Positions 1 through 51,704 of a DNA stretch of 51,704 bases are shown in pieces; the stretch's first letter is position 1; each line of letters starts with the position of its first letter. Source of the stretch: Methanobacteriota archaeon (GTDB taxonomy: Archaea > Thermoplasmatota > Poseidoniia > Poseidoniales > Poseidoniaceae); NCBI GenBank assembly GCA_018662825.1, contig JABJFI010000070.1, positions 1 through 51,704 of the forward strand. Reading direction: 5' to 3'. Below the pieces are notes generated by a model that did no database searches, was not told where the DNA came from, and saw only the letters and a list, made by a program, of their open reading frames with translations. Position numbers and translations under genes: made by a program.

Positions 1-38
1 ACGAAAAACACCCTTGTAAATGACTATCCTATATTCAT

Positions 39-101
39 GGGTTAGCAGTGGGTCATATACAACGCTACCCTCATGCTCGCATACGTGCACAAGGGGACCC
101 C
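39..101 (+). repeat. Upstream repeat element, copy A
   Basis: This is one of three copies of a non-coding element at the left edge. Its first part, GGGTTAGCAGTGGGT (39-53), nine variable bases and CGCTACC (63-69), recurs with identical spacing in copy C on the minus strand. Its second part (60-100) matches copy B (3326-3286, minus strand) at 34 of 41 positions without gaps, including TACCCTCATGCTCG (66-79). It ends 36 bases before the lipoprotein start codon, so a regulatory role is plausible. A recombination-site origin is an alternative. Confidence 0.6.
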
Positions 102-136
102 ATGTATTCATTTACTTCATGGGTTGTGGAAACTCC

Positions 137-2251
137 ATGAAGAAATTGCAAACACTTCTTTTTACTTTGATGATGATTACCGTTTCACTCGCAGGATGCA
201 CCGATTTATCGAATCAAGTCGACTTGGATGGAGATACCGTTGTTGACGCGGATGACCTATGTCCAGACACTGATACTGGATTATCAGTGGATTTAGATGG
301 ATGTGCTGACAATCAATTGGACGATGATGGCGACCTTGTCATGAACGATGTTGATCTTTGCCCGAATACCCCTGCAGGTGCTGTTGTCGATGCCACAGGC
401 TGTGAACTGCCTGATGCTGATGAAGATGGAATTACTGATGCTGATGACTTGTGCCCTGATACCGATGTTGGTGCAACTGTCGATACAAACGGTTGTGCTG
501 ACAATCAATTGGATGATGATGGTGACCTTGTGATGAACGATGTTGATCTCTGTCCAAACACACCTCCTGGAATAACAGTCGATGCAACTGGTTGTGAACT
601 AATTGCCGACGCTGACGGAGATGGAGTTGCTGATGCTGACGACGATTGTCCAAATACAGATGTTGGAGCGATTGTTGATGCGAGTGGGTGTGCTGAGTAT
701 CAATTAGACGCTGACGAAGATGGAGTTGCTGATGCTGACGACGATTGTCCAAATACAGATGTTGGAGCGATTGTTGATGCGAGTGGGTGTGCTGAGAATC
801 AATTAGACGATGATGGCGATGGAGTGATGAACGACGTTGACCTTTGTCCAATTACAGTTTCAGGAGCCATTGTAGATTCCGTGGGCTGCGACAGATCTTT
901 TGATGTTATTTTACAGAAAACAAACTTGACAAATCCAGTGAAATTTGGCGAATCATTGGTGTTGATAGATGCTGATTACGATAATTACTCTTGTACACTT
1001 ATCTTGGTAGATATTACCACTTTAACGATAGAAGAAATAGTCATTGATGCTTTTCCATCTCCCGATACATATAATACAAATGTCCCAGTTGTAAGCGGTG
1101 ATTTTTTCTATTTTACAGCAAATGATCAAAATCATGGCGAAGAATTGTGGGTTAGTGATGGAACGTTAACGGGCACATTTATGATTAAAGACATCAATCC
1201 TGGAAGTGAAGCTGGGGATCTAAGACACCTTACTGATGTTAACAGCATTCTTTATTTTACTGCAGATGATGGTGTCAGCGGTCTTGAATTATGGAAGACT
1301 GATGGTACTGAGATTGGTACGGCGATGGTCAAAGACATCAATAGTGGAGATGGCCACTCTAACCCTATACGTTTGACAAATGTTAGTAATACACTCTACT
1401 TCTCAGCGACAGATGGTGCACATGGTGAAGAACTTTGGAAAAGCGATGGAACCGATATCGGAACCAAGATGGTTAAGGATACATGCGCAGGGTCTTGCGC
1501 CGCTTATCCATGGGATATTACGCCACTAGGAAATGTTGTTTTCTTCACAGTAAATGATGGCGTTCACGGACGTGAAATATGGGTTTCTGATGGAACATCA
1601 AGTGGCACAGTACTACTTAAAGACATTAATCCAGAAGGTTCCGGTGTGCTTTCGAACTTTGTTCCTCCGAATGACCTTACTGCGGTCGGCAACACTCTCT
1701 ATTTTCACGCCGACGATGGAAATGGACCTGAGTTATGGAAAACAGATGGCACTAACATAGGTACACAAATGGTAAAAGACATCTTTGATGACACAACAGC
1801 TGCTAGTGGAGATCCTGGAGTGCTGAAAATGGTAGCGATCGACAATATTCTCTATTTCGTAATTCAATCTGATGGAAATAGCGCTTCTCCCTCATATGAT
1901 GGTTGCGATAAAGAACTTTGGAGAACTGATGGTACAGAGCTCGGGACTTTTATGGTGAAAGATATTGATGATGGTTGTGGCATGCTCGGCGGACTGAATG
2001 GTATGATTGCAGTAGAAAGCGATCTTTACTTCTTTTCAAACAAGGCCTCCACGCCAGACAAGTACTTATGGAAGACAGATGGTAGTGATTCTGGAACTGT
2101 CAGATATTTATCGTTAGTTGGTCTCGATACTCCTTCTTGGTCTATCGGCACTGATGCATTTGATATTTGCTCAGCAGATTCAAATTCACTTTTCTTCACT
2201 TATTTTGACAGTACAATGAACTCAAGATACTTAGCGACGTACGAAATTTAA
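137..2251 (+). CDS. Lipoprotein with calcium-type DxDxDG repeats and ELWxxDGT repeats
   Basis: This is a predicted secreted, membrane-anchored protein of 704 residues; its function is unknown. I chose the ATG at 137 because it begins a signal peptide (Lys-Lys, hydrophobic stretch) ending in a lipobox, LAGC, with Cys21 as the lipidated residue. The open frame extends 39 codons further upstream, but that part lies over repeat element A. Residues about 25-255 hold seven units of about 33 residues of the thrombospondin type 3/OmpA-linker kind (acidic loop, CPxT, GxxVDxxGC), likely calcium-binding. Two adjacent units are almost identical in DNA. The rest holds seven ELWxxDGT-type repeats (for example GLELWKTDGTEIGT), a family thought to form propeller-like structures. 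It probably acts in surface binding or adhesion. No enzymatic motif is visible. Confidence 0.8.
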   Translation: MKKLQTLLFTLMMITVSLAGCTDLSNQVDLDGDTVVDADDLCPDTDTGLSVDLDGCADNQLDDDGDLVMNDVDLCPNTPAGAVVDATGCELPDADEDGITDADDLCPDTDVGATVDTNGCADNQLDDDGDLVMNDVDLCPNTPPGITVDATGCELIADADGDGVADADDDCPNTDVGAIVDASGCAEYQLDADEDGVADADDDCPNTDVGAIVDASGCAENQLDDDGDGVMNDVDLCPITVSGAIVDSVGCDRSFDVILQKTNLTNPVKFGESLVLIDADYDNYSCTLILVDITTLTIEEIVIDAFPSPDTYNTNVPVVSGDFFYFTANDQNHGEELWVSDGTLTGTFMIKDINPGSEAGDLRHLTDVNSILYFTADDGVSGLELWKTDGTEIGTAMVKDINSGDGHSNPIRLTNVSNTLYFSATDGAHGEELWKSDGTDIGTKMVKDTCAGSCAAYPWDITPLGNVVFFTVNDGVHGREIWVSDGTSSGTVLLKDINPEGSGVLSNFVPPNDLTAVGNTLYFHADDGNGPELWKTDGTNIGTQMVKDIFDDTTAASGDPGVLKMVAIDNILYFVIQSDGNSASPSYDGCDKELWRTDGTELGTFMVKDIDDGCGMLGGLNGMIAVESDLYFFSNKASTPDKYLWKTDGSDSGTVRYLSLVGLDTPSWSIGTDAFDICSADSNSLFFTYFDSTMNSRYLATYEI
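621..809 (+). repeat. 99-bp tandem duplication inside the lipoprotein gene
   Basis: Bases 621-697 and 720-796 are identical, a period of 99 bases (33 codons), and identity continues with one mismatch to 710/809. Other units of the same protein repeat differ much more, so this copy looks like a recent in-frame expansion. It lies in the calcium-type repeat region. Confidence 0.85.
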
Positions 2252-2560
2252 ATGATGAAACAAACGAGCATGAATTGTTTGCGAAGTCTTCCAACGACTC
2301 TCTCTTCACAACTAATGTCGCTTAGAATGCCTCGTGACAAGTCTATTTCTTACTGCGCATCATAATCATAATGTTTTAAATTAATGAAATGGATAAGTGA
2401 ATAGCCTATTATCACAAGGGTTTCATCATAACACCCTTTGATTCATTTTGTCCTTACACATGGCCTTGCTATGGGCCATATACGTCGGTAGCGACGAATA
2501 GCACCCACTGCTAACCCTTGTGTAATCAAATTCGTTAACATGGGTATTATGGAGAAACCC
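2252..2560. other. Gene-free stretch with inverted repeats
   Basis: No credible open frame lies in these 309 bases between the lipoprotein and zinc-ribbon stop codons. It contains repeat copy C (2481-2517). A perfect 9-base inverted pair, CACAAGGGT at 2413-2421 and ACCCTTGTG at 2514-2522, surrounds copy C. A shorter hairpin (AAGGGT 2416-2421 with ACCCTT 2433-2438) lies inside. Both flanking genes end here, so terminators are expected, but I see no clear T-run signal. Confidence 0.5.
2481..2517 (-). repeat. Upstream repeat element, copy C
   Basis: On the minus strand, GGGTTAGCAGTGGGT (2517-2503), nine bases, then CGCTACC (2493-2487) reproduces the first part of copy A with the same spacing. 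Downstream of it on that strand there is no gene, only a five-codon frame, so this copy is either a remnant, a recombination site or the promoter of a non-coding RNA. It lies just after the stop of the zinc-ribbon gene, in the same orientation as copy B. Confidence 0.55.
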
Positions 2561-3226
2561 TCATGAATTCAACCATGATAAATTTGATACCCCATGTTGG
2601 TCTCTAAGTGCATCTAAATCAATTCCGCAATCAGCAGCAAATCTCTCTAATGCATCAATATATGAAGTTGCTGAAATTTCACCGACTTCATCAATTTCCG
2701 AGTCAGTATCTAACCCTTCTAATTTCACTTTGAGTATATTTACACATTCTTGAATAATTTTGAAAATACCAGCATCAACTTTCTCCCTAAATCGGTATGG
2801 TAGGGTATAGTCATCGTCATCAACTTCAAAAGAGGTCTCTTCACGCTCTAAATATGCGGCTCCAAGATTAAATATGCTTCTTAATCTATCAAGATCAATG
2901 AACCTACTATGGGCAAAACCTTCTAATGCCGAAATGTAGTTAACGGCATTTGCCTCTGCCTCTTCATCTGTTTCTTCATCTACATCATCCTCAATAAATT
3001 CATTTCCTTGTTCCAATAAACCCGAAGAATGCAATGCTTTAACCATTGCATTTGCAATTAGGTCTGGGTCGTTATTGACTATGGTATGATTGACATCGCC
3101 GATAAAAACTCCGTCTCTAGAATCAATACTTAATGAAGATTCAGATGGTATTATTTTGTTAGAACAATTAGGGCAAAAATCCCAACCCACATCAACTTCA
3201 AAACCACAGTGTACGCACACAGGCAT
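2561..3226 (-). CDS. Zinc-ribbon protein of unknown function with a duplicated motif
   Basis: I do not recognise the family. The 221-residue product starts with a rubredoxin-knuckle zinc ribbon (Cys4, Cys7, Cys18, Cys21). A short motif about residues 38-52 (DGVFIGDVNHTIVNN) resembles the C-terminal motif of the membrane protein at 49603-50574. An acidic linker (77-92) follows. A 20-residue helical motif appears twice, at 97-116 and 189-208 (YI-ALE-FA---IDLD-LR pattern). There is no signal peptide or membrane segment, so it is probably cytoplasmic. The start at 3226 sits 27-28 bases after a TATA-like AATATATATATT, which suggests a leaderless transcript. Copies B and C of the left-edge repeat flank the gene in the same orientation. 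Confidence 0.7.
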   Translation of the reverse strand: MPVCVHCGFEVDVGWDFCPNCSNKIIPSESSLSIDSRDGVFIGDVNHTIVNNDPDLIANAMVKALHSSGLLEQGNEFIEDDVDEETDEEAEANAVNYISALEGFAHSRFIDLDRLRSIFNLGAAYLEREETSFEVDDDDYTLPYRFREKVDAGIFKIIQECVNILKVKLEGLDTDSEIDEVGEISATSYIDALERFAADCGIDLDALRDQHGVSNLSWLNS

Positions 3227-3247
3227 ATACCAAACAGCAGTTTTGGG

Positions 3248-3259
3248 AATATATATATT
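3248..3259 (-). promoter_or_regulatory. TATA box of the zinc-ribbon gene
   Basis: AATATATATATT is centred about 27-28 bases before the ATG at 3226. That is the archaeal TATA-to-start spacing, so the transcript is probably leaderless and this also supports the chosen start codon. Repeat copy B lies about 27 bases further upstream. Confidence 0.55.
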
Positions 3260-3285
3260 GTGATAAAAAGTAAAGATACTATAAC

Positions 3286-3326
3286 GGGGGCCCTTGCATA
3301 CGTATACGAGCATGAGGGTACCGTTG
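3286..3326 (-). repeat. Upstream repeat element, copy B
   Basis: Read on the minus strand, 3326-3286 aligns gap-free with 60-100, with 34 of 41 bases identical, including TACCCTCATGCTCG (3320-3307), ATACGT (3305-3300) and CAAGGG (3296-3291). It lies just upstream of the TATA box of the zinc-ribbon gene, the equivalent position to copy A before the lipoprotein gene. It begins 30 bases beyond the actin-like gene stop codon. Confidence 0.65.
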
Positions 3327-3355
3327 AGTTCAAATCCACTCGACAGATTTCCAAA

Positions 3356-4381
3356 TCAGCGAGTTGCAAGAGTTAGGTTCTTCCACATCTCTTCTGGAAC
3401 TTCCATTGCAAGGCGAAGACCGCCCATAGCACCGAGGCGCACTGGGTCATCGACAACGTGGACATTGACATCGCCCATATCCGAAAGTTTACGTTCGATC
3501 ATTGCACCGAGTCCTCGAATTCCAGAACCGCCACCAGCGAGAACCATGTTTCGGCGGAACTCATCGTGGTATTCAGGATTTGAACCTGCAATCAATTGCT
3601 TGACATTTTCGACAATTGGGTCAACAATCGATTCACATGCACGTTGAATGCAATCGGTAATGTCAAGATTCATTGCCTTTCCTTCAATTGAGAAATCGAC
3701 CATTACTGGTGAATCTGGAGTAGCTGAACCAACAAAGGAATGCTGTTCCTTCCAACGTCGAGCCATGTCTTTGGTAATTTGAGCACCACTGTATTTCGAT
3801 TGAACTTCTTCGATTATTTTTCGGTCAACGAAATCTCCTGCATAGCCGGTGTGCATTTGGTCACTAGGGCCAGGAATAGTTCCGTAAACACGACAAAGGT
3901 CGGCTGTTCCAGCACCAATATCGATAACAAGTGTATGTTCAATCATATCCAATGCATAAGCAACAGCGAAAGGCTCGGAAATAATCATTGCAGCGTTAAC
4001 TGAACCAGCGGCTGCATCAAAAATAGCGGTCTTATCGACATAACTTGCTTCTGCAGGTGCACCAATAACTGCAACCACACGGTTGTAATCTTCAGGGTCT
4101 GATAGACCTATGAGGTGAGTGATGAAGTGCGCGATAAATTCACGGTCTTCTTGTGTATCTTTGATAACACCCAATTCCAAAGGTCGGAATAGGTTGAGTG
4201 CGAGTCGATTCTTGAGGGCTTCCTCACCAAAAAGAACATCTCGCTTGAGGAAATTTCGTGCGATTGGATCTTTAGGAGTACCAATGACTGTGAGTTCTTC
4301 TTCTTCGTGGCTATCCGAAGATACCATGACGGAACGGAAGGTTCCTAAATCAATTCCAATATACAATATGTCTTCTGCCAT
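3356..4381 (-). CDS. MreB/MamK-like actin-family ATPase
   Basis: The 341-residue product is an actin-fold ATPase related to MreB and MamK, expected to form cytoplasmic filaments. Visible signatures are phosphate-1 (GIDLGT, residues 9-14), the connect-1 type IISEPFAVAYAL segment, phosphate-2 (VIDIGAGTADL) and the adenosine motif (VLAGGGSGIRGL) near residue 280. The length matches MreB (about 340). No MreC, MreD or penicillin-binding protein gene adjoins it, so a peptidoglycan role is not implied; cell shape or spatial organisation is a guess. A TATA-like stretch occurs at 4464-4473 on the minus strand. It could be a crenactin relative, but the sequence reads closer to bacterial MreB/MamK. Confidence 0.85.
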   Translation of the reverse strand: MAEDILYIGIDLGTFRSVMVSSDSHEEEELTVIGTPKDPIARNFLKRDVLFGEEALKNRLALNLFRPLELGVIKDTQEDREFIAHFITHLIGLSDPEDYNRVVAVIGAPAEASYVDKTAIFDAAAGSVNAAMIISEPFAVAYALDMIEHTLVIDIGAGTADLCRVYGTIPGPSDQMHTGYAGDFVDRKIIEEVQSKYSGAQITKDMARRWKEQHSFVGSATPDSPVMVDFSIEGKAMNLDITDCIQRACESIVDPIVENVKQLIAGSNPEYHDEFRRNMVLAGGGSGIRGLGAMIERKLSDMGDVNVHVVDDPVRLGAMGGLRLAMEVPEEMWKNLTLATR

Positions 4382-4538
4382 AGCACTCGCCTACCCTCGC
4401 CATTGCGAACTACCTTATGAAGAATACCTCGCTCCTGCGAGAAGACTTCCACGCATTCAAACAAAATATATTCCTCACAGCTTGTAATGCCAATCTATAG
4501 AATGTGGCATATAGGTGCATAAATATTTGAAAAGGGCT

Positions 4539-5555
4539 TCAACACCATTCTTCACAGCCTTGACAATACCATGCTGCATATTCTGGATATAGTTGAGCCA
4601 TTTTCCCACATGAAGTACATTCCTTGAGTGTATCTTCACCATACATTTCTAAAACCATTTGGACATGATAGACATCGTCAATACCTAATTGTTGCCTCAT
4701 TGACCACAATAATTGGTCCTCACTTGGAGATATGATACCATCTTCCAAAACCAATTCGACGATGTTCCGGTAATCCTCAAAATCTTGCAAATTACGGGCA
4801 TCTAGAACAATGCCATTCTTCTCTGCAACGATGTCCGTTCCTCCTGGGTCATCGATAAATAAAACTAATGATTCTGGCTTCAATTCATCGTTTCGAAGTT
4901 CGAAGGAAATACGAACTCCTTCTAGTGTTGCAAATACTAAATTTGAGTTGTTGTTGATTGTCATGGCAATCGAACGGGCTGTATCTTCTGCCGAGCGGCC
5001 CTTTCTCCAACCGTTAGGATCGTTGACATTAAAACAATAAAATTCAGTACCTTTGCCTGGATATTCAAGTCGTATTTCTTCACCTCCATCAAAGCCGTTG
5101 GCAACCACGGTCAACGCTGCGACTTCTGTCGAAACAATATTATCCTCATCATCAAAACTAATCATGAGAGGTTTCCTCTCCTCGGCAGCCGTGTTAAAAT
5201 GTCCTTGCATACCAGTCATCCATTTATCCTCAAGACGGGCGAGAGATTCTTCTTGAACTTTTGAGAGGTTTTTGTCAACACCAAGGACACCTGCAAGACT
5301 TCCACTTTCGATTTCACGCTTGAACTCCTCAATCTGTTGACTGTCTTGATGATAGGTAGGAATCTCTAGTTGGTTGGATTCTTCAACAAAATTCGGGTCT
5401 TTCCAGTCATGTTGACAAGAAACACAATTGAGGTATCCGTTCATGGTCGATGGCTGAGCATCACCTCCACAACGAGGGCAGTCTCCATCCTCATTGTAAC
5501 CAAGGTTCTCAACTGCCTCGCGTCGACCCTTTCGTATGTTCCCAAATCCTGCCAT
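4539..5555 (-). CDS. Protein with zinc ribbons at both ends, unknown function
   Basis: I do not recognise this 338-residue protein. It has an N-terminal CxxC-14-CxxC zinc ribbon (Cys26, Cys29, Cys44, Cys47) and a C-terminal one (Cys313, Cys316, Cys331, Cys334, plus the last residue Cys338). The centre has no catalytic motif that I can name. Residues about 255-310 include a segment (DGIISPSEDQLLW then LGI) reminiscent of TerB or EF-hand-like helical modules common in archaeal hypothetical proteins. There is no signal peptide or membrane segment. It stands between the actin-like gene and the DUF35/thiolase pair with its own 64-base upstream gap, so it is probably a separate unit. Confidence 0.7.
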   Translation of the reverse strand: MAGFGNIRKGRREAVENLGYNEDGDCPRCGGDAQPSTMNGYLNCVSCQHDWKDPNFVEESNQLEIPTYHQDSQQIEEFKREIESGSLAGVLGVDKNLSKVQEESLARLEDKWMTGMQGHFNTAAEERKPLMISFDDEDNIVSTEVAALTVVANGFDGGEEIRLEYPGKGTEFYCFNVNDPNGWRKGRSAEDTARSIAMTINNNSNLVFATLEGVRISFELRNDELKPESLVLFIDDPGGTDIVAEKNGIVLDARNLQDFEDYRNIVELVLEDGIISPSEDQLLWSMRQQLGIDDVYHVQMVLEMYGEDTLKECTSCGKMAQLYPEYAAWYCQGCEEWC

Positions 5556-5619
5556 ATTGTATGCACATCATTGCCTTTCTATCAAGGCTTTGGATATATC
5601 AAATGAAAAAATAATGTTA

Positions 5620-6471
5620 TTATTGGCGCACAGGAATGGCTTTGAGTCCATACCGAATGATTCCTTCTTGAGCATATATCTTTCGAACTGCAAAATGAAC
5701 TATGTCACCGATAACTGGTGAATAGTCTACATCGTCTGTAACCAAAAAAACACCTCGAGGACCCTGCTCAAAACTTACTAAAAGTGTTTGAAGGCCACCG
5801 AGGATAGGAGCACGTAAAGAAAATTCTGATGGTGCTCCAGCAGCACTGAGTTTTGTCCATGATTCAACCTTAGCCTTGCCAATGAGAAGTTCTGATTCCG
5901 AAGGAAGACGGCGCCCTAAAGAATCGAGTTGACGTGGGGGCCAAATGAGATTTCCATCAACATTTTGTGATGCAAGTGACAAACGTGCTCGGGCACCTTC
6001 AAGATACTGAGATTGAGAAACATAAGCACCCTGAGACACATTACTAGTTGATTGTTCAAGACACCAAGCCTCCCCCATGTCGTTATGGAACTCTGCATCG
6101 ATAATTTCAACATCCTGCGGTGCATCAAAATCGCATATCTCGGTGTCAACCTTGGCAACGACAAGAGTCGCTTCATCTCCAGCCAAAACATCCCACTTGA
6201 TTTCGTCAAATTCCAACTCATCGTTATGAAAAGGAGAGTCTACACCAGTAGCCAAGTAGACAGTTGAGGCATCAATAGATTCTGGAAGATGTATTGCATT
6301 AATTTGATGGCCATTGATTTGCATCAATTGGATTGCAGCAACCGCCATTGTAGTAGAGTCGCTATCTGGGCCATAGACAATTTTTTCTTCATGAACATAG
6401 GGTGATTGGATGTACAGGGAGTCCTCAGCCTCGACGACCAAATAGCCCTTCCAATGCTGGTTCTCAGACAT
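5620..6471 (-). CDS. DUF35-type OB-fold partner of thiolase, with extra N-terminal domain
   Basis: The C-terminal part (about residues 157-283) matches the DUF35 family: an alpha-helical stretch, a WPPR motif (177-180, usual form FPPR), then an OB-fold. In archaea DUF35 proteins bridge acetoacetyl-CoA thiolase and HMG-CoA synthase at the start of the mevalonate pathway. Here the usual zinc-ribbon cysteines around PPR are absent. Residues 1-155 form an additional domain that I cannot identify; a degenerate thiolase/HMG-CoA-synthase-like fold is possible. The start at 6471 has a Shine-Dalgarno GGGAGAG and overlaps the thiolase stop by eight bases, which indicates translational coupling. Confidence 0.75.
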   Translation of the reverse strand: MSENQHWKGYLVVEAEDSLYIQSPYVHEEKIVYGPDSDSTTMAVAAIQLMQINGHQINAIHLPESIDASTVYLATGVDSPFHNDELEFDEIKWDVLAGDEATLVVAKVDTEICDFDAPQDVEIIDAEFHNDMGEAWCLEQSTSNVSQGAYVSQSQYLEGARARLSLASQNVDGNLIWPPRQLDSLGRRLPSESELLIGKAKVESWTKLSAAGAPSEFSLRAPILGGLQTLLVSFEQGPRGVFLVTDDVDYSPVIGDIVHFAVRKIYAQEGIIRYGLKAIPVRQ

Positions 6472-7639
6472 TTCTATCTCTCCCAAATATATGAACGGCA
6501 CAGGTTGCACCAGAACCGCCTACATTGTGCGTCAATCCAATTTCTGCATCTCTAACCTGTCGCGTATTTTCAACTGAGCCCCTCAGTTGCTTGAACACCT
6601 CAACGGCTTGACCCGTTCCAGTTGCTCCTAAGGGATGACCTTTGGATTTGAGTCCACCACTAGGATTGATACATACGGAACCTTCGTTTCTTATTCCATT
6701 TCCTTCACGTGCAAAAATTCCACCTTGCCCGTGTTCGGAAAATCCAAGATCTTCAGTAGCCATTAATTCGGCGATTGTAAAACAATCATGGACTTCGGCT
6801 AAATCCACATCATTTGCAGTTAAACCAGCAGCAGAATATGCTGATTGTGAGGCTTTTTGAGTTGCTAATAATTGTGTAATAGATGGACGGTCATGGAGAG
6901 CCAATCGGTCAGATGCTGCTCCAGAAGAACGCACCCACACTGGGTCGTCAGTAAATTGTCGTACTACATGGTCAGCAGCTAGAATAACGCAGGAGGCACC
7001 ATCCGATGTTGGACAGCAATCATACAGCGTGAGAGGGTCGGCTACCATGAAACCATTTTCAGCCTTATCAAAGGATACTTGTTTTCTAAGGTGTGCTTGT
7101 TCATTATCAAAACCATGCATGTGGTTTTTGACGCTAATATGGACCAAATCATCATGCGAGGATTCATGTTCATGGAAATGCCGACGTGCCATCAAGGCAT
7201 AAGTTCCCGGAAAAGTGAGGCCTGCTAGACGTTCCCATTCAGTATCGCCTGAAACACCGAGCCAAAAGCGCTTACGTTCGGCTGAAAGGTCATTCATTTT
7301 CTCGATGCCACCGGCCACGACAATGTCTGCTTGTCCACTCTTAATCGCCATCCAAGCATCACGTAATGCGAAACCCGAAGATGCGCAAGCATTTTCTACA
7401 CGCCGGACTGGAATTCCGTCCAATCCGGAATGTTCGGTCAGTAACGCGGCAGTATTGCCCAGTTGCGCACCTCCAAATGCTACACTTCCAATGAAGGCCT
7501 CATCAACTTGATGTGGGTCAAAATTTTTGTCGACGGACGAAAAAGCGTTTTCCGCAGCCTCAGCCCACATTCCCTTCAAACCAAGTTGGTGATTACCATA
7601 CTTTGTTTGACCAGCACCGATGACGGCAACATCGACCAT
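6464..7639 (-). CDS. Thiolase-family acetyl-CoA C-acyltransferase
   Basis: The 391-residue product is a thiolase of the archaeal/SCP-x type, expected to make acetoacetyl-CoA from two acetyl-CoA. Visible features are the nucleophilic Cys85 in NACASSG, the VHDCFT histidine motif and the C-terminal GHPLGATG motif with the catalytic histidine. The ATG at 7639 opens a typical thiolase N-terminus (VAVIGAGQTKYG); the open frame continues 46 codons upstream, but into the KptA promoter side. It overlaps the DUF35 gene, the standard archaeal pairing for mevalonate synthesis. A role in fatty-acid beta-oxidation is the main alternative, since no HMG-CoA synthase adjoins it. Confidence 0.88.
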   Translation of the reverse strand: MVDVAVIGAGQTKYGNHQLGLKGMWAEAAENAFSSVDKNFDPHQVDEAFIGSVAFGGAQLGNTAALLTEHSGLDGIPVRRVENACASSGFALRDAWMAIKSGQADIVVAGGIEKMNDLSAERKRFWLGVSGDTEWERLAGLTFPGTYALMARRHFHEHESSHDDLVHISVKNHMHGFDNEQAHLRKQVSFDKAENGFMVADPLTLYDCCPTSDGASCVILAADHVVRQFTDDPVWVRSSGAASDRLALHDRPSITQLLATQKASQSAYSAAGLTANDVDLAEVHDCFTIAELMATEDLGFSEHGQGGIFAREGNGIRNEGSVCINPSGGLKSKGHPLGATGTGQAVEVFKQLRGSVENTRQVRDAEIGLTHNVGGSGATCAVHIFGRDRNV

Positions 7640-7747
7640 GTCACTCCCAAGGGGAACCAGCACTTGAGCAAGTCGGTCGTATTCGAGGCATTTAATTCGT
7701 GTAAACCACCCGTAGAGTCTAAGAACACGCTCTACTCCCCTCGAAAT

Positions 7748-8443
7748 ATGCTGCGACAATGCAGAGCCCATGGACACTTCAAAGGTGCCAATTGCCCAAC
7801 CTGTAACGAAGAAGGAAAATTCATCATGAGTGACCGAGAATCGAATTCTCTCGGACGAATGTTGGCCCTAGTATTGAGACACGCACCAGAGAAATTCAAT
7901 GTTGAAATGGATATCAATGGATGGGTCAACGGCCGTGAACTTTCAGAATCAATTTCCAAGCAACGACGCCATTACCACTGGCTGCGTGGATGGCACTTTG
8001 CAGCTATCGCTAATGCAGACGATAAGGGTCGTTACCAAGTTGAAGGAGATATGCTCCGTGCAACTTATGGACACTCAATTGAACTAGAACTTGACTTGCC
8101 AACAGACCAAATTCCTGAAGCACTTTACTGGCCTTGTGAGGAAGAACAAGTTGAAACTACAAAGGAATTGGGAATTACAACTGGAGACAGGAAACACATT
8201 CACCTTTCCCGAAGTATTACCAACGCAATGGAAGCAGGACACGTTCGTATTCAACGCCCAGCAATTCTTGAAGTTGACACAGTTCGTGCAATCGCAGATG
8301 GACATATCATCTACCGTGCTGGAAAGACAGTATTTCTAGTCGATGAAATGCCTGGTGAATATCTCTACCGAATCGATGCTGATGACCCAATCATAATGGA
8401 AATCATTGCCCAATGGGAACTCGAAGAACAAGAAGAAGAGTGA
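7748..8443 (+). CDS. kptA: RNA 2'-phosphotransferase KptA/Tpt1
   Basis: This 231-residue enzyme transfers a 2'-phosphate from RNA to NAD+. Family hallmarks seen are the N-terminal zinc motif of archaeal homologues (Cys4, His7, then CPTC), SLGRMLALVLRHAPEKF, the HYHWLRGWHF-like region, the H-G-H/RATYGHS segment, the LYWP motif and HIHLSRS with the conserved histidine and arginine. The ATG at 7748 includes the zinc motif; the internal ATG at 7826 would lose it. It is divergent from the thiolase (108-base gap) and its stop abuts that of the next, convergent gene. The physiological substrate in archaea is not settled. Confidence 0.9.
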   Translation: MLRQCRAHGHFKGANCPTCNEEGKFIMSDRESNSLGRMLALVLRHAPEKFNVEMDINGWVNGRELSESISKQRRHYHWLRGWHFAAIANADDKGRYQVEGDMLRATYGHSIELELDLPTDQIPEALYWPCEEEQVETTKELGITTGDRKHIHLSRSITNAMEAGHVRIQRPAILEVDTVRAIADGHIIYRAGKTVFLVDEMPGEYLYRIDADDPIIMEIIAQWELEEQEEE

Positions 8444-8779
8444 TTAGCGCTTTTCGCCGCATGATGCGCAGAAATCAAGGTCATTTTCGAGACGTTTTCC
8501 GCATCCTCCGCAGTGAGCATGGCCGATATTGAGAGTTTCAAGTTTAGATACATGTGGTGGCATCTCTTCTCGAGAAACCGGGTTGACCAAATGAAGTGGG
8601 TCAATTCCTTGTTCAACTAATTCACGAAAACGGTTTCCGAAAATAATTGCTTCTTGAATAGCAGATTCAATCTGAAGTTGGCGAGTTTCTCGTTCAATGT
8701 GATCTACGATATCTTCTGATTCTTCAAGAATGGCTTGCAAATGGCGCATAAAGTCGCTCAGAGATGGACCGTCGGACAT
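8444..8779 (-). CDS. Small protein with C-terminal zinc ribbon
   Basis: This 111-residue protein is predicted mostly helical and charged (residues 1-75), then carries a double-knuckle zinc ribbon at the C-terminus (Cys90, Cys93, Cys104, Cys107, CGxCG type). There is no signal peptide or membrane segment. I do not recognise a family; such ribbons often bind nucleic acid or proteins. It is convergent with kptA with no spacer between the stop codons. Confidence 0.65.
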   Translation of the reverse strand: MSDGPSLSDFMRHLQAILEESEDIVDHIERETRQLQIESAIQEAIIFGNRFRELVEQGIDPLHLVNPVSREEMPPHVSKLETLNIGHAHCGGCGKRLENDLDFCASCGEKR

Positions 8780-8882
8780 AATCCTTGGTCTACTCCGTGG
8801 GTCATCAATGCTTGGTGGGAATTAGGTCATTTGGAGTAATATGAAGGGGCATCCTCTTGAGCCATTTCCTCTTCGCAGACAT

Positions 8883-9707
8883 ATGCGTGAGCGGGTTGTC
8901 ATCAAATGGGGTGGCGGCCTCATTACTAACAAATCCTCACTCTGCACTCCTGATTTGGAGATTATAGAACAACTCGCACAAACTATTTCAGATTGTCAAG
9001 AGCATGAAATTGATGTTATTTTGGTTCATGGTGCTGGTTCATTCGGTCATTTGAGGGCGAAACATTGGCGATTAAACGAAGGTTATCTACCTAATACTCA
9101 GTTTGAGAAAGATGAAAAATGTGGGACACAACAAGAAGCAGTTAATGCTGTGCGCCAAGAGATGCTAGACTTGAATGCTCATGTCTGTCATGCCCTTGAA
9201 CAGAAAAATCTCACCCCAGTCGTGCATCCACCACACCTTTGGGTTCAAAATACAGGGCCTGAATTTTTAGGATATCTCAATCGCTTTCATCAGCAGAGTC
9301 AAGGTCAGATACACGTGACCTTTGGTGATGTTGTCGAGGTTGAAGGAGAACAACAATTCGGAATACTTTCAGGCGATGACCTTGTTGTACGTTTAGCAGT
9401 AGAATTACCAGCAGTAAAGCGATTGGTGTTTGCAATAAAAGGTGTCGATGGTCTCTTACGTGTTCCACCAGAACAAGCAACAAAAGATGATTTAATCAAA
9501 AACTGGTCACCCGAAATCGAATTCAAAGGGACACATCAATCGAAAATTGATGTTACTGGGGGAATAGGTCTCAAAGCAGCTCGTGGCTCACTAGTAGCAT
9601 CGCAAGGAATAGAAGTCATCATGGTCAATGGAGGTAAAGCAGAGCGGGTCTTGAATGCAATGCTCGGAAATCCTGTTAGAGGTACCATAGTTACTGATAA
9701 TCGATGA
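8883..9707 (+). CDS. ipk: Isopentenyl phosphate kinase
   Basis: This amino-acid-kinase-fold enzyme phosphorylates isopentenyl phosphate to isopentenyl diphosphate, the last step of the archaeal mevalonate route. Evidence is the N-terminal VVIKWGGGLITNKSS, the VHGAGSFGH motif with the catalytic histidine that marks IPK, the GDDLVVRLA segment, the KGVDGL nucleotide region and a C-terminal DVTGGIGLKA. I favour the ATG at 8883 (274 residues), which gives the family N-terminus; an in-frame ATG at 8841 would add 14 residues. The IDI-prenyl synthase gene follows on the same strand about 100 bases later, so substrate and product enzymes are adjacent. Confidence 0.92.
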   Translation: MRERVVIKWGGGLITNKSSLCTPDLEIIEQLAQTISDCQEHEIDVILVHGAGSFGHLRAKHWRLNEGYLPNTQFEKDEKCGTQQEAVNAVRQEMLDLNAHVCHALEQKNLTPVVHPPHLWVQNTGPEFLGYLNRFHQQSQGQIHVTFGDVVEVEGEQQFGILSGDDLVVRLAVELPAVKRLVFAIKGVDGLLRVPPEQATKDDLIKNWSPEIEFKGTHQSKIDVTGGIGLKAARGSLVASQGIEVIMVNGGKAERVLNAMLGNPVRGTIVTDNR

Positions 9708-9806
9708 ACTGCGTTGTCTTTTTTCATAGAATTAATAAAAACTCATCAACCTAATATAGAGAACTCTTCATGTAGCGTGCGCGAATCCATTGGATTTGGG
9801 GTTCAC

Positions 9807-11564
9807 ATGACTGGCTATGGCATTGGAGATGTTGCGAGCGTTGAACTCTCTGATTCGGAGCAGGAACTGCTTGATACAATCGGTGCTGACTCCATTCAAT
9901 CAAGTTTGATGGCAGAAGCAATCATCTCTGTCAGTGAAACTGATGAAGTGCTTGGACCTATCTCGAAAATTTCAGCACACAAAGACGCTGGTTCCTATCA
10001 TAGAGCATTCAGTGTTCTACTATTTGATTCAAAAAATCGACTCCTACTGCAGCGAAGAGCAAGTGACAAAGTGACCTTCCCTGGTGTTTGGGCTAATTCA
10101 TGCTGTTCACACCCGCTTCATTCAGAAAATGAACTCATCGAAAATAATGCACTTGGGGTCAAAAATGCGGCCATTCGAAAATTAGAGCAGGAACTCGGAA
10201 TTTCTCCAGAAACTCTCTCGACAAATGATTTTCATTTTATCACCAAAATGCGCTACTCAGCACGTATGAATGAGACATGGATTGAAAGGGAAATCGACCA
10301 CATTCTCGTGGCTCAGGCCGATGTTGAAATCAAGGCAAATCCCAACGAGGTTTCAGAAATTGCTTGGGTATCCTATGAAGAACTTGAAGACTTGTTGCTT
10401 GAAGAGGAACCGAAAAATGGCTCTATTGCACCATGGTTTAGATGTATTGCAGCACGAATAATGACTGAAGATTGGTGGGGTGCGATAGGAAATGCTAGTG
10501 CATTGGCTGAAATTGCTGATGATAAAATCCATGACATGGGTGATGTAACTCATATGCTCCCTGAAGCGGTAGGTGCTGGACTAAATATCTCAGTTCTTGA
10601 AGTCAAACCTCTTGTTGAACAACGTATCATGAGTAGTTTGATGTCGTCCCGGCATGAACGTTTGGCCTCTGCAATGACTCATCTGATACATGGCGGGGGG
10701 AAGCGGCTTCGAGCAACTCTACCATGGCTGGTAGGAAAAGCAGTTGGCGATTCACATTCTGGAATGCTCGATGTTGGTGCTGCAATTGAAACAGTTCACA
10801 ATTTTACACTAGTGCATGATGATATCATGGATGATGATGATATTAGAAGGGGAAGAAATGCAGTTCACATCGAGTTCGACCTACCGACCGCAATCAATGC
10901 AGGCGATGCAATGTTGGCAATTGCTTTCGAACGTTTGGTTCAAGCTGAAGGTTTGGAGGCTGAAGATGTGGCTGCCCTAGTCAATCGAATTGCTTGGATG
11001 GTACGACGTGTCAGTGAAGGACAGCAAATGGATATAGAATTTGAAGATGAATTGGCTGTTTCAGAGGATGATTATATTGAGATGATTGAGGGGAAGACTG
11101 CAGTTATGTTCCTCACATGTGCGGAAATAGGTGCGAGAATGGCTGGTGCAGACCAAGACACGATTGATTGTATGGCTGACTGGGGATTGGCAGTAGGCCT
11201 GTGTTTCCAATTGATGGACGATCTCATAGATGTGCTTTCAGATTCGGATGTTCTTGGGAAACCTGCTGGTTCAGATGTGGCTCAAGGAAAGCGTACTTTG
11301 ATGGTAATTCACGCACTTGCACAACCAGATTCAGATGATAAAACAACGCTTCTTGCTGCACTTGGCAAAGGTGATGAGGCTGATGCTGAAGCGATTGAGG
11401 CAGCATTGCAAGCACTAGGGAATTTGGGTTCCATAGAATATGCAAAACAAAGAGCCGTAGAATATCATGCAAAAGCACACGCCTGCCTCGATAGAATTCC
11501 TCAGGGCCCTGCCATGAGAGCACTTAGAGAACTTACTGATTTCCAATTGAAGCGTATCAGTTGA
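9807..11564 (+). CDS. Fused IPP isomerase (type 1) and prenyl diphosphate synthase (GGPP-type)
   Basis: One 585-residue frame joins two enzymes. Residues about 25-225 are a type 1 isopentenyl-diphosphate isomerase of the Nudix fold: NSCCSHP with likely catalytic Cys100, FPGVW, the AAIRKLEQELGI Nudix helix and Glu162 in REIDHIL. Residues about 260-585 are a trans-prenyl synthase with HGGGKRLR (295-302), a first aspartate-rich motif DDIMD (338-342) and a second DDLID (471-475). Phe333, five residues before the first motif, fits archaeal geranylgeranyl diphosphate synthases. The fusion would isomerise IPP and elongate to the C20 lipid precursor. The ATG at 9807 is chosen; a longer frame would need a TTG at 9714. 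The 3' end overlaps the MOSC gene by eight bases, convergently. Confidence 0.93.
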   Translation: MTGYGIGDVASVELSDSEQELLDTIGADSIQSSLMAEAIISVSETDEVLGPISKISAHKDAGSYHRAFSVLLFDSKNRLLLQRRASDKVTFPGVWANSCCSHPLHSENELIENNALGVKNAAIRKLEQELGISPETLSTNDFHFITKMRYSARMNETWIEREIDHILVAQADVEIKANPNEVSEIAWVSYEELEDLLLEEEPKNGSIAPWFRCIAARIMTEDWWGAIGNASALAEIADDKIHDMGDVTHMLPEAVGAGLNISVLEVKPLVEQRIMSSLMSSRHERLASAMTHLIHGGGKRLRATLPWLVGKAVGDSHSGMLDVGAAIETVHNFTLVHDDIMDDDDIRRGRNAVHIEFDLPTAINAGDAMLAIAFERLVQAEGLEAEDVAALVNRIAWMVRRVSEGQQMDIEFEDELAVSEDDYIEMIEGKTAVMFLTCAEIGARMAGADQDTIDCMADWGLAVGLCFQLMDDLIDVLSDSDVLGKPAGSDVAQGKRTLMVIHALAQPDSDDKTTLLAALGKGDEADAEAIEAALQALGNLGSIEYAKQRAVEYHAKAHACLDRIPQGPAMRALRELTDFQLKRIS

Positions 11565-12018
11565 TGGTGAACTGTTCTCCAACAACCAATTCACCAGATT
11601 GTATTACTTTGGCATACCAGCGTGTTGAATGAGGGAATTTTTTCGCCGAAATGCGATTAAATTCGTTGTTCAAAAATGATTCTTTAATTGTCTTGCAAGG
11701 AGGAGCATCACCAGTCACCTGCAAAATGACATTTTCAAAATGAAATTGTGTCCCCGCTGAAATTTCTCTCCATGAAACATCTTGGACAAGTAAGTTTTCG
11801 CCAACTGAACCAGGGAAAATTGGGTGACCTTCAGAAATAAGTTGCTCAATTGTTTCGCGGCAGAAAATACAAACTGCACGATTTGGACCACCATGATGCT
11901 TTGTATCATTCTGCTTATCGCCAACACAACCCTGTTCAAGAACCTGTAATTTTTCTACAGATGGCTTTGGAACGCCGCCTTTTTTAGAGGCAAAAAGGCC
12001 CATGATTGAGCCTTGCAT
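11557..12018 (-). CDS. MOSC domain protein
   Basis: A stand-alone MOSC domain of 153 residues, a fold found in molybdenum-cofactor sulfurases and bacterial YiiM proteins and linked to sulfur transfer. Visible are the opening GLFASKKGGVPK strand, GDKQND-KHHGG, the FPGSVGENL motif and the conserved cysteine (Cys108) in TGDAPPCKTI. I chose the ATG at 12018, six bases after the EF-2 stop with GAGG just before it; a GTG at 12027 would overlap EF-2. It is likely translated from the EF-2 transcript. The substrate is unknown. Confidence 0.85.
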   Translation of the reverse strand: MQGSIMGLFASKKGGVPKPSVEKLQVLEQGCVGDKQNDTKHHGGPNRAVCIFCRETIEQLISEGHPIFPGSVGENLLVQDVSWREISAGTQFHFENVILQVTGDAPPCKTIKESFLNNEFNRISAKKFPHSTRWYAKVIQSGELVVGEQFTIN

Positions 12019-12023
12019 TTCCC

Positions 12024-14231
12024 TCACTCTGCGTAGTAAGATTCTGGGTAAGGTTCTGGTTTTAGACCCTTACGAGTACGAATTTGAGCAACTACTTTGT
12101 CAAACAACTGAGGTGGAAGCATTTCGAAACCAAGGTTTTCGGTATTCCAAACTGCACGGCCTTGAGAGGCTGCACGAATATCGTTTGAGAAGCCAAAGGT
12201 TTCTGCAATTGGTAGAACACCAACAACAGTAGTCACTTCGCCTTCGGATGGCATATCTTCAATTATTCCTCGACGGTTGGTAACTTCACGAGTAACTTGA
12301 CCGAGCCAATCATTTGGAACAGAAACGAAAGCCTTCTGCATAGGTTCAAGAAGAACTGTTCGGGCACGCATCATAGCACCCTTGATTCCATTTCTAACTG
12401 CAGGAATGGTTTGTGCAGGACCTCGGTGAATTGCGTCTTCGTGGAGTTTTGCATCGACTAGTCGGACAAACATTCCTTGAACTGGCTCATCAGCGATAGG
12501 GCCCTTTGAACAAACACCATTGAATGCTTCAATAATCAATTCACGAGTTTCGTGAAGCCCTTGAATACCCTTTGTATCGTTAACCAATACATTTGTACCA
12601 TTGATTGCGTAAATCTTGCGCATCAAATCTTTGTCCATGCCAAGTTCACCGAATTTACGTCCAGTTTCCTTTGCATCATTCGGACGGATTGTTCCCGAAC
12701 CAAGGTCACCAGCACGCAAAGCTGCAACAACTTCAGGTGAGAGGGCCTCGATTTCAAAGAAGAAACGGTTGTGGCGATTGGGAGATTTTCCTTCAAAAGA
12801 ATTTCCACGGTTGCTACCTTGAATACCTTCACGGTAGACCACGATAGGTGGGCTTACACTGACTTTGATATTCTGTTCTTCTTCGATTCTGTAAACTGTG
12901 ATCTCCAAGTGAAGTTCACCCATTCCAGCAAGCAATGCTTCACCGGTTTCTTGATTTGTAGTGACTTGTAATGAAGCATCAGCCTTTGCAAGAGAGCGAA
13001 GTGCATCAATGAACTTTGGTAGGTCCTTCATGCTCTTTGGCTCAACAGCCACAGTAACAACAGGGTCAGAATAGTGTCGTATTGCTTCGAAAGGAGTGAA
13101 GTCTTTGTCACGAGACAACGTTACACCAGCAGCCGCAGAGCGAATACCAGTAAGTGCTGCAATATTTCCTGCAACAACCTTTGGAACAGTGATACGGTCT
13201 CCACCGACCATCATACTCACTTGCTGAACACGTTCTGCTTTTGCAGCACCGATAGCATATACAGATTCACCTTGTGAAATAGCACCAGAATAGATTCGGC
13301 CAACAGCAACTTCTCCAGCGTGAGGGTCCATCCAAATCTTGGTAATCATCATTGCCAATTCTGCTTCAGGGTCACAACTAACCATTGCCTTTCCAATTTC
13401 TGAATCAAGGTCACCGGTCCAAATATTAGGGATACGGTAAGGTTGAGCCTCAACTGGACCTGGTAGTTTGGAAACAGCCATATCCAAGAGAACTTCGTGG
13501 ACTGGTGCCTTAGTTGCCAAAGTTTTCTGGTCTTCGTTGTTACAGTATTCAAAAATTTGAGTCATAGAGACACCAGATTTCTGCATATATGGAATGGTGA
13601 TTCCCCAGTTATGGTATGCACTACCGAATGCGACAGTTCCATCCATAACACTAACTTGCCAGCTCTTCTTAAATTCTTCAGGAGCAAATTGTGCGATGAG
13701 GCGGTTAACCTTCTTGATGGTTTCAGTAAATCTAGCCATCATGTCTTCAGGAGTAACTTGCAATTCGTTTATTAGACGGTCAACCTTGTTAATGAAAAGA
13801 ACAGGCTTCACCTTTTCTTTGAGTGCTTGGCGAACGACTGTTTCAGTTTGAGGCATTGGCCCTTCAACAGCACAAGCAAGAATGAAACATCCGTCAACAG
13901 CACGCATTGCACGTGTAACGTCTCCACCAAAGTCAACGTGACCAGGTGTATCAATGAGGTTGATTAGATAGTCTGTTCCATCGACTCCGTGAACCATCGA
14001 TGCAGATGCTGCGTTAATTGTAATTCCACGTGCGGATTCTTGTTCATCAAAATCTAGAACACGGGCTGAACCTGCAAGATCACTAGACATCATCCCTGCA
14101 CCTGCAATGAGGTTGTCAGAAAGGGTTGTTTTTCCGTGGTCAATATGCGCAGCAATACATAAATTCCGAATTTGAGGTAAAATATGCATTACTTCTGTTG
14201 CTTTGTTAATGTTGTCTTCCTTTCGGCCCAT
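12024..14231 (-). CDS. fusA: Translation elongation factor 2 (aEF-2)
   Basis: The 735-residue GTPase translocates tRNA and mRNA on the ribosome. Visible are the G1 motif AHIDHGKTT (28-36), DTPGHVDF (G3), NKVD (G4) and archaeal/eukaryal EF-2 domains to a C-terminal RKGLKPEP. The diphthamide site motif AIHRGPAQ is intact with His602 as acceptor, and a DPH6 homologue is at 25368. It is third in the S12-S7-EF-2 order typical of the str cluster, but a 148-base gap separates it from S7, so a second promoter is possible. No EF-1 alpha gene follows; the MOSC gene does. Confidence 0.97.
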   Translation of the reverse strand: MGRKEDNINKATEVMHILPQIRNLCIAAHIDHGKTTLSDNLIAGAGMMSSDLAGSARVLDFDEQESARGITINAASASMVHGVDGTDYLINLIDTPGHVDFGGDVTRAMRAVDGCFILACAVEGPMPQTETVVRQALKEKVKPVLFINKVDRLINELQVTPEDMMARFTETIKKVNRLIAQFAPEEFKKSWQVSVMDGTVAFGSAYHNWGITIPYMQKSGVSMTQIFEYCNNEDQKTLATKAPVHEVLLDMAVSKLPGPVEAQPYRIPNIWTGDLDSEIGKAMVSCDPEAELAMMITKIWMDPHAGEVAVGRIYSGAISQGESVYAIGAAKAERVQQVSMMVGGDRITVPKVVAGNIAALTGIRSAAAGVTLSRDKDFTPFEAIRHYSDPVVTVAVEPKSMKDLPKFIDALRSLAKADASLQVTTNQETGEALLAGMGELHLEITVYRIEEEQNIKVSVSPPIVVYREGIQGSNRGNSFEGKSPNRHNRFFFEIEALSPEVVAALRAGDLGSGTIRPNDAKETGRKFGELGMDKDLMRKIYAINGTNVLVNDTKGIQGLHETRELIIEAFNGVCSKGPIADEPVQGMFVRLVDAKLHEDAIHRGPAQTIPAVRNGIKGAMMRARTVLLEPMQKAFVSVPNDWLGQVTREVTNRRGIIEDMPSEGEVTTVVGVLPIAETFGFSNDIRAASQGRAVWNTENLGFEMLPPQLFDKVVAQIRTRKGLKPEPYPESYYAE

Positions 14232-14379
14232 GGAATCACCAATGACTTCTCGTCAAACTCGGCCACCGGAAAGGGGTTCTTAAGTGACTCGCAACGAAGA
14301 TACGATACATAGCGACAGTAATCGAAACAAGGCGTTCGCAAACAACAGAATAGTTCGGGTTAAATCGCACACTTTTTGC

Positions 14380-15018
14380 TCAACGAGCAGAGGAGGCGAT
14401 ACGCTCTAATTCTTCCTTCTTAGCTACAGCAAAAGAAGTTGCATCATCAGATGCAGCCTTAGAAAGTTCATTGATAATACAGTTGGTCAATGTTCGCTTG
14501 GACTTGTGAGTCCCTTGTTGAGCACCCTTTGCAAGGTTGCGCAGAGCGACATCAAGACGTCGTGAAGGTGAGGAGTCGACTGCTTTTGGTTGAGAAACAG
14601 CACCAAATTTAATTCGAGTGATTTCTTCCATTGGCGCACCGTTACAAATGGCATTGACAAATATTTGTAATGGGTTTTCACCAGTTTTCTCAGCAATAGC
14701 ATCTAGAGCGGCTTCAAAAGCCTTCATTGCACCTTGTTTCTTACCTGTGTAAGGTCCAGTGCGCATGAGTTTGTTGATATATCGTTCAACGACAGATAAC
14801 TTTGCTTTTCCAAACCAAGCATTTGCGTGTCGTCCGCCGGTATGCGGGACACCCACGGTTGTGAGATTGATGTAAGGAGCAAGTCCAGGATCTTTGCAAG
14901 TAATAGAAGATGCATCCCACTTTCCAAAGACAAGTGTTCCAATCCCAGCAATAGGACGAACGTCTTCGACAACGACTTCTTCTTGTTCTTCTTCAGCTAC
15001 CATTTCTGATTCGGACAT
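14380..15018 (-). CDS. rps7: Small-subunit ribosomal protein uS7
   Basis: The 212-residue archaeal uS7 binds the 3' major domain of 16S rRNA. Diagnostic segments are the GKKQGAMKAFEAALDAI-type helix (shortened here), NPLQIFVNAICN, VDSSPSRRLDVALRN and the lysine/arginine-rich KSKRTLTNCIINEL. The first 20 residues are very acidic, an extension common in archaeal homologues. It lies ten bases after S12, so the two are co-transcribed. Confidence 0.97.
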   Translation of the reverse strand: MSESEMVAEEEQEEVVVEDVRPIAGIGTLVFGKWDASSITCKDPGLAPYINLTTVGVPHTGGRHANAWFGKAKLSVVERYINKLMRTGPYTGKKQGAMKAFEAALDAIAEKTGENPLQIFVNAICNGAPMEEITRIKFGAVSQPKAVDSSPSRRLDVALRNLAKGAQQGTHKSKRTLTNCIINELSKAASDDATSFAVAKKEELERIASSAR

Positions 15019-15028
15019 ATTCTACACC

Positions 15029-15454
15029 TCAGCGGATTGGTTTCTCTTTTCGGCCACGGACCATTTCATTCAATGAAACTCCGTTTACTTGAATGACCTT
15101 GTATCGGACACCAGGAATATCTCCGTATGAACGACCCATGCGTCCACCGATACCTTCGACCATCACTTCATCGTGTTCATCGATAAAGTTAATTGCACCA
15201 TCACCTGGAGCGAAAGCAGTGAGTTTGTTACCATTTTTGATGAGGGAGATTTTTACAGCCTTACGAATTCCAGAGTTAGGTTGTTTTGCCTCAATACCGA
15301 CCTTTTCTATGACGATACCCTTGGCTTGAGTGGACCCTGCGAGGGGGTCGTGCTTTGCCCGTGATTTGAGCATTCGCTTCTTATATCGACGGTCTGACCA
15401 GCGAAACTTTTGACGGTCCTTGGCCATTTTAGCACCTGCGAAGAGTCCTCTACC
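15029..15454 (-). CDS. rps12: Small-subunit ribosomal protein uS12
   Basis: The 141-residue archaeal uS12 (decoding centre). Diagnostic segments are [10 protein letters not shown] at the start, [13 protein letters not shown] (the conserved PNS loop region), [17 protein letters not shown] and [14 protein letters not shown]. Two ATG codons are adjacent at 15457 and 15454; the second gives the usual archaeal MG-start and better spacing from the Shine-Dalgarno GGTGAT. An open frame continues 20 codons upstream but is not conserved-looking. First gene of the S12-S7 unit. Confidence 0.97.
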
Positions 15455-15498
15455 CATCATAATCACCGCATTGAAGCACTCTGCCGACTTGAATCCCC

Positions 15499-15508
15499 TA
15501 TTTAAAAA
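15499..15508 (-). promoter_or_regulatory. Candidate TATA box of the S12-S7 unit
   Basis: On the minus strand CTTTTTAAAT is centred about 49 bases before the S12 ATG. A start of transcription about 25 bases downstream would leave a leader of roughly 24 bases containing the GGTGAT ribosome-binding site. Assigned by pattern and spacing only. Confidence 0.4.
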
Positions 15509-15636
15509 GACCCTCAAAGCCCGTGTAGATGAGTTAAAGAATTTAATTTCTTTGAAGTAGAAATTGTAGTTCCATAACTGCTAATTGAGGCGGAATTCAA
15601 ACAATTGCTGAGTGCGACTTAAACAAGGTTCAAGCG

Positions 15637-16929
15637 ATGAGCCCGTGTCGCAAAGATATGGCCTTTCGCGACCACCTCGGTGCAGCCACCGAAGAATCGA
15701 ACCCAACGAGCCTTATCCATGGTATGTGGGAGCACTCGCGTGAAAGTCAACATGACCTGACAATATTCACAGATATTCCAGAAAGCCCAGGTCATAGGGC
15801 GGCCATAAATATCCTCACACGTGAACGTCTTTGTGAGGCAATCGGTATATCTCCGGAGGAATATATTGATACTTTAGGGTGGGCAATGGAGAATCCAAGT
15901 GAACCAGTAATTGTCGATGCCTCTGAGGCTGAATGTTTCGATAACATGCAAGATTCCGTCGATATTACCCTACTTCCATTTCCACATCATTGGCCACAAG
16001 ATCGTGGTCGATACTCTTCAGCAAGCGTAATTATCGCAGAAGATAGTGGAATTCGTAACATGTCATTCCACCGGCAATTTGTTCGTGACTCAAACCATTT
16101 GGTTGTTCGATTGGTTCCAAGGCACTTACGAACGATGACCATGAATGCTAGAAAAGAAGGACGGGAAGTAGATATCGCCATTGTCAATGCACCTGACCCC
16201 GTGGTTCTCCTTGCAGCAGCAATGTCATTTGACCAGAACATCGATGAATTGACAATAGCCGCAGCACTCCATGAAAAATTGTATGACAAGCCCCTCCGTT
16301 TAACTCGCATGCCAAACGGTGTACTTGCTCCAGCAGATTCAGAATATGTTCTTTGGGGCCGGATTACAAATGAAGACGATGATGAAGGGCCATACGTCGA
16401 TATCACCGGAACAGTAGATGATGTCCGTCAAGAGCCCGTCATTGAAATCGATGGAGTAATTCATCGAGATGAACCAATTTTCCATGCACTTATTCCAGGT
16501 GAGGCTGAACACAAGACCTTGATGGGTCTCCCCCGTGCGCCAACAATTAAATCTGCAGTCAATGAAGTATGTGAATGTATAGATGTTCACATGACTGAAG
16601 GAGGTTGTGGGTGGCTAGCAGCAGTTATCAAAATTCGAAAAACAAAACCAGAAGACCCACGAAATGCAATCGAGGCTGCTCTGGCTGGTCATAAAAGTAT
16701 GAAGATGGTCACGATAGTGGATGAAGATATCGATATTGGTGACCCTGTGCGAGTTGAATGGGCTATGGTGACTCGTTGGCAACCCGACACAGATACAATC
16801 ATTCTTTCAAATCAAAAAGGAAGTTCACTAGACCCATCTAGAGACTCTGATGGACTCACGGCAAAAGTTGGTTTTGATGCAACTTTGCCTTGGGGTGTGG
16901 ACCATGATGGATTTATGTCTGTTCAATGA
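15637..16929 (+). CDS. UbiD-family decarboxylase, candidate anhydromevalonate phosphate decarboxylase
   Basis: UbiD-family enzymes use prenylated FMN to decarboxylate. The 430-residue length fits archaeal members, some of which (Aeropyrum type) convert trans-anhydromevalonate 5-phosphate to isopentenyl phosphate. Visible family motifs are SFHRQFV and VRLVPRHLR (143-164), the DPVVLLAAA segment, EGPYVDITG with the likely catalytic Glu250 and Asp255, the TVDDVR then HRDEPIFHALIPGEAEH block and LMGLPR. IPK, which uses isopentenyl phosphate, is in the same window. A quinone-pathway UbiD is the alternative. The start at 15637 follows AAGG; an ATG at 15658 is also possible. It is divergent from S12. 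Confidence 0.85.
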   Translation: MSPCRKDMAFRDHLGAATEESNPTSLIHGMWEHSRESQHDLTIFTDIPESPGHRAAINILTRERLCEAIGISPEEYIDTLGWAMENPSEPVIVDASEAECFDNMQDSVDITLLPFPHHWPQDRGRYSSASVIIAEDSGIRNMSFHRQFVRDSNHLVVRLVPRHLRTMTMNARKEGREVDIAIVNAPDPVVLLAAAMSFDQNIDELTIAAALHEKLYDKPLRLTRMPNGVLAPADSEYVLWGRITNEDDDEGPYVDITGTVDDVRQEPVIEIDGVIHRDEPIFHALIPGEAEHKTLMGLPRAPTIKSAVNEVCECIDVHMTEGGCGWLAAVIKIRKTKPEDPRNAIEAALAGHKSMKMVTIVDEDIDIGDPVRVEWAMVTRWQPDTDTIILSNQKGSSLDPSRDSDGLTAKVGFDATLPWGVDHDGFMSVQ

Positions 16930-16950
16930 ACATGGCAGCGAAGATATTGA

Positions 16951-17982
16951 ATGAAGAGAGATGGTGTGCGAGTCATGGTTGGGGAAAGTGCAGACCTTTT
17001 GCAACATCCTCGGCGTAATTTGGGGAACCGATACCGGACACAGGCCCAAAAATTTGTTCGTCTTGCCTCAAAAGACCCTGAACGCTTCGACGAAAATATG
17101 GCCTGGGCTGAACAAAATGCTCGGCAAGCGTTATTGCATGATTTCACCGATGAAAGAAATTGGAGGTGTTTGGCTGATATCAAAATTGTCGTACAAGACG
17201 GATTGGGGTTGTGTGCTGTTATAGAAGATGTATTCATTGTCTTGGGGCGCGATGCTGAGCAAGTTGACCAATTGAAGGAAATAGACTTTCTATTGGTGGG
17301 TCTTGAACTTCTAGAGGCTGCATTTACGCGTGACCCCCTCGACCCTGATATGTGGTGGGCGACATTCATGGAGGCTGAATCACTTGAAGCCGAATTAGAA
17401 GATTTCGCTCAAAGATGTCGCCGATTAGATTTTAGCGACCAGAGAGCCAATATTGTCTATGGACGACGGCTCGAAAGAATTCGTGTGGGTGGTCATGAAG
17501 AACTATTCATCGAACTTGCACGTCACCTCTTGGCTCATCGCCCAAATAATCACGAACTATGGATGGAATTGGGACGATTGTATGAACGACGAGAGCAAAT
17601 GGATGAGGCTTGGTCGTGTTATGACCATGTGCAACAATTGCAACCACATCAAACAGTTAAAGATTCTTTCTTACAACGTATTACTGGGCGTATGATGGGA
17701 GAAGAAGCAAAACCTTGGACTGCTCCAAGTATCGAAAAGCGTTCTCAATTTTTGGAACAGATGTTGCAATTATCACAACGAATTTCCACTTTGGATAAAG
17801 CGCCAGAGGAGGTTATTACTATCGAAGAAGAGGTTGTTTCAATTCATCCTGATTTGACTCGATTACAATCGCTAATGGATGCTGGGGATGCATCAGAAGC
17901 ATTTTTCTTGGCTAGAAGGCTTGTTTCTCAAGGAGAAGAATGGGCGGAAGAATGGGTTTCAAAAGCAAAGGATTGTTTCTGA
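16951..17982 (+). CDS. TPR-like helical repeat protein, unknown function
   Basis: The 343-residue product is helical and rich in paired helices of TPR character, clearest around residues 185-235 (ELARHLLAHRPNNHELWMEL then LYERREQMDEAWSCYDHV). No catalytic residues, signal peptide or membrane segment are visible. It starts 21 bases after the UbiD gene and is followed within 11 bases by a Nudix gene, so the three probably form an operon. TPR proteins usually mediate protein contacts. I do not recognise a specific family. Confidence 0.75.
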   Translation: MKRDGVRVMVGESADLLQHPRRNLGNRYRTQAQKFVRLASKDPERFDENMAWAEQNARQALLHDFTDERNWRCLADIKIVVQDGLGLCAVIEDVFIVLGRDAEQVDQLKEIDFLLVGLELLEAAFTRDPLDPDMWWATFMEAESLEAELEDFAQRCRRLDFSDQRANIVYGRRLERIRVGGHEELFIELARHLLAHRPNNHELWMELGRLYERREQMDEAWSCYDHVQQLQPHQTVKDSFLQRITGRMMGEEAKPWTAPSIEKRSQFLEQMLQLSQRISTLDKAPEEVITIEEEVVSIHPDLTRLQSLMDAGDASEAFFLARRLVSQGEEWAEEWVSKAKDCF

Positions 17983-17993
17983 GGGGGCGTGAA

Positions 17994-18395
17994 ATGTCGA
18001 GCAATAACCCCGTGTTCGTATTAGCTTGGGTTACCACGAGGAAAAGTTGTGAGCAATCATTGGGGCATGGAGGAGAAGTTCTTTTCGTCGAACATCCCGT
18101 TCGTGGATGGGAAATTCCCGGAGGCCACCTCGAAAGTGGTGAATCACCAGAACAAGCATTACTACGAGAGTTGAATGAAGAAACTGGCCTTGAAGGCGTG
18201 ATTGAAAAATGGAACATGAATTACTATCCTAAAGGATGGGTTGCGCATGTAATTGTAGAGTCTACAAATCGACAGATTTGGAATGTTTCTGACGACAAAG
18301 TTCAGAGGGTAAAATGGTGGGATACAATACCACCACTCAAACAATGGACTCATGAAGAATTTACAGATTTGTCCGAATGGTGTTCTAATCTATAG
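17994..18395 (+). CDS. Nudix hydrolase
   Basis: The 133-residue protein carries a perfect Nudix box (Gx5Ex7REUxEExGU): GHLESGE, seven residues, RELNEETGL at about residues 45-67. It should hydrolyse a nucleoside diphosphate linked to another moiety in the cytoplasm; substrate not predictable. The ATG at 17994 is preceded by the strong Shine-Dalgarno GAGGGGG. It is the last gene of the UbiD-TPR-Nudix series, and its stop nearly abuts that of the convergent minus-strand series. Confidence 0.9.
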   Translation: MSSNNPVFVLAWVTTRKSCEQSLGHGGEVLFVEHPVRGWEIPGGHLESGESPEQALLRELNEETGLEGVIEKWNMNYYPKGWVAHVIVESTNRQIWNVSDDKVQRVKWWDTIPPLKQWTHEEFTDLSEWCSNL

Positions 18396-18396
18396 A

Positions 18397-19461
18397 TTAA
18401 ATCATTGTAAGTGTAGCGAGACGAACATTCCAAATCGATTTGGATTCTTCATCATCAATACAATTTACGATTATTGCTACGAGCATCGAATCTTCGACTC
18501 CATCCGGATTTTGAAGTAGTGAATCAAAATATTCCATTTTACCGAGGCGATGTGCTATGCTCACCATCGCTCTTAGATCTGGGCGGTCGCTTCCCGAATA
18601 ATCTTCAGGAAGATGTGAATGGCACCAGTCAAAGACATCATCGATATCCTGAGGGTGAACAATTAATTCACGCAATTCTTCGCCTGCATCTCTTGGCTGG
18701 ACATTTTCAACTTGAACATGCATTTTTTCTGCAGCATCATCAATAGCCTCACTTGCAAAATCCAAAAACAAAGCACCTCCTTCGATGGCCATTCCGATTT
18801 GATTGGCCTTGATTGCAAAGGCATGGGCATTCCAAGCATGCCTCACTGAGTCAAAATTATGGCCTAGTGAAGCACATATTCTACTTGCTCCCAATCGTGA
18901 AAGCGCAACGGTTTCATCAGCATGGTTTCCATTGCGAGAAATTTCCGAATAGACGGTTAACGCCATAATTGGCTCGCCACAAGCTGTATGCAAAGCAGCC
19001 TTGTTAATCAATGAAAGATCATGGTCTCGGCTGGCAGGTGATACTGATTTTAATCTCGTCTCAGCCCATGTCAAATCCTCTTTTGCCTCCTCAACCTCAC
19101 CAATTTCATACTTCGCAAGACCTAGTTCCATACGCAGACGCCCTTCAAGCGCCAAATCACGAGTGTCCGGGTGGCGGGCGATTTCGAGTGCTTCTTCTAT
19201 TGCATTATGGAGCCGTGTATCTCCTAGCATTCGACGGCGAACTAATGAGAGAGTAGCCTGTGCAGCAGGCGATAGCAACGTTTCGATTATTGCGAGTAAT
19301 TCGGCAGCATCAAGATACAATGCGGCTTCTGCGAGAGGTAGCCAAGTCTCCCAGTTCATCTCATTTTTCCAACTAGTCAAAGTTTCTACATCAACAGGTC
19401 CTTGTTCACGCCAGCGTGAAATGAAATATCCTGGCGCATGAGGTAAATCTATGCTTGACAT
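18397..19461 (-). CDS. Helical-repeat (TPR-like) protein, unknown function
   Basis: The 354-residue product is predicted almost entirely helical, alanine- and leucine-rich, with TPR-like helix pairs (for example ALEGRLRMELGLAKYEIGEV, then KAALHTACGEPIMALTVYSE). No catalytic or localisation signals. Its ATG overlaps the stop of the DHH phosphoesterase by one base, so it is translationally coupled and is the last gene of the proteasome-exosome series. I do not recognise a family; a helper role for the DHH enzyme is only a guess from the coupling. Confidence 0.7.
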   Translation of the reverse strand: MSSIDLPHAPGYFISRWREQGPVDVETLTSWKNEMNWETWLPLAEAALYLDAAELLAIIETLLSPAAQATLSLVRRRMLGDTRLHNAIEEALEIARHPDTRDLALEGRLRMELGLAKYEIGEVEEAKEDLTWAETRLKSVSPASRDHDLSLINKAALHTACGEPIMALTVYSEISRNGNHADETVALSRLGASRICASLGHNFDSVRHAWNAHAFAIKANQIGMAIEGGALFLDFASEAIDDAAEKMHVQVENVQPRDAGEELRELIVHPQDIDDVFDWCHSHLPEDYSGSDRPDLRAMVSIAHRLGKMEYFDSLLQNPDGVEDSMLVAIIVNCIDDEESKSIWNVRLATLTMI

Positions 19462-20462
19462 TATTCCCCGCTCCTTTTTATTAGTGCAACTTGAGTGATA
19501 AATGATGATTCGGCTGCTATACGGTCGGTTTTACCACTCCATCCTGCTGCACCGTCATGACCGCCGCCTTCACCGCCAATTTGTTCTGCCACACTTGCCA
19601 TCAGTTCACCAAGATGAATGCCCTTGAGGGTTGTGTGTCTTGAGGCACGTGCGGTTAATCTTGTTTCACCATCACGGAATCGACTCACCAAGGCGATCTC
19701 TGCTCCAGTTCCGATGAGTAGGCTGGCCAACCGTCCTTCTAGTGTTCCTGAATGGGTGTAGACAATGTTCCATTCACCAGATTCGACAGAGGTTGCACGT
19801 TCTAATCCACGCAAGAGACTTCCTCGTTCGCTGGGAGTGGTCGTCTGCGTTTCGACAAATTCAACGAAAGATGCGTAATCTAAATCATCACCAGTTAGCA
19901 AATCCACTGCTGTTTGAAATGCGCCAATATCAGCATGGCGAAACCGTCCGGTATCGGTCAATAAACCGGCCAAAAGCATCTTTCGAACGACAAGAGAACG
20001 GGATTGTGGAGAATATTTTGTTAGATAAGAATCGACAATTTGCGTCGTCGCTCGAACATCCCATTGAAGGAGTAGGTCATTATTTCCTAATTCCCAATCA
20101 CAGGTTGAATGATGGTCAAGAACACATACTGGTACATCTTTTGGCAGTGATATTCCAACTTGACCGGGGGCTGCAGCATCGACGATAACAATGCCTCCAA
20201 GTGTTTGGGGCCAAACGGTTTGATGCTCAGATAATTTCCTGAAAGGGGCTTGAAGTGTTTCGACCATTCTTTTAGCCGTACGGCCTAAATGCAGTCCACA
20301 GGCCATTAAGTTAGGATGTGCCGAAGAGAGAGCTACAGCAGAACCAATGGTATCCATATCGCCATTTTTGCCAGTAATAATTGGAACTGCACCATTTGAA
20401 CATGCCTCTGTTAACCAATCATGAAATGACGCGAGGTCATTCGAATGGTCATTCGAAATCAT
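19461..20462 (-). CDS. DHH-family phosphoesterase
   Basis: This 333-residue protein belongs to the DHH/DHHA1 superfamily (RecJ, NrnA and related phosphoesterases). Metal-binding motifs visible are DMDTIGSA (about 35-42), VDAAAPG, LDHHSTCDW (the DHH motif, about 115-123), LLTDTGRFR, and the DHHA1 substrate motif GGEGGGHDGAAGW near residue 300. The substrate may be short oligonucleotides, pAp or a cyclic dinucleotide. It overlaps prefoldin beta by four bases (ATGA) and the following gene by one, indicating coupled translation in the exosome series; an RNA-turnover role would fit this context. Confidence 0.87.
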   Translation of the reverse strand: MISNDHSNDLASFHDWLTEACSNGAVPIITGKNGDMDTIGSAVALSSAHPNLMACGLHLGRTAKRMVETLQAPFRKLSEHQTVWPQTLGGIVIVDAAAPGQVGISLPKDVPVCVLDHHSTCDWELGNNDLLLQWDVRATTQIVDSYLTKYSPQSRSLVVRKMLLAGLLTDTGRFRHADIGAFQTAVDLLTGDDLDYASFVEFVETQTTTPSERGSLLRGLERATSVESGEWNIVYTHSGTLEGRLASLLIGTGAEIALVSRFRDGETRLTARASRHTTLKGIHLGELMASVAEQIGGEGGGHDGAAGWSGKTDRIAAESSFITQVALIKRSGE

Positions 20463-20779
20463 GCGTTTTCAGTCCCCGCAAGCATTTCTTTCAATTGATT
20501 ATATGTTGCAAGTAGTTCAGCCTCACGTTCAGTGAAGCGTCCGAGGTGCTCATTTAGAGCACTCAATGTTTCTTCTAATTCTTTGAGAAGAGTTGGACGG
20601 TCAGATACTTCGACCATTACACCACCCATCTGTTGATGCAATGAGAGTTCCTTTGGCTGATTTTTTACTGCTTCGATGGTAGTTTCCAACTCAAGAACTT
20701 GAGCACGAAGGTTGGCGAGTTGTTGTCGTGCAGATTGTACTTCATTGAAGACGACTTGGAGTTGCTCGATGTTGTCCAT
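20459..20779 (-). CDS. pfdB: Prefoldin beta subunit
   Basis: This 106-residue protein forms the small coiled-coil subunit of archaeal prefoldin, a hexameric chaperone. Two long helices with heptad character flank a central strand pair containing the GGVMVEV segment (about residues 52-58), as in the family. The ATG at 20779 follows GTGAGAAC; seven codons of extra frame upstream are ignored. It is 17 bases downstream of pcc1, the usual archaeal neighbourhood. Confidence 0.88.
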   Translation of the reverse strand: MDNIEQLQVVFNEVQSARQQLANLRAQVLELETTIEAVKNQPKELSLHQQMGGVMVEVSDRPTLLKELEETLSALNEHLGRFTEREAELLATYNQLKEMLAGTENA

Positions 20780-20796
20780 GTTCTCACCTGTTGTTC

Positions 20797-21057
20797 TCAT
20801 TCGGTTTTGGTTGATGAACCCTCGGACTTGTCAACAAGCGATGTCAGAAGAGAATCTACTGCTATCACGCCTCGCATTCGAGTATTCCACATCGCCCGCA
20901 AATCTTTGGCCTTGTGCTCATTTAATTGAAATGTGAAACTCTCGTTATTCGATGACCAAACAATATCCTCATCGGTAGTTAGGGAATCGCCAAGAGCCTT
21001 GGTATCGGCCAAAGTATGTGATTGAACAGATAACTTGAGCAACCATGGTTTTGGCAT
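20797..21057 (-). CDS. pcc1: KEOPS complex subunit Pcc1-like
   Basis: An 86-residue protein matching Pcc1 in length, in its beta-alpha-alpha shape and in the conserved C-terminal segment with charged residues before a hydrophobic helix (LRAMWNTRMRGVIAVDSLL). Pcc1 is the dimerising subunit of KEOPS, which makes t6A37 in tRNA. Sequence signal is modest; position between rpl37ae and pfdB is the standard location in archaea and supports the call. I chose the ATG at 21057 because GAGGAG lies just upstream; a longer version from 21084 would overlap the L37Ae stop. Confidence 0.75.
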   Translation of the reverse strand: MPKPWLLKLSVQSHTLADTKALGDSLTTDEDIVWSSNNESFTFQLNEHKAKDLRAMWNTRMRGVIAVDSLLTSLVDKSEGSSTKTE

Positions 21058-21062
21058 GTCAA

Positions 21063-21078
21063 GCACTCCTCGGAGTGC
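21063..21078 (-). promoter_or_regulatory. Perfect inverted repeat covering the Pcc1 ribosome-binding site
   Basis: GCACTCC and GGAGTGC are separated by two bases (or form a six-pair stem with a tetraloop). On the transcript the 3' arm contains the GAGGAG that serves the Pcc1 start codon at 21057, and the stem begins just after the L37Ae stop. It could modulate Pcc1 translation or mark an RNA-processing point. Inference from position only. Confidence 0.35.
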
Positions 21079-21080
21079 AT

Positions 21081-21440
21081 TCACTCTTCTTCAGATATTT
21101 CGCCAGCAGCAAGAGCACGCTCGTAATCAAGGGCGGCCTGTTGTGCGATGAATGCCATATCGGCAGTCGTTGCGCCTTCCACTGAACGTCGTAGAATACG
21201 ACTGTTAGTGTCAGATGCTCGTGTGAATGGTTCCCAAGCGCCGCCAGCAAATGTGTGCTTGCACTTTCCGCAAGCCCAGATTCCGACTGAAACACGGCCG
21301 ACTTTGCGATATTGGCAAACCGGACAGGTATATTTTGCTGTCTTTTTGGCCAATGCTGAGCCTGCGTTTCGTCGTACGGACACACCGTACCTTGCTCCAA
21401 ATCGTGCTGTTGCACCTGCTTTCTGTGTTCGCTTTGCCAA
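21081..21440 (-). CDS. rpl37ae: Large-subunit ribosomal protein eL43 (L37Ae)
   Basis: The 119-residue product has the family start AKRTQKAGATARFGARYG and a zinc ribbon CPVC-17-CGKC (about residues 39-60), followed by the GGAW motif. The C-terminal 45 residues are an extension beyond the usual 80-90. The start must be TTG at 21440: the codon just before it in frame is a stop (TGA of rrp42 is directly adjacent), and no ATG occurs early. It follows rrp42 without spacer. Confidence 0.93.
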   Translation of the reverse strand: MAKRTQKAGATARFGARYGVSVRRNAGSALAKKTAKYTCPVCQYRKVGRVSVGIWACGKCKHTFAGGAWEPFTRASDTNSRILRRSVEGATTADMAFIAQQAALDYERALAAGEISEEE

Positions 21441-22226
21441 TCAGTTCCCCTCCTGGTTTGCCACGAGTTTTCGAAGTTCGGCGCATCGGAGATGTGCCAC
21501 ATCGAATATCTCTGCAAATTCCGCCGGCGTGAACACACCTCTTAACCCCTTTTGTAGAGAATGGAGGTGACCCTCGTCTCCAAGAGTGATGTGAATGCGC
21601 TCATCGCCACCGAGTTCTTCCTCTTCTGATGGGTCGTAAACATAGCGTCCACCAACTCGAGTGAATGATGCCATAATCGGGGTACCCTTCACCTTCAAAG
21701 TATAATCTTCACCAACGTCAAAACGTTCAGCGGGAACAACGGCAGTGCGTAATGCAGCAATAGCTGCAAGACCACAAGCATCGAAAACATTACCGCCATC
21801 TGAAAGAACATGAATATCTATCATCACTCCCCAGACTTTTTCACCGGGCACAATGCACAAACTTTCCATGTCAATGCAACCGGATTCGCGAATTCCTCGG
21901 TCAACAACTCGACCAAGTTCAATGGATTGCGGTGAAGGAGGTCCAGGCTCATATTTTCGATGAGCAACTGGTCGCAATTCAGCCCCACACATTAGAGAGC
22001 CTTGTGCTGGGCGATCAGGCCAAGGTGTACGAAGTTCAAATTTGACACCTGCATAAACGATTGTTTTACCCATGACCACTTTAGCAGAACCCTCTGCATT
22101 GTAGAGGCAATTGATTTCCAAATCAACTTCACGGCCATCCCATTGTCCTCGGCCATCGAGTCGCATATCATCTTCAGCGAGGCGAGCGAGTTCTTGGCGA
22201 AGAAGCGTAGGTACGAGTTCGACCAT
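21441..22226 (-). CDS. rrp42: Exosome subunit Rrp42
   Basis: The 261-residue RNase PH-domain protein is the catalytically inactive ring subunit that pairs with Rrp41. Visible are RLDGRGQWDGREVDLEI, the GSAKVVMGKT strand, RVVDRGIRES and a DIHVLSDGGNVFDACGLA stretch typical of Rrp42. Its ATG overlaps the rrp41 stop by one base. It functions with Rrp41 and the Rrp4 cap in 3'-to-5' RNA decay and tailing. Confidence 0.95.
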   Translation of the reverse strand: MVELVPTLLRQELARLAEDDMRLDGRGQWDGREVDLEINCLYNAEGSAKVVMGKTIVYAGVKFELRTPWPDRPAQGSLMCGAELRPVAHRKYEPGPPSPQSIELGRVVDRGIRESGCIDMESLCIVPGEKVWGVMIDIHVLSDGGNVFDACGLAAIAALRTAVVPAERFDVGEDYTLKVKGTPIMASFTRVGGRYVYDPSEEEELGGDERIHITLGDEGHLHSLQKGLRGVFTPAEFAEIFDVAHLRCAELRKLVANQEGN

Positions 22227-22954
22227 CAGTTCTCACCTCCTTCGTATCGGCGCTTGAGAGCATCAACCATAATTTCATGGATTTCTGCTGCTGCTTTGAA
22301 ATTGTATTCCATTGCAAGATTGTATTCATCGGGTGAAAGGTCGCCATCCATTTGCAGGAAAGCGATTTCACCAGTATTTGGAAGAATACCTACAGGTAAA
22401 TCTGCTTGACCATAGTTGTCTTCAGCTTTATCGAGGTCGAGAACAACGGTGTCTTCGACTTTACCAGATGCAACTCCAACAATGAGGTCACGCATAGGGA
22501 TTCCTGCATCGGCAAGAGCAACTGCTGCAGCAGTAATACCTGCACAGCGTGTTCCTGCTTCGGCAGCGAGAATCTCAATTTCCACTCGGATTTTCGAGCG
22601 TGGATAACGTTCGACGAGAACAACTGATTCAAGTGCTTCAGCAGTCACCTTTGAAATTTCGCGAGAACGACGATTGAAACCTGGACGAATCCGGTCACTG
22701 GTCGAGAACGGTGCCATGTTGTAACGAACATCGATAACAGCTCGGTCTTGGCGTTGAATCTTTCGAGGGTGTGCTTCCATAGGACCATACACAGCAGCAA
22801 CTGCAACATTCAATCCATGCGTAACCATAGCCGAACCATCAGCAGCAGGTAATATTCCTGCTTCGATAGAAACTGGTCGCATTTCGTCAAGCTTGCGCCC
22901 GTCCAGTCTTAGACCGTCGTCGCGTAATAATTGTACATCACCGTATCCGCCCAT
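22226..22954 (-). CDS. rrp41: Exosome subunit Rrp41 (catalytic)
   Basis: The 242-residue RNase PH-type protein is the catalytic ring subunit of the archaeal exosome. Seen are RLDGRKLDEMRPVSIE, the GPMEAHPRK phosphate-site region, RSREISKVT, ERYPRSKI and the DLDKAEDNYGQADLPV block that includes the catalytic acidic residue. It overlaps rrp4 by one base upstream and rrp42 downstream, so the three are expressed together in equal order. Confidence 0.96.
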   Translation of the reverse strand: MGGYGDVQLLRDDGLRLDGRKLDEMRPVSIEAGILPAADGSAMVTHGLNVAVAAVYGPMEAHPRKIQRQDRAVIDVRYNMAPFSTSDRIRPGFNRRSREISKVTAEALESVVLVERYPRSKIRVEIEILAAEAGTRCAGITAAAVALADAGIPMRDLIVGVASGKVEDTVVLDLDKAEDNYGQADLPVGILPNTGEIAFLQMDGDLSPDEYNLAMEYNFKAAAEIHEIMVDALKRRYEGGEN

Positions 22955-23649
22955 TAAGCATCACCATTTTTTGGAGCATTATTTTCAAGAGCAGAAAGTT
23001 CTGCTTCGAATGTTTTTTTGTGTCCAGAAGTGTGAACCAAATCGATGGCTTGGCGAGCCCAAGCCATTCCTTCTGCATCACCATCAACCCAAACTCTACC
23101 GTTTTCTCCAACGATTATGCGGCAATCACATGCCTCACGTAGACGCTGAATCGTAGCGTTACCTTCGCCACGAAGGCGGTCGATATGCGTGATTGGGATT
23201 GAGTGGATTGAGCCCTGATTGAGGCGGCGGAGGCCAACACCTTTCATAGTGAGGACAACATTGTGGCATTCATCGACTTCTTGAACACGAGCCAAGACAA
23301 CATCTCCGATACCCATGTGCTGTCTTGCAGCACCGAATTCGACTTTCCAAGGAGCCAATGACATAGGTAAAAGACCTTGGAATGGGCCGTTGACATTCAT
23401 GAACCAAAGGTTATTGCGAACTTCAGCCACAGTAGCGACGATTAAGTCGCCAGAGCGTGGCATGTAAGCGCTGTTAATCGGATCTACTGACACCGTATTA
23501 TTGAGTTGTTTTACCCACCCGAGACGGGTGGCAATGATTGTATCGTTTTGTGCGAGTGCACCACTTCCTACGCGCATCCCGGCAGATGGCCCAATAGCCA
23601 TACCCGGGGTCACGAGGCGCAGCTCGGCGCCGTTTTGACCGTTGGACAT
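22954..23649 (-). CDS. rrp4: Exosome RNA-binding cap subunit Rrp4
   Basis: The 231-residue product has the N-terminal strand domain, a central S1 domain (about 65-140, YMPRSGDLIVATVAEV then GDVVLARVQEVDE) and a KH domain (about 150-210) with IDRLRGEGNATIQRL and VGENGRVWVDG. It caps the Rrp41/Rrp42 ring and feeds RNA into it. It starts 82 bases after SBDS and overlaps rrp41. Confidence 0.95.
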   Translation of the reverse strand: MSNGQNGAELRLVTPGMAIGPSAGMRVGSGALAQNDTIIATRLGWVKQLNNTVSVDPINSAYMPRSGDLIVATVAEVRNNLWFMNVNGPFQGLLPMSLAPWKVEFGAARQHMGIGDVVLARVQEVDECHNVVLTMKGVGLRRLNQGSIHSIPITHIDRLRGEGNATIQRLREACDCRIIVGENGRVWVDGDAEGMAWARQAIDLVHTSGHKKTFEAELSALENNAPKNGDA

Positions 23650-23731
23650 TTCTTTCTCTCCATTCGGGGCGAATCACCATCCCATGATAAAACCGACCCC
23701 TAGCAATTCTAACGAAAAGCGAGACTAAGAG

Positions 23732-24418
23732 TTACAATTCTTTGAATTCCGTATCCGAAGATTGCCTCATCAATTTGCCAATCATTGTGTCTTTCATGCC
23801 TGCAGGAAATTCAACTATGGCCGCCCAAGTTCCATTTTCCAACCATTGTTCTTTTTCTATATGTGGGCGAAGTATTCGGGAGGCTGAGCCATATGCTGCC
23901 CCTGGAACACGAATTGCAAGACGTATTGATTCAAATGAAAGAGGGATCATCGGTTTCAAAAGTTCTATTGCATCTTTTACTTGGTCATCCAAACGCTTGA
24001 ATGGGTCGACAGAATACTTTGATTCATCAAGTGCTAATTCAATTCTAGTTTTAGGATGGGGGCTTTTGGTTTTTGGATCCACAGCCGCCGTATGGATTTC
24101 ATGAATAATTTGTTGACGCATTTGTTCAACCCTTGCTTTTCTTTGAGAAGTTGTCAGTTGAATACTTCCTTTAGCCAAAATGGTCTTGGTAATTTCTAGA
24201 ATATCTTGTGTACCAAATGTATTCTCAATCGCTTCCTCGGTCGGACGTTCTCCACCACGAATGTCATGAAATACTTCATCCATTGCGAGAAACTGATTGA
24301 GGTCAACTGATTCAGGATTTGCTTTGAAATCCTCAACCAAATTTGGGTCAACCAACAGTTCGTAGCGCTTGCCACCCTTTTCCATACGTGCTAAAACCGA
24401 ATCGTCTAGACTAACCAT
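23732..24418 (-). CDS. sbds: Ribosome maturation protein SBDS (Sdo1)
   Basis: A 228-residue SBDS homologue, which acts with EF-2-like GTPases in large-subunit maturation. N-terminal FYSH-type domain (GGKRYELLVDPNLV then DEVFHDIRGGERPTEE, FGTQDILEI), a central helical domain (LTTSQRKARVEQMRQQIIHEIHT) and a C-terminal ferredoxin-like domain are all present. It has its usual place between psmA and rrp4. Confidence 0.95.
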   Translation of the reverse strand: MVSLDDSVLARMEKGGKRYELLVDPNLVEDFKANPESVDLNQFLAMDEVFHDIRGGERPTEEAIENTFGTQDILEITKTILAKGSIQLTTSQRKARVEQMRQQIIHEIHTAAVDPKTKSPHPKTRIELALDESKYSVDPFKRLDDQVKDAIELLKPMIPLSFESIRLAIRVPGAAYGSASRILRPHIEKEQWLENGTWAAIVEFPAGMKDTMIGKLMRQSSDTEFKEL

Positions 24419-24473
24419 CGCATACCCTCAGTTGCTGAGAGGGGAGGCGGCATTTGAACGTGGTTACTCAAAT

Positions 24474-25196
24474 TCAGTCTTCTAGAGGCTTGAGTCGGTC
24501 AATTTGTTTGTTGACTTCTGAGCGGTCAAGAACTCGGTATCCATCACCATCGACAACAGTAACTTCAACAGCTTCACGATTGAGTTCAGTATCATTTGCA
24601 CTGCGGAGTGCTTCAAGTCCGAGTTTCATTGCTGCATTGAGCGTAAGACCATCTTTCCAGTTTGATTCAAAGTATTCAATGACTGTGTTACGACCGCTAC
24701 CAATTGCTCCTGCATGGTAGGATTGGTAAGCGCCACTTGGGTCGGTTTCATACAGATGGATTCCGTTATCGTCGACACCACCGATAAGCAAAGCGGTTCC
24801 AAATGGGCGGGAACCACCGTATTGAGTGAATGACTGCTTGAAATCGCAGAGTTTCTTGACAAGTACATCGACAGGAACTTTCGCCGCATATGTGATACGA
24901 TTCACTTGAGCATCAACTCGTGCTCGAGCAACCAATTGACGAGCATCGGCAACTAATCCTGAAGTTGCAATCCCAATGTGGCCATCGACCTTGAACATTT
25001 TTTCAATTGATTCCGGAATGATGAGTCGGCTCACAATGCGCTTGTCGCAGACCAAGACAACTCCATCTCTGAATTTCAATCCAGCAGTAGTAGTTCCACG
25101 CTTGACTGATTCTCTTGCATATTCAACTTGGAACAATCGTCCGTCTGGGCTAAATGTCGTAATTCCGTGGTCATATCCTCTTCCGCTTGGCTGCAT
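24474..25196 (-). CDS. psmA: Proteasome alpha subunit
   Basis: The 240-residue subunit forms the outer rings of the 20S proteasome. The ATG at 25196 gives the canonical start with GYDHGITTFSPDGRLFQVEYA split over residues 7-27; the open frame continues 50 codons upstream but is non-canonical. The gating motif is Tyr8-Asp9-His10 rather than Tyr-Asp-Arg. The IEKM segment with the lysine used to dock activator tails is retained. First gene of the minus-strand proteasome-exosome series; 171 bases separate it from the divergent DPH6. Confidence 0.96.
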   Translation of the reverse strand: MQPSGRGYDHGITTFSPDGRLFQVEYARESVKRGTTTAGLKFRDGVVLVCDKRIVSRLIIPESIEKMFKVDGHIGIATSGLVADARQLVARARVDAQVNRITYAAKVPVDVLVKKLCDFKQSFTQYGGSRPFGTALLIGGVDDNGIHLYETDPSGAYQSYHAGAIGSGRNTVIEYFESNWKDGLTLNAAMKLGLEALRSANDTELNREAVEVTVVDGDGYRVLDRSEVNKQIDRLKPLED

Positions 25197-25367
25197 GTCT
25201 TCACTCTCATAGTTCCGTTCAATCGACGCTTTATGAGGATGAGGGTTCACAAGAATGAATCCTCGCACAAAGGCCGAAACATATTGCTGATTTCGCCACC
25301 CCATTTGAACCCTCACCCAAACACGCCTCACCCCTAAACTCATCAAACAGACCTTACTAGGGGTGTC

Positions 25368-26033
25368 ATGCGGGTCGCAGTGCTCTCTTCAGGTGGCAAA
25401 GATTCCGCTGCCGCTTGGTGGTGGGCTATGTGTAAAGGATGGGATGTTACTCATCTTGTCACCGTACGAATTACAGGTGACGATTCATGGATGTTTCAAG
25501 TCCCAGGCACTCATCTTGTAGAACATCAGGCGAAAATTGCTGGCGTCCAATGGGTAGAGGTCCATTCTGAAGGCCAGCAAGAATTAGAAATCACGGACCT
25601 CGAAAATGCTTTGTCGCAGTTAGATATCGATGGAGTAGTTAGTGGTGCATTGCGTTCAGATTATCAAAAAAGTAGAATTGAGAGAATGGCAGAAAGGCTT
25701 CAAATCCGAAGTTGGACTCCTTTGTGGCATCAAAGTAGTGAAGCACATATGCGTGGATTAATCGACAATGGGTTTGAGGTTTTTATTACTGGAGTTAGTT
25801 GTGAAGGATTAGGAAAAGAATGGATTGGCATAACACTCGATTCTTCTTCACTTAAGAAATTGGAAGAACTAGCACAGAAATTTCGCTTCAATGTCGATGG
25901 AGAAGGTGGCGAATACGAAACATTGGTCACTGGGGGGCCGCATCTTCCGGGAAATTTACGTATGACCGGTTCGGTTAATTGGGATGGAATTCGAGGGACT
26001 TTTGAGATTGAAAGTGTTCATTCAATTGCCTGA
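25368..26033 (+). CDS. dph6: Diphthine-ammonia ligase DPH6 family (ATP-pyrophosphatase)
   Basis: The 221-residue product has the PP-loop SSGGKDSA (7-14) and the family motif GEGGEYET (about 180-187), plus the GALRSDYQKSR-like and WTPLWH segments. DPH6 amidates diphthine to diphthamide on EF-2, whose acceptor histidine is intact in this window. The ATG follows AGGGGTG at close range. Its 3' end overlaps purB convergently by 16 bases. Some archaeal members of this family may have other ligase roles, so the exact substrate is inferred. Confidence 0.88.
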   Translation: MRVAVLSSGGKDSAAAWWWAMCKGWDVTHLVTVRITGDDSWMFQVPGTHLVEHQAKIAGVQWVEVHSEGQQELEITDLENALSQLDIDGVVSGALRSDYQKSRIERMAERLQIRSWTPLWHQSSEAHMRGLIDNGFEVFITGVSCEGLGKEWIGITLDSSSLKKLEELAQKFRFNVDGEGGEYETLVTGGPHLPGNLRMTGSVNWDGIRGTFEIESVHSIA

Positions 26034-27415
26034 CGGGCAAGTGCAACACATTCGTCAACAATCTCACCTGAGACACCAATATGGTTTGCAGGTTCAAACA
26101 TCGCCTCCAATTCTTCTGCAGTAAATGCGGCTGCGATTGCTGGAGTACGGCTACATACATCTATGAGTTCAATGTCTTTGTCAACAGCCTCAAAAGATGC
26201 TGCACGCAAAATCTCATGCGCTTCATCACGAGGGATTCCATGATCGACTAAATCAATCATGACTTTTTCTGCCATGACTAAACCCTTCTGTGCGTGGATA
26301 TTAGCCAAGCATCTGTCAGCATCAACCCACATGTTTTTCAAAACATCTCGTGTTTTTGCCATGACATCTTCACAAAGTGCGGAACCATGAGAAAGCGTGA
26401 AACGCTCACTGCTGGAATTTGCCAAATCACGCTCATGCCATAGTAATGCGTTTTCGTAGGTCGGGATAATCATTGCACGGACAATTCGAGCTAGACCACA
26501 GGCATTCTCAGATTTAATTGGATTCTTTTTGTGAGCCATTGTAGAGGAACCAACTTGCTTCTCGACATCAAATCCCTCACCGGCTTCACGAAGTTCAGAA
26601 CGCTGAAGATTACGAACTTCCTGAAGTATTTTCTCACAACTTGCTGCCACATTTGCCAGCCAAGAAACATACTCTATGTATCGGTCACGTCCAACAACCT
26701 GAGTTGTGGCTAGAGGAACTCCAAGCCCTAAATGAGTCAAAATCAATCTTTGTAATTCACGAGCGTTTTCTCCTTGCGCAGCACCAGTCCCAACTGCGCC
26801 GAGGAATTTTCCGACAGAAATACGAGGTGAGGCTTCATCAAGCCGAACCAATTGACGTCGGAGTTCATCAAGCCAAACTGCTGCCTTCAATCCAAAGGTG
26901 ATTGGAACTGCTGCTTGACCATGTGTTCGACCAAGCATCACGGTATCACGCTCTCTTTCAGCAACATCAGCACAAACACCAATCAACAAACAGAGTTGTT
27001 CTCTCAGGAGAACCATACTGTCTCGAAGTTGTAGTGCAACTGCTGTATCAACAATATCGTTTGAAGTTGCACCCAAATGAATGCACCATCCAGCATCTCC
27101 AGCAGCCTCTGCCATTGCCTTGGTAAGGGCCATAATATCATGTCGAGTTTCAGCTTCAATTTCAGAAACCCGTTCCTTAGTCACAGAATCAGGATTCGCA
27201 ATAGAAGCAATAATGTTGTAATCCTCCTCAGTCACACGACCAAGTTGCATATGAGCCCAAATAAGGGCTCGTTCAACCTCAAGTTGACGTTCGTGTCGTC
27301 CAACTTCAGACCAAATTCTTTTGAAATCTTGGCAGCCGTATCGGTAATCAAGTGGGCAGAAGGCCATACTTGTCTCTAAACGCCACGCTTCATCAACATT
27401 GCCTTTGAAATCCAT
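26018..27415 (-). CDS. purB: Adenylosuccinate lyase
   Basis: The 465-residue enzyme acts twice in purine synthesis, splitting SAICAR and adenylosuccinate. Visible are CPLDYRYG near the start, RTHGQAAVPITFG with the catalytic histidine, and the fumarase/lyase signature SSTMAHKKNPIKSE (proline of the usual MPxK replaced by alanine). The start is either 27415 or 27367; the latter (MAFCPLDYRYG) is closer to the usual N-terminus, but I keep the longer form because its extra residues read as protein-like. Single gene, convergent with DPH6. Confidence 0.94.
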   Translation of the reverse strand: MDFKGNVDEAWRLETSMAFCPLDYRYGCQDFKRIWSEVGRHERQLEVERALIWAHMQLGRVTEEDYNIIASIANPDSVTKERVSEIEAETRHDIMALTKAMAEAAGDAGWCIHLGATSNDIVDTAVALQLRDSMVLLREQLCLLIGVCADVAERERDTVMLGRTHGQAAVPITFGLKAAVWLDELRRQLVRLDEASPRISVGKFLGAVGTGAAQGENARELQRLILTHLGLGVPLATTQVVGRDRYIEYVSWLANVAASCEKILQEVRNLQRSELREAGEGFDVEKQVGSSTMAHKKNPIKSENACGLARIVRAMIIPTYENALLWHERDLANSSSERFTLSHGSALCEDVMAKTRDVLKNMWVDADRCLANIHAQKGLVMAEKVMIDLVDHGIPRDEAHEILRAASFEAVDKDIELIDVCSRTPAIAAAFTAEELEAMFEPANHIGVSGEIVDECVALARQAIE

Positions 27416-27450
27416 GCAGATTTCGAGCCAAAATGATATGTCATGGGACC

Positions 27451-27879
27451 TTATGCATCATCTAAAACAACTGGCTTCATCACCGAGCGTATGAGAATAA
27501 TTGCCAAACCCGTGGATAGAACAAATGCAACGCCAACATAAAGTGAAATATTGTACCACATTAGGCCAAATCCAATCAACGAAATATATGAGATGATTTG
27601 ACAAACTGCTGAAGCCATCTTCAATTTGTCAATTCTCTTAGGGCTTAGTTCACCATCGTGTTCAAGCAAAAAGGTGTAAATCAAAAAGTAAATGCCTTGA
27701 AACGGTAAAGTTGCTGCAATAATTGCGAGTGCTATTTCCCGAATAAATTTAGGATTCGTTTCTTGCTCTAGGCCATGGAAGAGCATGAATGCTGTATTGG
27801 TTCCAAGAAGTGCAGCCATGATTGTCCACCGCTTATCTTGTGAAGAAGTTCGGCTCTCCACATTTAACTGCTCATCCAT
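27451..27879 (-). CDS. Small four-helix membrane protein, unknown function
   Basis: A 142-residue hypothetical protein with a polar N-terminus of about 20 residues and four probable transmembrane helices (about 22-36, 48-70, 88-105 and 110-132) separated by short charged loops, one of them acidic-basic (LEHDGELSPKRIDKLK). No motif recognised. The ATG at 27879 is preferred over a GTG at 27885. It lies 35 bases upstream of purB on the same strand. Confidence 0.65.
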   Translation of the reverse strand: MDEQLNVESRTSSQDKRWTIMAALLGTNTAFMLFHGLEQETNPKFIREIALAIIAATLPFQGIYFLIYTFLLEHDGELSPKRIDKLKMASAVCQIISYISLIGFGLMWYNISLYVGVAFVLSTGLAIILIRSVMKPVVLDDA

Positions 27880-27970
27880 GAGCACTTCGCTGTGAACTAA
27901 GGGTTTGATGTTTACCGTTCAAAGTAGGCTTGAAAGTCGTATTTGGTGACTTAAATTTTGAGTCCATTTA

Positions 27971-28195
27971 TCAAAAAAAGCCAGAAAGGAGTTTTATCAT
28001 TACGCCCGTGACTGTTGCAATTATTAGAAGAGCAAAAAGCATGCTCAGCGGACCGTATTGATTTGAATCACGAAAGAGAGTACCGATAATACCGTCCCTA
28101 CTGATGGCATGTGAAAATGACTCCGCTTCCGCATAGTCTGGTAATGAACGGCGAGGTATACGTTCTCCTTTTCGGACAATCAGGTCGTCGCTCAT
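27971..28195 (-). CDS. Short protein with C-terminal transmembrane helix
   Basis: A 74-residue product with a basic cytoplasmic N-terminal part (VRKGERIPRRSLPDY) and a single C-terminal membrane helix (about 47-70), so probably tail-anchored. The ATG at 28195 directly follows GGTGGT. Unknown function; short length limits confidence. It is divergent from the RecA-like gene at 28284. Confidence 0.55.
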   Translation of the reverse strand: MSDDLIVRKGERIPRRSLPDYAEAESFSHAISRDGIIGTLFRDSNQYGPLSMLFALLIIATVTGVMIKLLSGFF

Positions 28196-28283
28196 ACCAC
28201 CGGGTTGTGCAGGTAGGGCATGAATGTTCCTCAACATTACTACGAGGGTAAATATCAATGACAAGTTACTACCACCTCGATAT

Positions 28284-28874
28284 ATGGGGAGGGTACTTTT
28301 TGATGTTGGAGGTGAAAATATTCACCTTGCAGTGGAAGGAAGTATCGGCGGTACGACCTTAGGATTGCATATGGCGACAGATGTGATTCAGCGTGGTGGC
28401 CGAGTACTTTGGGCGTCACCTTTCATGCCAGATAACATTCGCTTCGGTCAATTGTTTTCACACATTTCCCTCGCGCATTCATCTCGTTATCATGCGATGA
28501 ATTTGGTAGGAGACTTCGACCAAGCGATGGACATATTGATCAATACCTCGAACTCGCTACCGAGCGTAGAACTGGTTGTTTTGGATGATTGGTGTGAATC
28601 GTCTGGAAAAATTCCAAGTGATAAAATTGCAGCCGTTAAGCGACTTGCAGAAAATATTGATGACAGGATATGTCTGCTACTGACTAGTAAGGGAAGTGTA
28701 GATGCAAGTGGAAACTCAAATGACGCTATCGTAGCTCGTGGGGCAGAATCAATGCGTAAAGCAGGATTTGAAATTTGGCGACTTGAACGTCCGAAGGATG
28801 GTCCATTCCGAACGCTGGTTCGTTCCGATGAGAAGATGGATTTGAAGTTAGAAGAAAATGGGTTCTTTGACTAA
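28284..28874 (+). CDS. RecA/RadB-like ATPase-fold protein with altered P-loop
   Basis: The 196-residue product follows a RecA-like pattern: a P-loop-position segment EGSIGGTTL (18-26), a strand-helix with GGRVLWASP, a Walker B-like VELVVLDDW (95-103) and a LLLTSKGS strand. The conserved lysine of the P-loop (GxxxxGKT) is replaced, leaving GGTT, so ATP hydrolysis is doubtful. It could be a RadB or KaiC-like paralogue that has become regulatory. The start at 28284 is chosen because it precedes the first conserved strand. It overlaps the next gene convergently by four bases. Confidence 0.6.
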   Translation: MGRVLFDVGGENIHLAVEGSIGGTTLGLHMATDVIQRGGRVLWASPFMPDNIRFGQLFSHISLAHSSRYHAMNLVGDFDQAMDILINTSNSLPSVELVVLDDWCESSGKIPSDKIAAVKRLAENIDDRICLLLTSKGSVDASGNSNDAIVARGAESMRKAGFEIWRLERPKDGPFRTLVRSDEKMDLKLEENGFFD

Positions 28875-29119
28875 TCTTCGTCATCTTCGCCAAGTAATTC
28901 AGCCATTTCGTCCAGTGCTTCGTCATCAGGCTCATCAAAGGCACTAGGGTTTTTTGCGCCCCCTTCGAGTGCATCTTCACCAGCAATTTTTGGGGCTGAA
29001 TCTTCAAGCATTGCTTTTCGATTTTCACCTGCACGCTTGGCAACAAACCAAGACATTCCGAGGAATAATATTACGAGCGCAATATATGCGATGTTTTTGG
29101 TCAGTTCTTCACTTGCCAT
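28871..29119 (-). CDS. Small membrane protein with acidic tail
   Basis: An 82-residue protein with one N-terminal transmembrane helix (about 9-27, IAYIALVILFLGMSWFVA) followed by KRAGENRK and a long acidic C-terminus ending in GEDDED. By the positive-inside rule the tail is cytoplasmic. No family recognised. It lies between the RecA-like gene (convergent) and tiaS (same strand, 53 bases). Confidence 0.6.
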   Translation of the reverse strand: MASEELTKNIAYIALVILFLGMSWFVAKRAGENRKAMLEDSAPKIAGEDALEGGAKNPSAFDEPDDEALDEMAELLGEDDED

Positions 29120-29172
29120 AACTCCGTCACTCCAACCTATGACTTATTGATTTCCCAAGCATGTGGTAAATT

Positions 29173-30366
29173 TCACACATCTTCCCATTCAATTGGCCGG
29201 GCCAGATGTCGTCGAGAATCCATTGGAGGTTGTACCCATGATGGGAAAGGAGGAATTCGTGGTGTTGTGGTCCATGCATCGTTGGTTCGCTGTTTGCATT
29301 TTGGGCAACGGCAACCCTGTTCCTTGCCCATCGATTTCATTCGAGTCGAACAGTTTTCACAAATTGGACGTTTTTGATTAGGATGAGCAGAAATTAGGCG
29401 CAATTTTTCAAGATGCAATACGCCAAATTCAGGTGACAAGCCGTTTCCTTCAATGATATCTCCGGGCCTTAGCCAATGTGCAAGTTTCTTGACCGAACCG
29501 GACTCTGCAAATGCAAGCCATTTACCACTCTCTGTTGTAATAACGCAATTTCCTCGTGACAAAATATCAACATCTGCCACCGTTGCTTGAATTGACTGGG
29601 ATAAATGGTCATCAGTGGCTTGGTTTGTAACAAATACCCGCCAACCGACGGCTGATTCGGTCAATTCAGCAGCAAGTAATTGTTTTCCCGCTTCAAATGC
29701 TGATTCTTCATCACGTGCACGAAGACCGAATAGGACAGGGCATGGTCCACGTGGAGCAATAAGACCAGTTCCCCTCCGTGGGTCTCGTGAAAGGAAAGTC
29801 GAAGGCATTGAATCAACAAGAGTTAGAGTATGGTCACATACTTGACGTGTTTTTTGCCCGTGGCGGTTAGGTTGACGCCAGGCAATTGCTTCCCATGTTA
29901 TTCGTTGTTGTCTCCAAGCAATGGCTGCTGTGGCTCCGATTCGTCCTTGCCCTCCCCAAGAGTGGTCTGCTTGGGGAACTTGTTCCAATTTTACTTCACT
30001 TTGTACTGCTTGAGTGTAAAATGATTCATCGGGCTGATGTGAAGAGAACCAAACCATTCCAGGGTCTGCAGGATATTGCGTTCTATCATCGTGCTCCGAT
30101 GGTGAAATATTTCCTTTGATGGGGAGAATATGCTGATTCCAATATGTATCTAGATGCTTAAGTAACTCTTGTTCATCATCTACTATCAACTCAACACCAA
30201 CGGCAGCATTTCCACGTGTTCGATGCTGAGCAAAAGGCCACAGTCGGACTAGTCGTGGAGAAACTACGGTTACAGATGGAGGCAAACTCTCGAGAAGAAG
30301 ATGGAATGTGTAAGTCGTGCAACCCTCTTTGAGGCTGTCTGTGTCATCCAATCCAAGCCAACCCAT
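29173..30366 (-). CDS. tiaS: tRNA(Ile2) 2-agmatinylcytidine synthetase TiaS
   Basis: TiaS attaches agmatine to C34 of the AUA-decoding isoleucine tRNA, an archaeal-only step. The 397-residue protein opens with MGWLGLDDTDSLKEGCTTY, the family signature, followed by the VSPRLVRLWPFAQHRTRGNAA region, an OB-type segment (GNCVITTESGKWLAFAESG) and a C-terminal zinc ribbon (CENC then CRCPKC near residues 350-370). The ATG at 30366 lies four bases after the HAD stop, so the pair is an operon. Confidence 0.93.
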   Translation of the reverse strand: MGWLGLDDTDSLKEGCTTYTFHLLLESLPPSVTVVSPRLVRLWPFAQHRTRGNAAVGVELIVDDEQELLKHLDTYWNQHILPIKGNISPSEHDDRTQYPADPGMVWFSSHQPDESFYTQAVQSEVKLEQVPQADHSWGGQGRIGATAAIAWRQQRITWEAIAWRQPNRHGQKTRQVCDHTLTLVDSMPSTFLSRDPRRGTGLIAPRGPCPVLFGLRARDEESAFEAGKQLLAAELTESAVGWRVFVTNQATDDHLSQSIQATVADVDILSRGNCVITTESGKWLAFAESGSVKKLAHWLRPGDIIEGNGLSPEFGVLHLEKLRLISAHPNQKRPICENCSTRMKSMGKEQGCRCPKCKQRTNDAWTTTPRIPPFPSWVQPPMDSRRHLARPIEWEDV

Positions 30367-30370
30367 GCAA

Positions 30371-31039
30371 TCACCTAACTGGATGGAAGTCATCACCTAT
30401 ATTTTCCGAATTGAGGATGCCCTCCAAAACTGGATAAATTCCGGTAGCATCATTGACTTGGAATAAACGAACGCCTTGAGCCCAACCTGCACCCATATCA
30501 CTGCCCCGGTCTCCGACCATGCAATCAAATGAATTTGTGGCGGCTGGTTTGTCTCCCCACCAATCAACATGACCATCTTCCAAGGATGACTCAGCGACAG
30601 ATTCGCCTTCCTTGCATGGCTGTAAACCACGAAGTACTCTTTCTCCAAATCGCAGCATACCGGGCTTCGGCTTTCTACACATGCACCGATCCCTATGACG
30701 ATGAGGGCAACCGAGAATCATATCGAAATGTGCATCACTGTCTTGCTCAAGAAATACTTGTCTCATGTAGTTATGGATTTGGTGCAAGCGATTTTTATCC
30801 CACAGGCCGCGTAAAATTGCTGATTGATTGGTGACTACACAAATTTTGTATCCAGCACGTCGAAGTATTCCAACCGCTTTTGGAGCATTGGCGAGGATTT
30901 TGAATTCACTCGGATGGTTGATGTATTCTGGGCTTCCAAGGTTTAGTACACCATCACGGTCAAGAAACGCAATACCGCCATGTTGCGGTGCAGAAGCTGG
31001 CAGAGGGGTGGGAGTATACTGTACAACAAACCCTCGCAT
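30371..31039 (-). CDS. HAD-family phosphatase of the GmhB/HisB-N type
   Basis: The 222-residue product has all HAD motifs: FLDRDGVLN (I), VVTNQS (II), CRKPKPGM (III) and VGDRGSDMGAG (IV). The CPHRHRDRCMCRKP loop is the zinc-binding loop that defines D,D-heptose 1,7-bisphosphate phosphatase (GmhB) and histidinol-phosphatase relatives. Substrate is either a sugar bisphosphate for surface glycans or histidinol phosphate; neither pathway is present nearby. The ATG at 31039 is chosen over a longer frame. It is upstream of tiaS on the same transcript. Confidence 0.85.
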   Translation of the reverse strand: MRGFVVQYTPTPLPASAPQHGGIAFLDRDGVLNLGSPEYINHPSEFKILANAPKAVGILRRAGYKICVVTNQSAILRGLWDKNRLHQIHNYMRQVFLEQDSDAHFDMILGCPHRHRDRCMCRKPKPGMLRFGERVLRGLQPCKEGESVAESSLEDGHVDWWGDKPAATNSFDCMVGDRGSDMGAGWAQGVRLFQVNDATGIYPVLEGILNSENIGDDFHPVR

Positions 31040-31090
31040 GGTTATCCCAAACGGTCGAAGGTGTAGTGATTTTGGTCGAATGAACAAGAG

Positions 31091-31100
31091 TCTTAAAATG
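31091..31100 (+). promoter_or_regulatory. Candidate TATA box of the archaeosortase gene
   Basis: TCTTAAAATG is centred about 28 bases before the ATG at 31123, the distance expected for a leaderless archaeal transcript. No Shine-Dalgarno is seen at this start, which fits. Assigned by pattern and spacing only. Confidence 0.4.
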
Positions 31101-31122
31101 GAATAATCATGTGGAATGAAAT

Positions 31123-32046
31123 ATGCTGTTCAGTGCGGAGGTGGCTTCATTGATGGGAGCCATTGGGCTACTCTCCCTTGCAGTATCTTGGCACCGGAGA
31201 AAGAAAGGTGGAATTCGTCTAGCCCAATTTGGCTGGGTTTTAGTTGGATTGACTTTCTTTAATGATGCTTCAAAGTACCTTTCTCATGATGACCTAGTGC
31301 TTACTGTATTCTCTATTGCAACATTGCCGATGGCTATTGGAATGGCGTTTTGGGAACAACGGGTAACTGACCCTAAGACCGAGCGTTCATTGATTTGGGC
31401 TCGAGGAGCCGTGGCCTATGCAGGAGGGCCGTATTTGCTCATCGCACACATCCCTTGGCTCAATGTTCTTGCCATTTGGTTTGTCGCTAGTCAAGCGGCT
31501 TTGTTTCTGCGATTCTCAGGTTCAGGAGACTTGGTACTTGGGGAAACTACAGTCAACACGGTAAATGGTGAAGTAGCATGGAGTGCTTGGGATGGTAATC
31601 GATGGTTTATGGGAGACTTTGTAGGAGAATATCCATTTCAGACCGAACTACTCCTTAGTGATGGCACTGCTATTGGTATAAATTTTGTTTTGGCATGCAC
31701 GGCTCTGCAATCGATGGTGATTTTCATTGGTGCCATTTCCGTTCTTGACATTGATTGGAAGCGAAGATGTCGTGCACTTATTCTAACCATACCGGTGATT
31801 CACATTCTCAACCTTTTCCGTAATGCTGGATTGATTTGGATGCATATGACCTATACTGAATGGTCATATCTTGGAATGTCGGTCTTCGAGTTTGGTCATG
31901 CTTATGCAGCAAGAGTTGTCTCCTTGGTGGCAATGTTTCTCATGGCCCTCATTATGTTTGACATTCTACCAGAGTTACATCGGCATATAGTTAGGCTCTT
32001 ACGACCCTTTGGACTATTACAGCCGAAGGCCAAAAGTAAAACTTAG
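31123..32046 (+). CDS. Archaeosortase/exosortase-family transpeptidase
   Basis: A 307-residue polytopic membrane protein with about seven to eight hydrophobic helices. The exo/archaeosortase core is recognisable: Cys192 in ACTALQSM, Arg233 in LNLFRNAGL (41 residues later) and His259/Arg264 in FEFGHAYAARV, each at the end of a membrane helix. These enzymes cut a C-terminal sorting signal (for example PGF-CTERM) from surface proteins and, in haloarchaea, exchange it for a lipid. No protein with a PGF-type tail is in this window. The final 25 residues are basic and cytoplasmic. It is convergent with the large surface protein gene (4-base overlap). Confidence 0.85.
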   Translation: MLFSAEVASLMGAIGLLSLAVSWHRRKKGGIRLAQFGWVLVGLTFFNDASKYLSHDDLVLTVFSIATLPMAIGMAFWEQRVTDPKTERSLIWARGAVAYAGGPYLLIAHIPWLNVLAIWFVASQAALFLRFSGSGDLVLGETTVNTVNGEVAWSAWDGNRWFMGDFVGEYPFQTELLLSDGTAIGINFVLACTALQSMVIFIGAISVLDIDWKRRCRALILTIPVIHILNLFRNAGLIWMHMTYTEWSYLGMSVFEFGHAYAARVVSLVAMFLMALIMFDILPELHRHIVRLLRPFGLLQPKAKSKT

Positions 32047-35000
32047 CGTTGTTGAGACCACGGTTGTGTTGCGTCAGTTCGTGTCCATTTCACGCCACTG
32101 CCGCCAGGGAATTCAATTACTTCTTGGCCATTGAGTTCAATCATTCCCATCAATTCTGTTGGAGGTGCTTGCAATTCTGACTCTTGTAAAAGGTCACTGA
32201 CTTCATCAAAGACTGGTGATGAATCAACTGGTTTTGAGCCATACTCTTCAAATGGATTTTGCTGCTTTGAAGTCTCGAGAGAAGTATTCAATTGCTCAAT
32301 AGAAGGCAAATTTTTGTCCTCTCTTTGAAGCATTCGCTCGTCAAAATCAGTTGAAGGGCTCGAAGAATTCCAATCACCAGAGGAATTACCACCGCCGCCA
32401 CCTCTTAAGAAAAAGACGAGTGCACCGATTAGCATGACTAGGAGCAGTCCACCTGCGGAATAGAGCATGTCATTGGCAACCCCAGGGGCAATGTCTGCAT
32501 TGTCTCCCACTCCATCGCCATCCGAATCCTTTGTTTCATCCGGGTCATCAGGGAATGCATCTTCATCGTCAGGTACTCCATCTTTGTCTGCATCAAAAGC
32601 ATCGAAACTCGTTTCACAAATCAATGAGGCGATTTCTATTTCATCATAATTGAGTTGCTCATCTCCATTGCTATCCATTGAACTAAATTGGTATGTATTT
32701 GAGAACGATTGTGTTGAAAATATCTCAAGAGATACACTGTTGGACTGCTCCAATTGTTCAAACGTTGACCATAATTCATTGCTGCATGAACATGTCTCTT
32801 GACTAATTTCTCGGAATTCTAACTCTCCATCACCATTAAGGTCGATTTCAGAAAACGAAATGTCTTCACCCTCAGTTGACATGTCAAATTCTCGTTCAGA
32901 AACAACACCATCTTTGTCTGAATCGGTATTTACCAAAATCTCTTTTGCAATATCTTGGCAAGTAGTATCCACAACGGGGTCCGTGGGCTCATCAGGTTGA
33001 ATTGGCGGCAACTGTGAATATTCCCACTTCGCAACAAGCGTAACATCAGAAAAAGACTCGACGGCAACTAGAGTGATGTCAAAACGACCATTTGCCGGCA
33101 TTTGGACATAGAGTGTTTGGCTAGTACCTTCGCCCTTTGATTCAACATTTATTGTTTCAGTTGTGAATTCAATATCAGGTATTTGACGGCCACCAGGACC
33201 TCCACCTTCCTCCCAATCATCACCCCAATTGAAAGAAACTTGCTCGCCTTCTCCTTCAATAGACAACTGTCCTTCGCCACCAAAAGTGGTAATCGAAAGG
33301 TATTCACCGGGGTTTTCTAAGTTTACATAAAAGAACAATTCTTCACCCTGAGGTGCTTCAATTCCCGAAATTTCTTCACCATTGAATAGTTCAATTGGCG
33401 TTCCATCGTAACTCCAAACATAGCGGTCTTCAAACGATGCTGTAATCATGACATTCGCAAAGATCTCATCCGTATACACAAGAATATACCACATGCCCGG
33501 AGTCGGGTCATTGAAACCAATCATATCTCCAGCACCTGGACTACCGGAAAGGTGGTCAAAGTTTGCAGCGTCGGGTGCTTCCAAATATTTTAGGAAAAGA
33601 GTTGCTTCGCCATATCCTTCGGTAAGGTCTACTTCAAGACGTTCGGTGCCCGTTGGTACATCGATTTTGAAATATTGTAGAAGGCCATCATAGCCGCTGA
33701 GTGGACCATAAGCAATTCCAGGCGAGAGTTCTATCGCATCCTCAGGAGCAATGTTTTCGGGTGCATAAGCAAAACTAGATTTGATGGTAAAGTCAAGTGA
33801 ACGCTGATAGGTATATGCTGTGGCATAATACAATCCAGGTTCAACGTCATACAGCGTCGCCGCTTCTTCATTACCCTGCATATTACTCCAAACCATCTTG
33901 GAGTCGGTCGAAGCTTTTTCATCCTCGCCCCAAACTGGGTCAACAATGATATTATCAAACATATTAAATGGGTCAGGGACAGTACCCCATGAAAGTCCAA
34001 GATTTATGTTTCCTGTTCCACCGTATGTTTCTACAGTTAAACTTGCAAGTGGTTCTGTAACATTGACATAATAATACAGAACTCGGTCTTCAGAAGAGGC
34101 TTGTCGTCCGACATCAATACTTTGACCAGTCACAGGTATGCCATTCAATAATTCTGTCATCTCATTCAATGCTGGTGGAGGGTCGGCAACAACCCATGTT
34201 AGTGTCAGAGTCAAGTCTTCAATGTCTTCACTAGGGATGATGACTATCCACCAAGTTCCTGCATTTGGCCAACTCCAATCTTCCCACAAGAAACTGTATT
34301 CAGCATGGAAATGTTCCTCATGCTCCCAAGAACTTGGAATATATCCATGAGACATATAGACATCAACTGTAACTGGTTCTTTTTCGAAATCACCCCATGA
34401 GAACATGCTAAAATACATATCTTTGGTCATTTCATCGATATCTCCATAGAACAATAGGTGGTCGCCGGCTTGTGCAGAATCAATCGTTAAGGCTTGGTTA
34501 TTTATCAATTCGACGGCTTGGGCTACAATGGTTCCATCTGGCATAACCCAATCAGCACCAACAATTGTACCATTTCGGCCACTTTGGTCCTGAGTTATCG
34601 ACCCTTCACCTTCTGGGAAAGTCCATTCTGAAATCAAATCAAAAGCCGCATCTGGCAACTGGCTTGCCTCCCAAATTGAAATATTATCTATCATTCCTGT
34701 GAAGTAATTACATTCGCATCCAGCACCCATACGACCAATATAGAATTCATCACATTCCTCACCGGTTGTGTAGCAATCATTAGAACCGAAATCTCCGATT
34801 GGAATATTTGCGTCTTCGGCAGAAATTAAACCCGCAGATTCACCATTGATGAAAAATTCTCCACCGATTCCGTTGGTTAATGAAACTGCGACATGAGACC
34901 AAGAATCAACAGGTACACTCATGTTTGAAACCGGATGCTTGGATATACTATATTCCGATGAATATGAAAGATTACCATTGTTGAGATACATACCCCAGCC

Positions 35001-35672
35001 ATAATCACCTTTCATCATAATAAATTGTAATCCTTCATTGGTGAATGGATAAATCCATGCTTCAAGAAGTACTTCTCCTGAATTTGAGAAATTAAATTCG
35101 GCATCGTGTTCGACAACTATGTGGTCGCCTTCACCGTCGAACCTGATGGTAAAGTCTGCACCCTCTCCAACCTCGACAACACCATAGACAGGGAAATATT
35201 GAGGGTCATTCTCTAAGTCATTCCAAGTTGCTGGCAGGATATTCCCCATGTTAGTACCAGCAATGTGGACATAATCTTCCTCTCCACCTTGCGATGGTTG
35301 ACTGTCTCCCCAGTTATTGTAGTAGAAAGGAGTTCCATCTTGCCACTTGTAAAATCCATCTTCATCGTGATCTGATAAACCAGTCCATAGATGGCGTGAT
35401 TGATTTTCAAAGGAGGAAAATGTTTCGAACACCCATTGATTTTCAGTAGCATCATTAATGGTGGTGAGGAACCCATCCAAACCACGTGCAGCATTCGCAG
35501 CATCTTCCCAAGAACTTGCACTTAGAAGATAGTATGTATTATTATTTGAGGGATTAACAGCAGTATCAAGAATTTCAATACCTGTTGAATTTTCTGCTTC
35601 CACTGTTGAGAATAAAGGAGAAAATGTACTAAAAAGAAATAGTGATAGGACCATAACAGTCTGTGCTTTCAT
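32043..35672 (-). CDS. Large surface protein: C-type lectin-like, LamG-like, EF-hand and calcium repeats
   Basis: The 1209-residue protein begins with a signal peptide (to about residue 26). A C-type-lectin-like domain follows (about 45-165; LWTGLSDHDEDGFYKW, YNNWGDSQPSQGGEEDYV). A LamG/concanavalin-like domain (about 170-375; DHIVVEHDAEFNFS, LEAWIYPFTN) comes next. Then several beta-rich modules of about 120 residues resembling pre-peptidase C-terminal domains (about 385-890), EF-hand pairs (DTDSDKDGVVSEREFD, IDLNGDGELEFREI, MDSNGDEQLNYDEIE) and a DxDxDG stretch. One membrane helix (about 1069-1088) precedes a 120-residue cytoplasmic tail ending WSQQR. Likely calcium-dependent carbohydrate binding at the surface. 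The ATG at 35672 has AAGGA upstream. Confidence 0.88.
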   Translation of the reverse strand: MKAQTVMVLSLFLFSTFSPLFSTVEAENSTGIEILDTAVNPSNNNTYYLLSASSWEDAANAARGLDGFLTTINDATENQWVFETFSSFENQSRHLWTGLSDHDEDGFYKWQDGTPFYYNNWGDSQPSQGGEEDYVHIAGTNMGNILPATWNDLENDPQYFPVYGVVEVGEGADFTIRFDGEGDHIVVEHDAEFNFSNSGEVLLEAWIYPFTNEGLQFIMMKGDYGWGMYLNNGNLSYSSEYSISKHPVSNMSVPVDSWSHVAVSLTNGIGGEFFINGESAGLISAEDANIPIGDFGSNDCYTTGEECDEFYIGRMGAGCECNYFTGMIDNISIWEASQLPDAAFDLISEWTFPEGEGSITQDQSGRNGTIVGADWVMPDGTIVAQAVELINNQALTIDSAQAGDHLLFYGDIDEMTKDMYFSMFSWGDFEKEPVTVDVYMSHGYIPSSWEHEEHFHAEYSFLWEDWSWPNAGTWWIVIIPSEDIEDLTLTLTWVVADPPPALNEMTELLNGIPVTGQSIDVGRQASSEDRVLYYYVNVTEPLASLTVETYGGTGNINLGLSWGTVPDPFNMFDNIIVDPVWGEDEKASTDSKMVWSNMQGNEEAATLYDVEPGLYYATAYTYQRSLDFTIKSSFAYAPENIAPEDAIELSPGIAYGPLSGYDGLLQYFKIDVPTGTERLEVDLTEGYGEATLFLKYLEAPDAANFDHLSGSPGAGDMIGFNDPTPGMWYILVYTDEIFANVMITASFEDRYVWSYDGTPIELFNGEEISGIEAPQGEELFFYVNLENPGEYLSITTFGGEGQLSIEGEGEQVSFNWGDDWEEGGGPGGRQIPDIEFTTETINVESKGEGTSQTLYVQMPANGRFDITLVAVESFSDVTLVAKWEYSQLPPIQPDEPTDPVVDTTCQDIAKEILVNTDSDKDGVVSEREFDMSTEGEDISFSEIDLNGDGELEFREISQETCSCSNELWSTFEQLEQSNSVSLEIFSTQSFSNTYQFSSMDSNGDEQLNYDEIEIASLICETSFDAFDADKDGVPDDEDAFPDDPDETKDSDGDGVGDNADIAPGVANDMLYSAGGLLLVMLIGALVFFLRGGGGGNSSGDWNSSSPSTDFDERMLQREDKNLPSIEQLNTSLETSKQQNPFEEYGSKPVDSSPVFDEVSDLLQESELQAPPTELMGMIELNGQEVIEFPGGSGVKWTRTDATQPWSQQR

Positions 35673-35762
35673 AAATGTTCCTTATTTCATTAACTTATCA
35701 ATGAATTGGTATATCGATTATACATATATCGAACCACATTTAATCAATGCCACTGAAAAAAT

Positions 35763-38700
35763 TCATTTGAGGCGTTTTCCACCGATTCTCAAATCGGTAT
35801 GCAGGGGCATTTGATGTTCCCAAGCAAACTCCTTTACAATTCGCCATGCCTTTTCTGAACCTTCGTAATCCTTGATATCAATGATGTTGTTACGGGTGTT
35901 GGCCTTAAAGGCTGCAATAGGTTCAGCATTCTTGAACACAAGATAAGCAGAACCAAAGCCAAATCGTTCTTTCAAAATATCGGAGAAATATGGTGCGATT
36001 GGGTCGCTAGGAGGAAGGACAAAGTCACGTATTGGAGGGATTTCTCGTGCTTCTTCAAGCAGATTCTTTCGGCCCCAGCACACTTGGTCCAAATCTTCGA
36101 TAAGGAAACCTTTGACCAAAGTTTCATCCTCTTCAAATGAGGTGAGAACTGATTTTATTTCTTCAGGTTTGAACGGTGTTCCTGCCAATCGAAGAATTTG
36201 CTTGAGAGTTATTACAGGATATTCTTTTACCAAATTTCTCAAGTATTCACGTCGCAATTCGACTCTATCGACATCTTTGACAAGTTTTACTGTTCTAAAA
36301 CCGCCTCTAAAATCTTGAACTATATGACCGGTGCGAATCAAAGGTTGAATCAATTTTCTAAATTCAGATTGCGTCAATGCGTGTCTTTCTTTGAACAAAT
36401 TTGGGTCGGAATTGGAACTGAAAAACTCGATAATATCCCAAAGCTCATCCTCTGGAGGTTCCCCTCTAATGGCAAGTAAGTTCTGGAAATGTTCGTAAGT
36501 CGACCATACTTGATGGCCCCGAAGATTCACGCCTTGATGCAAACGGTTGGCACTCGCCATACTCTTCAAATCAACTCGATACAATTCACATCGGCCACGC
36601 AATGCAAAGTCATCACGGATTTCATCAACTTTCTTGACTGCTGCACTCTCGTGTTCTAGGCGAGTTTTTTGATGCAAATGATGTTGGTAGAAGAGCGCAC
36701 GTTCAGCAATTTCTCTGGGTTGAGGGTCAACGACACCCCCTCTAATCATTCTCTCCCCTGCCATTTTGAATCCAATTGATTCAAGTGCCAAACGGGTTTT
36801 TTCATCCAAATTTGCCACAGGTTCACTGTTAAAATTCGACATTACTGCGACATCGACTAATTGATCAGCATGGTTTTCAAGAAGCAATTCGAATGCAGAG
36901 CAGAATTCATCGAGATATGCTGTAGGTATATGCAAATCTTTGATGACCAAATAATCGTTAACCTTGAACATCAAAACCTTTCCAATTGGGTCTATTCCTT
37001 TGAATACAGGGAGATACCAACCACGGTCAAGAACACTACGAACTTCCCAAATAAATCTCGACACATAAGGGTCGGATTGAGTAAGTATACGCATCTTTCG
37101 GTCTTCTCTACGAGGGCGTTGAAGCAATTCAACTTCTTCTGGCATGCAGTAAAATGCTTCAGGGTCTGGAACTAAAGCCATTACCTTCGCAATACGCCCT
37201 TCCTTCTCAAGATTCATCAATGCGATTGTCAAATCTTCAAACGAACGTGAAACATAGAAACGGAGTGTGTTTCCTTTGACTGGGCCCATTCGGCGAATAA
37301 TGTCAACCAGGGCACTTTCGAAATCAAGGGCTTCATAAACACCATGAACTCGATGGAATAAAGACAAACGCCGTCTGCGTCCAGATACATCCTCAAATTG
37401 TTTGACAACTAGCATTTGGCGTTCCAAATTTGACATGGCATATTTGATGTCCCGTTGCAAAGCTCTGTGTTCATCACCCTTAGGGAAATCTGCCATTATC
37501 TCTTGGCGTGTTACATTTTCACCAATTGGTATACGTCGAAGTAATTCTTCTTCCATTGGACCAATCCATGGCTCTGGCTTCAAACCAAGCAACATTGGAA
37601 TTGTTTCTTTATTGGTATATCCCATCCGATTGTGTAATAGTCGGCCCATGATGATGTCAGAATCGAGTTGCATATCCTGCCAATCTTTGAAGCGGAAATC
37701 ATTGACTCGGTACAAGAGTTCTTGCTGCTTTTGGAATAATACGTGCGAATCGAAGGCAGCAAATCCATCGTCATATTTCTTGAAAGTCTTGTCTAGAACA
37801 AGATTTTGTACCCATCGATATTCAACAACATCTTCAGAGTCATCAATCAATCGATGTTCATCGATTTTCAGAATATATTCGGCGTCATCGGTTTGTTTAT
37901 AGAAACCAACTGAAAGGACATTACGAGTTTCAAGTTCCAGCAAAATACGGTCCACCATCTTTCGTGGGAATGGAAGACGATCACTGAGTACATCTCCTGT
38001 CTGAGGCCCTTCACTGCCAAGCATTTCGATAACCTTGACACGCAATGCTTCATGTGGATCACCCAACTCTTTTTCTTCCCACGCTGTTGGAACTCGGCCA
38101 TCGAAGGATGTAGCAACCTTGTATGAGAGGCCATCAATGTGAAGTTCACGCAAATCATTCACCTCACCGCCGCCATTCACAGAAAGGCACCCGAGTGTAC
38201 CATGTATTTCAGCCATGAAAGAACTGAACCATTTACCGTCTAATTCTTCAGCACCTGTGCCATCAAGTTTCGTTATTTTCCCTTGTTGGCAGAGGATTTC
38301 AACCCATTCTCGTAGCAAGTCCAATTCAATGCCCTTGAGTTTGTCATTATACAATGGATTCTGGAATGATGAATCAAGCCCACCTCCGTGAGACATGAGA
38401 GTAAACAATTGATTTGCATTTTCGGGAATAGGTGCTTTGTCGAGATAAAACTTAGAGAGTTGTTCGGCACTGAGTTCAGTTGCAAGACTTCGAGTTCCCA
38501 ATAAGCGCTGCAAGACTGCTGGGTCGATATCCTTGACCAAAAATGCGCGTGTCTTCATCGCCATTAAGTCTTCAAATGCTGACATAAATAACGACATTCC
38601 AAGTCGCGATGGTACTGTCACTTTGTTGTGAACGATACGTGCATCTCCCGTGACGCACAAATTCAAGAATTTTTGTAAACTCTTCATATCGATATCACCA

Positions 38701-41045
38701 AACATGATTTCATTTTTCGCCTCCCTCATCAGAAGGCTATCATCGATTGTACGATGCTTATTGAGCAAGGCATCTGCTCGCTGCTGGAATTGCTGTGGAC
38801 TGATTTCTTCAGAACCGATTCGCTTTGGAATAATCATCGAACGCCCAGAAACTTCACGGAAACGTTTTGCAAAAATTTGGGTGTTGACAATGTAGCGTTC
38901 AATAACTTCTATATGGTCATTATCTCTGAACGCTTGGTACATTTGCCCTGGGTCAACTTCTTCTGATGTCCGAATCAAAAGGCCATTTTCATCGAACGAT
39001 AATTCAATGACTGAAATGTTGTTCGATTCTGCAAGTCCTGCCATGAAATATCCGAGAGCTGTGTTGAATCCACGACCGCGACATGTTGTGATCATATAGG
39101 TCGGATGGCCACCAGAAATCACTTGTTCGACCAATATTCGATTCGGGTCAGGTACTTGGAATGAATCAATCGAATGTTCCTCCAAATGCCGTGCTATTGC
39201 ATTGGCAACATCAGAGGAAAGACCGTATGCATCACGTAACAAAATTCGTGGGTCTTGTTCACGACGTAATGCCACGATACAATGGCCGATAAGACTGAGA
39301 AGTGCATTCGAAAGTTCACGTGAACGTGAACGGGCTTCTCCAGACCATGACGGGACTGTTGGCCGATGTCCTGTCACCGAGGCTACATTGACACGAGTGC
39401 CCTGAATATTGGTCACTCTGTATGTAGAACCACCAAGCAGTATTACATCGCCGCCTCTCAAATTAGAAACAAAAGAACCTGAAAGTTGTCCAAGAATTGA
39501 ACCCTCTGCATTGAAGACTAAATAGGAATTATCAGGAGCAATCGTTCCGATATTTGTGTAGTAAATCATTCGAGAATATCCTCGCTTTCCGTAGAGATTC
39601 TCCTCCCAATCTACCCAAACACGACGCTCTTCTTCCAACATATCGAGAACTTCAATGAAATCATCATATTCAAAATTTCGATAGGACCAAGCATTTACGA
39701 TTACTTCGTAGGCTTCATCGATATCTATATCGTTGATAATTACAAGACCAATCATGAACTGAGCAACTACATCAAGGCAGTTTTCTGGGAAATCAAGTCT
39801 ATCCATATCACCTGTTTGAATGGCTGCTTGCAATGCTGCGAGTTCAATGAGGTCATCAACACTAGACGGTAAAAACCGAGCACGTGGGATTCCACCAACG
39901 TGGTGTCCTGCTCTACCAATTCGTTGCAATGCAGTAGCGATATCTCCAGGACTTCCAATCTGCAGTACCAAATCAACCGAACCGATATCGATTCCCATTT
40001 CTAGTGATGAGGAGGTGACAACTGCACGTAAATGCCCGTGCTTGAGTTGTTTTTCGACATCCAAACGGATTTTCTTATCCATTGAACCGTGATGGCCTGC
40101 GACCAAATCTCCAAGGTATGGGCGTAATTTCAGAACGATATTTTCAGTCATTTTACGGGTATTAGCAAAGACCAATGTTGTATTATGTGCAGCAATCAAA
40201 TCCGCAATAGCATCGACATTTTTCTCAAAAATCTTTAGAACGGAAAGATCGCTGAATTTTGGATCGGTGATGAGAATATCTAAATCAAGTTCCCGTGAAC
40301 CTGATATTTTTGCAATGCAAACTCTCGTATTATTGCCACGACTTTCTCTGTCGTCACTTGAAACCAAATATTCAGCTACAGTTTCAAGTGGCTCCATGGT
40401 TGCAGAAATACCAATTCTCTGAACTGGTTTAGTGAGTAAAGTATCCAAGTAGGATAGTGTCAAAGCGAGGTGTACACCACGCTTACTCGGTACTAGAGAG
40501 TGCAATTCATCGACAATCATGTATTCGACTTCACTCACTATTGGCTGAAATCTCGGCGATGTAATGGCAATGGCAAGACTTTCCGGTGTTGTAATCAAAA
40601 TATGTGGAGGCTTACGAAGCATTTTTTGACGTTCCGATTGAGGGGTATCTCCGGTTCTTAATCCAACACGAATCTCTTGTGCACGACTTGGTAAATATGA
40701 TTCAGAAATTTCAGTAAGTGGGCCAATTAAGTTTCTTTGAATATCATTTGCAAGTGCCTTGATTGGTGAAATATATACACAATAGACTTTTTTATCCAAT
40801 TTATTATCCAGTGCCCTACGAACCAGTTGGTCGATAATTGATAGAAATGCGGTCAAAGTCTTACCGGAGCCAGTCGGTGAACAAAGAAGAAGATGTTCTT
40901 GGTCGATGATTGCTGGAATAGCCAATTTTTGAGGTTCAGTGAAATCTGGAAATTTATCCTTGAACCAATTTCTAACGGGAGGGGATAATAACTCCAAGAG
41001 TTCCTCTGTTTCCAAAGGATTCTCTAAGTAGTGAATATCTGCCAT
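35763..41045 (-). CDS. lhr: Lhr-family superfamily 2 helicase with long C-terminal region
   Basis: The 1760-residue protein is a large helicase-related (Lhr) enzyme. Motifs: Q-motif region FTEPQKLAIPAI (35-46), Walker A SPTGSGKT (56-63), TTPESLA, DELH (179-182), ISATMEPLE, VFANTRK, the SSLEMGIDIG segment and QRIGRAGH. The Lhr core should end near residue 900; the rest (about 850 residues) contains a repeated winged-helix-like and AlkZ-like block (for example LHQGVNLRGHQVWSTYEHFQ) as in long bacterial Lhr. It probably acts in DNA repair on 3'-tailed DNA or DNA-RNA hybrids. The ATG at 41045 is chosen over an upstream frame. It is transcribed alone, 81 bases after the ferredoxin. Confidence 0.93.
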   Translation of the reverse strand: MADIHYLENPLETEELLELLSPPVRNWFKDKFPDFTEPQKLAIPAIIDQEHLLLCSPTGSGKTLTAFLSIIDQLVRRALDNKLDKKVYCVYISPIKALANDIQRNLIGPLTEISESYLPSRAQEIRVGLRTGDTPQSERQKMLRKPPHILITTPESLAIAITSPRFQPIVSEVEYMIVDELHSLVPSKRGVHLALTLSYLDTLLTKPVQRIGISATMEPLETVAEYLVSSDDRESRGNNTRVCIAKISGSRELDLDILITDPKFSDLSVLKIFEKNVDAIADLIAAHNTTLVFANTRKMTENIVLKLRPYLGDLVAGHHGSMDKKIRLDVEKQLKHGHLRAVVTSSSLEMGIDIGSVDLVLQIGSPGDIATALQRIGRAGHHVGGIPRARFLPSSVDDLIELAALQAAIQTGDMDRLDFPENCLDVVAQFMIGLVIINDIDIDEAYEVIVNAWSYRNFEYDDFIEVLDMLEEERRVWVDWEENLYGKRGYSRMIYYTNIGTIAPDNSYLVFNAEGSILGQLSGSFVSNLRGGDVILLGGSTYRVTNIQGTRVNVASVTGHRPTVPSWSGEARSRSRELSNALLSLIGHCIVALRREQDPRILLRDAYGLSSDVANAIARHLEEHSIDSFQVPDPNRILVEQVISGGHPTYMITTCRGRGFNTALGYFMAGLAESNNISVIELSFDENGLLIRTSEEVDPGQMYQAFRDNDHIEVIERYIVNTQIFAKRFREVSGRSMIIPKRIGSEEISPQQFQQRADALLNKHRTIDDSLLMREAKNEIMFGDIDMKSLQKFLNLCVTGDARIVHNKVTVPSRLGMSLFMSAFEDLMAMKTRAFLVKDIDPAVLQRLLGTRSLATELSAEQLSKFYLDKAPIPENANQLFTLMSHGGGLDSSFQNPLYNDKLKGIELDLLREWVEILCQQGKITKLDGTGAEELDGKWFSSFMAEIHGTLGCLSVNGGGEVNDLRELHIDGLSYKVATSFDGRVPTAWEEKELGDPHEALRVKVIEMLGSEGPQTGDVLSDRLPFPRKMVDRILLELETRNVLSVGFYKQTDDAEYILKIDEHRLIDDSEDVVEYRWVQNLVLDKTFKKYDDGFAAFDSHVLFQKQQELLYRVNDFRFKDWQDMQLDSDIIMGRLLHNRMGYTNKETIPMLLGLKPEPWIGPMEEELLRRIPIGENVTRQEIMADFPKGDEHRALQRDIKYAMSNLERQMLVVKQFEDVSGRRRRLSLFHRVHGVYEALDFESALVDIIRRMGPVKGNTLRFYVSRSFEDLTIALMNLEKEGRIAKVMALVPDPEAFYCMPEEVELLQRPRREDRKMRILTQSDPYVSRFIWEVRSVLDRGWYLPVFKGIDPIGKVLMFKVNDYLVIKDLHIPTAYLDEFCSAFELLLENHADQLVDVAVMSNFNSEPVANLDEKTRLALESIGFKMAGERMIRGGVVDPQPREIAERALFYQHHLHQKTRLEHESAAVKKVDEIRDDFALRGRCELYRVDLKSMASANRLHQGVNLRGHQVWSTYEHFQNLLAIRGEPPEDELWDIIEFFSSNSDPNLFKERHALTQSEFRKLIQPLIRTGHIVQDFRGGFRTVKLVKDVDRVELRREYLRNLVKEYPVITLKQILRLAGTPFKPEEIKSVLTSFEEDETLVKGFLIEDLDQVCWGRKNLLEEAREIPPIRDFVLPPSDPIAPYFSDILKERFGFGSAYLVFKNAEPIAAFKANTRNNIIDIKDYEGSEKAWRIVKEFAWEHQMPLHTDLRIGGKRLK

Positions 41046-41126
41046 TTTTTCTAACACTCCCGTGTTCCTCATTCGTATGCAAGGACTAAATCAAGTTATC
41101 TCTTATCCACAATATGTAAACAAGTC

Positions 41127-41429
41127 TTATGCCCAACCAATTCCACCTTTTTTCCAGCGATTAACAGGCTCGGTTTCGGGTGGTTCTGGCATCATTAAAA
41201 GAGTAGACTGCGAGGCATCAACAGGAATTTTAACCTCAAATAGAGCACCTGTGGGACAAGAACCAATACATGAAAGGCAACCAACACATTGTGATGCTAC
41301 TACAACAATTGGCCTTTTTTTGTGCGTGCGCAACTTGGGATTACTGGCAAGAGGTAATAGTGCTTCGAATGGGCAATGTGGGATGCATAAATCACAACCG
41401 GTACAATCCGATTCTGTTATGGCTACCAT
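41127..41429 (-). CDS. Two-cluster [4Fe-4S] ferredoxin
   Basis: About 100 residues with two complete iron-sulfur motifs, CTGCDLCIPHCP (9-20) and CVGCLSCIGSCP (about 48-59). A linker of 28 residues between them includes THKKRPIVVV. It is probably a soluble low-potential electron carrier, for example for oxidoreductases using CoA or pyruvate, but no partner gene adjoins it. The tail (PVNRWKKGGIGWA) is basic. I chose the ATG at 41429, spaced six bases from GGGG; an ATG at 41441 adds four residues. Confidence 0.85.
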   Translation of the reverse strand: MVAITESDCTGCDLCIPHCPFEALLPLASNPKLRTHKKRPIVVVASQCVGCLSCIGSCPTGALFEVKIPVDASQSTLLMMPEPPETEPVNRWKKGGIGWA

Positions 41430-41548
41430 TGATTGCCCCATGAAATGTCTTGGTGGCTGTTACTCTTAACGCTACGCTTGGCCTATTTTCGGCTTGAAGC
41501 ATGGTGAGGTTGAAAGGCCAGTTCTTCTACCGGTGTTTAGGTGTGACT

Positions 41549-43219
41549 ATGACAGAACCTGATGCGAGCCGTTTGGAACGTTTGTCAGGGATGCTCAAAC
41601 GAAGAGGAATTTTACTCCCGGCCTTCGAAATTTATGGTGGCGCAAAAGGTTTGTACGACTTTGGACCAGTAGGGGGGCGGCTTCGTAACAAAGTGAACCA
41701 AGCATGGCTGAACCATTGGCTTTCAATGGGCAACATAGTTGAGATTTCATGCCCTACAGTCACTCCATACTCTGTACTCGAGGCATCCGGACATGTCGGA
41801 GAATTTTCGGACTTCATGACGGTATGTGCTTCATGTGAAGAAGCAAGTCGGGCAGATACACTACTTGAATCGTATCATTCAAACCCTGATTCGCTCACAA
41901 AATCTGAATTACAAAATCTACTAAAAAAATCTCAGCCTAATTGCCCAGTGTGTCAAGCAGTTGAATGGAGTGAAATCACAGCACAGAACTTGATGTTTAA
42001 CACAACCATTGGCGCTGGAACCTCAGGCCGCCCGGGTTTTCTTCGACCTGAAACTGCACAGGGCATGTTCACATCATTCCCCGCATTGTATCGGCACAAT
42101 CGTGAACGTCTGCCATTTGGAGCAATTCAAGTTGGAAAGGGTTATCGAAACGAAATTTCTCCGCGCCAAGGAATGATACGCTTACGTGAATTCAATATGG
42201 CCGAATTAGAATATTTCATCAACCCACATGAAGAGCCACAACATGACTTCTCACCCTGGAGTGAGCAACTGATATCCCTACTTGCTGATGGGCAAGGTGA
42301 GATAAAAATGAGTTTCAAGGATGCAGTAGAAAAGAATGTCATCCGCCATGCTACTGTCGGATATTTTATGGCGAAAACCTTTGATTTCTTGACAAAAATT
42401 GGTATTGACTCTGAACGTCTTCGTTTCCGCCAACACGAAGCCGATGAAATGGCTCATTACGCATCGGATTGCTGGGATGCCGAGATTCACGGTTCCTTTG
42501 GATGGGTTGAATGCGTAGGTATTGCCCACCGAGGATGCTATGACCTTGAATCTCATGAAAAGGCAACTGGAAAATCACTTCGTGCTCGACGTGAATTTTC
42601 CGAGCCACAAATAATTGAAACCGATGGATGGACCATCGATGGAGCCAAAGCTGGACCTGTGTTTAGAGCATTAGCCGGTGCAGTAAAATTAGCGGTCGAA
42701 AATCTTCCGGCTGATACATCATTCCCTCACAATTTAACGCTCCCCGATGGTGAAATTGTCACAATAGAATCTGAGCATGTCAAGCGAGACCAGCGTACTG
42801 AAACGATTACTGGAGAATGGTATATCCCTCATGTAGTTGAACCTGCATTTGGAATTGATCGAATCATTTGGCACATCCTTGACCATGCGTATGATGAAAC
42901 TGGAAAAGATGATGAGGAATATACGGTTATGCGTTTGAGTGAGCATGTTGCTCCAGTAGATTACTGTGTATTCCCATTGTTTGAAAAGGATGGGATGGGG
43001 GAAATTGCCAAGTTAATTCATGCGACACTATGCTCAAAACAGAATATCGTTTCAATGTATGATAGTAGCGGTTCAATTGGACGACGCTATGCTCGTGCTG
43101 ATGAAATTGGCGTCCCTAAGTGTATCACAGTTGACCATCAATCACTTGAAGACCAAACCGTGACAATTCGTGACCGAGATTCTGGAGAACAACACCGAGT
43201 TCATATCGAATCGTTGTAA
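41549..43219 (+). CDS. glyS: Glycyl-tRNA synthetase (archaeal/eukaryal type)
   Basis: The 556-residue class II synthetase charges tRNA-Gly. N-terminal RRGILLPAFEIYGGAKGLYDFGP, motif 1 region, motif 2 (YRNEISPRQGMIRLREF) and motif 3 (VVEPAFGIDRIIWHIL) are visible. A CxxC-type zinc insertion occurs (CASC about 92-95, then CPVC about 131-134). A C-terminal anticodon-binding domain ends the protein (VAPVDYCVFPLF onward). The start at 41549 follows AGGTGTG; an upstream frame of 16 codons is discounted. It precedes rfcL by 71 bases on the same strand. Confidence 0.96.
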   Translation: MTEPDASRLERLSGMLKRRGILLPAFEIYGGAKGLYDFGPVGGRLRNKVNQAWLNHWLSMGNIVEISCPTVTPYSVLEASGHVGEFSDFMTVCASCEEASRADTLLESYHSNPDSLTKSELQNLLKKSQPNCPVCQAVEWSEITAQNLMFNTTIGAGTSGRPGFLRPETAQGMFTSFPALYRHNRERLPFGAIQVGKGYRNEISPRQGMIRLREFNMAELEYFINPHEEPQHDFSPWSEQLISLLADGQGEIKMSFKDAVEKNVIRHATVGYFMAKTFDFLTKIGIDSERLRFRQHEADEMAHYASDCWDAEIHGSFGWVECVGIAHRGCYDLESHEKATGKSLRARREFSEPQIIETDGWTIDGAKAGPVFRALAGAVKLAVENLPADTSFPHNLTLPDGEIVTIESEHVKRDQRTETITGEWYIPHVVEPAFGIDRIIWHILDHAYDETGKDDEEYTVMRLSEHVAPVDYCVFPLFEKDGMGEIAKLIHATLCSKQNIVSMYDSSGSIGRRYARADEIGVPKCITVDHQSLEDQTVTIRDRDSGEQHRVHIESL

Positions 43220-43290
43220 AGTGGCTGATTCTTGAAGAAATGATTGATTCATCGGTGAAGGTTGAAAAACCCTCGGTAAAATGTTGACTC

Positions 43291-44823
43291 ATGGCTGGTG
43301 TGACCGATTGGACAGAACGCCACCGCCCCTCATCCGAGCGCCAACTTGAGGGAAATGAAGTCCAAAGACGGAAGATTCGTGCTTGGCTTGATGAATGGAA
43401 AAATGGAACTCCTCGGAAAAAAGCACTACTATTGGTTGGCCCACCAGGTGTTGGAAAAACTTCAGTGGCTCGAGCCATTGCACAAGACATGGGTTGGAAT
43501 GTCATCGAACTCAATGCCTCTGATGCTCGGAATGCAGCAGCTATTCGTAAAGTTGCGACTCACGGTTCAACTCATCGTTCATTGTTTCATAATCCAGAGG
43601 CGAAGAATCAGCGAACATTAGTTCTGCTCGATGAAGTAGACCATCTTTCTGGTGGTTTAAGGGCAATTAGCCAAGAACGTATCGAGAATGCGATACAGGG
43701 TGAAGACAAAAAAGGAAGAGATTTTTCATTGAAAGGTGATTCGGGAGGAAAAGCAGAGTTGCTTAATCTCCTTTCTGAAACCCGTCAACCGGTTATTTTA
43801 GCATGCAATGATATCATGGGACTTTGGGGTAGAGGTTCTGCGTGGAGTTCAACACGCGACCGATTCACAAAGCACCTTCAAACAATTACCTTTGATCGAG
43901 CGAGCGATGAGGCACTTAGACGGATTGCACGGCGTGTTTTGCGAGAAGAACAGTTAGATTTTGAGGATGCTGCGGTAGAAGCACTGGTCGAGAACAACCC
44001 TGGAGATTTACGAGCATTGGTTCGTGATTTACAAGTTCTCGCTTCTACTGCTACCGGAATACTTACCAAAGAAATGGTTGAAAATCAGGCTCACGCAGGA
44101 CATAGAGATACATCAGAAGGGGTTTTTCCTGGACTTGACAAACTATATCGCATAACGGATGCTGAAGAAGCAATTAAAATCGGACGTTCTATAGAAAAGA
44201 CACCACCGGATATGATAAACTGGGTTCACTGGAATAATGCCTCATTATTTCCAAAAGTTGATTCGGTTGTTCGTGGAAATCAAAGCCTTTCCATGGCATC
44301 AAAAATGTATATGGGTCAATTTAGGAGCACTGCACATCGCTCATGGTATTGGAGCGGCCAATTAGCGAGTCTTTCTGCTTCAGTCACCAACACAATTCCT
44401 TTTACAGGGAAAATTTATCCCTCTTATCCAAATTTCCTAAGACGCCAATTATCCCGTACTCGGCCTTCGATTATCAAACGTATGGGGGAGTATTCGGGAA
44501 TGAGTAAATCAGCACTCCGAGAAGAAATTATTCCCCTACTTTCTGCAATGCTCAAAGATTCGCCACAACTTGGTGATTCTGAAAATTTCGCTATTTCTCT
44601 TCAATTTGGATTCACAGGTGAAGAACATGCATCACTAGCAGGATTGCCACTTTCACGAAGAACAACAAAGTCACTCATAACTCGATATGAAGAGGAATAC
44701 GAAAAGCAACTGAGTGTGCAGACATTTGAACCAATACAGATTCAAAAAGATGAGCCAGAACCTATCAAAGAGGAAAAGGATGACGATACTAGTTCACCAA
44801 GTGGACAGATGAAATTGTTTTGA
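43291..44823 (+). CDS. rfcL: Replication factor C large subunit
   Basis: The 510-residue AAA+ protein forms the clamp loader that places PCNA on DNA. Visible are DWTERHRPSS, Walker A GPPGVGKT (50-57), the NASDARN motif, Walker B LVLLDEVDHL, a sensor region (ILACND) and the arginine-rich helical collar domain. An acidic-lysine linker leads to a terminal PCNA-binding motif, QMKLF, at the very C-terminus. The small subunit gene is elsewhere. It ends one base before the convergent trkH stop. Confidence 0.95.
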   Translation: MAGVTDWTERHRPSSERQLEGNEVQRRKIRAWLDEWKNGTPRKKALLLVGPPGVGKTSVARAIAQDMGWNVIELNASDARNAAAIRKVATHGSTHRSLFHNPEAKNQRTLVLLDEVDHLSGGLRAISQERIENAIQGEDKKGRDFSLKGDSGGKAELLNLLSETRQPVILACNDIMGLWGRGSAWSSTRDRFTKHLQTITFDRASDEALRRIARRVLREEQLDFEDAAVEALVENNPGDLRALVRDLQVLASTATGILTKEMVENQAHAGHRDTSEGVFPGLDKLYRITDAEEAIKIGRSIEKTPPDMINWVHWNNASLFPKVDSVVRGNQSLSMASKMYMGQFRSTAHRSWYWSGQLASLSASVTNTIPFTGKIYPSYPNFLRRQLSRTRPSIIKRMGEYSGMSKSALREEIIPLLSAMLKDSPQLGDSENFAISLQFGFTGEEHASLAGLPLSRRTTKSLITRYEEEYEKQLSVQTFEPIQIQKDEPEPIKEEKDDDTSSPSGQMKLF

Positions 44824-44824
44824 A

Positions 44825-46456
44825 TCAACCCTGTTTTTTCTTCTCTTGCTTTTCATCCATCAAACGACGGAATAGTGCGATTGCTGCTCGGTCTGATTGG
44901 ACTCGTTTCTCACGTCGCCAAGTTCTAGGGTGTATGAGAATGACTGCTGTTAGTAGTTCAAGACGCCCAAACCACATGAGGATTGAAGTAATCAGTAATG
45001 ACCCTGAATTCAAGCCAGACCATGTGTTGGTTGGTCCATAATCTCCAAGTGCAGGACCCGTATTTCCAAGGGATGAGGCAACAAGTGTAGTGATGCTTTC
45101 AAAGGAGCCTCCCGGCATAAAAATTGCCAAAATGATGCTGGAAATTCCGAATAAGCCAACCCAAACAAAGAGCATCCCCACAATTAGGCCAATTTGTTGC
45201 CGTTCGACAACCTCGCCATTCATCCGAATGCGATCTACTTTACGTGGTTGAGCAATTCGGACCAATTCCCTCATTGCAACCTTGAATGCAAGCGTTACAC
45301 GCAGTAATTTCAGCCCACCTCCAGTAGAACCGGCACTCGCTCCGACAATCATTAGGATGAAAATTATTAGATGTGTGACAACTGGCCATGGCATGTAATC
45401 TGCAGAAGCATAACCAGTTGAGGTGCCTAGCGAGACAACCTGGAACAAACTATCTCTAAATGCCGTACCAAAGGATATACCCGATGCCAAAAGAACGGTA
45501 GCTATTGTGACGAAAGCCACAAGAATATAGATGGTGTAATTTCGGAATTCTTCATCGCCAAATGCCTTCTTGTATTGCCCATCGCGAATCATCCACAATA
45601 AAGTGAAATTCACACCAGCGAGGAACATAAAGACTACAACAATAAATTCAACAATAAAAGAATCATAGTATCCAATACTGGCATCATGAGTAGAAAAGCC
45701 TCCAGTTGGCATGGTTGTAAGTGCGTGATTAACAGCATCGAAAAAGGTCATGCCTCCTATAAATTTCAAACAAATACATTCAATAATTGTAAGACCCAAA
45801 TACAGACCCCATAGGGCCAAAGCAGTTTGCTTAAGTTTTGGTCGAAGGCGTGACAGAGATGGACCGGTTAGTTCTGCACGAGCCAATGCCATTCCGCCGC
45901 CTATTATTCGTGAAAGCAACATCATACCAAGCATAATGATACCCATGCCACCGAACCACTGGGTCAATGAACGCCAAATCAATAATCCCTGAGGTTGTGC
46001 ATTTATGCAATCTATTGTAGTTCCAGGAATACAATTTGGACTCATATTATGGGAGATTACTGTTGCACCTGTTGTCGTAAAACCCGACATTGACTCAAAC
46101 CATGCATTGACTGCACCTCGCGCAATATCAGCAATCGATGCATCGGGAGTAAACGGTCCAACAAAAACTCCACCTAGCCAAAACGGAAGTGAACCAATGA
46201 ACACTGCAATGGGCCAAACCAGTGCAACCGCCGCAAATGCTTCACGGTCTCGCAGACGTTCCGATGTATCGGTACGAGTTCCAAAACTCAGCATCAGTAT
46301 TCCAATGGTCGGAGATATAGCTGCGGGTACTGCAAATGCGTACAATGCAAGAGTAAGGTCATCAAGCCAAATGGTGATTAGACCGCACAAAACCAGCGGC
46401 AAAGTTAACGCAATAAGCGTCCATCCAAGGATAAGATTTAGCACATCGAAACGCAT
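44825..46456 (-). CDS. trkH: Potassium uptake channel subunit TrkH/KtrB
   Basis: The 543-residue membrane protein has four pore-loop repeats carrying the selectivity-filter glycines: SGFTTTGATVI, MPTGGFSTHDASIG, VSLGTSTGYASADY and SSLGNTGPALGDYG. It imports potassium, gated by the TrkA ring. The ATG at 46456 is two bases after the trkA stop and six bases after AGGTG, so the two are translated together (a GTG at 46462 would overlap the stop). The C-terminus is cytoplasmic and basic. Confidence 0.95.
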   Translation of the reverse strand: MRFDVLNLILGWTLIALTLPLVLCGLITIWLDDLTLALYAFAVPAAISPTIGILMLSFGTRTDTSERLRDREAFAAVALVWPIAVFIGSLPFWLGGVFVGPFTPDASIADIARGAVNAWFESMSGFTTTGATVISHNMSPNCIPGTTIDCINAQPQGLLIWRSLTQWFGGMGIIMLGMMLLSRIIGGGMALARAELTGPSLSRLRPKLKQTALALWGLYLGLTIIECICLKFIGGMTFFDAVNHALTTMPTGGFSTHDASIGYYDSFIVEFIVVVFMFLAGVNFTLLWMIRDGQYKKAFGDEEFRNYTIYILVAFVTIATVLLASGISFGTAFRDSLFQVVSLGTSTGYASADYMPWPVVTHLIIFILMIVGASAGSTGGGLKLLRVTLAFKVAMRELVRIAQPRKVDRIRMNGEVVERQQIGLIVGMLFVWVGLFGISSIILAIFMPGGSFESITTLVASSLGNTGPALGDYGPTNTWSGLNSGSLLITSILMWFGRLELLTAVILIHPRTWRREKRVQSDRAAIALFRRLMDEKQEKKKQG

Positions 46457-46458
46457 AC

Positions 46459-47877
46459 TCACACCTTGAACCGTTTTTCGAGTTCAACGACTCTCTCTGG
46501 ACTGCAAAAGATGATCAAACGGTCACCTTCAAGCAAAGTTTTGTCCGGAGATGGCCGTAGTGATTCCCAAGTACCGTTCGTATTAAGACGTTGAATAAAG
46601 GCAACCCGCATCCACTCAGGGAACGATGCCTCAAGAATTCGTTTTCCAGCAAACTTCGCATTACCTGAAACCAACATACTGACGCCAATAATGTTCGGTA
46701 TGTTGGATAAGATGGCATATCCACCAGCTGTTTTCGTGTGAATTTGTGCCAGCATATTATCCACGGCCACACGCTTACGGTCGACGGCGAATGTTATTCC
46801 CATTCTTTGAGTCACCTTCACCAAATCTGCATCGTAAAGAAGTAAACCCGTTCTTTGAACTCCCATGTCACTGGCAAGTAAAGCAGCAGCGATGCTGGCC
46901 AAGTCATCTTCAAGTGCTGCGATGGCGATATGATGTTCAGAAATTCCTATTTCTGTGAGAATATCTCTGTCCAAATGATCTCCATGTATGACCTCCAGTT
47001 TTGGGTGAGAACCTATTTCGGTTCCCGACAACATATTTGCACGTTGTAAATCACGCTCAATAACAGTCACTGTGGCTCCAGAATTCAGCCAATCACCAGC
47101 AATTCTCTGGCCGATATGATTAGCGCCAATAACTGCAACACGGGGTTCAGTGGGAAAATCAGTAGCCTCGTGGCCAAAAATATTCAGTATTCGATTGAAA
47201 CTTGAGAGGCCAGTAGTCGCAATCGCAATTCGGTCATTCGGCATAAGCATAAAATCACCATCTGGGACCAAACTCTTCTCACCTTCGCGTTTAAGACCAA
47301 CAATTAACGGCATTCCACCCTCAATATTCCCACTTGCATTCCGTAGACTTTGGAATACTATTTCTGATGCCATATTGGTAACATCAAGTTCGATAACATA
47401 TGCATCATGTCCGAATGGAATCACTTCTTCAATCGCAGATGAGCGCAGGCCAGAATGGAGGCGATTTATCGCTCCCTCAAGTGGGTTCACAACATGATTG
47501 ACCTTAGCCCATTCCTGAAGTTTACCGGCATCTTGTTCATAGACAAAATTCATGTTTCGAACACGACAAATCGTTAACAGTGATTTTGTTTTGGAACTAC
47601 TCAATTCCTTGTGGGCGTGTTGGGCAAGAGAACATGCAAGTAAATTGCGCTCGTCAGAGTTCGTTGCGGCAACAAATACTTCAGCCTCCCCAATACCAGC
47701 TTCATTCAATTTATCTCGAGTGACCAAATCACCATGGATAACCAACACATCCAGATTTTGAGCATTTTTCACAGCCCGCGAATCTGAATCAACTAGTACT
47801 ACATCCATGTCTTCAGCACGTAGAGCACGCGCCATGTCAGTTCCGACTCTTCCCGCTCCACCGATAATAATTCGCAT
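46459..47877 (-). CDS. trkA: Potassium uptake regulatory subunit TrkA
   Basis: The 472-residue cytoplasmic protein has two NAD-binding RCK domains, each with a Rossmann motif (GGAGRVG at 6-12; VIGANHIGQRIAG about 230-242), and RCK_C regions (LIVGLKR; the C-terminal LEGDRLIIFCSPE). It senses NAD(H)/ATP and gates TrkH. The ATG at 47877 is favoured; a GTG at 47886 would overlap the preceding gene's stop. It is the second gene of a three-gene operon. Confidence 0.94.
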   Translation of the reverse strand: MRIIIGGAGRVGTDMARALRAEDMDVVLVDSDSRAVKNAQNLDVLVIHGDLVTRDKLNEAGIGEAEVFVAATNSDERNLLACSLAQHAHKELSSSKTKSLLTICRVRNMNFVYEQDAGKLQEWAKVNHVVNPLEGAINRLHSGLRSSAIEEVIPFGHDAYVIELDVTNMASEIVFQSLRNASGNIEGGMPLIVGLKREGEKSLVPDGDFMLMPNDRIAIATTGLSSFNRILNIFGHEATDFPTEPRVAVIGANHIGQRIAGDWLNSGATVTVIERDLQRANMLSGTEIGSHPKLEVIHGDHLDRDILTEIGISEHHIAIAALEDDLASIAAALLASDMGVQRTGLLLYDADLVKVTQRMGITFAVDRKRVAVDNMLAQIHTKTAGGYAILSNIPNIIGVSMLVSGNAKFAGKRILEASFPEWMRVAFIQRLNTNGTWESLRPSPDKTLLEGDRLIIFCSPERVVELEKRFKV

Positions 47878-47882
47878 GCATA

Positions 47883-49481
47883 TCACCGTAAATTCTCTGC
47901 TAATGACTTAACTTGATATTTTCCACCGCTTGTATCAACATCACCTATTGTCGAATAAGTTGGCGGTGCTCGGTCCAGGCCGTTGGTTGAATACTTTCCA
48001 GGAGAGTAATAACTGCTGAGAAGGGTTCCTGTGCTATCAGGTTCTTCAATCCAAGCGATGTAGGCATTAGGTGTATGTAAGAGCCATTTATTGTTTACCA
48101 CATCGACTGATGCTTCTACGAAACAAGTATCCAATTTAATGTTTTGAGCATTACACCATGACTCACTCATTGGAAGCACGATATATCCCCATCCGTGCGC
48201 TTCCCAATGGTCATAATCAGGGCCAACCAATGCTCCAAATACATACCATCCCGGTATTTTTTTGATTCGAAGAAGGGACAAAAACGCATTCGTTTGCTCA
48301 TCACAATCACCTGTTTCGTCAGTAAGGCAAAGTGGACCACTTCGAGCGGGGTTTGGGGCGTTTTTATCATATTCAACATGCTTGTGTAAGTAGTCAAATG
48401 TTGCTCGAGAGAAAGCATAGGCATTATTTTGAAGGCCTTCGGGCAAATCAGCAGAAATAAGTGATGCAGTCGAATTAACTATCTCATCCTGTGCATTGAT
48501 GGCGTAACCATGGTCCTGTCCATCTTGAATGCCTCGGTCATACCACCTTGAACTGGTATAGTCTCTGAACTTTTCTCCATTGCCGCGCAGTTCAATATCG
48601 CTGAACACACCACTGTTGTCGATATTAATTCCTTCATCGATTCCTGCAATTCGTGAGTCAACACGGGAACCATCCCACCACGAATATGACGTGCTTGTAA
48701 TGGTAACTTGCAAAGAAAAAATGACGACTTCTCCTGGGCTAAGATGAAATTCCATCTTTACACAATTTCCGACATGGCATGACAAATTGTCACTTCCATA
48801 ACCGGGCCACCAAACATAGTGCCCCTTTGAAGTAACAATTTTATCCTCATAACTCAAATATGAACCATCAATTGGAATCACAAATTGGTCATCGATTACC
48901 GAATCATCATCGTTAATGAACAAATCAACCGATATTACTTTCTGAATATATTCTGTAGGGCTCGGCAATTCACCATCTGTAAACTCGAAATCACTTCCTT
49001 CACCGTAAAGAGAATGAACATCTTTTGGGATCACAATATCCTCATACAACCACCCTACTGAATTTGAGTTCATCACGACAACTTCACGTTCGAGTGTAAA
49101 TGTTGCTTCATTATCATAAAGGTTGTATGGTGCGGGAATGAGCATCAAATATTCTTGAATCCCAGGGGCCCACTCTTCGAACAGGTTATCGCGTACCTGA
49201 GGTGAAAGCATAATGAAAGCGACAAAAAAGAGCAGAACTAAGTGGCGTGTGCGGTTTCTCCTGCTTTTCATAATGTCGACTGCACGACCAGTATGGGTTT
49301 GAACAACACCACCTTTAGTGGGTTTTTTCGTCATTTTGTAAGATGTATCTAAACTACCCTTGTGAAATTGTTGTTCCATTGCAAATTTATTCGAACGAAT
49401 ATTTGCTAAAATTCTACCGCACGTGTAGCAAATCGTGTCACCCGCATAGGTGACACTCTGGCAATAGGGGCAGGAACCCAT
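47883..49481 (-). CDS. Zinc-ribbon membrane protein with extracytoplasmic transglutaminase-like domain
   Basis: The 532-residue product has an N-terminal zinc ribbon (Cys4, Cys7, Cys18, Cys21), a basic juxtamembrane stretch (about 50-80), one transmembrane helix (about 80-95) and an extracytoplasmic region. The region about 360-475 matches the transglutaminase-like core: Cys393 in GDCDEQTNAF, His429 in AHGWGYIVL and Asp460. The fold includes cysteine proteases and peptide amidases, so it may cut or cross-link surface proteins. It is the first gene before trkA and trkH with near-overlapping junctions. The large N-terminal beta region may bind substrate. Confidence 0.8.
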   Translation of the reverse strand: MGSCPYCQSVTYAGDTICYTCGRILANIRSNKFAMEQQFHKGSLDTSYKMTKKPTKGGVVQTHTGRAVDIMKSRRNRTRHLVLLFFVAFIMLSPQVRDNLFEEWAPGIQEYLMLIPAPYNLYDNEATFTLEREVVVMNSNSVGWLYEDIVIPKDVHSLYGEGSDFEFTDGELPSPTEYIQKVISVDLFINDDDSVIDDQFVIPIDGSYLSYEDKIVTSKGHYVWWPGYGSDNLSCHVGNCVKMEFHLSPGEVVIFSLQVTITSTSYSWWDGSRVDSRIAGIDEGINIDNSGVFSDIELRGNGEKFRDYTSSRWYDRGIQDGQDHGYAINAQDEIVNSTASLISADLPEGLQNNAYAFSRATFDYLHKHVEYDKNAPNPARSGPLCLTDETGDCDEQTNAFLSLLRIKKIPGWYVFGALVGPDYDHWEAHGWGYIVLPMSESWCNAQNIKLDTCFVEASVDVVNNKWLLHTPNAYIAWIEEPDSTGTLLSSYYSPGKYSTNGLDRAPPTYSTIGDVDTSGGKYQVKSLAENLR

Positions 49482-49589
49482 AACAATTTGGTTTCGCCGG
49501 CGTTGTATAACCGTTGCGTGCGGAACACCCCGATAATGCTTATTTGTGATGGGTTAGAAATATTAGGCATAAATATGGCATAGCGGCCA

Positions 49590-49607
49590 AGTAAGTATAT
49601 TCTTACT
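49590..49607. other. 18-base palindrome at the end of the membrane protein gene
   Basis: AGTAAG and CTTACT flank TATATT, forming a perfect inverted pair around the stop codon (TAA at 49603-49605) of the minus-strand membrane protein. It may be a transcript-end hairpin or an operator for the divergent neighbour upstream of the transglutaminase gene. Nothing distinguishes these options. Confidence 0.3.
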
Positions 49608-50574
49608 CGGATTCAGCAATCCTGCCTCCGCCACCGGCATCCCATGCAGCCGCATCATCCGAAGAAAAGCCACTAATATTGCCCGTTACTACCGAATCCT
49701 TAATCGTAATATTTTGAATGATTTGGTTCGGTTTATTTGAATTTGATTTCACTGTTTCAATCTCACTGTTCTTTTCATCTCTTTCACGTGCATTGCGAGC
49801 CCAAATCTTTCGCAACCTTTTCTTACTCTCCTTGGGCAAAGAATCCCAGATCCAAGTTTCAGATGTACGATTGAAAAGAAGTGCCACTGGAATGATAAAT
49901 AACCAAGCAGAAAGGTTAACCAAAGCGAAGGAGAACATGACAACATATGCACATCGCCAAAATGCCCCCCTAAACACAGCACCCCAGCGCTTACCTTGGA
50001 GCATAAGGTGGCCTTGAAATGAGGAAATCAGTGCTTCGCACCGAGGACCAAATAGTGCTAAACAAAGAATAGTAATCACCAAACTAATATTAAATTCAAA
50101 CATCTCAAGAATTCGTAAAATGAAAACCATTGCGAGCATTCCACCCATTGCAAGTCCCAATGCCCAGCCACTGGTAGTTTGAGAACTACCTTTACGGACT
50201 CTATCTCTGCGAAGTAGCAGATGGACTGCCACAGAAGCCATCAAGCAAAGAATGAGCAAATTTAGAGGGTTCACAACTGCTGCTTGGTCATTTAGCACCA
50301 TCTCAATATATGGTACAACGATGAAATTATGAGTAAAGGAACCATAGAATCCACCGATTAAGATTCCCCAAAAAACATTGCTCCATGCAGTTGGCAAGTC
50401 ATAGAAACCTGAATACCTAGTCATAACTCCTCGCCAACCAAGTGTCATGCCAACAAGGGCAGACACGCTTGCCACTTGAAACAGCAAGAAGGTTGAGGCC
50501 ATGAACCGTGGGTAATGTTTCCCTTCATCAAGTCGTTGCTTCAATCCAGCCAAGCCGTTGGATTCAAAGACCAC
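49603..50574 (-). CDS. Polytopic membrane protein, unknown function
   Basis: The product has about seven hydrophobic helices with a basic C-terminal region (RNARERDEKNSEIE) and the tail motif NITIKDSVVTGNIS followed by GGGG. The open frame extends to 50859, but the part above about 50592 is antisense to the ArsA gene and is discarded. I chose a GTG at 50574 because the segment LKQRLDEGKHYPRF, just before the first membrane helix, looks genuinely coding; an ATG at 50502 is the conservative alternative. The tail motif recalls residues 38-52 of the zinc-ribbon protein at 2561-3226. No transporter signature is recognised. Confidence 0.65.
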   Translation of the reverse strand: MVFESNGLAGLKQRLDEGKHYPRFMASTFLLFQVASVSALVGMTLGWRGVMTRYSGFYDLPTAWSNVFWGILIGGFYGSFTHNFIVVPYIEMVLNDQAAVVNPLNLLILCLMASVAVHLLLRRDRVRKGSSQTTSGWALGLAMGGMLAMVFILRILEMFEFNISLVITILCLALFGPRCEALISSFQGHLMLQGKRWGAVFRGAFWRCAYVVMFSFALVNLSAWLFIIPVALLFNRTSETWIWDSLPKESKKRLRKIWARNARERDEKNSEIETVKSNSNKPNQIIQNITIKDSVVTGNISGFSSDDAAAWDAGGGGRIAESE

Positions 50575-50591
50575 CTCAACTTCGACAAGGT

Positions 50592-51704
50592 ATGGCTCGG
50601 CTGTTATTGTTTGGTGGAAAGGGCGGTGTTGGTAAAACCACGACATCTGCAGCAACGGCTGTCTGGCTAGCAGATTCTGGACTGCGAGTGCTGTTGGTGT
50701 CCAGCGACCCTGCACATTCAACATCAGATTCATTAGGAGTCGAAATAGGTTCAGAACCAACTCCCATCGATGGTGTCGATGGGTTATTTGGTCTCGAAAT
50801 GGACCCTGAATCAAAAATTTCCTCAGTTTTACCAAAGCTTGGTGACATGATGAACTCAATGGGTTCGAGTGGAGGCATGGGTGGATTGGGAAGCCTCAGC
50901 ATGATGCTTGACCCGAATGCAAAGCAAGAAATGGATGAAATGCGCTCTGAAGTTCAAACATCCGACATGGTAATTCCTGGCCTGGATGAGGCTCTTGCCT
51001 TTGATGAATTGTTGCGCCATGTCGAAGACCCGACATGGGATGTGATTGTTTTTGATACCGCACCGACCGGTCACACACTTCGATTCCTGTCGTTGCCGGA
51101 ACTAATTGAGTCTTGGTCTGACCGTATTATTCGAATGATGCGAGTTTCTGGTGGACTGCGTTCAATGCTTTTTGGTCGCAAAGAAAGTGAAGCCATGAAA
51201 GAGGAATTAGAGCGCTTCCGAAGACGAGTCCTACATGTTCGCCGAGTACTTTCCAACGAAGATATCACGTCCTTCACCCTAGTCACAATACCGGAACGAA
51301 TGGGAATAAATGAAACATTGCGAGCCCATAAATCACTCCTTGAGTATCAACTACCTGTGCCGAATTGTTTAGTCAATCGCGTCACTCCAGAATTCGAACA
51401 TCAATTTTTGAAAAATCGTCGTGATGCTGAACTGTCCCGTATTGATGAATTGATAACCGAATTGGAAGGCGTTGAAATCGCTACAATGGAATTGATGGAT
51501 GATGAAGTAGTTGGTTTAGATGCATTGCGTGGTGTCGGTGAAAAACTGTACGGGGCCGTAGAGAATATCGATGATTCATTGGGCCCTCATCCAGTTGGAA
51601 GTGCGCTCAAACATTCTATACATCGAGGCATGAAGCGGGAGATTGACGGTGATATCGAACGGATATTTTTGCATTATCCCGGAATAAAGCGCGACGAACT
51701 TTCA
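50592..51704 (+). CDS. ArsA/GET3-family ATPase, truncated by the right edge
   Basis: The frame starts at the ATG at 50592 and has no stop before the window ends, giving 371 residues without the C-terminus. The deviant Walker A GGKGGVGKT (residues 8-16), SSDPAHSTSDSLG and FDTAPTGHTLRFLSLP identify the ArsA/GET3 family, which inserts tail-anchored proteins or pumps arsenite. Tail-anchored candidates exist here (for example 27971-28195). No Cys-x-x-Cys metal motif is visible in the part seen, and no ArsB lies nearby, so a GET3-like role is more likely. It is divergent from the membrane protein gene with only 17 bases between the proposed starts. Confidence 0.88.
   Translation, partial: MARLLLFGGKGGVGKTTTSAATAVWLADSGLRVLLVSSDPAHSTSDSLGVEIGSEPTPIDGVDGLFGLEMDPESKISSVLPKLGDMMNSMGSSGGMGGLGSLSMMLDPNAKQEMDEMRSEVQTSDMVIPGLDEALAFDELLRHVEDPTWDVIVFDTAPTGHTLRFLSLPELIESWSDRIIRMMRVSGGLRSMLFGRKESEAMKEELERFRRRVLHVRRVLSNEDITSFTLVTIPERMGINETLRAHKSLLEYQLPVPNCLVNRVTPEFEHQFLKNRRDAELSRIDELITELEGVEIATMELMDDEVVGLDALRGVGEKLYGAVENIDDSLGPHPVGSALKHSIHRGMKREIDGDIERIFLHYPGIKRDELS

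Follow-up and report, generated by a model that had tools for sequence, protein, structure and literature searches.

Relation to described mobile systems

In integrons and CALINs, small units, mostly of one gene, carry accessory cargo and are separated by a recurrent recombination site, attC, which is laid out as R''-L''-L'-R' with GTTRRRY. The cassettes described here, from the window (the whole 51.7-kb stretch of DNA analysed) and from related Poseidoniales genomes, are built on a similar plan, but are linked to a serine recombinase rather than to IntI and have a TA core; their ends moreover occur chromosome-wide and in both orientations, and an integration platform is absent. On inspection by eye, no attC boxes were recognised in the type-1 ends (see below) or in the consensus of 200 ends.

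The enzyme linked to the cassettes has the resolvase catalytic domain in common with large serine integrases, SCC/CcrAB and IS607. Large serine integrases comprise about 450-600 aa and have zinc-ribbon and coiled-coil domains; with 257-262 aa and only a partial Recombinase domain the linked enzyme falls outside this class, and Ccr and phage integrases are about twice as large as this ~260-aa protein. Unlike serine-recombinase mobile elements, many passenger cassettes here contain no enzyme, and one element has inverted repeats of 182 bp at its termini, a feature which IS607 elements lack (PMC6188088). MITEs and other non-autonomous transposons are alike in that many copies have no transposase of their own but end like a few relatives which do encode the enzyme; the present cassettes differ in carrying entire genes, for lipoproteins, RDD proteins and zinc-ribbon proteins, and have no matching DDE_3 transposase. 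Within the same archaeal order, mobile DNA is represented by the Charybdis elements of Poseidoniales, which are circular, measure ~4.6 kb with about ten genes, are in some cases integrated beside tRNA genes and in some cases encode an integrase/recombinase (PMC12324425); their gene content, as described there, is unlike that of the cassettes examined. No description of these TA-bounded cassettes was found in open papers. We interpret them as serine-recombinase elements accompanied by many non-autonomous passengers, together forming integron-like cassette arrays, and put the probability of this reading at roughly two in three.

Joints and cassettes in the window

A sequence-only reading had drawn attention to three copies of a non-coding element at the left edge of the window, and the likenesses it reported are borne out: copy A (39-101) and copy C (minus strand, 2517-2487) have GGGTTAGCAGTGGGT, a 9-base gap and CGCTACC in common, while A and B are identical at 34 of 41 positions (83%) without a gap, these being the two longest inverted matches of the entire window. 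Copy A does lie 5' of the gene at 137-2251 (plus strand) and copy B 5' of that at 2561-3226 (minus strand). The extent of the element had been stated too short, since hairpin, motif, core and second half together take up about 100-160 bp, and copy C is double-sided, a plus-strand match (2411-2501) overlapping one on the minus strand (2478-2567). Next to a salactin-like gene, the joints A, C and B mark off two cassettes of one gene each.

The left half of copy A (1-64, plus strand) is a type-1 cassette end, recognised by alignment and by a 5'-truncated R2 model match at 1-78; it consists of a hairpin remnant truncated at the contig edge, followed by GGGTTAGCAGTGGGT-N9-CG, and is the end of a cassette further left, cut off by the contig end. 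Junction A (65-68, plus strand) has the core CTAC with its central TA at 66-67 and is followed by the type-2 end (CCTCATGCTCGCATACGTGCACAAGGGGACCCC; 69-104, plus strand) on the 5' side of cassette 1, which is common to G000:C12, where the homology runs on into the start of the downstream gene. The open reading frame of cassette 1 (137-2251, plus strand) encodes a lipoprotein with thrombospondin type 3 repeats (Pfam TSP_3) and ELWKSDGT repeats. At its far side, cassette 1 has a type-1-like end with the hairpin upstream (2411-2487, plus strand; R2 match 2411-2501, E 8.2e-9), which is the plus-strand side of copy C, and at junction C (2488-2491; core GTAG / CTAC, TA at 2489-2490) it meets cassette 2, this core being common to two convergent cassettes. 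The type-1 end of cassette 2 (2492-2567, minus strand; R2 match 2478-2567, E 1.1e-12), with the hairpin GGGTTTCTCCATAATACCC, corresponds to copy C as first noted. Cassette 2 encodes a zinc-ribbon protein of unassigned function (open reading frame at 2561-3226, minus strand; weak Zn_Ribbon_1 match below the cut-off) and has copy B as its type-2 end (3275-3317, minus strand). Alignment of A with B would place the core of junction B, GTAC, at 3318-3321, with the TA at 3319-3320. Beyond it lies the native half of the insertion site (3322-3355, minus strand), formed by sequence flanking the salactin-like gene on its 3' side (GAACTCAACGG|TA), and then the salactin/MreB-like gene itself (3356-4381, minus strand; assigned by Pfam, with orthologues in relatives), the conserved neighbour of the array. 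The homologous point in relatives has inserts in G003 and G008 and none in G006. No recombinase is found in either window cassette, and most other cassettes are likewise without a PF00239 protein.

Distribution and sequence of the ends

The three copies are real, but far from the only ones: the R2 model gave 39 matches (E<=1) in the 1.96-Mb genome, several of them overlapping or representing one site on both strands, which merge into ~27 distinct sites (joints are estimated at about 20-30 in the genome). Of 40 relatives, 29 have such elements and 11 do not. Among 84,980 species searched, 77 of 78 matches to the strict pattern fell in Poseidoniales-type genomes. Carriage by viruses was also considered; the strict pattern was absent from the IMG/VR viral sequences, a result which speaks to exact matches only.

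The junction core nearly always holds TA, usually as CTAC or CTAG (133 and 49, respectively, of 200 distinct junctions, for the counting of which TA was required); TA is likewise present in nearly all strong matches of a list of 92 drawn up without that filter. The commonest cassette end is CAAAGGGCTTGCAGTGGGTC-N7-ACGC|TA and the consensus over 200 ends TCAAAGGGCTTGCAGTGGGTCN7ACGC|TA. A type-1 terminus comprises 60-90 bp, with a short hairpin (AGGGT..ACCC), ~22 bp and then TCAAAGGGCTTGCAGTGGGTC-N7-ACGC|TA, whereas the opposite side of the cassette has either a type-1 terminus in inverted orientation or one of type 2 (TA|CC...N~25..CAGAGGGGNCCC). Outside the insert the consensus is short, about TA|CCCTTTG only. 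Contacts of the recombinase on the 60-90 bp end are predicted at CAAAGGG, at GCAGTGGGTC and at the hairpin. An apparent H-type pseudoknot of the hairpin region did not stand up convincingly to partner shuffling (mean stem 4.67 versus 4.21, sd 0.11, in the shuffles); the stem excess came from a minority of families, and the loop TATCCGAA is kept even where the upstream pseudoknot partner is missing.

Evidence for mobility

Between unrelated loci, homology ceases at the TA of the core: of 197 internal points at which inter-locus homology ends, 29 are no more than 8 nt from a core in one of the partners, compared with 0.4% of positions. In G003, a cassette encoding a 607-aa protein is present at two loci (99.3% identity over 2,080 bp) with unrelated flanks, its left edge being the core. 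A cassette for an RDD protein occurs in three species (G003, G020 and G016; 95-98%), the left flanks of which part at GTACC, and a 1.8-kb TA-bounded insert separates two genes in G003, the same gene pair being present in G006 without the insert. An exact empty target was not found, the G006 comparison being without the half-sites, and searches at L109 and MazG likewise yielded no uninterrupted orthologous site. The 12-25 bp nearest the core are, in some copies, unlike the remainder of the cassette. Judged by these sequence comparisons, mobility of the cassettes is well supported, and they occupy different places in different Poseidoniales genomes.

Of the three functions left open at first (operator, integration site or RNA), integration site holds in kind, as the boundary of a mobile cassette. 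A regulatory or transcriptional element at intergenic positions, be it an operator, terminator, 3'-UTR structure or small RNA, would agree with the hairpin 5' of the motif and with the finding that strong copies never lie within predicted genes, many being situated 5-105 nt past a stop codon. We nevertheless regard it as very unlikely: copies occur in both orientations and at 3' ends as often as at 5' ends of genes (36 follow a 3' end and 40 precede a 5' end), inter-locus homology stops at the core, and the DNA between copies is either there or missing as a whole, with two near-identical units in unrelated flanks. An independent RNA is likewise disfavoured, the window having no Rfam match and structural covariation being slight (two-sided change in one of 8 consensus pairs). 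The hairpin may have a secondary role as terminator of the cassette gene; as the primary role, regulation is already contradicted by the homology breaks at the core, the duplicated unit and presence/absence.

Since TA is found on both sides of cassettes, MITE-like elements moved by a DDE transposase which duplicates its TA target (IS630/Tc1-mariner-like) should also be considered, the core being the duplication and the serine recombinases mere cargo. Terminal inverted repeats in some elements and the short outer consensus would fit as well. This explanation is unlikely, as DDE_3 (PF13358) was found in 0 of 40 relatives by a search identical to one that was positive in three control genomes, the ends are long (60-90 bp) and in some cases asymmetric, and adjoining cassettes have a core in common, which is unexpected under random TA insertion.

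The linked serine recombinase

Some elements contain a gene for a ~260-aa serine recombinase, situated 80-350 bp inward of a type-1 end. In six cases, all found by searching near elements, the gene lies 78-353 bp inside a type-1 end and its 5' end always points toward that end. Four genes of full length, lying between ends or next to one, match PF00239 at E 1e-30 to 1e-32 and have the YxRVSS motif; the nearest named models are CcrB, XisF and CcrC (all far below the cut-off) and the nearest solved catalytic domain is that of TP901-1 integrase. When ends were compared over their terminal 90 bp, those of elements from three recombinase families had 18, 13 and 9 counterparts among the other ends at >=0.80, a level to be set against a median of 0.55 and a 95% value of 0.72 for random pairs. 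Two of six recombinase ends tested (L117) had 1 and 0 close passenger ends. PF00239 was detected in nine of 40 genomes, all of them element-bearing, and in none of the 11 element-free ones, a weak contrast (one-sided p ~0.04, ignoring kinship and including two weak matches). Three of the four matches in G016 are adjacent to elements, in G032 only one of four. No PF00239 match was obtained in G020 or in G003, the relative richest in elements (23 matches; 94% complete), and the window's genome has only a recombinase from another subfamily, with an internal stop. We infer that the ~260-aa serine recombinase is the responsible enzyme.

A search with PF00589 returned about one strong match per genome, element-free genomes included. 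Elements might borrow this host XerA-type tyrosine recombinase in the manner of IMEX, with the joints as dif-like sites: 38 of 40 genomes have one strong phage-integrase-type gene, and some joints are palindromic, for example ACACAACGGTACCGTTGTGT on joining both flanks of the G008 inserts. This is rather improbable, given that every element-free genome has the same tyrosine recombinase, that no 6-8 bp spacer can be made out and that the bases beside the core vary by end family (GACG, TGC, AGG), so that there are no constant 11-bp arms. The single tyrosine recombinase also bears on a canonical integron array with IntI and attC, for which the mostly single-gene arrays with a recurrent separating site and the existence of archaeal integrons (PMC9668308) would speak. 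Here, however, the sole conserved tyrosine recombinase occurs about once per genome irrespective of elements, genes run in both directions, and ends lie on both sides of elements and are scattered across the chromosome; Poseidoniales are nowhere named in PMC9668308, and no phage-integrase family is among the 25 families listed for cassette proteins. We consider such an array extremely improbable.

Proposed mechanism and significance

Under the serine-recombinase reading, a cassette would be a unit of ~0.5-6 kb, carrying a single gene or a few and having a TA-containing core on each side, each side of a junction being either target or mobile-cassette end. The recombinase would cut at the central dinucleotide, probably via a circular intermediate, and would also move elements without a recombinase gene of their own. 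Insertion would occur at TA, preferring sites by genes and by existing ends, and because existing ends are favoured, neighbouring cassettes would come to have one core in common. A cassette model with gene polarity tied to the ends was rejected, because ends occur both ways round relative to genes. More tentatively, we suggest an integron-like gene capture in Poseidoniales by small serine recombinases, in which two kinds of ends might build single-gene arrays in either orientation and the recombinase might act in trans on dozens of enzyme-free cassettes; if this trans-acting model is true, the integron would have a counterpart based on serine recombinases.

Few archaea are as common in the surface ocean as Poseidoniales, which have no known cultured member, and how they acquire and swap genes is therefore largely unknown. 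With a recognisable end sequence, their mobile genes can be listed straight from metagenomes, and a defined recombinase and DNA site can now be tested in E. coli or in vitro. The junctions also help to account for breaks of Poseidoniales assemblies at such places; in the window's genome, about nine sites lie <=400 nt from a contig end.

Repeat copies and the anatomy of their joints

The three copies of a non-coding repeat that a sequence-only reading had placed at the left edge of the window, A (39-101), B (3326-3286, minus strand) and C (2517-2481, minus strand), are present in the sequence as described, including the likeness of A and B at 34 of 41 positions; this match and that of A and C (34 nt, 82%) exceed in length all other inverted matches across the full 51.7-kb window. 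The same reading had suggested looking for more copies in the genome (G000), and they were found: a 66-base query taken from A retrieved nine additional places, among which B, C, G000:C70:2165, C95:5336 and C12:24 were significant. A sequence model built on 11 copies (R1) gave 39 matches at E<=1; upstream extension revealed a short hairpin (AGGGT..ACCC) preceding the motif in 15 copies, and the model made with this hairpin (R2) gave 30 matches. Jointly, both models mark about 27 distinct places, some matched on both strands. About nine of these lie at most 400 nt from a contig end (C1, C12, C60, C64, C69, C70, C74, C87 and the window itself), a pattern to be expected, since repeats break short-read assemblies. 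No strong copies fall within predicted genes, as called by a simple codon-usage script, and the window contains neither an Rfam match nor a tRNA.

When copies are aligned on the motif, the core nearly always contains TA; over 200 distinct junctions, themselves selected for TA, it reads CTAC in 133, CTAG in 49 and otherwise in 18. The commonest terminus (type-1 end) is conserved over about 60 bp, as CCC, about 22 nt, TCAAAGGGCTTGCAGTGGGTC-N7-ACGC and then TA. Opposite to it, a rough pattern finds an inverted second type-1 end in 43 of the 200 junctions; otherwise conservation extends over only about six bases, either CCCTTT or CCCATG. Some of these latter sides can be recognised as type-2 ends, in which CAGAGGGGNCCC follows at about 25-30 bp from the core. 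In the window, copy A is a type-1/type-2 joint, copy C an inverted type-1/type-1 joint and copy B a joint of type-2 end and native sequence. Consecutive type-1 cores within one locus have a median spacing of 1.6 kb, whereas an even spread of the 23 matches in the related genome G003 would give roughly 96 kb; as the loci were chosen around elements, this describes the clustering only partly.

Joints as boundaries of mobile units

The joints delimit mobile units, whose boundaries, recurrence, and presence or absence can be followed among related genomes. A unit encoding a 607-aa lipoprotein occurs at two G003 loci with 99.3% identity over 2,080 bp and unrelated flanks, the left edge of both being the core. 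Another, encoding an RDD protein, is shared by G003, G020 and G016 at 95-98% identity; its left flanks part exactly at GTACC, and the right flanks of G003 and G020 at CTAC. G003 and G016 also have in common a unit, likewise starting at the core, that carries an alcohol dehydrogenase and an HxlR gene. When all fetched loci are compared, homology ends internally at 197 points, 29 of which are at most 8 nt from a core in one partner; such positions occupy 0.4% of the sequence. Furthermore, G003 carries a 1.8-kb insert with a TA core at each end between two genes that stand directly in succession in G006. After a salactin-like gene, inserts begin at the same point in G000, G003 and G008, and G006 is without insert; if the outer flanks in G008 were brought together, they would give ACACAACGGTACCGTTGTGT.

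It should also be noted that 12-25 bp beside the core differ between otherwise near-identical cassettes (right ends of loci L101/L109, left ends of L104/L112), as if joints also recombined mutually, the last 12-25 bp being swapped relative to the rest of the unit.

A linked serine recombinase

Four of the joint-flanked genes encode serine recombinases of 257-262 aa (three in G016, one in G032), and public loci selected by pattern add two more, in L235 and, apparently truncated, in L201. In each of the six, the gene start is found 78-353 bp inward of a type-1 end, and the gene points away from that end. The units that hold the genes of G016 and G032 share 88% identity as far as the core; the element of G032 (L119, about 2812-7110) is bounded by 182-bp inverted terminal repeats with 88% identity. 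The ends of three recombinase-bearing families match many ends of enzyme-free cassettes (passengers) far better than random ends match mutually, which is the picture that a single element family with autonomous and non-autonomous members would give.

On the best-supported reading, this small serine recombinase would insert DNA at TA, site-specifically or semi-specifically, and would act both on the element that encodes it and on units without the enzyme; units would insert beside existing ends, producing arrays whose neighbours share one core. We infer that the recombinase is the enzyme moving the units; the crossover would be located at the TA, and a circle would be the intermediate. Against a single family of this kind, several element-rich genomes (G003, G020) have no resolvase at all; there it must have been lost, be missing from the assembly or be replaced by a different enzyme. 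None of the 40 genomes has a DDE_3 transposase, and the sole general recombinase is a tyrosine recombinase, about one per genome, present in element-free genomes too.

Other serine recombinases lack type-1 ends (L153, L154, L155, L161 and L162; on G004:C104, G008:C7, G000:C30, G032:C4 and G032:C18), several adjoining apparent DNA methyltransferase or restriction-type genes; these loci may be mobile defence islands. L154-L157 have in common a different upstream repeat, AGTATGGCCGACCATATAGC..., and the copy of G000 itself (L155) has an internal stop.

Distribution and relation to known systems

Of the 40 genomes searched with R2, 29 gave matches at E<=0.01; they comprise most members of the genus and some of the sister family. 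When 84,980 species genomes were screened with a strict DNA pattern, 78 stretches matched; IMG/VR gave none. All except one bear the name Poseidoniales, Poseidonia, marine group II or unspecified Euryarchaeota/euryarchaeote (77/78), which points to Poseidoniales (marine group II) as the probable source of the window, and several are from single cells (AG-404-K16, AG-461-G23, AH-273-F07, AH-273-O19); the remaining one, a 4.7-kb contig with a Poseidoniales-type end in a Gemmatimonadetes bin (L225, DUCW01000073.1), is probably misbinned.

The cassettes are best placed among serine-recombinase mobile elements, with an integron-like organisation. Archaeal integrons rely on IntI and attC, and Poseidoniales are not mentioned in their description (PMC9668308); IS607 elements have serine transposases and no terminal inverted repeats (PMC6188088). 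Charybdis elements are mobile DNA of the same hosts, but of a different kind (PMC12324425). No description of these cassettes was found in open papers, to which the search was confined.

Cargo and neighbouring genes

Among 71 proteins near joints most families were seen once; those seen repeatedly include resolvases (4), TSP3 lipoproteins (3), and GH43, RDD, collagen-like and GDSL proteins (2 each). The cargo in the window is a TSP3 lipoprotein for cassette 1 (gene at 137-2251, plus strand, between A and C) and a zinc-ribbon protein for cassette 2 (2561-3226, minus strand, between C and B). TSP3/ELWKSDGT lipoproteins with internal repeats occur in several cassettes (G000:C12, C70 and window 137-2251). 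The sequence preceding the lipoprotein gene start is common to the contig edges of C12 and the window, and the assembly may therefore have split or merged copies there. G000 also has two salactin/MreB-like actin genes (window 3356-4381; G000:C94:4950-5942), mutually 46% identical; the pair is found in most relatives too, and within the genus the orthologues of the window copy show 87-97% identity.
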